Position numbers and translations under genes: made by a program. A stretch of 32,590 bases of DNA from a virus, in IMG/VR virus record IMGVR_UViG_3300011126_000064, positions 1 to 32,590 of that record; one strand, written 5' to 3'. Of the stretch, positions 1 to 32,590 are shown piece after piece. Under the pieces are notes generated by a model, which was not told the DNA's origin, searched no databases, and saw nothing but the letters and a program-made list of their open reading frames with translations. Position 1 is the first letter of the stretch. The number at the start of each line of letters is the position of its first letter.

Positions 1-419
1 TGAAGTAATCCAAGTGCTTTAGTTCGTTGCATTTCTAATACTGGACTTTTCCAAATAGTAACCCTACAATGATAAATAAAACCTTGATCTGTAAATGATT
101 TAATTAAATCACCACTAAAGTCACGCAAACCTATAACTCCATCTTTTCCTTTTTGTAAAGAAACATCCATACAATGAACTGCAATTAATCTACCTGGTTT
201 TAATGTTCTGTAAAGCTCAGGAGTTAAAAATTTAAAATGATTAAAAAATTGATGATAATCTTTTGAGTTACCCATATCTCTAATGTCATCTGAATACGTA
301 TACAATTCAGCAAAAGGAGGGGAAAATATACTAAAACCAAAATGGTTGTCTGGTAATTTTTGTAATTGGTCTACACAATCATTATTGTATAATTCGTAAT
401 TTGGTGTTTTAATTTCCAT
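1..419 (-). CDS. DNA modification methyltransferase, N-terminal part (cut by window edge)
   Basis: The frame is open from an ATG at 419 to the left edge, so about 139 N-terminal residues are visible. The protein begins MEIKTPNYELYNND and carries an SPPF motif at residues 33-36, in the place of the (D/N/S)PP(Y/F) catalytic loop of amino-methyltransferases, followed by LKPGRLIAVH near residue 78, which resembles the region after that loop in the N4/N6 family. It ends at the edge with EMQRTKALGLL, common in phage methylases of this type. The likely role is methylation of phage DNA, protecting it from host restriction. It is the last visible gene of the leftward early operon, 22 bp after the helicase gene. 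The specificity (N4-cytosine or N6-adenine) cannot be decided from this fragment; SPP favours N4-cytosine but is not decisive. Confidence 0.85.
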   Translation of the reverse strand, partial: MEIKTPNYELYNNDCVDQLQKLPDNHFGFSIFSPPFAELYTYSDDIRDMGNSKDYHQFFNHFKFLTPELYRTLKPGRLIAVHCMDVSLQKGKDGVIGLRDFSGDLIKSFTDQGFIYHCRVTIWKSPVLEMQRTKALGLL

Positions 420-440
420 AATATTTACTTGTTTTTATTA

Positions 441-1709
441 TTAAAATGAATATTCTTTTAGTTTTAATTGCATTTCTGCAAACTGTTCTTGTTTTCTGTT
501 TATTGAGTTTATTACATTTGCCATTGTATCTGTTGATAATAAATGTATTTGTACTTCTTCTTTTTGTCCGAATCTGTATGACCTTCTAATAGCTTGATAT
601 GTTCCCTCAAAACTAAAGTCTAATGAAGGGAATACTTGAATATGGCAATGTTGATAATTTAAACCGTATTGAGCTATTTTAGGTTTAGTAACTAATACTC
701 TAAAATCACCTTTTGCAAATCCTAATAAAAGTTTTTTCTTTTGATCGTCTTTCATTGATCCAGTTACTTCTTTTGCACCTACTATATTTTTAGCTAAAAA
801 AGTACTTTCTTCATTGTGTTTCACCCATACTATTAATGGCTCATTTGTTTTATTTGCTATTTCTAATGTTCTATTCATTCTTAAATCAAAAGTACGTCTT
901 AACTCCTGGTTATGATTTGTACTACTAACTGTAAGCTCATTAAATAACATACCATTATCTAGTTTAGCACTTGATAGTTTTTCTTCTAATAAGTTTAATT
1001 TAGGCAATATAAATCCTTTTTGAGGAAATCCAATGTCAGCAGGATTAGTTACGCAAATACTCCAACTTCCTACCCATTCCCAGAATATATCTTCAGCGTG
1101 TCCTTTTATCCTCCATTTTTGAACGGTCTGCATATCGTTTATAAAATACATAGATAACATATTTTTAAACTTCATTTGTCCTAAAAACTCGCTATGGTTT
1201 CCGAGTTCCATTGTATCGTTTGGGGAAGGAGTAGCCGTAAAACAGTATCTATATTCAGTATCTTGAAAAGCGTCTATTAACTCTTTTTTTGTTTTACCTT
1301 GAAAGTTTTTTAATATACTACTTTCATCTAAACAAATACAACCGTAATCATCAGGATTAAGATTTTTTAATTGTTGGTAGTTTATTATTTGCACATCGCT
1401 ATCACTACCAGCATAATGTATATCAATACCAAACTTAACACCCTCCTCAATGGTTTGATCTACTACTGCTAAAGGTGCAAGTATTAAAGATGGTTTATTA
1501 GTTTTTAGTTGGCATTGGTGAGCTATTTCTAATTGCATAATAGTTTTACCTAATCCACAATCAGCAAATACAGCATACCTACCTTTTTTTAATGCTTTTT
1601 TTACGATATGTTTTTGAAAGTCGAATAAATTTTCATTTAGATTATCCACTTCAAAACCAATATCAAAAGGCTTTTTAGTTTTCGTTAATAAAAAATCGTT
1701 GTAATTCAT
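441..1709 (-). CDS. SNF2-type DEAD/DEAH helicase
   Basis: A 422-residue superfamily 2 helicase. Motif I is CGLGKT at residues 51-56, motif II is DESS at 128-131 (the DEAH-box position), motif III is TATPSPND at about 158-165, and motif VI is QAIRRSYRFGQ at 372-382. The RxxRxGQ form is typical of SNF2/Rad54-like translocases. It lies between the primase-helicase side of the operon and the methyltransferase; SNF2-like helicase and methylase pairs are common in phage replication modules. It probably translocates on double-stranded DNA during replication or recombination. A TACATTTG promoter-like motif lies 21 bp upstream of its ATG, so it may have its own transcript. Confidence 0.88.
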   Translation of the reverse strand: MNYNDFLLTKTKKPFDIGFEVDNLNENLFDFQKHIVKKALKKGRYAVFADCGLGKTIMQLEIAHQCQLKTNKPSLILAPLAVVDQTIEEGVKFGIDIHYAGSDSDVQIINYQQLKNLNPDDYGCICLDESSILKNFQGKTKKELIDAFQDTEYRYCFTATPSPNDTMELGNHSEFLGQMKFKNMLSMYFINDMQTVQKWRIKGHAEDIFWEWVGSWSICVTNPADIGFPQKGFILPKLNLLEEKLSSAKLDNGMLFNELTVSSTNHNQELRRTFDLRMNRTLEIANKTNEPLIVWVKHNEESTFLAKNIVGAKEVTGSMKDDQKKKLLLGFAKGDFRVLVTKPKIAQYGLNYQHCHIQVFPSLDFSFEGTYQAIRRSYRFGQKEEVQIHLLSTDTMANVINSINRKQEQFAEMQLKLKEYSF

Positions 1710-1729
1710 AATATAGTTATTTTATTTTT

Positions 1730-1743
1730 CAAATGTAATTATA
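1730..1743 (-). promoter_or_regulatory. Putative promoter with TACATTTG -7 element
   Basis: Read on the minus strand, this is TATAATTACATTTG, containing TAnnTTTG, the Bacteroidota -7 consensus, 21 bp before the helicase ATG at 1709. The same 14-mer occurs upstream of the gene starting at 7749 (7772-7785), and 11 bases of it upstream of the gene starting at 10927. No clear TTTG -33 box is visible. Confidence 0.5.
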
Positions 1744-1757
1744 ATTAATTTAACTAC

Positions 1758-1964
1758 CTAATTTATTTTATACTTTTTTAACATTATTTTTAAATCTGCA
1801 CGTCTTAATTTCTTTTTATTTCCGTTTGTTCTGTTTATAATAGTGTCGATTGCGTTGTATATCTTATCATCTACTCCGCTTTTAGTTCCTGTTACTTCGT
1901 ATGTGTTTCTTGCTATTACAAACGTTCTACTATTGAGGCTTAAATCATCGTTTATTATTCCCAT
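1758..1964 (-). CDS. Hypothetical protein, 68 aa, basic C-terminus
   Basis: The family is not recognised. The protein is MGIINDDLSLNSRTFVIARN at the start and becomes strongly basic at the end (NKKKLRRADLKIMLKKYKIN), which would suit nucleic-acid binding. Its ATG is 3 bp from the stop of the primase-helicase gene, so the two are probably translated from the same message. It lies between primase-helicase and SNF2 helicase, so a replication accessory role is a guess from position only. Confidence 0.7.
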   Translation of the reverse strand: MGIINDDLSLNSRTFVIARNTYEVTGTKSGVDDKIYNAIDTIINRTNGNKKKLRRADLKIMLKKYKIN

Positions 1965-1966
1965 AA

Positions 1967-3808
1967 TTAAAAAGGAATTTCATCTGTATCAACTTCAAAA
2001 GCTACTTTAGGATCACCATAAGGCAATCTAACCTCTTTTGTATCGTACTGCTCAGGTTCTTCCGTTCCGTTTCTATGCCTATCTATTTTTGTGAATGGTG
2101 TAACTCCATTAAATAAATATCTATTCATTCTAATATCAAAATCAACATTATCAATGTCTTGGGGTCTACCTACTAATTTTTGCTTTTTAATCTTTTGACT
2201 AGCAAATACAACCTCTGGGTCTTTAAAATCTAAAGCTCTATTAGGTCGCCAAATAGTTAATACATTGTCTGCTTTTGCAGCAAAAGTACCTCCACCCCTT
2301 ATATTATTAAGATAGGGTTTATAATATCTTCCACCATCAGCTTCATTTGCTCTGGCTGTATTTTGGTGAGCTACTAAATTAACGCTAATATCATTTTCAA
2401 CTGCAAACCGTTTTAATGTAGCCATAAATCTACTAATGTATAAATCCTCTCTTTCTCCTGGTTTTATTTTATGTTCAATAGTATTATATGGATCAATTAT
2501 TAAAGTTCTAATACCTTTTTTTCTTATTAGGTATTTTGTACGCTCAAAAATACTATCTAATTTAAAATCTTTTTCTGGATAAATAGCAAAAAAGTTTTTA
2601 TCAACAAAATCCAAACCATCATTATATTCATTTTCACTCATATAATTATTCTCGTAATATGGATCACAAGACTTTCCTATAAGCATTTCTATAAAATCAT
2701 CAAACAAATCATCTAATGGAAAATTCTCAGGACTAAAAATAGCAACCTTTGCGTCATCCCAATAAGCACGAATAACACATAATTGATTTAAAAATAAACT
2801 TTTACCCTCTTGTTCATAACCTGTCCAAACGTTAACATCTCCACCCCTCCAAGTCCAAGCCTTATCAACATCAGAAATATAAGTTGTAGTACCTCTTTTT
2901 TTACCATTTTTATAACTATGTAACATTGAAGCTCTAACATCGCTAACTTCAAAAACCCCCTCAATTTTAACGTCTTTAGCCTTATGTATAGTTTTTGCTA
3001 GTTCTTCTTTTCCATATTTAATAAGATAATCGTTTGCATCTTTGCAATCCTTAAAATCTACTATCTTACATTTTTCAGCACCTAAACGTCTTATTAACTC
3101 CTTTTGTCCTTTTATACCTGCTGCATCATTATCAACAGCTAAATAAATAACTTCTTTACTTTCAAAATAATTATAATAGTTATCTAAATAATCTAAGTTA
3201 ATAGTATCACCTTTTAAATTGAAACCATTTGGAACTGATACACAATTAACATAACCAGCAGAAACAAATGATAATACATCAAATTCACCCTCAACAATTA
3301 TACATTCTTTTGATGTTGCAATGTTATCTAAATTATAAAATATCTTTTCAGCACCTTTAAATAGTTTGAAGTTTTTACGTGCATCTCTATATTTTACATT
3401 AACTATTTCACTTTCTAAATAATAATCAAAACAAATGCAATTTTCTTCTTTTTTTGTTTGTGGCATCCATTCTTTAGATTCTCTAATTTTTAACGTATTT
3501 AAAGCACTCTTTTCTATCTTCCTTACATTACATATGTAATTTACAAAATTATTGCTTAAATCTAATTTAGCAATGCTTATTTTAGGTTTTACATATGATT
3601 TTACTTCTTGCTTTTTCTTATACGTGTGTAATTGTATAGTTTCTCCACAATGATTACATTGTCCTAGTCCTGTATCCCAAAAAACAGACATACATTTATC
3701 AGTTTTCTTTTTACGATGTTCTGAACATTTAGGGCAAGTATGATTCTTTGATTTACTTGGTAAACCATAAACATTATATTGTTCTATTTCAAATCCGTTT
3801 ATCTCCAT
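1967..3808 (-). CDS. Primase-helicase (zinc finger, TOPRIM, RecA-like helicase)
   Basis: A 613-residue T7 gp4-like replicative protein. A zinc-binding domain has CPKC at 25-28 and CNHC at 51-54. A TOPRIM primase domain follows with EGEFD at 173-177 and DNDAAG at 226-231. The C-terminal half is a DnaB/RecA-like helicase: Walker A GYEQEGKS at 330-337, Walker B LIIDPYN at 436-442, and a histidine motif VAHQNT near 479-484. It primes and unwinds DNA at the phage fork. The last residues, DTDEIPF, resemble the acidic tail of single-strand DNA-binding proteins, which is unusual for this enzyme. The start overlaps the stop of the upstream gene by one base at 3808. Confidence 0.93.
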   Translation of the reverse strand: MEINGFEIEQYNVYGLPSKSKNHTCPKCSEHRKKKTDKCMSVFWDTGLGQCNHCGETIQLHTYKKKQEVKSYVKPKISIAKLDLSNNFVNYICNVRKIEKSALNTLKIRESKEWMPQTKKEENCICFDYYLESEIVNVKYRDARKNFKLFKGAEKIFYNLDNIATSKECIIVEGEFDVLSFVSAGYVNCVSVPNGFNLKGDTINLDYLDNYYNYFESKEVIYLAVDNDAAGIKGQKELIRRLGAEKCKIVDFKDCKDANDYLIKYGKEELAKTIHKAKDVKIEGVFEVSDVRASMLHSYKNGKKRGTTTYISDVDKAWTWRGGDVNVWTGYEQEGKSLFLNQLCVIRAYWDDAKVAIFSPENFPLDDLFDDFIEMLIGKSCDPYYENNYMSENEYNDGLDFVDKNFFAIYPEKDFKLDSIFERTKYLIRKKGIRTLIIDPYNTIEHKIKPGEREDLYISRFMATLKRFAVENDISVNLVAHQNTARANEADGGRYYKPYLNNIRGGGTFAAKADNVLTIWRPNRALDFKDPEVVFASQKIKKQKLVGRPQDIDNVDFDIRMNRYLFNGVTPFTKIDRHRNGTEEPEQYDTKEVRLPYGDPKVAFEVDTDEIPF

Positions 3809-4479
3809 TATACTTGATTTGTTTTACCTATTCTTTTTTCTCTGAATTGTGATAGGTTTTGTTTGTTGAGCCAATGTATAAAATGACTTTTAAATTTCTT
3901 TAAATCACTTTTTTCTTCTGCCATTGAAATTAAATGATTTTCAAATGTAGTTAAAAATAATTTAATAACGTCTATTTTTATTTTATTTTGCATAGCTGTA
4001 ACTTCTAGCCATTGATTATCATTTGAACAATTTAAAATAAAACTTTTATTATTAATATTAGTTTCTTTAATTTCATCTTTTATTATCTTATATTCTCTTA
4101 TGCCTTTCGTTTGGCTTTCGTTTGGCTTTGCGCTGGGTTTTATTTGGGTTTTATTTAGGTTTTTAGGTCTACCACCTTTCGCACCGTTAGCTTTATTTTT
4201 ACTACTAGTTTCTACTACTTTTTCTTTTTGCATATCAAGAAACTTAATTTTAATAAAGTCATCTTTTAAATCAATAACACCCTCTTCTATTAGTTCTTCT
4301 AATTCTGTTAGATGGTTTAATCTTCTTAAAACTTGATCTTTTGTTAATTGGCAGTTTCTTTGCCAATAGTATGAGCAAATATTTATAAATAAACCCTGAG
4401 CAGCTAACGAACAAAAACTAATATCTTTTGTTAAATATTCTGCTGGTTCAAATTGAAAATAAGGAAGTTCTTTTGCCAT
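3808..4479 (-). CDS. Replication-initiator-like protein (DUF1376-type N-terminus)
   Basis: The 223-residue protein starts with MAKELPYFQFEPAEYLTKDI, followed by a segment resembling the winged-helix N-terminal domain found in phage replication proteins of the DUF1376 kind (aromatic FQFEPAEYL, then SLAAQGLFINICSYYW). The middle is lysine- and asparagine-rich (KANGAKGGRPKNLNK), and the C-terminal third may act as a helicase-loading domain like DnaD/DnaT, but no diagnostic motif is seen there. Position supports the role: it lies immediately before the primase-helicase in the transcript. Residues 20-55 resemble the family best; the rest is uncertain. Confidence 0.6.
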   Translation of the reverse strand: MAKELPYFQFEPAEYLTKDISFCSLAAQGLFINICSYYWQRNCQLTKDQVLRRLNHLTELEELIEEGVIDLKDDFIKIKFLDMQKEKVVETSSKNKANGAKGGRPKNLNKTQIKPSAKPNESQTKGIREYKIIKDEIKETNINNKSFILNCSNDNQWLEVTAMQNKIKIDVIKLFLTTFENHLISMAEEKSDLKKFKSHFIHWLNKQNLSQFREKRIGKTNQV

Positions 4480-4481
4480 AA

Positions 4482-4709
4482 TTATGAATTATGTTTTATT
4501 GAATATCTATTTCTGATATTATCTATTTCGCTTTTCTTTTTAGCTTGCACGTGTAATAACGCACCTATAAAGCTATGTAGCTGTTCTGGTGTTAAATAAT
4601 GATACAATGAAACATTACCATCAATTATGGATATGCAAGTGTTTTTACCGCTAGTTTCATCAATTACTAGTTCAGTGTCTAATTCAGTGTTTAAAATTGA
4701 ATGTGTCAT
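4482..4709 (-). CDS. Hypothetical protein, 75 aa
   Basis: The family is not recognised. It starts MTHSILNTELDTELVIDETS and has a central predicted helix (TPEQLHSFIGALLHVQAKKK). The stop is 3 bp before the ATG of the next gene at 4479, so it is translated together with the replication genes. Its leader is the 150-bp non-coding stretch with the structured element at 4729-4818, so it may be the gene controlled by that element. Confidence 0.72.
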   Translation of the reverse strand: MTHSILNTELDTELVIDETSGKNTCISIIDGNVSLYHYLTPEQLHSFIGALLHVQAKKKSEIDNIRNRYSIKHNS

Positions 4710-4728
4710 AAATTATATAAATTAAATT

Positions 4729-4818
4729 AATAAAGCCCTATAAATCCATAGTGTCCGACGACTATTTCATTATAAGGCTTATTGATATTTTTTTAAGTTA
4801 CTTGAGTCGGACGTAACT
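4729..4818 (-). ncRNA. Structured leader or origin element with possible kissing loops
   Basis: On the minus strand this intergenic stretch can form three nested or adjacent helices. First, AGTTAC (4818-4813) pairs with GTAACT (4801-4796), leaving an 11-nt loop that contains GTCCGAC. Second, the arm at 4783-4771 pairs with 4742-4729 in about 13 pairs with one bulge and one G-U. Third, inside that, ATAGT (4765-4761) pairs with ACTAT (4752-4748) around a loop containing GTCGGAC. The two loop 7-mers are exactly complementary and G+C-rich in an AT-rich genome, so loop-loop pairing is possible. It lies 20-109 bp upstream of the ATG at 4709. It could be an RNA regulator, a terminator/attenuator, or a replication origin hairpin. 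Confidence 0.5.
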
Positions 4819-4859
4819 AAGTCGCAATATACAAAAAAATATGATAGGTTTTACAAAAA

Positions 4860-5054
4860 CTATTTATTATTTACAATTATTTCTAATTCGTTTAGATATG
4901 TGTCTAAAATAAATGTAACATAACCAAGATTTAAGCCAAGAGATTTAGATATTACACTCGTTTGATTGTTGTGTGATGTCGTAAATAGTTCTATAACATC
5001 ATTGTAGTCTTGACCTTTAATCGTATAACGTGATTGATCTGTTGATTTTACCAT
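4860..5054 (-). CDS. Hypothetical protein, 64 aa
   Basis: The family is not recognised. The protein (MVKSTDQSRYTIKGQDYNDV...) has a possible helix-turn-helix-like centre, VISKSLGLNLGYVTFILDTY, so DNA binding is conceivable but not shown. The ATG at 5054 overlaps the stop of the upstream 47-residue gene as TAATG. The 150-bp gap after its stop contains the structured element. Confidence 0.68.
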   Translation of the reverse strand: MVKSTDQSRYTIKGQDYNDVIELFTTSHNNQTSVISKSLGLNLGYVTFILDTYLNELEIIVNNK

Positions 5055-5197
5055 TATCTTATCCTTTCAATAACTCCGTTAAATTCTTTCTTGTATAACC
5101 TTCCAAATCTTCTAACTGCATCTTTTAAATTGTCGGCTTGTAACTTGATGTTAATATGCCAACCTTCAAAGATGAATCTATATTCTTCTTTTTTCAT
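5054..5197 (-). CDS. Hypothetical protein, 47 aa
   Basis: A short gene of MKKEEYRFIFEGWHINIKLQ and 27 further, mostly basic, residues (ending GVIERIR). It is supported by perfect packing: its ATG (5197-5195) overlaps the stop of the upstream nuclease gene as ATGA, and its TAA (5056-5054) overlaps the next start as TAATG. This leaves no unassigned base between the nuclease and the 64-residue gene. The function is unknown. Confidence 0.72.
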   Translation of the reverse strand: MKKEEYRFIFEGWHINIKLQADNLKDAVRRFGRLYKKEFNGVIERIR

Positions 5198-5574
5198 ATC
5201 TCTTTAATTTGTTTATTTAATTCCTCGAGTAGCTCCTCTTTTTCAAATTTAAACCACTTTTTAACGCTGTGAGCCTTATCAGATAATTCATCTATAAAGT
5301 CACTCCCTTTATATTCTTCAAGCCAATATGTAAAGGCTATTGAATTACCGTGTGCTGAAAATTTACTGCTCATTGTATGATGACCAACACATAAACAAAT
5401 ACCATTGTTAACATCCCATCTAGTAGCTGCATTTTTACGGCTAAAAATATGATGACTGTTTAATGTTGGTTTGTGCTTACATCCTTGAATTTCGCACTTC
5501 ATCCCAGCCCGAAGTTTAACTAATTTACTCCAGGCTTTATCCAATTTTCCATCAACTCCTTTTTTCTGTTTCAT
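5194..5574 (-). CDS. HNH/NinG-like recombination endonuclease
   Basis: A 126-residue zinc-binding nuclease-like protein. C27 and C32 form the first metal pair (KCEIQGCKH), SHHIFSR at 40-46 carries the catalytic-type histidines, and CLCVGHH at 60-66 supplies the second pair. This arrangement matches HNH-fold recombination nucleases such as lambda NinG/Rap and P1 Ref. It lies next to the SSB and near the ERF recombinase, consistent with processing of recombination intermediates. It overlaps both neighbours by a few bases. Which of the NinG, Rap or Ref families it belongs to is not resolved here. Confidence 0.75.
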   Translation of the reverse strand: MKQKKGVDGKLDKAWSKLVKLRAGMKCEIQGCKHKPTLNSHHIFSRKNAATRWDVNNGICLCVGHHTMSSKFSAHGNSIAFTYWLEEYKGSDFIDELSDKAHSVKKWFKFEKEELLEELNKQIKEI

Positions 5575-5936
5575 TAGAAAGGAAGGTCATCAGGTTCGTT
5601 ATCATTTACTTTTGTTGTAGTTGCAAAGTTAGTATCTGGCATTTCAGATGATTCTGCTTTCTCAATTCGCCAAGATTGTAAACTTGTAAAGTATTTACCT
5701 TTCCATTCATTGCAACCTACGTTAAAAGTCACGTTTACATTATCACCTACCTTTTGATACTTGGTTAAATTTTCAACTTTTTCTTCTCCAAAAACATCAA
5801 AACAATATAAGTTATTATACTCATCTTCTGTTTTAACAATGTAAGATTGCTTTTTCCAATCCTTACCAGCTTTAGAAGTTCCACTTTCAACGTCTAAAAA
5901 CTTTTCAATTTTACCTGTAATTTTTAATTCTGCCAT
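5574..5936 (-). CDS. Single-strand DNA-binding protein, DUF3127 family
   Basis: A 120-residue OB-fold-like protein. The pattern KITGKIEKFLDVESGTSKAG, then KDWKKQSYIV, CFDVFGEEKVE and SLQSWRIEKAE follows the DUF3127 family of Bacteroidota, thought to act as SSB. The C-terminus is acidic and ends DDLPF, the SSB tail that recruits partner proteins. It coats single-stranded DNA in replication and in ERF-mediated annealing. Its stop overlaps the nuclease start as TAATG. It is a good indicator of a Bacteroidota host. Confidence 0.85.
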   Translation of the reverse strand: MAELKITGKIEKFLDVESGTSKAGKDWKKQSYIVKTEDEYNNLYCFDVFGEEKVENLTKYQKVGDNVNVTFNVGCNEWKGKYFTSLQSWRIEKAESSEMPDTNFATTTKVNDNEPDDLPF

Positions 5937-5943
5937 AATTTAT

Positions 5944-6222
5944 TTATTTAATTGATTGTATTTCTCTTTTAATGTACTCTAACGCTTTTTCAAGGTCTTT
6001 TAATTCATTATCTTTTTTTCCTGATCTACAAATATACTTTACAATATTTCCTTTGTTAAAATTGAGATTATAAGATTTGCAAATATCTATAACATCAAAG
6101 GTTTTAGTTTGATAATAATCAGGAATATTATTTGCTACTGTTTCTATTTCGTTTTGTTTATTCATTTTATTTAAACTTTTAGGTGGGTATGGTATTTTAT
6201 GACCATAAAAATTAGGTATCAT
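5944..6222 (-). CDS. DUF3310 family protein
   Basis: A 92-residue protein whose second half (DYYQTKTFDVIDICKSYNLN, then GNIVKYICRSGKKDNELKDLEKALEYIKRE) follows the DUF3310 family common in phage replication modules and sometimes annotated as nucleotide kinase or SaV-like protein. The biochemical role is not established. I keep the first ATG because it overlaps the stop of the upstream gene as TAATG; an internal ATG at residue 20 is the alternative. Confidence 0.78.
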   Translation of the reverse strand: MIPNFYGHKIPYPPKSLNKMNKQNEIETVANNIPDYYQTKTFDVIDICKSYNLNFNKGNIVKYICRSGKKDNELKDLEKALEYIKREIQSIK

Positions 6223-6536
6223 TATTGTTCTTTTTTAATATAACTAATATTACTTCTTAAAGCATCTACAACCCTATAAGCTGCGTTCATAACTCTGCGT
6301 AACATATAAAGTTCTGGAACTTGTTCATTGGCTAATATCAACGCTTTAGATACAGCACCTTTTTCATTGTGCATTATAGAATTATGTTGCTCCTGGTATT
6401 CACTTCTGTATTTTTCTAAATAGAATAACTCACAAGTTAAACGTCTTAATAAATCGCTTAATTCAGAACCGCTATTAATAGTCAGGTTATTGTATTTGTC
6501 AACTATTTGAGTTACTCTATTTAGATGTCCTATCAT
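6222..6536 (-). CDS. Hypothetical helical protein, 104 aa
   Basis: The family is not recognised. The sequence (MIGHLNRVTQIVDKYNNLTI...) is almost entirely helix-forming, with regularly spaced leucines, suggesting a small helical bundle. Start and stop both overlap neighbours as TAATG, so it is translated in a coupled cluster with the DUF3310 and ERF genes. Confidence 0.72.
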   Translation of the reverse strand: MIGHLNRVTQIVDKYNNLTINSGSELSDLLRRLTCELFYLEKYRSEYQEQHNSIMHNEKGAVSKALILANEQVPELYMLRRVMNAAYRVVDALRSNISYIKKEQ

Positions 6537-6748
6537 TAGTTATGTTTGTTAATGTAATCGTTTTTAATCTTCTTTAGCTTCTTTAATTCGCTTTCTATTT
6601 TTCTAAAAGCTGGATCATTATTATACAACTCATTTGTGTCTGGCAATATAATGAATTTTTTAATAGGTGTATATTTTAAAATCCATAATTCAAAAGATCG
6701 ACATTCGTCTAAATTCTCTAATTCTAATGTTAAATTTACTGTTCTCAT
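6536..6748 (-). CDS. Hypothetical protein, 70 aa
   Basis: The family is not recognised. It begins with a beta-like segment (MRTVNLTLELENLDECRSFE) and ends in a lysine-rich helix. The ATG overlaps the stop of the ERF gene as ATGA and the stop overlaps the next start as TAATG. A partner of the recombination genes is possible from position only. Confidence 0.7.
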   Translation of the reverse strand: MRTVNLTLELENLDECRSFELWILKYTPIKKFIILPDTNELYNNDPAFRKIESELKKLKKIKNDYINKHN

Positions 6749-7344
6749 TTTAATAGTTTTTTAAGTTCTTCTTCTTGCTCTGGTCTTATTTTAAACTCAA
6801 TAAGGTATTTATTAATATATTTTTTGTTTTCTGGTTTTCTTAAATTTCCCATTTGTTCGTCTGAAATCCATTCAGTAGGTACTTTTACAGGTGTATTAAT
6901 TTCATTTGAATGAGTCGTATCTGTATCATCTATTTTACCAACAGGAGTACAGAATGAATATAATAAAGCGTTTTTCATTGCGTATGTTGTAGCTTTTCCT
7001 GCTCCTTTATCTTGTGAATCTATACCGTGACCATAACCAGCTAACTCAATACTTTCTCCGCTATCGTGCAAAAGTAAGTATTTAGTTTTAACTTTTGTAA
7101 ATACGCTTTGTTTTTGGTTTCCATATTTTGGATCAGTCCATCTATCTATTTGCGTTTCTTCTTCTATTCCTGTTTGCAACATACACAATCCATTATCAGA
7201 TAACGCTTTGTTAAACATCTCTTTTACGTCTTGGTCTTTAGTACCGTCATAAGCTGATTTAGTACCTTTACCTACTCTGCTATTCTTTTCCATTCCTTTA
7301 ACTTCTTTCATTACAGAAATGATTGCTTTTGCTATTAGTTTCAT
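6745..7344 (-). CDS. erf: ERF-family single-strand annealing recombinase
   Basis: A 199-residue protein with the ERF signature: GYGHGIDSQDKGAGKATTYA at 103-122, followed by MKNALLYSFC. The N-terminal part (ISVMKEVKGMEKNSRVGKGT and the helix KEMFNKALSDNGL) also fits. ERF proteins anneal complementary single strands in phage recombination and genome circularisation, working with the SSB encoded three genes downstream. The C-terminal third is variable and lysine-rich. The gene heads the tightly coupled recombination cluster. Confidence 0.88.
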   Translation of the reverse strand: MKLIAKAIISVMKEVKGMEKNSRVGKGTKSAYDGTKDQDVKEMFNKALSDNGLCMLQTGIEEETQIDRWTDPKYGNQKQSVFTKVKTKYLLLHDSGESIELAGYGHGIDSQDKGAGKATTYAMKNALLYSFCTPVGKIDDTDTTHSNEINTPVKVPTEWISDEQMGNLRKPENKKYINKYLIEFKIRPEQEEELKKLLK

Positions 7345-7349
7345 AATTA

Positions 7350-7439
7350 TTACTTTACTTCAATTAAAATTATTCCGTTTTTTTGCTTTGTCTGAGTGCA
7401 AATTAACCCAGTGTTTAATGTTTTTGTAATTGCTTTCAT
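7350..7439 (-). CDS. Possible small protein, 29 aa
   Basis: An ATG-initiated frame, MKAITKTLNTGLICTQTKQK and nine more residues, fills almost the whole gap between the ERF gene and the gene at 7441-7749. The leader resembles those of neighbours (CTATTAAT before the ATG). There is no homology I recognise, and at this length it could be chance. Confidence 0.35.
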   Translation of the reverse strand: MKAITKTLNTGLICTQTKQKNGIILIEVK

Positions 7440-7440
7440 A

Positions 7441-7749
7441 TTAATAGTTTATATGTTTTAGTAATTCTGTATCTGTAAGGTGATCTGTTCCAACCGTTCC
7501 ATTTTCACAAACAACTTCTAAATCTGAAATGTTAAAAGTATCTGTTTCATATTCATCATAAGCACTCCAGAGAGCTTCTTCTTCAAATTCAATAGTAATG
7601 TACAGGTTTTTAGTTTCAATTGTTTTAGTGAGCTTTGCGTATGTTCTATTACAATCTTCTAATTGATGCTCAAAATCACATCCATCTATTTCTAAATCAG
7701 ATAGAGCATTTAATAATTCACTTTTGTAATTTTTTGTTAAGGTTTCCAT
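7441..7749 (-). CDS. Hypothetical acidic protein, 102 aa
   Basis: The family is not recognised. The protein is strongly acidic, with EFEEEALWSAYDEYETD near residues 54-70, which could be a DNA-mimic surface of the kind seen in anti-defence proteins, but this is only a compositional remark. It has its own promoter-like TACATTTG 23 bp upstream of the ATG and so may be separately expressed early. Confidence 0.68.
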   Translation of the reverse strand: METLTKNYKSELLNALSDLEIDGCDFEHQLEDCNRTYAKLTKTIETKNLYITIEFEEEALWSAYDEYETDTFNISDLEVVCENGTVGTDHLTDTELLKHINY

Positions 7750-7771
7750 AATAATAGTTATTTAATTTAAG

Positions 7772-7785
7772 CAAATGTAATTATA
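7772..7785 (-). promoter_or_regulatory. Putative promoter with TACATTTG -7 element
   Basis: The minus-strand sequence TATAATTACATTTG is identical over 14 bases to the element at 1730-1743. In both cases an AAATAACTAT stretch follows before the ATG, so the whole leader seems conserved. The TAnnTTTG core fits the Bacteroidota -7 box; a -33 box is not evident. Confidence 0.5.
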
Positions 7786-7803
7786 ATATTTGGATAAAAA
7801 AAA

Positions 7804-8037
7804 TTATTCGTTATCAATTACAAATTTAACATTAAATAATATTATAATAGTTCTATGCTTTTTCACACCGTTGTAACTCATACCGTATTTTTTAGCGTAG
7901 TCTGGAATAGTTAACAAATTTAGATACTCACCGCATAGTTCAATTTGTTGTACTAAGCCATTATTTGTTAACTCGCCTTGTTCGTATTTTTTAGCGGTGA
8001 AATCTCGTAACTTCTCAGCGTTTATAGTGGTTTTCAT
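7804..8037 (-). CDS. Small helix-turn-helix protein, 77 aa
   Basis: Residues 44-60 (IPDYAKKYGMSYNGVKK) look like a helix-turn-helix in which the second helix starts at SYNGVKK, followed by a beta-like tail TIIILFNVKFVIDN. Similar small phage proteins carry a YAKxxGxSYxGVxK segment. It is probably a DNA-binding regulator of early genes, but there is no direct evidence for its target. Confidence 0.65.
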   Translation of the reverse strand: MKTTINAEKLRDFTAKKYEQGELTNNGLVQQIELCGEYLNLLTIPDYAKKYGMSYNGVKKHRTIIILFNVKFVIDNE

Positions 8038-8093
8038 AGTGGTTCAATTTAGTGAATGAATGATAATAGTAGTTGGCAGTAATAAACCCTACC

Positions 8094-8381
8094 TCAACTT
8101 AGAGTCTTATCCTCGGTACTTTGGTCCAAGTCTAAACTTTTATCAATATTTATTAGGTCCTGTTCATACGCAGGGTCATACCAAACACATTCTTCATAAT
8201 CTATAAGTTGTTCTTGTGTTTCTGGTTTACTGCTGCCAACTCCAAATAAAATTACTAAAGCATTTTTCAACTCTGTTATTTCATTATTCATATCATTTTT
8301 AATTAAAACGTTATTTTCTACTTTTAAAAGTATTTCTATACGCTCTATTTCTTTTTTTAAAACTTCTTTTACTAATTCCAT
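8094..8381 (-). CDS. Small coiled-coil protein, paralogue A
   Basis: A 95-residue protein whose first 50 residues are a charged helix with leucine spacing (MELVKEVLKKEIERIEILLK) ending in ALVILFGVG. Those residues are almost identical to the protein at 9042-9353; the C-terminal halves are unrelated. The DNA identity extends 187 bp and ends inside the gene at a GTTGGCA motif, so this is a mosaic of a duplicated 5' half and a different 3' half. The function is unknown. Confidence 0.68.
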   Translation of the reverse strand: MELVKEVLKKEIERIEILLKVENNVLIKNDMNNEITELKNALVILFGVGSSKPETQEQLIDYEECVWYDPAYEQDLINIDKSLDLDQSTEDKTLS

Positions 8382-8420
8382 AATACTTTTATTTTTAATC
8401 TTTAATAATCTTATTCGTGT
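8234..8420 (-). repeat. 187-bp duplicated segment, copy 1
   Basis: Bases 8234-8420 match 9206-9392 with four differences by my alignment. The segment covers the shared 5' half of the two paralogous genes and their 39-bp leader. It begins at TGCCAACTCC and ends at ATTCGTGT in plus-strand reading; both end motifs recur elsewhere in the region. Confidence 0.9.
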
Positions 8421-8423
8421 TAG

Positions 8424-8738
8424 TTAGCAGTAATTTAAGGCTGTCTTTAATGCTCTTATTTCTGTATTTGTGGCAGTTAGGTAATATTGTAAATGTCCAA
8501 TCTCACCATCAATGGTTAGCCAGTTTTTTTTAAACTCTACCTTCTCTTTTTCTAATCTCTCAATATCTTTTTCTATTTTTTCCTTAAACGTTCTGCTAAC
8601 TCCAAATAAAATTAAATTTTCTACGTTTTCGTAAGCTATTAATTTACCAAGTTCAATACCAGATAAATGACCTTCTTTTTCTTCTAGTTTTTTAAGCCTT
8701 ATTAATTCTTTTTTAAATTGGTTTTCTGTATATTCCAT
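8424..8738 (-). CDS. Small coiled-coil protein, 104 aa, related to the LFGV pair
   Basis: A highly charged, mostly helical protein with a long run predicted as coiled coil (TFKEKIEKDIERLEKEKVEF). It carries LILFGVSR at the place corresponding to VILFGVG in the flanking paralogues, encoded by the same stretch of DNA (8594-8614 against 8234-8254 and 9206-9226). The N-terminal part is otherwise different. It lies between the two copies of the duplication. The function is unknown. Confidence 0.66.
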   Translation of the reverse strand: MEYTENQFKKELIRLKKLEEKEGHLSGIELGKLIAYENVENLILFGVSRTFKEKIEKDIERLEKEKVEFKKNWLTIDGEIGHLQYYLTATNTEIRALKTALNYC

Positions 8739-8768
8739 CGTTATCTATTTTTGTATTTATAAAATTAT

Positions 8769-8782
8769 AATCTTATTCGTGT
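8769..8782 (-). repeat. Junction motif ACACGAATAAGATT
   Basis: This 14-mer occurs three times exactly in non-coding junctions (8407-8420, 8769-8782, 9379-9392) and once with one change (10612-10625). It always lies between a stop codon and the next leftward gene. Confidence 0.75.
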
Positions 8783-8783
8783 T

Positions 8784-8853
8784 AGTTGTAACAAATACAT
8801 TTTTGATATATGTTGTATTCTTTTTTCATTCGCAAAATGTACTTGCAACAACT
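8784..8853 (-). ncRNA. Long stem-loop A (20-bp arms)
   Basis: Arms 8784-8803 and 8834-8853 are inverted repeats. On the minus-strand transcript the arm beginning AGTTGTTGCAAGTACATTTT pairs with AAAATGTATTTGTTACAACT through 17 Watson-Crick pairs, two G-U pairs and one U-U mismatch. The 30-nt loop is pyrimidine-rich in plus reading. It lies 10 bp after the stop of the 42-residue gene (8864). A second copy lies at 9750-9818. It could be a terminator-like RNA end, an RNA stabiliser, or a DNA element for recombination. Confidence 0.6.
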
Positions 8854-8863
8854 ATGTATAAAA

Positions 8864-8992
8864 TTAATGCCAAAATTCGTGCATACTTTTTACTAATCGT
8901 TTTCTTTTTAATTCCTCATAGGTCCAGTTAATTTTTAAAGCAATTAGTAAACCTATTGGTAACATCATTATTATTAATACTATTTCTAACAT
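8864..8992 (-). CDS. Single-span membrane protein, 42 aa
   Basis: The protein is MLEIVLIIMMLPIGLLIALK followed by a charged tail (INWTYEELKRKRLVKSMHEFWH). The first 20 residues form one membrane segment; the positive tail is expected inside the cell. It fills a gap of about 300 bp between larger genes, and its stop is followed closely by stem-loop A. The role is unknown; small membrane proteins encoded early often affect superinfection or host physiology. Confidence 0.58.
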   Translation of the reverse strand: MLEIVLIIMMLPIGLLIALKINWTYEELKRKRLVKSMHEFWH

Positions 8993-9012
8993 ATTTTTAT
9001 TTTTTTAAGTTG

Positions 9013-9036
9013 GCACTAATATTATACTATAAAGTT
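9013..9036 (-). repeat. Junction repeat (AACTTTATAGTATAATATTAGTGC)
   Basis: This copy of the junction family lies directly after the stop at 9042 and is flanked by two exact 9-bp direct repeats, AAGTTGGCA at 9007-9015 and 9032-9040 in plus reading. Compare 9727-9753, 10955-10981, 12498-12525 and 12857-12882. Confidence 0.5.
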
Positions 9037-9041
9037 GGCAA

Positions 9042-9353
9042 TTAATTACCTTTTTGCTCCGGCTCTGTTTCCATATAAAAAAAGTTTTCTAATTCACTAA
9101 ATTTATAGTGTCTATTTTTATATTCATATACTCCAAACTGTTTTTCAAAACAATTGTATTTTAACCATTCCTCAAAGTTTTGTTCTTTTTTTGCCGGCAA
9201 CGTAATGCCAACTCCAAATAAAATTACTAAAGCATTTTTCAACTCTGTTATTTCATTATTCATATCATTTTTAATTAAAACGTTTGTTTCTACTCCTAAA
9301 AGTATTTCTATACGCTCTATTTCTTTTTTTAAAACTTCTTTTACTAATTCCAT
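9042..9353 (-). CDS. Small coiled-coil protein, paralogue B
   Basis: A 103-residue protein identical to the 8094-8381 protein over its first 50 residues except K20G and N23T (LLGVETNVL). The C-terminal half differs and is aromatic (WLKYNCFEKQFGVYEYKNRH). All four DNA differences of the duplicated part fall in those two codons. The family is not recognised. Confidence 0.68.
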   Translation of the reverse strand: MELVKEVLKKEIERIEILLGVETNVLIKNDMNNEITELKNALVILFGVGITLPAKKEQNFEEWLKYNCFEKQFGVYEYKNRHYKFSELENFFYMETEPEQKGN

Positions 9354-9392
9354 AATACTTTTATTTTTAATCTTTAATAATCTTATTCGTGT
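9206..9392 (-). repeat. 187-bp duplicated segment, copy 2
   Basis: This is the partner of 8234-8420, with the same length and the same ends. The copies are in the same orientation, 972 bp apart, so recombination between them would delete the three genes or gene parts lying between. Confidence 0.9.
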
Positions 9393-9414
9393 AAAGTTGG
9401 CAGTAATTAAAGCA

Positions 9415-9699
9415 TTATTCTTCTCTTGCTATGTATTTAGAGTATATGTCGCTTACACTAAAAAGCAATCCATCTTTTATAAACTCTTGTGCTGTTAGTG
9501 TATATCCTTGTTGTTTAGCCCATTCTCTTAGATTTGGTGTATTCTTTTCCTTTAACTCAATGCCAACTATGTGCATATTTAATGCTTGTTGTATTACTTC
9601 TTCTAAATCTTCACAATTGTAAGTTATACCTTTATTATCTTCTGTAAATACTCCATTGGTTCTGCACCAACTTCTAATGTGTTTTATTCCTTTTGTCAT
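9415..9699 (-). CDS. Hypothetical protein, 94 aa
   Basis: The family is not recognised. It starts MTKGIKHIRSWCRTNGVFTE and contains LREWAKQQGYTLTAQEFIKD; the repeated (R)xWxxxxG pattern at residues 9-16 and 58-66 suggests two short similar motifs. The start at 9699 is preceded by an A/T-rich leader and stem-loop B. Confidence 0.66.
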   Translation of the reverse strand: MTKGIKHIRSWCRTNGVFTEDNKGITYNCEDLEEVIQQALNMHIVGIELKEKNTPNLREWAKQQGYTLTAQEFIKDGLLFSVSDIYSKYIAREE

Positions 9700-9726
9700 T
9701 TTAATATATTTTTAGTTTAATTTAAT

Positions 9727-9753
9727 CAAGCACTAATTATGCACTATTAAGTT
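9727..9753 (-). repeat. Junction repeat (AACTTAATAGTGCATAATTAGTGCTTG)
   Basis: The core AGTGCATAATTAGT is shared exactly with 10955-10981. It lies between stem-loop B and the start of the 94-residue gene. Confidence 0.6.
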
Positions 9754-9818
9754 GTAACAAATGTTTTGATTGTATTCTCAGTTCTTTTTTTCATTACGTC
9801 AAAACACTTGCAACAACT
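9750..9818 (-). ncRNA. Long stem-loop B (20-bp arms)
   Basis: Arms 9750-9769 and 9799-9818 pair as in stem-loop A, with the same two G-U pairs and the same U-U mismatch. The inner six to seven pairs differ from A (GTGTTTTGA here against GTACATTTT in A) but differ on both arms so that pairing is kept. The 29-nt loop shares TTGTATTC and TTTTTTCATT (plus reading) with A. It lies 17 bp after the stop of the 56-residue gene. Confidence 0.62.
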
Positions 9819-9835
9819 CCAAATATAATTAACGG

Positions 9836-10006
9836 TTAAAAAGCTCTATCTACACGTGTTAAAATATTACCTGAGCAACAAGCCGTATCTGGTAAATTAA
9901 TATTTCCTTTTAACCTATATCTTAAACCTCTAATAGTTTTATAACTCTCATAAAGTTTATTTGATTCAATCCAAAAATGAGAGTGGTTTTTATCCTTTGT
10001 AATCAT
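9836..10006 (-). CDS. Hypothetical protein, 56 aa
   Basis: The protein begins MITKDKNHSHFWIESNKLYE and ends CCSGNILTRVDRAF. It overlaps the upstream gene by 17 bp and occupies a gap of about 290 bp otherwise without genes. Composition is protein-like, with evenly distributed charged and aromatic residues. The last codons lie in a 19-bp sequence (9845-9863) that recurs in a non-coding junction at 11444-11462. The function is unknown. Confidence 0.58.
   Translation of the reverse strand: MITKDKNHSHFWIESNKLYESYKTIRGLRYRLKGNINLPDTACCSGNILTRVDRAF
9845..9863 (-). repeat. 19-bp repeat TTTAACACGTGTAGATAGA, copy 1
   Basis: An exact match to 11444-11462. Here it is at the 3' end of a coding region; there it directly follows a stop codon. 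Both copies contain the palindrome ACACGTGT. Confidence 0.85.
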
Positions 10007-10229
10007 AAATGTATTTTTCTAGTTTAGTGTTTTTATATATTTTAACAGTTAATATTATAGTTGTTTCTAAATGCTCTATTTCTTTATAAAATATAATTTT
10101 ATCTGGGGTTAAAATATAATTACAAGTGTCGTGTTTATGTAAAATAAAATAAGAGTTACTCATTGTTTTATTTAATTGGCAATGAGTACCCTTATTGGTT
10201 TTTATTAATTTTAAAATTTCTTTATACAT
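9990..10229 (-). CDS. Hypothetical protein, 79 aa
   Basis: The family is not recognised. Basic N-terminal part (MYKEILKLIKTNKGTHCQLN) followed by alternating beta-like segments (YILTPDKIIFYKEIEHLETT). The ATG lies 3 bp after the stop of the upstream gene, so the two are probably co-translated. Confidence 0.66.
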   Translation of the reverse strand: MYKEILKLIKTNKGTHCQLNKTMSNSYFILHKHDTCNYILTPDKIIFYKEIEHLETTIILTVKIYKNTKLEKYIYDYKG

Positions 10230-10232
10230 AAT

Positions 10233-10496
10233 TTATAATTTAATTTCTGATCCGCCTGTAAATCCAACGCTAGTTAAATAAAACCCTTTACCATATCCAT
10301 TTCTTTTACCTCCACTATAATTTGTATTTGATGTATAAAACATTCTTACGTTACTTGTTTTTATACTTGTATCAAACTCATCTATTTTTATTTGATTTTT
10401 AATTTGTCTTTTTGCTTCTACAATAGATAATCCTGTATTAGTTGTAAAGTGTCTTTTAATTTCTTTTGTGAATTGTTGTTTACTTATAGTTTTCAT
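10233..10496 (-). CDS. Hypothetical protein, 87 aa
   Basis: I take the ATG at 10496 (MKTISKQQFTKEIKRHFTTN). The frame is open to a TTG at 10520, but that position lies inside the promoter at 10518-10549, so the longer form is unlikely. The N-terminus is basic and helical, the C-terminus glycine-rich (YSGGKRNGYGKGFYLTSVGF). The family is not recognised. Confidence 0.68.
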   Translation of the reverse strand: MKTISKQQFTKEIKRHFTTNTGLSIVEAKRQIKNQIKIDEFDTSIKTSNVRMFYTSNTNYSGGKRNGYGKGFYLTSVGFTGGSEIKL

Positions 10497-10517
10497 AATA
10501 TCTGTTTTTGTATACAA

Positions 10518-10549
10518 CAAATATAAGGCGCATTTTAATACCCTGCAAG
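10518..10549 (-). promoter_or_regulatory. Bacteroidota-type promoter (CTTG, 20 nt, TATATTTG)
   Basis: On the minus strand CTTG (10549-10546) is followed after 20 nt by TATATTTG (10525-10518), matching the TTTG/TAnnTTTG consensus in sequence and spacing except for the first base of the -33 box. Transcription would start near 10511, about 15 bp before the ATG at 10496. Confidence 0.65.
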
Positions 10550-10585
10550 TAAAATCGTAAAAAGTTTTAATTTTATTTAAAATTA

Positions 10586-10614
10586 ATTAGCTACCACGCT
10601 TTTTAACAGCTAAT
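10586..10614 (-). terminator. Possible terminator hairpin
   Basis: ATTAGCT and AGCTAAT are perfect 7-bp inverted repeats with a 15-nt loop, lying 26 bp after the stop at 10640. A second small palindrome (AATTTTA, AA, TAAAATT) follows. There is no clean U-tract, so termination is uncertain; the placement just before a promoter supports it. Confidence 0.35.
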
Positions 10615-10639
10615 CATATTCGTGTACAGTTCTAAACAA

Positions 10640-10927
10640 TTAAAACGTATTAGGCACTTCTTCTTTATAAACGAGATAAAGGCTATTATAACTATGTTCT
10701 TTTCCTTTATATGTATAAATACCTTGCACCCTTTTTATTTTATTTATTTTTCTCCACCTTGGAAAACCTGGTGGTCTTTCCCTTTTTAACTGTGTAGAAC
10801 TATGCGCATAATTAATTGCTTTAACTCTTTCTTCTACAATCTCACTTACTGTCTTAGTTCCTTTATTACAAACCCAGAATATTATATCTTCTGCAAAATC
10901 TGTATATTCTTTTTTTAAGTTTTCCAT
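10640..10927 (-). CDS. Hypothetical protein, 95 aa
   Basis: I start at the ATG at 10927 (MENLKKEYTDFAEDIIFWVC). A GTG at 10957 is in frame, but the promoter-like AATTACATTTG lies between the two. The middle is basic and proline-rich (LKRERPPGFPRWRKINKIKR), suggesting nucleic-acid contact, and the C-terminus has YTYKGKEHSYNSLYLVY. The family is not recognised. Confidence 0.64.
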   Translation of the reverse strand: MENLKKEYTDFAEDIIFWVCNKGTKTVSEIVEERVKAINYAHSSTQLKRERPPGFPRWRKINKIKRVQGIYTYKGKEHSYNSLYLVYKEEVPNTF

Positions 10928-10954
10928 AATCAAATGTAATTCTTTTTTTATTAA

Positions 10955-10981
10955 CACGCAACTAATTATGCACTTTAAGTT
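10955..10981 (-). repeat. Junction repeat (AACTTAAAGTGCATAATTAGTTGCGTG)
   Basis: The best-conserved member together with 9727-9753. It begins seven bases after the TAG of the gene ending at 10988. Confidence 0.6.
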
Positions 10982-10987
10982 ATGCCA

Positions 10988-11293
10988 CTATAAAAGGCTC
11001 TTTGTTTTTATTTCTGAAGTACCTACCCATTCAATTTTGTCGTTATGGTTGTATTGTATTAAAAAGGCTTCCTCTGTATATTTAAGTAACCTTACCTTTT
11101 TTCCAGTAATAAGTTCAACATCAGTATCTGTGTTCAGTAAAGCCTTTAACAGTTCCCTTCGGTGGCTAACTATGCGCAAAGCAAATAAATCTTCCAATTC
11201 TTTTAGCCATTCTATATCCTCATCGTCTAAACTTCCAACTTCTCCCATCCAATTAAGTCTTTTTATCTCTGCTTCAATTCTTTTAAATTCCAT
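10988..11293 (-). CDS. Hypothetical protein, 101 aa
   Basis: The N-terminal half is helical and acidic (MEFKRIEAEIKRLNWMGEVG, then DDEDIEWLKELEDLFALRIV); the C-terminal half has strands reminiscent of a small beta-barrel (VELITGKKVRLLKYTEEAFL, then DKIEWVGTSEIK). The latter pattern could be a Tudor- or SH3-like fold. The function is unknown. It is followed by a junction repeat. Confidence 0.68.
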   Translation of the reverse strand: MEFKRIEAEIKRLNWMGEVGSLDDEDIEWLKELEDLFALRIVSHRRELLKALLNTDTDVELITGKKVRLLKYTEEAFLIQYNHNDKIEWVGTSEIKTKSLL

Positions 11294-11331
11294 TGTTTTA
11301 ATTTTAAATTATTTTTGTATTTCTATTTACT

Positions 11332-11350
11332 TGCCTTGCTCTATAAAGTT
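11332..11350 (-). repeat. Junction repeat related to 12172-12190
   Basis: The 19-mer TGCCTTGCTCTATAAAGTT (plus reading) matches 12172-12190 at 17 of 19 positions. It lies in the 169-bp gap 11294-11462, where I see no credible gene, only these motifs and a GTTAT/ATAAC inverted repeat. Confidence 0.5.
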
Positions 11351-11443
11351 AATAATTAATTGGCAGTGAGAGCACCTCAACGTTTATCTGCTACGGTTAT
11401 GCCAACACAATTATAACTATGCGTATAACAAATAAATTTTTTA

Positions 11444-11462
11444 TCTATCTACACGTGTTAAA
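11444..11462 (-). repeat. 19-bp repeat TTTAACACGTGTAGATAGA, copy 2
   Basis: An exact copy of 9845-9863, immediately after the stop codon of the membrane-protein gene at 11463. Confidence 0.85.
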
Positions 11463-11672
11463 TTACATATTTGGCAAACATATTACACACCATAAAATAA
11501 TAAGGTTTACAAAAATCGACCAAGTTTGTGTATCTGTTCCAATTCTAATAGCGGTATAAAGCCCACAAAAAAACATATGAGTCATAAATAACAATTGTAA
11601 AGCTAAACTGTATTCTTGTTGCGGAAATATAAACCATAATGCAAATGAAAAATATATTATATAACCTATCAT
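11463..11672 (-). CDS. Small membrane protein, 69 aa
   Basis: A hydrophobic protein with up to three membrane segments: residues 2-16 (IGYIIYFSFALWFIF), about 23-42 (LALQLLFMTHMFFCGLYTAI) and about 51-66 (WSIFVNLIILWCVICL). The ATG overlaps the stop of the upstream 48-residue gene as ATGA. The role is unknown; it is an early-gene membrane protein, not a typical holin by position. Confidence 0.68.
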   Translation of the reverse strand: MIGYIIYFSFALWFIFPQQEYSLALQLLFMTHMFFCGLYTAIRIGTDTQTWSIFVNLIILWCVICLPNM

Positions 11673-11815
11673 AATTTTTTTTGTTTATTAAACATTTCTT
11701 CGTTACTTGTATTTAATGAGTACTGGTCTTTGTTGTACCTATCCTCATTATTATAAATATAGTAAGTTCTTTGTTCTACAAATACCCTACCTTTTATTCT
11801 CTCTATTTTTACCAT
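11669..11815 (-). CDS. Hypothetical protein, 48 aa
   Basis: The protein is MVKIERIKGRVFVEQRTYYI followed by 28 polar residues. Its TGA overlaps the ATG of the membrane-protein gene (ATGA), which supports real translation. It begins just after the terminator at 11827-11846. The family is not recognised. Confidence 0.62.
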   Translation of the reverse strand: MVKIERIKGRVFVEQRTYYIYNNEDRYNKDQYSLNTSNEEMFNKQKKL

Positions 11816-11826
11816 AATTAAAATTT

Positions 11827-11846
11827 AAAAGGGGTTTTTACACCCC
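11827..11846 (-). terminator. Rho-independent-type terminator
   Basis: On the minus strand GGGGT (11846-11842) and ACCCC (11835-11831) form a 5-bp G+C stem with a 6-nt loop, followed by TTTTAAATTTT. It lies 8 bp after the stop of the gene at 11854-12030 and would end that transcript or attenuate read-through. Confidence 0.65.
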
Positions 11847-11853
11847 GTTGTTT

Positions 11854-12030
11854 TTATAAATCTATTCTAACTTCCCATCCTTTTAAATCAGATCCTTCGT
11901 GAACTTTATTATTAATAAGAGAATCAAAATCTTTATCTGTAACGTTCATTGCAACGTGGTTACATTCTGTTAAGTCTTGATTCCAAGTAAATGTTGCAGT
12001 TGATTGGTTTCTTGTAGCTGTGATTTTCAT
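11854..12030 (-). CDS. Hypothetical protein, 58 aa
   Basis: The protein is MKITATRNQSTATFTWNQDL followed by 38 residues ending GWEVRIDL. It forms a one-gene transcription unit: promoter-like TATCTTTG at 12068-12075 upstream and a G+C hairpin terminator downstream. This context makes it a convincing gene despite its length. The function is unknown. Confidence 0.68.
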   Translation of the reverse strand: MKITATRNQSTATFTWNQDLTECNHVAMNVTDKDFDSLINNKVHEGSDLKGWEVRIDL

Positions 12031-12067
12031 AATTTTGTTTTTAGTGTTATTGTTTCCTTTCGATACT

Positions 12068-12075
12068 CAAAGATA
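12068..12075 (-). promoter_or_regulatory. Promoter -7 element TATCTTTG
   Basis: This matches TAnnTTTG and is identical to the -7 box of the antisense promoter at 18445-18475. It lies about 38 bp upstream of the ATG at 12030, directly after an A/T-rich terminator. The -33 region is a T-run (TTTT) rather than TTTG. Confidence 0.5.
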
Positions 12076-12091
12076 CATAACATTATTCTAT

Positions 12092-12129
12092 AAAAAAAAC
12101 TTTTAAGCAATTAAATGCAAAAAAGTTTT
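12092..12129 (-). terminator. A/T-rich terminator hairpin
   Basis: On the minus strand AAAACTTTT (12129-12121) pairs with AAAAGTTTT (12104-12096), with an inner GCA/TGC step and a 6-nt loop, followed by more T (12095-12092). It follows the gene ending at 12199, after a 70-bp gap. Stability is limited by the A/T stem. Confidence 0.5.
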
Positions 12130-12171
12130 AATTTTATCAAATTAATTCGCCATCGCTTTAAAAAATTTATA

Positions 12172-12190
12172 TGCCATACTCTATAAAGTT
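12172..12190 (-). repeat. Junction repeat related to 11332-11350
   Basis: TGCCATACTCTATAAAGTT in plus reading; lies 8 bp after the stop at 12199. Confidence 0.5.
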
Positions 12191-12198
12191 GTAAACAA

Positions 12199-12474
12199 TT
12201 ATTGGCTCTTAAAGTCTTTTAAATAATCTTCTGGTTTTTTGCTAGAGCTTTCGTCATAATTCCAATAAACATACTTTGCAACCGCCAACAACTGCTCGCT
12301 ATCGCTTTTACAACAATGTGTATAATTAATAGCTTTTTCTAGTTCTTTTATACAATCTCTGTAAACAAAAAACTTATTCATAGCCTTAACTCTTGTTATA
12401 GGTGATTTTGCATTATCAGCTTCTTGTCTATATTTAACCATTCTTAATCTCCAAGTTTTTAAAAGTTCTTTCAT
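12199..12474 (-). CDS. Hypothetical protein, 91 aa
   Basis: Basic and helical in the first two thirds (MKELLKTWRLRMVKYRQEAD, then RVKAMNKFFVYRDCIKELEK), containing THCC at about 52-55. The C-terminus is acidic and lysine-rich. The family is not recognised. A possible Cys pair is seen but no zinc motif. Confidence 0.68.
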   Translation of the reverse strand: MKELLKTWRLRMVKYRQEADNAKSPITRVKAMNKFFVYRDCIKELEKAINYTHCCKSDSEQLLAVAKYVYWNYDESSSKKPEDYLKDFKSQ

Positions 12475-12497
12475 ATCTATTATCTTTAGTTATTGTC

Positions 12498-12525
12498 CAC
12501 GCTACTAATCATACACTTTCAAGTT
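12498..12525 (-). repeat. Junction repeat (AACTTGAAAGTGTATGATTAGTAGCGTG)
   Basis: This copy lies 9 bp after the stop at 12535 and shares AACTT, AGTG and ATTAGT with the copies at 9727 and 10955. Confidence 0.5.
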
Positions 12526-12534
12526 GATAAGTAA

Positions 12535-12828
12535 TTAAAGGTTATATAAAGCGCTTAATTTTCCTTTTACAAAACTTGTGTGTCTTAAATATTCTAAATC
12601 ATTTATTTTGCCTTTATCGTGTTTCCTGTGATAATCTTTTAAGTCTTGTTCTAATTCCTCAATAACTGTTTTATTTTTGTCCTTTAACTGCTCACAACTA
12701 GAGCAAATACTTAATGCTTCTTTTCTCCAACTACTTACAAATAATTCAACATCCGTAATTGTAGCCATATTATTTTTTGCTTTACTTTCAATCGTATTCA
12801 ATAATTCTTCTAAAATATTTCTATCCAT
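12535..12828 (-). CDS. Hypothetical coiled-coil protein, 97 aa
   Basis: The sequence contains CSSCEQLKDKNKTVIEELEQ and DLKDYHRKHDKGKINDLEYL, giving a long amphipathic helix, with a CxxC pair near residue 42. Such small proteins are common in phage early arrays. The family is not recognised. Confidence 0.68.
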   Translation of the reverse strand: MDRNILEELLNTIESKAKNNMATITDVELFVSSWRKEALSICSSCEQLKDKNKTVIEELEQDLKDYHRKHDKGKINDLEYLRHTSFVKGKLSALYNL

Positions 12829-12856
12829 AATTTATAAATTTAATTTTGTATTTAAT

Positions 12857-12882
12857 CGCACTAAGTTTTTACACATATAGTT
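12857..12882 (-). repeat. Junction repeat, diverged copy
   Basis: The minus-strand sequence starts AACTATATGTGTAAAAACTT and ends AGTGCG. The preceding TTTAATTGTTTAGAACT also follows the stop codon at 10640, so this copy is best related to that junction. Confidence 0.4.
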
Positions 12883-12896
12883 CTAAACAATTAAAG

Positions 12897-13196
12897 TTAT
12901 AGTTGGTTTTCTTTATATTCTGCGATAACTTGTTTAAAACTATATTCTTTTGCATTTTGTTTATCATAGTATTTATTACTATTTTCTATAAAATAATCTT
13001 CAATGTATTTTTCTAAACCTGTTTTGTACTTGTCTTTAACGTGTATAGAACTAGGTTTAACATCAAATTTAAACTCTTTTTCATCGTGAAAGAAGTCTTG
13101 TAATCCTTCGCATTTACTTACATAGGTGTCACCATTTGTATTTGTTAGTTTTATTTCTGTATGGTTTTGGTAATCTATTTCTATTATTACTTTCAT
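12897..13196 (-). CDS. Hypothetical protein, 99 aa
   Basis: A charged protein with an N-terminal strand-rich part (MKVIIEIDYQNHTEIKLTNT) and a helical C-terminus (YYDKQNAKEYSFKQVIAEYK). The family is not recognised. Confidence 0.68.
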   Translation of the reverse strand: MKVIIEIDYQNHTEIKLTNTNGDTYVSKCEGLQDFFHDEKEFKFDVKPSSIHVKDKYKTGLEKYIEDYFIENSNKYYDKQNAKEYSFKQVIAEYKENQL

Positions 13197-13245
13197 TGTT
13201 TTATATTTTAAATTAAACTTGTGTTAAACATTCAGTTACAATTAA

Positions 13246-13455
13246 TTAAAACGCTCGTAATATTTCGTTTTTGTTTATCGCAGTTTTTACAACTCCAAAC
13301 TTAGTTCCTTTGCTTTTATCGTTAATATCAACCCTAACAAGTTCTTTTATGTTTACGATAATAAACTGCTTATTGTCTTGTAATAATTCCATAATTCTAT
13401 CTGTATCATCTTGTACTATAACTTGTGGATCTGTTTTTGTTATTAATAGTGTCAT
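13246..13455 (-). CDS. Hypothetical protein, 69 aa (first larger early gene)
   Basis: A small alpha/beta protein, MTLLITKTDPQVIVQDDTDR, with NKQFIIVNIKELVRVDINDK in the middle. It is the first substantial gene of the leftward operon, so it is probably expressed at once after infection. No helix-turn-helix is evident. The family is not recognised. Confidence 0.66.
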   Translation of the reverse strand: MTLLITKTDPQVIVQDDTDRIMELLQDNKQFIIVNIKELVRVDINDKSKGTKFGVVKTAINKNEILRAF

Positions 13456-13541
13456 AATTTGGTATTTATTTTATATTTATTTTTAACTAAATGGTAACTA
13501 TGTATAAAAAATAGGGCTAAAAATAGCAGACAGTTACGCAT
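13452..13541 (-). CDS. Possible hydrophobic leader peptide, 29 aa
   Basis: The frame MRNCLLFLALFFIHSYHLVK plus nine residues has one hydrophobic segment, and its TGA overlaps the ATG of the next gene (ATGA). It could be a leader peptide or small membrane protein. Its length leaves real doubt. Confidence 0.35.
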   Translation of the reverse strand: MRNCLLFLALFFIHSYHLVKNKYKINTKL

Positions 13542-13626
13542 CTTTTAATCAATCGTTAACTTCAAACGGTTGTACTATTCCTTACCGCCCCATTTATTAT
13601 ACTAATACAGTTAGCAATTAATAAAG

Positions 13627-13657
13627 CGAATATACAACTATATTTTAAATAAACAAG
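13627..13657 (-). promoter_or_regulatory. Candidate main early promoter (CTTG, 19 nt, TATATTCG)
   Basis: On the minus strand CTTG (13657-13654) precedes TATATTCG (13634-13627) by 19 nt, one mismatch from consensus in each box. It faces the leftward early operon. The 13460-13690 stretch between the two operons holds this, the rightward promoter and no convincing further gene. Confidence 0.45.
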
Positions 13658-13697
13658 TATTATTTAATTATTTTTTAATTTGTATTGTTTTATTGTT

Positions 13698-13705
13698 TAT
13701 ATTTG
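13698..13705 (+). promoter_or_regulatory. Rightward promoter -7 element TATATTTG
   Basis: An exact TAnnTTTG 20 bp before the lipoprotein ATG at 13726. A TTTG lies 15 nt upstream (13679-13682), shorter than the usual spacing. It probably drives the lipoprotein gene and perhaps the late operon. Confidence 0.55.
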
Positions 13706-13725
13706 ACAAAGCAAAATATTTAATT

Positions 13726-13917
13726 ATGAAAAAATTATTAATAATACTAGCAATAACTTTAATAGGGTGTACTCCAGATGATGAATGTGGAATAGTTACA
13801 GACTGGGGTGCTGATGAGTACGGAAATTATTTATGGGTAGATGGTCATAAACATAAAGTAAACGCTGGAACGTGGTACGAGTATAACATTGGCGACTATG
13901 TTTGCCTTGAATATTAA
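13726..13917 (+). CDS. Small surface lipoprotein, 63 aa
   Basis: The signal sequence MKKLLIILAITLIGC ends in a lipobox LIGC at 12-15, so C15 would be lipidated. The residues after it, TPDDE, resemble the acidic lipoprotein export signal that sends lipoproteins to the cell surface in Flavobacteriia. The mature part has 49 residues with further Cys at 21 and 60 and several Gly, Trp and Tyr. A TTG at 13693 extends the frame but lies upstream of the promoter box. Its own promoter and its place at the operon boundary fit a moron; superinfection exclusion is a guess. Confidence 0.72.
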   Translation: MKKLLIILAITLIGCTPDDECGIVTDWGADEYGNYLWVDGHKHKVNAGTWYEYNIGDYVCLEY

Positions 13918-13947
13918 TAATAAAAATAAATATGGGTGCTTTTGTAA

Positions 13948-13974
13948 TTTGCATTGATATTTTTCGTATATTTA
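13948..13974 (+). promoter_or_regulatory. Possible late promoter (TTTG, 15 nt, TATATTTA)
   Basis: TATATTTA (13967-13974) is one base from consensus and lies 14 bp before the ATG at 13988. TTTG occurs 15 nt (13948) and 22 nt (13941) upstream. The 15-nt arrangement is the same as at 13679-13705. Confidence 0.4.
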
Positions 13975-13987
13975 CAACTTTAATACT

Positions 13988-14170
13988 ATGATAGAATTGT
14001 ATAGTAATATTATAACAGAAGAAATAGATAATAAGTTTATAGTCAAGATATTAGACAAAAAAACTTATAAAGAAATCTTTAAATGTAAATTTACTGTTTA
14101 CGCTAATTACGACAGTAAAGGATTGATTGAAGATGCTGTTGGGATATATAAAAGAACAATAAGTAATTAA
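13988..14170 (+). CDS. Hypothetical protein, 60 aa
   Basis: MIELYSNIITEEIDNKFIVK followed by a KxYKEIFKCKF strand pattern. The family is not recognised. It lies 10 bp before the terminase small subunit and may be a packaging accessory protein or another moron. Confidence 0.62.
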   Translation: MIELYSNIITEEIDNKFIVKILDKKTYKEIFKCKFTVYANYDSKGLIEDAVGIYKRTISN

Positions 14171-14180
14171 TATATAATAT

Positions 14181-14579
14181 TTGAGTTACAACGAAGGCAA
14201 CACACACGCTGAATGGCTAACTAAAGAAGAAGCTCTATCTATACTGGATAGGGCTAACTCTGTTATATCTAATAAGTGTTATCTATTATCTAGTGTAGCC
14301 GTTAAATGCGACACTTACAGGACTCAATTTAATTATATAGGTGAAAAGTTCAAAGATGATAAGGATGTTTTCGACACTATAAAAAAGATGACTAATAAAT
14401 GTGAGTCTATTGTAGCTGAAAAAACTGCTGATGGTAGTATTAATGTTGCTTTAGGTATATTCATATTAAAATCATATCACGGGCTAATAGAGACATCTAA
14501 AATGCAAATGGAAGGCGGTGATAAAAACAAGCCAATATCTGTTATAAGTTTAGGAAGTGGATTAAAGCCTGATGAATGA
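14181..14579 (+). CDS. Probable terminase small subunit
   Basis: A 132-residue protein assigned mainly by position: it directly precedes and overlaps (ATGA) the large subunit. It has an N-terminal helix (WLTKEEALSILDRANSVISN) and a C-terminal helical region consistent with DNA recognition and oligomerisation. The start is TTG at 14181; no ATG is in frame before residue 70. In packaging it would bind the phage DNA and recruit the large subunit. Confidence 0.62.
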   Translation: MSYNEGNTHAEWLTKEEALSILDRANSVISNKCYLLSSVAVKCDTYRTQFNYIGEKFKDDKDVFDTIKKMTNKCESIVAEKTADGSINVALGIFILKSYHGLIETSKMQMEGGDKNKPISVISLGSGLKPDE

Positions 14580-15976
14580 AACTACTACCAAAACAAGAAA
14601 ACGCTGTTTATTATTTAAAAGATAATGAGACAAAGGAGTTAGTATATGGTGGTGCTGCTGGAGGTGGTAAGAGTGCATTAGAGGTATTAAAATTAATAGA
14701 GAATTGCCAATTATATCCTGGTAGTCGTTGGTTGCTAGGAAGGGCTAAATTGAAAAGCTTAAAAGAAACAACATTAAACACGTTCTTTGAATTAACGAGT
14801 AAACTAAAATTATCAGAGCAGTATAAATATAACGCTCAGGATAGTATAATAACTTGGACTAATGGAAGTGAGATATTACTAAAAGATTTGTTTTTATATC
14901 CTGCAGATCCAAATTTCGACAGTTTAGGAAGCTTAGAGATTACGGGAGGTATGATTGATGAGTGTAATCAGATAGTTTTAAAGGCTTGGCAAATAGTATT
15001 GAGTAGGTGTAGATATAAGCTAACAGAATGGGATATACACGGAGAATTAACATCTACAATGAAGGTTGTAAAAGTTAATAATGAAGGTGTGCCTGTATTA
15101 TGGTTAAACTCTAAAGGTGAAGAAACACCAGGACTTATACCTAAATTAGTTGGTACTTGTAACCCCTCAAAAAATTGGGTTTATAAACAGTTTTACAAAC
15201 CTAACCGAGATGGTACATTACCAAGTCATAGGAAGTTTATACAAGCGTTACCAACTGATAACCCTTATCTACCTAAAAGCTATTTAGAGAGCTTATTAAG
15301 CTTAGATAAGAACAGTAAAGAAAGGCTTTACTTTGGGAATTGGGAGTATGACGATGATCCAAGTGCTTTAATAGATATAGATGCAATTGCAGATTATTGG
15401 GATAACAAGCACGTTAAAGCAGAAGGTGAAAAGTATATGACTATTGATGTCGCTCGTAAAGGTAAAGATAATACAGTTTATCGTATATGGTACGGTTGGA
15501 AGGTAATACACCGTTATTCAATAGATAAGAGTGATTTAAAGGTAGTTGTACGAAAGGCTGAACAATTACAGATAAAATATAAAATACCATTAAGCAATGT
15601 GATAGCTGATGAGGATGGTGTAGGAGGTGGAGTAGTTGATTTCTTAGGTTGTAAGGGATTTGTAAACGGTTCAAGAGCGTTAGAAGTAAACGGTATAGCT
15701 CAGAACTTTAATAACCTTAAATCTCAATGCGGGTTTAAAATGGCTCAAAAGATAATGAATCGTGAAGTAGGAGAGATAACAACAGATAGTAGTGTTATAT
15801 CAATCACTAGCGAAGAAATGGAGCAGGTAAAACAAAAAGATATAGATAAAGATGGGAAGGTTGCTTTGGTTAGTAAGGATGTAGTGAAAATGATGATAGG
15901 AAGATCACCTGATGAATGGGATTCTATTATGATGCGTTACTGGTTTGAATTAACCCCTAAAGTATTTTTCTTTTAA
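14576..15976 (+). CDS. terL: Terminase large subunit
   Basis: A 466-residue packaging motor. The ATPase has Walker A GGAAGGGKS at 25-33 and Walker B MIDE ending at D128-E129. The RNase H-like nuclease has D291 (TIDVARKGKD), D345 and D347 (ADEDGVGGG), and a late acidic cluster PDEWDSIMMRYW near the C-terminus. It translocates DNA into proheads and cuts it. It is shorter than many TerL proteins but shows both domains. Confidence 0.95.
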   Translation: MKLLPKQENAVYYLKDNETKELVYGGAAGGGKSALEVLKLIENCQLYPGSRWLLGRAKLKSLKETTLNTFFELTSKLKLSEQYKYNAQDSIITWTNGSEILLKDLFLYPADPNFDSLGSLEITGGMIDECNQIVLKAWQIVLSRCRYKLTEWDIHGELTSTMKVVKVNNEGVPVLWLNSKGEETPGLIPKLVGTCNPSKNWVYKQFYKPNRDGTLPSHRKFIQALPTDNPYLPKSYLESLLSLDKNSKERLYFGNWEYDDDPSALIDIDAIADYWDNKHVKAEGEKYMTIDVARKGKDNTVYRIWYGWKVIHRYSIDKSDLKVVVRKAEQLQIKYKIPLSNVIADEDGVGGGVVDFLGCKGFVNGSRALEVNGIAQNFNNLKSQCGFKMAQKIMNREVGEITTDSSVISITSEEMEQVKQKDIDKDGKVALVSKDVVKMMIGRSPDEWDSIMMRYWFELTPKVFFF

Positions 15977-15987
15977 TATAAAACATA

Positions 15988-17391
15988 ATGGCAAGTAGAT
16001 TAAGTAATATTATTTCAGCAGCTTTTGGTAGAGAGCCTATAAATGTAAGTTATAATAAGTATAATGAAGCGTTTTTTAGTTGGTTAGGCGCAGGATTCAC
16101 GCAATATGATACCAAAGCACCGACTTACATTTCTGAGGGGTATAATGTTAATCCTATTGTATTCAGCGTTATTAAGCAACAAGCAACAAAAACAAGCTCA
16201 ATACCTTATTACATTAAAGATATTGAGGATGAGAAAGCAAAGAGCCAATTAAACGTTCTTTTAAAGGCTACTAATAACAATCTAACCCCACAGCAACAAA
16301 TAAAGAAATTAACGTTAGAGAATAAGGCTTTTAGTGATGAGTTAATGGATATGCCATTAGAAGTACCTAACCCTTTACAAAGTTGGACTGAATTTCACGA
16401 CCTTTACAAGACCTTTTACGCTTTAACGGGTAACGTGTATATTTATATGCTTAAACCTTCTGAAGGGGTTAACGCAGGAACACCAATAGCTATCTATTTA
16501 TTACCTTCTCATTTAACAGAAATAGTAGTTAAGCCAAATGTTAATCTATTAGGTGTTGAATCACCTATACATAGTTATCTGTTAACGTCAGGCAATCAAT
16601 GCGTATCATTTGAGGCTGAGAATGTAATACATATTAAATCAAGCAATCCTAATTACGATGATAACGGAAGTCATTTGTATGGGATGAGTAGATTACAAGC
16701 TGGATTAAAAAATATGGCAAGTTCTAATAAAGCATTAGACTTAAATATTAAAACACTTCAATCTGGGGGCGCTTTCGGCTTTATTCACGGAACTAAAATA
16801 CCATTAGATGTAAACCAAGCTAAAGAGATAAAAGAACGCTTACAAGAAATGAATAAGAGCGATGAGGACTTAGCTAAAATTGCTGGTATGAGTGCAGAGG
16901 TTGCTTTTACTAGAATTAGTTTAACCACCGCAGAACTACAACCGTTTGAGTATCTAAAGTTCGACCAAAAGCAAATATGTAATGTGTTAGGATGGTCTGA
17001 CAACTTACTTAATAATGATGATGGTGGCAAGTATGACAAACAATTACAAGAACAAAAGAGAGTAGTAACAGATAACATACAGCCTGATTTATTATTGTTA
17101 CAAGACGCTTTAAATAAGTATTTCCTTCCATTGTTCAAAGGTTATGAAAAGTCTGAATTAATCTATGATATTAGCGAGTTGCCAGAGATGCAACAAGACA
17201 CTAAAACGATGGTAGATTGGGCTGTTATGTTATTAGATAGAGGTGTAGTTAATAGAAATGAGGTGAGAGATATTGTAACGTTTGCTAAGGTAGATGACGA
17301 TAATATGGAGGTGTTTACAGTAGCTAACGATTTACTAACGTTAGATGAAGCGATTGAAAGCGAATTTAACATAGAACCACCTAAACAATAA
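15988..17391 (+). CDS. Portal protein
   Basis: A 467-residue protein of the HK97-type portal family: SVIKQQATKTSSIPYYI near the N-terminus, LTGNVYIYML, a VIHIKSSNP segment near 213, YGMSRLQAGLKNM and the tail-proximal helix with LNNDDGGKYDKQLQEQKR. It forms the dodecameric ring at the capsid vertex through which DNA passes. It follows TerL after 11 bp, as in HK97-like phages. Confidence 0.92.
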   Translation: MASRLSNIISAAFGREPINVSYNKYNEAFFSWLGAGFTQYDTKAPTYISEGYNVNPIVFSVIKQQATKTSSIPYYIKDIEDEKAKSQLNVLLKATNNNLTPQQQIKKLTLENKAFSDELMDMPLEVPNPLQSWTEFHDLYKTFYALTGNVYIYMLKPSEGVNAGTPIAIYLLPSHLTEIVVKPNVNLLGVESPIHSYLLTSGNQCVSFEAENVIHIKSSNPNYDDNGSHLYGMSRLQAGLKNMASSNKALDLNIKTLQSGGAFGFIHGTKIPLDVNQAKEIKERLQEMNKSDEDLAKIAGMSAEVAFTRISLTTAELQPFEYLKFDQKQICNVLGWSDNLLNNDDGGKYDKQLQEQKRVVTDNIQPDLLLLQDALNKYFLPLFKGYEKSELIYDISELPEMQQDTKTMVDWAVMLLDRGVVNRNEVRDIVTFAKVDDDNMEVFTVANDLLTLDEAIESEFNIEPPKQ

Positions 17392-18180
17392 TTGGCAAGT
17401 GTAACTAAATATAGACAAAAGTGGTTGAAGTATCATAAAGGCCATGAGAAAAAGGCTTTTAAGTTATTGCAAAAGGTGTTTAGTAAGTGGAATAGAACGA
17501 TAATAAACGCAGATATTAAGGAGAAAGGTATAAAGAAACAATTAGAATCTTTAATAAATGAAAACGATATGTCTGACGCATATTATCAGATATATTTTAA
17601 TATAGGAGTGGCTCACGGTTTAAGAGTGGGTAAGTTCATTAATATAGAATTGACAAAAGACTTTACAATACCTAAGTTTATGACTGAGTTTGAAAAGAAC
17701 TTGCCAGAGTATTTAAGAACATACGGTATAACACGAATACAGCAAGTTTCAGACACTTATTTAAAAGATGTGTTTAAGTTGTTTGATGATAGATTGAAAG
17801 CTGGTAAAACGCTTAAGGAAACGACTGATGAAGTGTTTAAAGTAATGAAGTCACCAAGATTTACAAGATACCAAGCTGAACGAATAGCAAGAACAGAAAC
17901 AACAGCAGCGGCTAATTATGGAGCTGTACAAAGTGGAGCAGTTAGTGGTTATGAGATGCAAAAACGATGGATAAGTGCTTTGGATAAGAGAACAAGAGAT
18001 CCTCACGCAAGTACAAACGGTCAAAAGGTAGATGAAAAAGAAACATTTATAGTAGGTGGTGAAAAGTTATTATATCCTGGTGATCCTAATGGAAGTGCTG
18101 GAAATGTGATAAATTGCAGATGTACGGTAGCAGTAATACCTAAAAAAGATAAAAACGGTAGATTAATTAGAGTTAATTAG
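17392..18180 (+). CDS. Minor head protein, Mu F/SPP1 gp7-like
   Basis: A 262-residue protein. The C-terminal domain has the family pattern: RIARTETTAAANYGAVQSG near residues 163-181, then KRWISALDKRTRDPHASTNG, and finally LYPGDPNGSAGNVINCRC near 224-241. Such proteins enter the prohead with the portal and may affect DNA ejection. The start is TTG, immediately after the portal stop (TAATTG); the next ATG is at residue 60, too late for the family. Confidence 0.88.
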   Translation: MASVTKYRQKWLKYHKGHEKKAFKLLQKVFSKWNRTIINADIKEKGIKKQLESLINENDMSDAYYQIYFNIGVAHGLRVGKFINIELTKDFTIPKFMTEFEKNLPEYLRTYGITRIQQVSDTYLKDVFKLFDDRLKAGKTLKETTDEVFKVMKSPRFTRYQAERIARTETTAAANYGAVQSGAVSGYEMQKRWISALDKRTRDPHASTNGQKVDEKETFIVGGEKLLYPGDPNGSAGNVINCRCTVAVIPKKDKNGRLIRVN

Positions 18181-18430
18181 ATGTGTAAGTTATACATAAT
18201 TCTATTTTAAATAAGGTTATGTTTAAGCAGGTTAGAGAATTAAAAGGTTTAGTTATATTTAGTTTTTTATAATAAGATTTACTATAATGTTTTAATTTAA
18301 AGTTGAAATTATGATGAGGATAAATTTTAGTTATCCAATCCTTAGAATAGGGAAAGTATAAAGTAACTGGATTATTAAAATTAATGTAACTAAATTTAAA
18401 ATTATAAAAGTAAAATATTATAGGTTTCAT
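18173..18430 (-). CDS. Possible antisense moron gene, 85 aa
   Basis: An ATG-initiated leftward frame inside the rightward late operon, filling the 302-bp gap between minor head protein and protease genes. The protein (MKPIIFYFYNFKFSYINFNN...) is rich in Tyr, Phe, Asn and Lys, which can also arise from AT-rich non-coding DNA. What argues for a gene is a full-consensus promoter 14 bp upstream (18445-18475). The three rightward frames here hold only very short ORFs. It overlaps the end of the minor head gene by 8 bp. The family is not recognised. Confidence 0.5.
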   Translation of the reverse strand: MKPIIFYFYNFKFSYINFNNPVTLYFPYSKDWITKIYPHHNFNFKLKHYSKSYYKKLNITKPFNSLTCLNITLFKIELCITYTSN

Positions 18431-18444
18431 AAAAGAGATTTTTA

Positions 18445-18475
18445 CAAAGATATAAATAAAAACAATATAAACAAA
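18445..18475 (-). promoter_or_regulatory. Full-consensus Bacteroidota promoter, antisense
   Basis: Minus-strand TTTG (18475-18472), 19 nt, TATCTTTG (18452-18445): both boxes are exact and the spacing is canonical. Transcription would begin about 7-8 bp before the ATG at 18430. It points against the late operon. Confidence 0.62.
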
Positions 18476-18482
18476 TAAAAAG

Positions 18483-19142
18483 ATGGATTTTAAGCAAATA
18501 AGTTACGATTTAAAAGAACTTGACGAGCAAAAGGGAGTTGTTATTGCGTACGCAAATGCTTATAACAATACAGATTCAGACGGTGATATTTCAGCTAAAG
18601 GTAGCTTTGATAAGACCGTAACAGATAACTTTAAACGTATTAGAGTATTAAAAGATCATAACCCTACTAAAATGATAGGAGTACCTTTAAATATTGACAC
18701 TAAAGACGCTTATGGTTTGTTAACTACCACTCAGTTTAATATGAATAAGCCTTTAGGTAAAGATATGTTTACTGATGTTAAACTAATGCACGACACAGGC
18801 TTAAATGCTGAATTATCTATTGGGTATCAAGTATTACAAAGAGATAAAGGCAATAAAAACATAATTAAAGAATATAAATTAATGGAGTATTCATTTTTAT
18901 CTAGTTGGGCGGCTAATGAGTTGGCAACCGTACAAGATATAAAAGGAATTAAGAGCCATTACGGAATAATGGAACTAATAGAGAAGTCATACGATTTAGA
19001 CTACTCAGACGAACGACTAAAACAAATTGAAACAATATTAAAAGCACTTTCTAATAAAGAGCCATTGCTAAGCAATACTCCTAAAGTTGAGCCGCTGACG
19101 GATAATGAAATAATTAATAAATTTTTAAACACATTAAAATAA
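18483..19142 (+). CDS. Prohead protease, HK97 family
   Basis: A 219-residue serine protease (U35-like). The likely triad is H59 in LKDHNPTKMIG, S112 in ELSIGY, and E135 in LMEYSFLS. It cleaves the capsid scaffolding domain during maturation. Its stop overlaps the capsid start as TAATG, ensuring coupled expression. Confidence 0.92.
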   Translation: MDFKQISYDLKELDEQKGVVIAYANAYNNTDSDGDISAKGSFDKTVTDNFKRIRVLKDHNPTKMIGVPLNIDTKDAYGLLTTTQFNMNKPLGKDMFTDVKLMHDTGLNAELSIGYQVLQRDKGNKNIIKEYKLMEYSFLSSWAANELATVQDIKGIKSHYGIMELIEKSYDLDYSDERLKQIETILKALSNKEPLLSNTPKVEPLTDNEIINKFLNTLK

Positions 19143-20272
19143 TGGAATTAAAAGAACAATTAGAGGCTTTAACCCTTAAATTAGAAGGAAAGTCTAAAGA
19201 TGAAGTATCAAACGCAATTGAAGCATTTGAAACTAAGAATAAAGAAGTAATAGCTAATGAAGTAAAAGCTGTTAAAGATGAATTAGAAGTACAACTAAAA
19301 GCGGTACAAGATCACGCTGATAAATTAGATGTAAAACTTCAAGAAAAAGGTAAAATTGAAGCTGCTAATGGTGATGCTATTAAAGGTGCAATTACTGAAA
19401 ACATTGATAGAATCAAATCTATTAAAAAAGGTTCGTCTGTTGAGGTTAAAGTTGTTGGTGATATGGGTACTGCTAATCTTACAGGTGATGAGCCAAGAGA
19501 TTATAACTTTGATGTAGTTAAATTCCCTAATCAAAAAGCGAATGTATCTGATTTAGTAGGTAATGTAATGATTAGTGGAGGTACTTATACCTTTACAAGA
19601 GAAGTAACAGGTGAAGGTTCTATTAGCACTCAAACAGAAGGTTCTAGTAAAACTCAAATTGATTATGATTTCTTAAATGTTGATGTTAGTACTGATTTCT
19701 TAGCTGGTTTTGCACGTTATTCTAAGAAAATGAAAAATAACCTTCCTTACTTAGAGTCTTTTGTACCTCAAGTATTACGTAGAGATTATATGAAAGCTGA
19801 AAATGCTAATTTTAACGCTAGATTGATTGCAGAAGCAACTGCATCTACTGAAATTATCACAGGACAAAATAAGATTGAAATGCTTATTGCTGAGATAGCA
19901 AAATTAGACGGTTTAGACAGAGATGTTAACGCTATCGTTATGACTCCTGCTGATTATTGGGATATTTTAGTTACTGAAAAATCAACTGGTGCAGGTTATG
20001 GACTACCTGGTGTTGTTTCTTTAGAAAGTGGTGTTTTACGTATTAATGGTATTCCTTGTTTAAAAGCTACTTGGGTAACTGCTAACAAATATTTTGTTGC
20101 TGACTGGTCAAGAATTAACAAGATTACAACTGAAGGACTTTCTTTAGATTTTAGTGAAGAAGAAGGAACTAACTTTGTTAAGAATCAAATTACAGCAAGA
20201 ATTGAGGCACAAGTTGCTTTAGCTGTTGAGGACAAATTGAGCATCGTTTACGGTGACTTTACTGCTGTATAG
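19142..20272 (+). CDS. Major capsid protein, HK97 fold
   Basis: A 376-residue protein. Residues 1 to about 75 are a charged coiled coil (MELKEQLEALTLKLEGKSKD...), the usual delta/scaffold domain removed by the protease. The remainder has HK97-fold features: TFTREVTGEGSISTQTEGSS near the E-loop, a long spine-helix region and the conserved late part NAIVMTPADYWDIL, GVVSLESGVLRINGIPCLKA. A terminator hairpin follows its stop. Confidence 0.93.
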   Translation: MELKEQLEALTLKLEGKSKDEVSNAIEAFETKNKEVIANEVKAVKDELEVQLKAVQDHADKLDVKLQEKGKIEAANGDAIKGAITENIDRIKSIKKGSSVEVKVVGDMGTANLTGDEPRDYNFDVVKFPNQKANVSDLVGNVMISGGTYTFTREVTGEGSISTQTEGSSKTQIDYDFLNVDVSTDFLAGFARYSKKMKNNLPYLESFVPQVLRRDYMKAENANFNARLIAEATASTEIITGQNKIEMLIAEIAKLDGLDRDVNAIVMTPADYWDILVTEKSTGAGYGLPGVVSLESGVLRINGIPCLKATWVTANKYFVADWSRINKITTEGLSLDFSEEEGTNFVKNQITARIEAQVALAVEDKLSIVYGDFTAV

Positions 20273-20290
20273 TAGTTAATTAATAATTAG

Positions 20291-20316
20291 CCACCTCTTT
20301 AATTAGGGGTGGTTTT
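20291..20316 (+). terminator. Rho-independent-type terminator after the capsid gene
   Basis: CCACCTC (20291-20297) pairs with GGGGTGG (20306-20312), with one G-U, around an 8-nt loop, then TTTT. It lies 18 bp after the capsid stop. It probably reduces read-through so that capsid is made in excess over connector and tail proteins. Confidence 0.75.
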
Positions 20317-20328
20317 AATAAAGCAAAT

Positions 20329-20460
20329 ATGAAAGCAATAAAACATTTTTTCTGTATTCAAGAATTTAAGAGTTATAAAATAGGTGATAAATACACAGGT
20401 AAAAGAAAAGATTTAAAAGGATTAGTAGACTATCCAATTAAACGCAAAAGTAAAAAATAA
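20329..20460 (+). CDS. Small basic protein, 43 aa, head-connector region
   Basis: The protein is MKAIKHFFCIQEFKSYKIGD followed by a lysine-rich tail ending KRKSKK. Its TAA overlaps the next ATG as TAATG, which supports translation. Small proteins of this size are often found between capsid and gp6-like genes. The function is unknown. Confidence 0.65.
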   Translation: MKAIKHFFCIQEFKSYKIGDKYTGKRKDLKGLVDYPIKRKSKK

Positions 20461-20924
20461 TGGCATATTTAGACATAATAACACTAGCAGACGCTAAGGT
20501 ATATCTTAGAATAGATGATACACTAACAGAAGATGACGCTCAAATAACGAGAATGATTAATGCTGCTTTGTCTTATGTTGAACGCTATACAAATCACGTG
20601 TTATTTGCACAAGATAAAGAATATAGATTAATAGATGGTTGTGTAAGTGTATATGACCACCCAGTTAATAGTGAAGTTACGGCTGATTTAGTAGTTGAGA
20701 ATAAGACCTTGCATAAGAATTACAGTTTAGGCACTGACAACAGTCTAATAGAATTAAACGTTGGTTATACATTACCTGCTGATGTGCCACAGGAATTAAT
20801 AGAAGTGGCTTATGAGTTAATAGAGTCATTGTATTACGAAAAGGAAACGAATAAAAGCATACAAAGCAGAATAAGTACTATAAGTGAGTTAATGTTAAAT
20901 CAATATAAAAGATTTATAGTTTGA
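20460..20924 (+). CDS. Head-tail connector, HK97 gp6-like
   Basis: A 154-residue protein whose N-terminus has the classic pattern LADAKVYLRIDDTLTEDDAQ, then MINAALSYVERYT and a C-terminal helix ELIESLYYEKETN. This matches gp6/phiE125 gp8-type adaptors, which form the ring below the portal. Confidence 0.88.
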   Translation: MAYLDIITLADAKVYLRIDDTLTEDDAQITRMINAALSYVERYTNHVLFAQDKEYRLIDGCVSVYDHPVNSEVTADLVVENKTLHKNYSLGTDNSLIELNVGYTLPADVPQELIEVAYELIESLYYEKETNKSIQSRISTISELMLNQYKRFIV

Positions 20925-21295
20925 GAGCAAGAAGCCTAAATAAACGTGTTGAGCTTTGGGGTACTGTTACCGTTCCTGATGGTTTTGGAGGTAATACAAT
21001 TAGTGAATCATTATTATCATCTAGTTGGGCTAAGATTGAAACGGTTAAGCCAAGCAGAGGTGATTTAAACACTGCTAATGGCATTTTAGATGCTAGTAAT
21101 AGCATAATGATAACATTACGCAAAAGAAACGATTTAAACTATAATATGACTACTATGTTTGTTAAATATAGGGGTGAAAATTATATTATAGATAGTTTTC
21201 CTGCTAATATAGATTTTGAAGATAGCACAATTAAAATAGTTTGCACAAAAGAGGGAAATAACGCAACAGGTGAAGATTTGAATAGTAATTTATAA
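20921..21295 (+). CDS. Head closure / head-tail joining protein
   Basis: A 124-residue protein with LNKRVELWGTVTVPDGFGGN, then SSWAKIETVKPSRGD, and YRGENYIIDSFPANID, the pattern of SPP1 gp16-type head-tail joining proteins. It has a TTG start (20921) overlapping the upstream stop as TTGA; there is no ATG nearby. Confidence 0.85.
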   Translation: MRARSLNKRVELWGTVTVPDGFGGNTISESLLSSSWAKIETVKPSRGDLNTANGILDASNSIMITLRKRNDLNYNMTTMFVKYRGENYIIDSFPANIDFEDSTIKIVCTKEGNNATGEDLNSNL

Positions 21296-21296
21296 A

Positions 21297-21734
21297 ATGG
21301 TTAGATTAGAGGTTACAAATATAAAGAATGTTGAAGCGGCTTTAAAAAAGTACGGTAAAGATGCTGTAAAAGAGTTTGCAGAGGTTACATTTAAAGAAGC
21401 TACTAATATGGCACACGTAGCGAAACGAAAAGCACCAGTAGATAAAAGTTTTTTAATAAATTCTATTAATTGGGAAAAGGTAGATGATTTAGATTATAAT
21501 GTAGGAACTAAAATACCTTATGCACCTTTTCAAGAGTTCGGTACTGGTGGATTGGTTAATATTCCTTTAGGTTGGGAAGAAATGGCAGCAGAATTTAAAG
21601 GTAAAGGTATAAGACAAGTTAATATAAACCCTCATCCTTTTATGTACCCAGCATATTTAGCATCTAAAAAGACATTTAAAAGAGGAATGGAAAGAGCGTT
21701 AAAGATATTAAACAAAGATTTTAACAATGGTTAA
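21297..21734 (+). CDS. Tail completion protein, HK97 gp10-like
   Basis: A 145-residue protein: KRKAPVDKSFLINSINWEKV, VGTKIPYAPFQEFGTGG, and INPHPFMYPAYLASKKTF are typical of the gp10 family (APVDTGxLr..., YAxxqEfGT, xPhPFlxPA). It joins tail and head. It overlaps the next gene by 8 bp. Confidence 0.88.
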   Translation: MVRLEVTNIKNVEAALKKYGKDAVKEFAEVTFKEATNMAHVAKRKAPVDKSFLINSINWEKVDDLDYNVGTKIPYAPFQEFGTGGLVNIPLGWEEMAAEFKGKGIRQVNINPHPFMYPAYLASKKTFKRGMERALKILNKDFNNG

Positions 21735-22158
21735 GACATTACCAGATAAATACATAAGAAAAGCGGTTTATAATGCTATTAACGGAATAGTAGTAGATGG
21801 TGAGCAAATACTTTGTTATGACAGTAGAGTAACTGGTAAAGGTGTTGATAACTATGTATTAATGACTACTCAAAGCAATGAAGTAGACAAACGTACAAAA
21901 TGCGGTTATGATTGGCAAAGTCAAATACTAATAGAGGTATTTACAAGGTATAAACTAACAGGTAACACAGGTTCAAGACTTTTAGCTGATAATATACTAG
22001 ATGAAGTAAGGAGTTTAACAGATACGCTAGTTTTAGACGGTGCAAGCGGTTTGAGTATAGTAACACAAGCACAATCTTTTCCAAGTGATTTAGTAAGTGA
22101 AACAAACAACGAAATAATAATAAGAAAATTTATGAGGATTGAATTTCTCATTGAGTAG
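21727..22158 (+). CDS. Tail terminator-like protein (DUF3168/gpU type)
   Basis: A 143-residue protein in the position of the tail terminator, between gp10-like and tail tube genes. It contains ITCYDSR-like and QSQILIEVFTRYKLTGNTGS segments and a C-terminal strand pair typical of the fold. Assigned mainly by position and length. Confidence 0.65.
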   Translation: MVKTLPDKYIRKAVYNAINGIVVDGEQILCYDSRVTGKGVDNYVLMTTQSNEVDKRTKCGYDWQSQILIEVFTRYKLTGNTGSRLLADNILDEVRSLTDTLVLDGASGLSIVTQAQSFPSDLVSETNNEIIIRKFMRIEFLIE

Positions 22159-22183
22159 TAATAATAATTAAAATAAATTAAAA

Positions 22184-22621
22184 ATGGCAACAAAAATCAA
22201 AGGTGAATTATTAATACTTAGTGTATGGGATAGTTCAATTTACAGACCAATCGCTTGTTTAACTTCAAATAATTTGAGTGAAACACAAAACATTATTGAA
22301 TCACAGACTAAATGTGATCCAGGAGTAGTAACTAAAACACCAGGAGCTTATTCTTATGAGTTATCAGCAGAGGGTGAATACATCGACACTACAAGCGCAA
22401 CGGGAGCAATCACATTAGCTTCACACGATTATTTACACGAGGTATTTGGTACGGAAGTTACTTGGAGACTAGCAACAGGATTAACAGACAAACCTTTTTA
22501 CTATGGTACTGCAATTATCAACGATTTAAGCGGTGATTTTGCAAGTGGTGATGACTTAGCTACATTTTCAGCAACTCTAACGGGTAGCGGCTTAATTGTA
22601 GAGATTGACCCTAACGTTTAA
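22184..22621 (+). CDS. Major tail tube protein (TP901-1-like)
   Basis: A 145-residue tail tube protein. P22-E33 (PIACLTSNNLSE) begins the conserved part, followed by TKTPGAYSYELSAEGEYIDT, and the end has FYYGTAIINDLSGDFASGDD and ATFSATLTGSG, typical of TP901-1/phage major tail protein 2. It stacks as hexamers to form the tail. A diverged relative is encoded at 27516-27980. Confidence 0.88.
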   Translation: MATKIKGELLILSVWDSSIYRPIACLTSNNLSETQNIIESQTKCDPGVVTKTPGAYSYELSAEGEYIDTTSATGAITLASHDYLHEVFGTEVTWRLATGLTDKPFYYGTAIINDLSGDFASGDDLATFSATLTGSGLIVEIDPNV

Positions 22622-22642
22622 CATTAATTTAAAGCAAAAGAA

Positions 22643-23026
22643 ATGATTAACAACGCAATTATTACAATACACAAAACTAAATTTGATTTTAGATTTGGAA
22701 TAGGATTTTTAGGTAGACTTTTAAAAAGAGTAGATTTAGATATTAGTGAAGTGTTACAAGAGGTTAGTAAAAACCCTTTTGAGATGATACCAGTTATTAT
22801 GTATGAATCAGCTAAATACGGTTTTGATCGTAAAGGTGAGGAGTGCGAATATACAGTGTATGATTTTATAGACTTTATAGATGCTGATGGTGGTATACAA
22901 TCAAAATCTATTGAAAAGTTTTTAAAAGCGTTTACAAATAGTATAATAGAAGATGTACCTAAAGAAGAAGGTACTGTAAAAAAGATAAAAGCCCCAAGCA
23001 AGAAACAGACTGGGGCGGTGAAGTAA
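22643..23026 (+). CDS. Tail assembly chaperone G (unshifted product)
   Basis: A 127-residue helical protein, MINNAIITIHKTKFDFRFGI at the start, in the standard chaperone position between tail tube and tape measure. Ribosomes that do not shift at 22978-22984 end at 23026 after KIKAPSKKQTGAVK. It coats the tape measure during tail assembly together with the fusion product. Confidence 0.85.
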   Translation: MINNAIITIHKTKFDFRFGIGFLGRLLKRVDLDISEVLQEVSKNPFEMIPVIMYESAKYGFDRKGEECEYTVYDFIDFIDADGGIQSKSIEKFLKAFTNSIIEDVPKEEGTVKKIKAPSKKQTGAVK

Positions 23027-23334
23027 TTTCTTTTGCTTTGATGGAGCTTCAATGTCCAAGTTATGATTATGTTAATGATATGACTTGGGCGGAGTTCCAA
23101 ATTAGAGCCTTTGGATATAGAAGGATTCAAGAAAAAAAAGAGTTATTAGCTAGAGAGATTGCGTGGGCTGGTTTAATTGGCTCACACTACAACCCTAAAA
23201 AGTTACCTAAGTCAAAACAGAAATTTTGGCAAATAGGGAATAAAAAGAAGGTTTCAGATACAAGAATGCAAGAAGCTATAAAAGCTGCACAAGACGAGTA
23301 TTTTAAAAAGAAAAAGGAATTAGAGAATGGCTAA
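22643..23334 (+). CDS. Tail assembly chaperone G-T (programmed -1 frameshift product)
   Basis: A -1 shift at A AAA AAG (22978-22984) joins codons 1-114 of the chaperone to the frame 22984-23334, giving about 230 residues. The joined part reads KKDKSPKQETDWGGEVISFA, then LMELQCPSYDYVNDMTWAEF. It continues without a break into the downstream frame, which has no good start of its own: the first ATG there, at 23041, would cut a protein-like segment. This is the lambda G/GT arrangement. The T part binds the tail tube. Confidence 0.85.
22978..23016 (+). promoter_or_regulatory. Programmed -1 ribosomal frameshift signal
   Basis: The heptamer A AAA AAG (22978-22984), in the X XXY YYZ phase of the G frame, is followed after 6 nt by a perfect 6-bp stem, GCCCCA (22991-22996) with TGGGGC (23011-23016), and a 14-nt loop. 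This stem is among the few G+C-rich ones in the region. Confidence 0.85.
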
Positions 23335-25669
23335 CGATAATACTTTAAATGTTGAGATAAAGGCGGTAATAACCAACTTAGAAAGGAATCTAAGAAAGGC
23401 TACAAAAGGTCTTGAAAAGTTCTCTGAAAAGTCTAAGGTTATTGGTCGTAAAATGCAAAAAACAGGAACAACATTGACTAAGAGTCTTACTGTTCCCTTA
23501 TCTATATTAGGTGGTGTAGCTGTTAAAGCTGCTATTGACTTTGATAAAGCAATGACACAAATAACTTCATTGGTAGGAATTGCATCTAATGAGGTTTCTA
23601 AAATGGGTGATGTTGCTAAACAAATGGCTTTTGACACTGGTAAAAGTGCCACAGAAGCCGCAGAAGCGTTATTCTTTATTACCTCTGCTGGATTGCGAGG
23701 TAGTGAGGCAATGGAAGTTTTAGAAGCGTCTTTAAAAGCGTCTGCGATTGGATTAGGAAATACAAAAATAATAGCAGATTTATCAACATCAGCATTAAAC
23801 GCTTACGGTTCTGAAAATTTAAGCGCATCAGAAGCAACAGATGTATTAACAGCTGCAGTTAGAGAGGGTAAATTAGAAGCCTCACAATTAGCTGGTTCTA
23901 TGGGTAGTGTTATTCCTATTGCCTCTAATATGGGTGTTGAATTTCACGAAGTAGCGGCGGCAATGGCTGCAATGTCAAGAACAGGTACAAATGCAGCAGA
24001 AGGAGCGACACAAGTAAATGCCATTTTAGTTAGTTTAAAAAAACCCGCAGATACTGCTGTAAGTTTATTTTCTAAAATGGGGCTATCTATTGAAGATGTT
24101 CAAGATAGTTTAAGAAATGATGGTTTAATAGAAACCTTAAAAATTCTTACTGATGGAGTTAAAAGAACTGGGGGGGATATAACAGAAATTTTTCCAAACA
24201 TTAGAGCGTTAAAAGGTGTTTTAGATTTAACAGGTGCAGGTGTAGAAGCTAATACAGAAATATTTAAAAAATTACAAGATACACTAGGAGCGACAGATGA
24301 AGCGTTTGAGAAGACTGCTAGTAGTAATGCGTTTAAGGTTACAAAGGCTTTAAATGCTATGAAAACATCAGCATTAGGATTAGGAAATGCTATTTTAGTT
24401 AAATTAGCACCTATTATAGAAAAGATAGGTAAAAAATTCAGAGAATGGAGTGATGCGTTTGATAAACTTTCTCCAACTATGAAAAATGTAGTTCTTGGAG
24501 TTTTAGGATTTGCGGCTGTATTAGGTCCTCTCTTAGTTACTATTGGTTTCGCTGCAACAACTATTATTCCTGGTTTAGTTACTGCTTGGGGATTTTTAAG
24601 TGGTGCTATATTAACAGCAACTGGGGCTATGATATCATTCACAGCGTCTATGTTAGCAAATCCATTCGTGGCTGCTGCTGTAATAATAGCAGGTGTAACA
24701 GTGGCTTTTGTAGAATTTTTAGATACTATATCTGGTTTGAATGATAGTTGGCAGACTTTCATAAACTTTTTAAACTCAGGTACAGATTCTTCTAAATTCG
24801 CAATGTTACAAGCACAATCATACGCTAAACAGCTTAGTAATCAAAGTAAAAAATTAGAGGAGAATAAAGAAAAACAAAGAGCTAGATATAAAACAGAAAA
24901 AGAAGCAGCTGATGCTGAAAAATTAGCAGCAGAAGAAACAAGAAAAGCGACAGCAGCAATAGAGGCAAAAGCAGCAGCTCTCAAGAAATTACAAGAACAA
25001 CAAGCATTAGCAAATAAAAGGTTTGCAACTTCTAACGTTCAAACAACAGGGGCTAATGGGTCTGCTGTTGCAACGGGTGGAATGACTTTAGATGAGGACT
25101 TAGCAGCAATGGGTGGGCGAATGAAAGCGCCAATAGGTGTTATAGTTGACCAAATGGCTGAAATTGGCGGTAATATAAGCGGTTCTTTAGAGGGTGCAGC
25201 AATAGGAGCAGCACAAGGTATGGCTGATATAATAGGTGCTTTAGTTGGCGGTGAAATGGGAATGGCTGATGTTGGAGCGTCTTTACTTTCGTTAGTTGGT
25301 GATTTAGCGGTTCAATTAGGAAAAGCGACTATCGCAGTAGGTATTGGAATGATAGGGTTAAAAGCAGCGTTTTCAAACCCTTTATCAGCAATCGCAGCGG
25401 GTGTTGCAATGGTAGCTATTGGTAGTGCTATGAGTTCAATATCAAGCGGATTGTCAAGTGTTGGCTCTGGTGAAAGTGGCGGAGGTGCAAGGTCAGGTGG
25501 TGCAAGTAGTAGCAGAGGCTCAGGCGGTTCATCAAGTGGGAACTTTAGCGGTGGTGGTTCAAGTGGCGGAACATACGTTTTTGAGATAGCAGGAACAAAA
25601 TTAGTAGGTGTATTGAAAAATACATTAGATAGAAATAGAGCTTTAGGAGGCTCGTTAAGTATAGGATAA
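23327..25669 (+). CDS. Tail tape measure protein, TP901 family
   Basis: A 780-residue protein. The TP901 core lies near residues 75-170 (FDKAMTQITSLVGI, TGKSATEAAEALFFITSAGL, LSTSALNAYG). Two hydrophobic regions follow at about 385-465 and 625-705, then a helical linker rich in Ala, Lys and Glu and a Gly/Ser-rich segment near 705-750. It sets tail length and may reach the membrane on ejection. Its start overlaps the G-T stop by 8 bp. From its length the tail should be roughly 100-120 nm. Confidence 0.93.
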   Translation: MANDNTLNVEIKAVITNLERNLRKATKGLEKFSEKSKVIGRKMQKTGTTLTKSLTVPLSILGGVAVKAAIDFDKAMTQITSLVGIASNEVSKMGDVAKQMAFDTGKSATEAAEALFFITSAGLRGSEAMEVLEASLKASAIGLGNTKIIADLSTSALNAYGSENLSASEATDVLTAAVREGKLEASQLAGSMGSVIPIASNMGVEFHEVAAAMAAMSRTGTNAAEGATQVNAILVSLKKPADTAVSLFSKMGLSIEDVQDSLRNDGLIETLKILTDGVKRTGGDITEIFPNIRALKGVLDLTGAGVEANTEIFKKLQDTLGATDEAFEKTASSNAFKVTKALNAMKTSALGLGNAILVKLAPIIEKIGKKFREWSDAFDKLSPTMKNVVLGVLGFAAVLGPLLVTIGFAATTIIPGLVTAWGFLSGAILTATGAMISFTASMLANPFVAAAVIIAGVTVAFVEFLDTISGLNDSWQTFINFLNSGTDSSKFAMLQAQSYAKQLSNQSKKLEENKEKQRARYKTEKEAADAEKLAAEETRKATAAIEAKAAALKKLQEQQALANKRFATSNVQTTGANGSAVATGGMTLDEDLAAMGGRMKAPIGVIVDQMAEIGGNISGSLEGAAIGAAQGMADIIGALVGGEMGMADVGASLLSLVGDLAVQLGKATIAVGIGMIGLKAAFSNPLSAIAAGVAMVAIGSAMSSISSGLSSVGSGESGGGARSGGASSSRGSGGSSSGNFSGGGSSGGTYVFEIAGTKLVGVLKNTLDRNRALGGSLSIG

Positions 25670-27514
25670 ATGGCAGTAAAATACTTTATAAAATACTTTG
25701 ATGTTGTAGATGTTGAGCATAGGCTTAATATTTATGACGATAACTATGTAGGTGATTCTATACAAGTTGACGGTGATGTAATGTTAGATTACTCTGAAAC
25801 AGATGATCCTTTAGAAGCTATAAGAGGTCAAGGTTTACGTGTTGAATTAGAGGCTAACCAAGATTTAACTTTTAGCGATTTATGGAGTGAGGAAGAAAAG
25901 ACTTACCAAGTAGAATATAAAAGAAACGATGTAATACTATTTCAAGGTTGGCTAAATCCTGAGGGATGGTTTGAAAATTGGGTTAATACAGATTGGCGAG
26001 TTTCATTTGATTGTGTTGATGGTTTAGGTTATTTAAAAGACTTATCATTTGTTGATAGTGTAGGTTTTCCATTTACAGGAAGGAAAAGTTATATTGAAGT
26101 ATTAAGTTTAGCTTTAGTTAGAACAGGTTTATTTTTACCTATAAACACAAATATAGATATTTATTATACAGGTTTATCAGAGTCTTTAGATGTATTAGCT
26201 AATACTTATGCAAATACTGAAAGGTATGTAAAAGATGACGGTGAAACTATAATGAGTTGTGAGGAAGTTATAAGGGATATATTAGAGCCTTTTGGGGCGG
26301 TTATAACGTCTTTTAATGGTGAATGGTATATTTACAAACCTAATCAATTATATGCTAATAGTACGGCTACATTCTTTAATTACACTTATTTAGGTGTTCC
26401 AAGTATTACACCTACAAAAGTAATAGATACAAGTTTGTTTATCGGGTCAAATTGGAAAGGCGCAACAATACACCATTGTAACGGTAACCAATCTATAAGA
26501 AATGTCTCGAGTATTGGAGCTTATCGGGTTAATTATAAATATGGTTTAGCTACTGATTTAGTGGAAAACGAATATTTGTATAGTGCTGATGGTATTACTA
26601 TGAGTGGGTGGGCTATTTTAGATGCTGTTAATGTTACTTTACCTGGTGCGGGTTTAAGTGGTGCAACTTTAACGGCTTCAAACGACTCGGGAGTACAAGC
26701 ACCAATATTATTAGGTGAACCTTTTGATGTTGTTTCAAATATAGAATTAGATGTAAGTATAAAATATAACTCACTAATAACTAACTTATTTGCAAATGGT
26801 AATGTTAGATTTAATATACAATTACAGGGTGATGTTGATACATATCAATTAGAAGAAAGTGGAGAATGGGTAATAGGTGGTGATGGTTTAAATTATGCAA
26901 TGTCACATTTTACACAATCATCTATAAATTTAAAAACAAATCCAACACCAGTAGACGGAATAATAGCAATTGTATTAGAAAGACCTTATATAGATATTAG
27001 TACAGCATCCATATTTTTAACTTTATTTTCTATAATTAATTTAACGGATGCTCCAAGCGATTTAAAAGGTGAATTTCATACGGTAGAAAGAGAAGATAAA
27101 CCAAGCGCAAAAATAGAAGATATAAAAGAGGTTGCAACAGGTGACAATGTATCAGATATTTACGAGGGTACAATATACAAAGCAGACACAACAACACCAA
27201 CAGAAACTTGGAACAGAAAAGGAGTTACAGAAACTAAACCTTTATTACAGATAATGTGTGAGGAAACATTAAGAATGAGCCAACTACCTGCAAGGGTTTT
27301 TAGCGGTGATGTTTACGGTTACTTTAATTATTTAAGTACAGTTACAATAGACGGTTTAGACGGTTTATTTGAGATTATAAAATACAGTTATAATACTAAA
27401 ATGAATACTATAAGTACAGAGTTTAGACAAATGTACGGTAATGAATTAACGGATATTGATTATAAAAAAACGTTTGATTACGGAAACGTTGTTAAACCAA
27501 CAATAAAAGGATAA
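25670..27514 (+). CDS. Tail-tip/baseplate protein, 614 aa
   Basis: The place directly after the tape measure is that of distal tail or tail-tip hub proteins. The protein starts MAVKYFIKYFDVVDVEHRLN and contains SFDCVDGLGYLKDLSFVD and a hub-like centre ending GAVITSFNGEWYIYKPNQLY. I recall similar large tail proteins in Bacteroidota phages but not a named family with a solved function. No peptidase or lysozyme motif is seen. Confidence 0.65.
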   Translation: MAVKYFIKYFDVVDVEHRLNIYDDNYVGDSIQVDGDVMLDYSETDDPLEAIRGQGLRVELEANQDLTFSDLWSEEEKTYQVEYKRNDVILFQGWLNPEGWFENWVNTDWRVSFDCVDGLGYLKDLSFVDSVGFPFTGRKSYIEVLSLALVRTGLFLPINTNIDIYYTGLSESLDVLANTYANTERYVKDDGETIMSCEEVIRDILEPFGAVITSFNGEWYIYKPNQLYANSTATFFNYTYLGVPSITPTKVIDTSLFIGSNWKGATIHHCNGNQSIRNVSSIGAYRVNYKYGLATDLVENEYLYSADGITMSGWAILDAVNVTLPGAGLSGATLTASNDSGVQAPILLGEPFDVVSNIELDVSIKYNSLITNLFANGNVRFNIQLQGDVDTYQLEESGEWVIGGDGLNYAMSHFTQSSINLKTNPTPVDGIIAIVLERPYIDISTASIFLTLFSIINLTDAPSDLKGEFHTVEREDKPSAKIEDIKEVATGDNVSDIYEGTIYKADTTTPTETWNRKGVTETKPLLQIMCEETLRMSQLPARVFSGDVYGYFNYLSTVTIDGLDGLFEIIKYSYNTKMNTISTEFRQMYGNELTDIDYKKTFDYGNVVKPTIKG

Positions 27515-27515
27515 A

Positions 27516-27980
27516 ATGAGCGATTTTAAGAACGGAGCAAATAAATTATTATATCTATATGTTGATGGTGAATATTTCCCTATCGGCTGTTTAACTTCAA
27601 ATAGTTTTAGTGAACAGGCCGATATGTTAGACACTACAACACGACAAAACGCTGGAGGTTGGAAAACATCAATTCCAACTAATCAAAGTTATAATATAAC
27701 ATTTAACGGATTGATAACTACTAATGATAAAAGTGGTACTATATTAACCTATGACGATTTACAAACATTAAAGCGAAATAGAACTAAAATAAACTGGAAA
27801 ACTAACAGTGAATTAACTGGTTATAGTGATTTTGGGATGGGTTATATTAGTTCGTTAAGTAACGATGCAGCAATAGACGAAAATATATCTTTTAGTTGTG
27901 AAATAGTAGGTTATGGTGAGCCAGTTACTCAATTAGATACACAAGATAATTTGAATTACACTTTAAATGTTACAATATAA
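27516..27980 (+). CDS. Second tail-tube-like protein
   Basis: A 154-residue protein that aligns with the major tail tube protein at 22184-22621: PIGCLTSNSFSE at residues 22-33, in the same positions as PIACLTSNNLSE, and a similar end (FGMGYISSLSNDAAIDENIS, then CEIVGYG). Being behind the tail-tip gene, it may form a ring at the tail tip or an alternative tube end. A direct duplication followed by divergence is likely. Confidence 0.78.
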   Translation: MSDFKNGANKLLYLYVDGEYFPIGCLTSNSFSEQADMLDTTTRQNAGGWKTSIPTNQSYNITFNGLITTNDKSGTILTYDDLQTLKRNRTKINWKTNSELTGYSDFGMGYISSLSNDAAIDENISFSCEIVGYGEPVTQLDTQDNLNYTLNVTI

Positions 27981-28456
27981 TGGCAGCAAATAAAATAGTT
28001 TATGCAGATAAGGTAGGTGTAACACCTAAAGAAACTCATATTAATCAGGTTTGGGATGATGATATGAATGAGATTAAATTAAAGGTTAATGATAACGCTG
28101 ATTTATTTGATACATTAGAAACTGAAGTAGATGCAAATACGTTAGATATTATTGATTTAAAAGCTGATAGGGCTTTTGTTAAAAACATAGTTTCTAAAGT
28201 TGCTGATTATACAGCCGTTATTGAAGATTATGTTTTAGTTAGTGCTAGTGTTGCAGATATTACGATAACATTACCAACTGCCGCAGGTGTTGAAGGAAGG
28301 GAAATAAACATTACTAAAATAGATTCAACAAGTTATAACATAATAGTTGATAGTACAAGCTCACAATTAATAATCGGAAGTTTAACACAAACAATATCTA
28401 ATCAATGGAGTAACGCAACTTTTATTAGTGCGGGTTCTTATTGGGTAGTAAAATAA
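27980..28456 (+). CDS. Tail appendage protein sharing an N-terminal module with the fibre
   Basis: A 158-residue protein. QVWDDDMNE at residues 23-31 matches QVWDTDMNE at the same positions of the 849-residue fibre, so both probably attach to the same tail site. A predicted coiled coil follows, and the C-terminus (ITLPTAAGVEGREINITKID..., SNQWSNATFISAGSYWVVK) resembles the trimeric beta tips of many fibres. Confidence 0.72.
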   Translation: MAANKIVYADKVGVTPKETHINQVWDDDMNEIKLKVNDNADLFDTLETEVDANTLDIIDLKADRAFVKNIVSKVADYTAVIEDYVLVSASVADITITLPTAAGVEGREINITKIDSTSYNIIVDSTSSQLIIGSLTQTISNQWSNATFISAGSYWVVK

Positions 28457-28465
28457 CATAAAATT

Positions 28466-29215
28466 ATGACATATTTAAAACAAGTAGACGCAACTTTGCA
28501 AGATAGCACTTCACCTTTATTTATCGTAAAGGCAAGTAATTTAGTAGCGGAAACAACACTAACAACACAAACAGCAAAAGATGATTATATCGTAAATGTG
28601 GCAAGTACAGCCTCATTTGTAGTAGGGCAATATTTAACTATTTATAATGTTGCAGCGGATAGGGTGTTTTTCTCTAATATACTTGCAATTAACACACTTG
28701 CAATAACATTAGACAGCCCTTTAGATTTTGAGTTTGTTATAGGTTCTGTTGTTTCTGTTGGAACAGAAAATATGAATGTTGATGGTAGTGTAACACCTGT
28801 TGTTTTTGGTGTAAGAAACCCTACAACGGCAGATATACCTTCAAGCGTAGATATTACAAGAATTATGTTTAAATGCCTAACAGATGCTACTGTTGATTTG
28901 TCTAAATTTGGAGATATTGCAGGTGGTTTATTGAGGGGTGTAGTTGTTCGTAGAGTAGATGGTGAATATAAAAATATATTTAACGCTAAAACAAACGGAG
29001 ATTTAAAGAATATAATGTTTGATTTTGACATTGAAGTTGTAGGACAACAGGGTCAAGACGGTTTTACAGGTCGTTTAACTTTTGCGGGTCAGAATAAAAT
29101 GGGAGCGGTTATAAGAATAGGGCCAGATGAAGATTTACAAATTGTAATACAAGACGATTTAACCTCGTTAGATAGGTTTATAGTAATAGCAGAAGGATCA
29201 GGAGTAGTAGATTAA
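28466..29215 (+). CDS. Putative virion/tail appendage protein, 249 aa
   Basis: A strand-rich protein, MTYLKQVDATLQDSTSPLFI, with repeated VNVASTASFVVGQYLTIYNV-like segments and LTFAGQNKMGAVIRIGPDED. The location between two appendage genes suggests a tail-tip or adsorption role. The family is not recognised. Confidence 0.6.
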   Translation: MTYLKQVDATLQDSTSPLFIVKASNLVAETTLTTQTAKDDYIVNVASTASFVVGQYLTIYNVAADRVFFSNILAINTLAITLDSPLDFEFVIGSVVSVGTENMNVDGSVTPVVFGVRNPTTADIPSSVDITRIMFKCLTDATVDLSKFGDIAGGLLRGVVVRRVDGEYKNIFNAKTNGDLKNIMFDFDIEVVGQQGQDGFTGRLTFAGQNKMGAVIRIGPDEDLQIVIQDDLTSLDRFIVIAEGSGVVD

Positions 29216-29235
29216 TAATAAATAAATAAAGCAAA

Positions 29236-31785
29236 ATGGCAACATTAAGAATAACTTACAATGATAAATCACACGTTCAACCGTATGGAACACACGAGAT
29301 ACAAGTGTGGGACACGGATATGAACGAATTAAAAGACGTTATAAACCTAAACGCAGACCAAACGGATGAGAATACAATAAATATTATTTCTCTTACTTCT
29401 GGTTATCAAGGCGAATTACTAATAGCAGACACCCCAACATCAGACGGTTATTATTTAGCAGGGGAAAGTGGAACATATACAAACGCTGGAGGTTTAGTTA
29501 TTGATTTAACAGAAGGTGTTAATTATATTAATGTAAGCGGTACACAAACGGTATTTACTAAAACTGTAATACCTGTTGATACTATACCGACTGGCGATGT
29601 TGCAGAAGGTGAAACTTTAGCTGTTAGTGGGGGAAAAATATTTGATATTACCTCAGTTAAAGCTGACTTGGTTGTAGGAAAGAATTTATTTAATAAAGAC
29701 ACTATTACGGCTGGATATTATGTTAATTGGGGTTCACCAGGTGAGTTGGTTTCATCAGCTGGTTTTTCCGCAAGTGATTACATTACGATTTTACCAAGTA
29801 CTGAATATATACTTAATCAACCTCAAACGTTTTTATCTTTTTATGATGAAAATAAAAATTGGATTTCTGGCACAAGTTCTGCTGGCTGGCCTTTAACAAC
29901 ACCAAGCAATGCTGAATATATTAGATTAACAATAAATGTAGACACAGAAGATACTGCACAGTTTGAATTAGGTAATGTTTCAACTGTTTATGAATCTTAT
30001 TCAATAACAGTCCCGCCTAGTCAATTACCAACGATACCAAACAATACCTTATTAAACGGAACTCATTTAGATGATGGAAATTTAGAATCTCCTACATTAT
30101 ATCAATGGATGGCAGATGATTATGTTTTTAGTGGTAGTCCTGTTGTTGGTTCAATGGCTTTAGTAACTCCATTTACAAAAACTAAAAATGTATTTGCTTT
30201 CTTAAAGTTTAATATATTTAATCTTAAAGAATCAGCCGCAGAAGAAAATAGCAACCAAGAGATTGCTGTAAGTTTTTACGCTGATAGTTCAGGTGATATA
30301 TTTTCTTTTACTGCTAACTCAATAGGTGGCGATTTTATTACTGAATTAAGTATTGTTAATAACGGTGTTAATTGGGTTATTCTATTCAATGATATATTAG
30401 ATGAAAAGAAATTTAGACACATTGTTTTAAAAGAGATAAATGTTAGTTATGCTTCAACTTATGATGTTTTTGATTACACAGATTTTAGTTTTATAAATTT
30501 AACAAGTTTAAGTGGTTATGATGCTATAAAATCAACTTACATTATACCAAATGAAACAGATTTCAGTAAAAATACAGATAGATTTTTAACTGAAATAAGC
30601 GGTAATAAACAACATATAAAATCAACTATTAAAGATTTTAGTAAAAAATTATCTGATGCAGTAGATAGTGTAAAAGTTTTATTTAATGGCGATAGTATTA
30701 CTAATTTTCAAAATGCTAACCCACAAGATGCAACAATAAGACCTTTAGGTATGTATTGCCCTGACACTTTCACTTATAAAACTTGGCAGTTATTAAACCC
30801 TAAAACGTATAATCCTGATGGAACGGTTTTAAATGAGTTTGGTAACTTAGAATTTGTAAAAGTAGACCACGCTACAAAAGTAAATAAGGTTGGTACTTTT
30901 ATTGAAAATACAACTACGCCATCATTAGGTAATAGCGGGGGTAGTGCAAATGGACTTCACGAATTTTATTATACAAGAACTTTAGGTAATTATATTGAGT
31001 TTACTATTGATAAGGATAGTATAGGGTTTAGTGTTTTAGTTGATAAATACATAGGTAATAGAACGGATGGAAGCAATAATTTAGTGGCTTCTGATAGTGT
31101 AAAAATTTATGTAGATGGAGTTTTAGAAGATACAGTTTCTTTAGTTGGATTGTACCCTTTTGAAAATAAAAGATTAGATTATACAGTAACACCAAGTGCA
31201 TCACCAATAGTTATAAAAGTTGAAAATAACGCTACAAATAAATGGATGCCTGTATGGGGTGTTGAGGGTTGGGTAGATTTTTGTGTAAGACCTGTTAATT
31301 GTGGTGTATCTTCTCAAAACTCATTAAGTTTATTAAACTCAAAAGAATATTTAATAGATACACATAATGCAGATTTAGTTATATGGCAAGGAAACTGTTT
31401 AAATGATAGCAATACAATGAATTTCGATATTGCAGAAAATAATTATGTTTCAATTATAGAACATATACAAACAACCTTAAACATTCCTTTATTAGTTTTA
31501 AATACACATAGTTGTGAAACTGCAAGTATAACAGTTGACCCTAGCTTAGATGTAGATTTTTACGATTATACGGTATTACCTAATTATTACTATTCTTATT
31601 CAGACACTTTAAAATTTATATGTGATAATTATGGAGTAGCTTATTTAAGTATTGCTAATTATTTTAAAGATATTTATAGTCTAGATTTAGATAGTTTAAA
31701 TTATCTTGATGGAATACATTTGTCAGTACAAGGACATCAAAAGTATATAGATTTACTAGATATTATATTTAAAAAAGAATCTTAA
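29236..31785 (+). CDS. Tail fibre with SGNH/GDSL hydrolase domain
   Basis: An 849-residue protein. Residues 1-45 form the attachment module (QVWDTDMNE at 23-31) shared with the 158-residue protein. A long beta-rich stalk follows. The C-terminal domain is an SGNH hydrolase: block I FNGDSIT with S487, block III GN at 719-720, block V D825-xx-H828 (DGIHLS). Such domains deacetylate or cleave esters on surface polysaccharides. It is probably the receptor-binding fibre, which modifies O-acetylated capsule or LPS of the host. It ends at the stop just before a holin-like gene. Confidence 0.85.
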   Translation: MATLRITYNDKSHVQPYGTHEIQVWDTDMNELKDVINLNADQTDENTINIISLTSGYQGELLIADTPTSDGYYLAGESGTYTNAGGLVIDLTEGVNYINVSGTQTVFTKTVIPVDTIPTGDVAEGETLAVSGGKIFDITSVKADLVVGKNLFNKDTITAGYYVNWGSPGELVSSAGFSASDYITILPSTEYILNQPQTFLSFYDENKNWISGTSSAGWPLTTPSNAEYIRLTINVDTEDTAQFELGNVSTVYESYSITVPPSQLPTIPNNTLLNGTHLDDGNLESPTLYQWMADDYVFSGSPVVGSMALVTPFTKTKNVFAFLKFNIFNLKESAAEENSNQEIAVSFYADSSGDIFSFTANSIGGDFITELSIVNNGVNWVILFNDILDEKKFRHIVLKEINVSYASTYDVFDYTDFSFINLTSLSGYDAIKSTYIIPNETDFSKNTDRFLTEISGNKQHIKSTIKDFSKKLSDAVDSVKVLFNGDSITNFQNANPQDATIRPLGMYCPDTFTYKTWQLLNPKTYNPDGTVLNEFGNLEFVKVDHATKVNKVGTFIENTTTPSLGNSGGSANGLHEFYYTRTLGNYIEFTIDKDSIGFSVLVDKYIGNRTDGSNNLVASDSVKIYVDGVLEDTVSLVGLYPFENKRLDYTVTPSASPIVIKVENNATNKWMPVWGVEGWVDFCVRPVNCGVSSQNSLSLLNSKEYLIDTHNADLVIWQGNCLNDSNTMNFDIAENNYVSIIEHIQTTLNIPLLVLNTHSCETASITVDPSLDVDFYDYTVLPNYYYSYSDTLKFICDNYGVAYLSIANYFKDIYSLDLDSLNYLDGIHLSVQGHQKYIDLLDIIFKKES

Positions 31786-31965
31786 ATGAAATCATTTATA
31801 GATAAATATTTAGACTTTGCAATAAGTAAGAAGTTAACGGTTTTTGTTGTTGCGACTATCCTAACATTAAAAGGAAATATAAGCGGTACTGAGTGGGTTT
31901 ATATTTCACTTATGTACATTGGAACGCAAGGAGCAATAGATTTATACAACAGAATTAATAAATAA
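31786..31965 (+). CDS. Small two-span membrane protein, possible holin, 59 aa
   Basis: MKSFIDKYLDFAISKKLTVF opens the protein, followed by two hydrophobic spans at about residues 17-29 and 38-52 separated by GNISGTEW. It starts immediately after the fibre stop. This place, between tail fibre and lysis genes, and the topology fit a holin or membrane accessory protein. No enzyme is visible beside it, so the role stays uncertain. Confidence 0.6.
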   Translation: MKSFIDKYLDFAISKKLTVFVVATILTLKGNISGTEWVYISLMYIGTQGAIDLYNRINK

Positions 31966-31968
31966 ATT

Positions 31969-32091
31969 ATGGATAAAAAAGAGAAAAAAGAAAAGGTTTA
32001 CAAAATAGAAGATGAACTACTTAAAGAAGAAATACAAGATGTTGAAATCATTGATCCAACAGATAAGCCGAAACCTAAAAAAAGGTTTTGA
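31969..32091 (+). CDS. Charged protein of 40 aa, possibly the N-terminus of the next gene
   Basis: MDKKEKKEKVYKIEDELLKE, then a proline-lysine end DPTDKPKPKKRF. It starts 4 bp after the previous stop, as expected for a real gene, and overlaps the next frame by 80 bp. A one-base shift at the A7 run (32077-32083) would fuse it to GFDLYKRIAIITG of the membrane protein. Confidence 0.5.
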   Translation: MDKKEKKEKVYKIEDELLKEEIQDVEIIDPTDKPKPKKRF

Positions 32092-32491
32092 TTTATACAA
32101 GCGTATAGCAATAATTACAGGTATAGTATTTTTCTTTGTTGGTAATTATCATATATGTAATTATTATTACCCCGTTATAGATGAAGCAAGTACTGAGTTA
32201 TGGTGGATTTTAAAAATGGATATTTACGCTTTAATTATTGCTTTATGTTTCATATTAGCATCTTTAGAAAAAACAACAAATATAAGAATTAATTTAATTG
32301 AAAAATTTATAACATCTTTAGGTATTGGCTTAGCTATTTCAAATGTAATAGATAGGCATTTTAAAGGAATAGAATCATACGTAATTACAGATTTAATGAT
32401 AGTAACCTGTATTATTTTAGTTTCTTTTTACGACTTCAAAAGATTGAGTAAACAAGCAAAAACCCACAGCGGAAATGAACGAACGAAATGA
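32012..32491 (+). CDS. Four-span membrane protein, 159 aa (start uncertain)
   Basis: Hydrophobic spans lie near residues 33-53, 66-86, 101-117 and 127-145 of the longest form. The ATG at 32012 (or 32039) lies inside the 40-residue frame, so the true N-terminus may be the product of that frame, joined by a shift at the A7 run. Its place after the fibre fits a lysis or exclusion function, but no family is recognised. Confidence 0.62.
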   Translation: MNYLKKKYKMLKSLIQQISRNLKKGFDLYKRIAIITGIVFFFVGNYHICNYYYPVIDEASTELWWILKMDIYALIIALCFILASLEKTTNIRINLIEKFITSLGIGLAISNVIDRHFKGIESYVITDLMIVTCIILVSFYDFKRLSKQAKTHSGNERTK

Positions 32492-32590
32492 CGCTTTCGA
32501 GCAAAAAATAGATAGAATATTATTCTATTTAGAATCAGATAAAACAACTGGACACATCGGAATAGCTGAACAAACAGATCGGAAGAGCGA
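32475..32590 (+). CDS. N-terminus of a short coiled-coil protein, cut by window edge
   Basis: The frame starts MNERNDAFEQKIDRILFYLE, then SDKTTGHIGIAEQT. Helical start with a heptad-like pattern; resembles small phage proteins encoded next to holins. It overlaps the preceding gene by 17 bp. The last five codons fall in the adapter sequence and should not be trusted. Confidence 0.5.
   Translation, partial: MNERNDAFEQKIDRILFYLESDKTTGHIGIAEQTDRKS
32576..32590. other. Illumina adapter sequence at the contig end
   Basis: AGATCGGAAGAGC (32576-32588) is the common 13-mer of TruSeq adapters. It lies exactly at the right edge, so it is most simply read-through adapter left in the assembly. Confidence 0.85.

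Follow-up and report, generated by a model that had tools for sequence, protein, structure and literature searches.

We conclude that hp1 and hp2, two hairpins in the early region of an IMG/VR virus record (the window, here the whole stretch of 32,590 nucleotides that was analysed), are probably the paired ends of two ORF-less cassettes in an attC-like array that has no phage integrase. A cassette in this array is a segment running from GTT to AAC whose two ends match each other, mostly in a cassette-specific way, and successive cassettes are separated by palindromic joints of the form AAC-L''...L'-GTT with covarying arms of their own. Arrays with this layout are also present in other flavobacterial phages, and the ends of blocks common to different contigs lie close to cassette boundaries more often than expected by chance. 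The window itself is best explained as a flavobacterial siphophage carrying the array in its leftward early region. It encodes a helicase, a primase-helicase, an Erf-like annealing protein, a terminase, a portal, a major head protein and a tape measure protein, and the relatives of its terminase are found in Cellulophaga phage phi10:1, Flavobacterium phage 11b and Flavobacterium genomes. The two hairpins sit among small leftward ORFs that have no clear relatives: most ORFs between 8.0 and 13.5 kb had no homolog among the terminase relatives, none was found for the protein of ORF 8424-8738, and BLAST of the region against phages gave no match.

The first-pass annotation had described two 20-bp stem-loops with compensated inner pairs, and both lie where it had placed them: hp1 at 8785-8852 (minus strand, 68 bp, ends GTTGTTGCAAGTACATTTT / AAAATGTATTTGTTACAAC, GTT-end flank score 14.5) and hp2 at 9751-9817 (minus strand, 67 bp, ends GTTGTTGCAAGTGTTTTGA / TCAAAACATTTGTTACAAC, flank scores 8.2 at the GTT end and 12.4 at the AAC end). 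A search of the window with the arm pattern returned exactly these two matches, and 100 shuffles returned none. The minus strand is the coding one in this region, and on it each hairpin forms 20 pairs (18 Watson-Crick and two G·U), with 7 and 13 pairs flanking a single U·U mismatch. The folding energies on this strand are -19.9 kcal/mol for hp1 and -22.1 kcal/mol for hp2 (z -3.7 and -4.5), as compared to -14.8 and -16.9 kcal/mol on the plus strand. Counted inwards from GTT, the two hairpins agree at arm positions 1-12 (GTTGTTGCAAGT / ATTTGTTACAAC), and positions 13-19 are changed on both arms with the pairing intact (ACATTTT/AAAATGT in hp1 versus GTTTTGA/TCAAAAC in hp2). The two minus-strand G·U positions that had been noted as shared are located at 7 and 11; the outer arms are common by descent, so these do not represent two independent events. 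Position 11 is nevertheless a real rule across the family, a G·T being present there in 42 of 75 further units.

The hairpins begin 10 and 17 nt past the stops of small ORFs (8864-8992 and 9836-10006), in agreement with the spacing first reported, and the next gene start lies 45-50 nt beyond each, which makes them elements between genes rather than clear-cut 3' ends. The suggestion that they might be RNA 3' ends finds no support, given that there is neither a U-tract nor an intrinsic terminator call (GC-rich stem plus T run) at hp1 or hp2, and that no Rfam family matched the window at gathering score; a tRNA scan was likewise without a match. Micro-ORFs of 15 codons within each hairpin were considered and rejected, since 62-bp relatives of the hairpins have no ATG on the strand shown.

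The best reading of hp1 and hp2 is as the matched ends of two ORF-less cassettes inside a larger cassette chain. From about 8.0 to 13.5 kb the early region is a series of GTT...AAC units separated by palindromic AAC...GTT joints; with gene ends lined up, at least ten units are present in the window, hp1 and hp2 among them, and in every one both ends are complementary. The paired end sequence differs among most units (GGCA/TGCC, AGCA/TGCT, CTA/TAG, GTAA/TTAC), and is shared by hp1 and hp2. Most units are 127-264 bp long and contain a small ORF, either complete or its end only, hp1 and hp2 being without one; ORFs generally end in the units and start in the joints. On the minus strand, as are all the cassettes that follow, a cassette of 169 bp at 8072-8240, with ends GTTGGCAGCAGTAAACC/GGTTTATTACTGCCAAC, encodes the C-terminal part of ORF 8094-8381 and includes its stop. 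C-terminal parts are also held by the cassettes at 8423-8600 (178 bp, ORF 8424-8738), 9034-9212 (179 bp, ORF 9042-9353), 9396-9567 (172 bp, ORF 9415-9699), 10629-10800 (172 bp, ORF 10640-10957) and 12880-13051 (172 bp, ORF 12897-13196). The cassette at 12188-12314 (127 bp) meets its gene, ORF 12199-12474, in a widespread ...AINYTHCCKSDSEQL... module, and that at 13235-13498 (264 bp) has weaker arms and encloses ORF 13246-13455 entirely. A further inverted repeat of 63 bp, GTTAACAAAT...ATTTGTTAAC, is present at 7910-7972 inside ORF 7804-8037 and is without the family's flanking arms.

The joints are equally regular. Six were measured in the window, all on the minus strand, and these are 178-184 bp long with matched L arms. 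The joint at 8241-8422 (182 bp) supplies ORF 8094-8381 with its leader, its start codon and its first 47 codons; those at 8601-8784 (184 bp), 9213-9395 (183 bp), 9568-9750 (183 bp) and 10801-10978 (178 bp, L arms GCATAATTAGTTGC / GCAATTAATTATGC) contain the starts of ORFs 8424-8738, 9042-9353, 9415-9699 and 10640-10957, respectively, and that at 8853-9033 (181 bp) contains the whole of ORF 8864-8992. The joints at 8241-8422 and 9213-9395 are near-identical although flanked by four different cassettes, and the identity stops in the AAC/GTT arms on both sides. As a result, two early genes have near-identical first 47 codons and different C-termini after GTT. Measured from AAC to the next GTT in 29 similarity clusters from the window and other phages, joint lengths fall into classes of 48, 81-82, ~116 and ~184 bp, with one of 250 bp, and the steps between classes are mostly ~68 bp. 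The long class usually carries an ATG frame of 41-58 codons that is open into the cassette. Within a joint, L'' and L' match at 23.4 versus 12.4 in shuffles (maximum 13.85), and their mismatches are one-sided on the sense strand (77 G.T, 6 T.G, 0 A.C and 1 C.A); at two L'' positions a conserved G faces T in place of unpaired bases.

When units were picked by their flanking context, a cassette's own ends agreed at 5.18 of the 7 variable positions of the arms, versus 2.41 when shuffled (maximum 3.21 in 1000), a test in which the arms themselves were unused, albeit with the mild circularity of a flank profile built from arm-selected units. Ends that face each other over a joint match at only 2.48 of 7 positions in the same units. 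For the window alone the figure is 5.4 versus 3.06, reached by 0 of 5000 shuffles, which is supportive only, as some window boundaries were chosen by complementarity. Across 33 phage loci, GTT...AAC was the commonest trinucleotide pair bounding a strong inverted repeat (35, the next having 21, at the highest threshold, a net arm of at least 14). The GTT/AAC signature with arms complementary at 7/7 positions occurred 38 times and was seen 0 times in reversed sequence, the valid control here, an A.C control being uninformative as the reverse complement of the signal. Unit arm positions 4-10 show a weak asymmetry (11 G·U versus 5 A·C), so most of the G·U asymmetry stems from the fixed positions.

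Because the inner arms vary by unit, a context-based search took the place of the covariance-model search that had originally been proposed. The upstream-flank pattern of the unit identified 29 virus contigs in IMG/VR, and inspection showed the same layout in almost all of them; these contigs are metagenomic and partly redundant, and identical arms were removed, related ones not fully. Further covarying copies, whose absence the first-pass annotation would have counted against itself, are numerous in related phages. Many of the contigs encode AINYTHCC(KSDSEQL) at the entry to the unit, and BLAST of this repeat led to Tenacibaculum phage JQ, which has the same architecture; Polaribacter phage P12002L likewise has the same unit and joint layout. 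As an observation in its own right, a repeat that is nearly invariant at the DNA level encodes AINYTHCC(KSDSEQL) in many unrelated small phage ORFs (12199-12474 in the window; contigs L154-L182). In contigs L169, L170, L174, L178 and L180, cassettes are followed by a common leader that contains two small hairpins (ataaaaacacgttttaatgtgttttat, ccaacgttttaatgttgg).

Other hairpin units without an ORF were also found, of 62 bp, with arms of 16-17 bp and loops of ~28-30 nt: one is common to contigs L159 and L120 with one base different, and two are present in L176. hp1 and hp2 are of the same kind. In the unit common to L159 and L120 the upstream arm is the same and the downstream joints are different. 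A 187-bp block common to L157 and L172 ends at AAC/GTT arms, and one common to L155 and phage JQ ends at GGGTAAC. Overall, alignment ends fall within 10 nt of cassette boundaries at a frequency of 0.15 versus 0.06 at random, a modest excess from alignments that are not independent. Among the interpretations first offered for the hairpins, that of a small mobile structure fits best, more specifically as cassettes that lack an ORF and belong to a family whose breakpoints lie at GTT/AAC.

Outside the phages, a joint of the same type was present in 1 of 119 Flavobacteriales genomes (contig L189, 1380-1540, GATAACggtctagtgtatgagtagtagcg...cgctattaattatacacattGTTGTATGC). This suggests that hosts carry such joints at least occasionally; the contig belongs to a cellular genome and is possibly a prophage. 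Strict patterns gave no match in 299 Flavobacteriaceae genomes, and BLAST of the hairpins against the terminase relatives gave chance-level matches only. The exact arm pattern matched 22 loci in viral contigs, which were rejected on inspection as chance-like matches in coding sequence.

In integrons the R boxes read R' = GTTRRRY and R'' = RYYYAAC, and extrahelical bases of attC serve strand choice. Like attC sites, the joints are bounded by AAC...GTT and have inner L arms whose spacers are unequal, a variable terminal part, a poorly conserved sequence in which pairing is kept, a conserved asymmetry of the arms and, in the phage consensus, commonly a G after AAC. Six joints in the window are attC-type imperfect palindromes between ORFs, as in an array or CALIN. 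The GTT...AAC units themselves were rejected as attC, which runs AAC...GTT. The available text of Qi et al. (2023) reports CALIN, or attC clusters, without an integrase in P12002L, detected by HattCI/Infernal and IntegronFinder with at least two attC per CALIN, and the recombination of P12002L attC2 into attI1 by IntI1 (PMC9892861). The window cassettes, which lie between AAC...GTT palindromic joints and lack a phage integrase, resemble the P12002L CALIN in that text; the own-end covarying arms, ORF-less mini-cassettes, length classes and gene starts in joints that we see here find no mention in it.

Other features depart from attC. Integron attC sites have the order R''-L''-VTS-L'-R' and a reported length of 57-142 nt (PMC2727003), which the window joints exceed at 178-184 nt and the 116-nt class of other phages fits. 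The GTTRRRY box is found at only 3 of 39 context-defined starts, hp1 and hp2 both reading GTTGTTG, and the arms show conserved G·T mismatches rather than extrahelical bases. In place, R'' pairs with the following R' only at GTT/AAC, and the R arms instead pair with the far end of the cassette over 15-30 bp, beyond what an R box needs. We found no counterpart to this own-end matching of each cassette in the open-access text of the integron literature. The departure from GTTRRRY, the length of the joints and the extent of own-end matching lead us to call the array attC-like and not to file it as an integron. An integron requires an intI integrase gene, which a CALIN lacks. The window and 11 further phage records gave no PF00589 tyrosine recombinase, the control being positive in 14 of 14 genomes; any enzyme would thus act in trans.

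On this basis we propose that the cassettes may move by integron-type, single-strand site-specific recombination at the GTT/AAC triplet, with a recombinase that might be supplied in trans by the host or a co-infecting element; neither an excised circle, nor a recombinase, nor a rearranged isolate was encountered. In the excised circle the cassette's own start and end would meet and rebuild a complete paired site, much as, in a circular integron cassette, the R' box of the cassette's attC is made whole by the cassette's own first bases. A start that must pair with its own R'' in the circle need not pair with its neighbour past the triplet, and this is the pattern found. The conserved G·T positions on the sense strand may mark strand identity, and hp1 and hp2 could be internally emptied or minimal cassettes that retain only the recombination ends.

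It is possible, and we suggest it only tentatively, that the array represents a separate, undescribed class of cassette shuffling in Flavobacteriia and their phages, a proposal that asks for several features jointly: matched ends of up to 30 bp; joint classes ~68 bp apart; strand identity by fixed G·T; a non-IntI recombinase in trans; and chimeric early proteins made from start joints and end cassettes. An explanation at the level of mRNA seems to us unlikely. In this scenario the ends of a cassette transcript pair and close it on itself, which would stabilise or insulate short early messages or provide T7-like double-stranded processing sites, and hp1 and hp2 would be hairpins between the genes of the leftward early mRNA. 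The RNase III sites of the T7 early region are indeed long hairpins between small early genes, which the 20-pair stems resemble, but here the pairing spans whole parts of ORFs, and over several hundred nucleotides such matching would be a weak closure of an mRNA. Both hairpins are stable on the transcribed strand and more so than on the antisense strand, as an RNA role would also predict, and read on the sense strand their mismatches form G·U. The first-pass annotation had taken these G·U pairs to point to RNA; the asymmetry is systematic, but a single-stranded DNA site with conserved bottom-strand mismatches fits equally. A plain stem, moreover, has no need of a GTT/AAC fixed in sequence, blocks of sequence break at these triplets, and there was no U-tract, Rfam or terminator match.

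MITE-like transposons with element-specific terminal inverted repeats, of which hp1 and hp2 would be non-coding copies inserted between conserved L' and L'' half-sites, appear improbable. The terminal inverted repeats, the short ORF-less forms and the occurrence of one inner element in two places that differ in their flanks all recall such elements; however, a target-site duplication was not seen, a transposase was not recognised, the flanks are paired joints themselves, and the repeats vary between elements where one transposase should need common ends. We give very little weight to start-associated regulatory repeats controlling small early genes in the manner of the ESAS of cluster K mycobacteriophages, which are also imperfect inverted repeats near the starts of small phage genes and would suit hairpins 45-50 nt upstream of small genes and the ACACGAATAAGATTA common to leaders, because ESAS have one consensus repeat of ~17 bp, spacers of mostly 4-13 bp and a fixed link to a 13-bp start sequence (PMC3203893), whereas here the arms are unit-specific and the spacers, usually coding, range from ~28 bp to several hundred bp.

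If hp1 and hp2 are indeed the paired ends of ORF-less cassettes, two odd hairpins are tied to a system in which small early genes and gene parts may be exchanged by phages in cassette form. With a gene start in many joints and a gene end in many cassettes, such exchange would swap the C-termini of small early proteins. The own-end matching, the fixed G·T positions and the length classes provide sharp, searchable rules that could identify the missing recombinase. Were this to hold true, the ORFan regions of Flavobacteriia phages would be built by site-specific recombination and not by illegitimate recombination alone.
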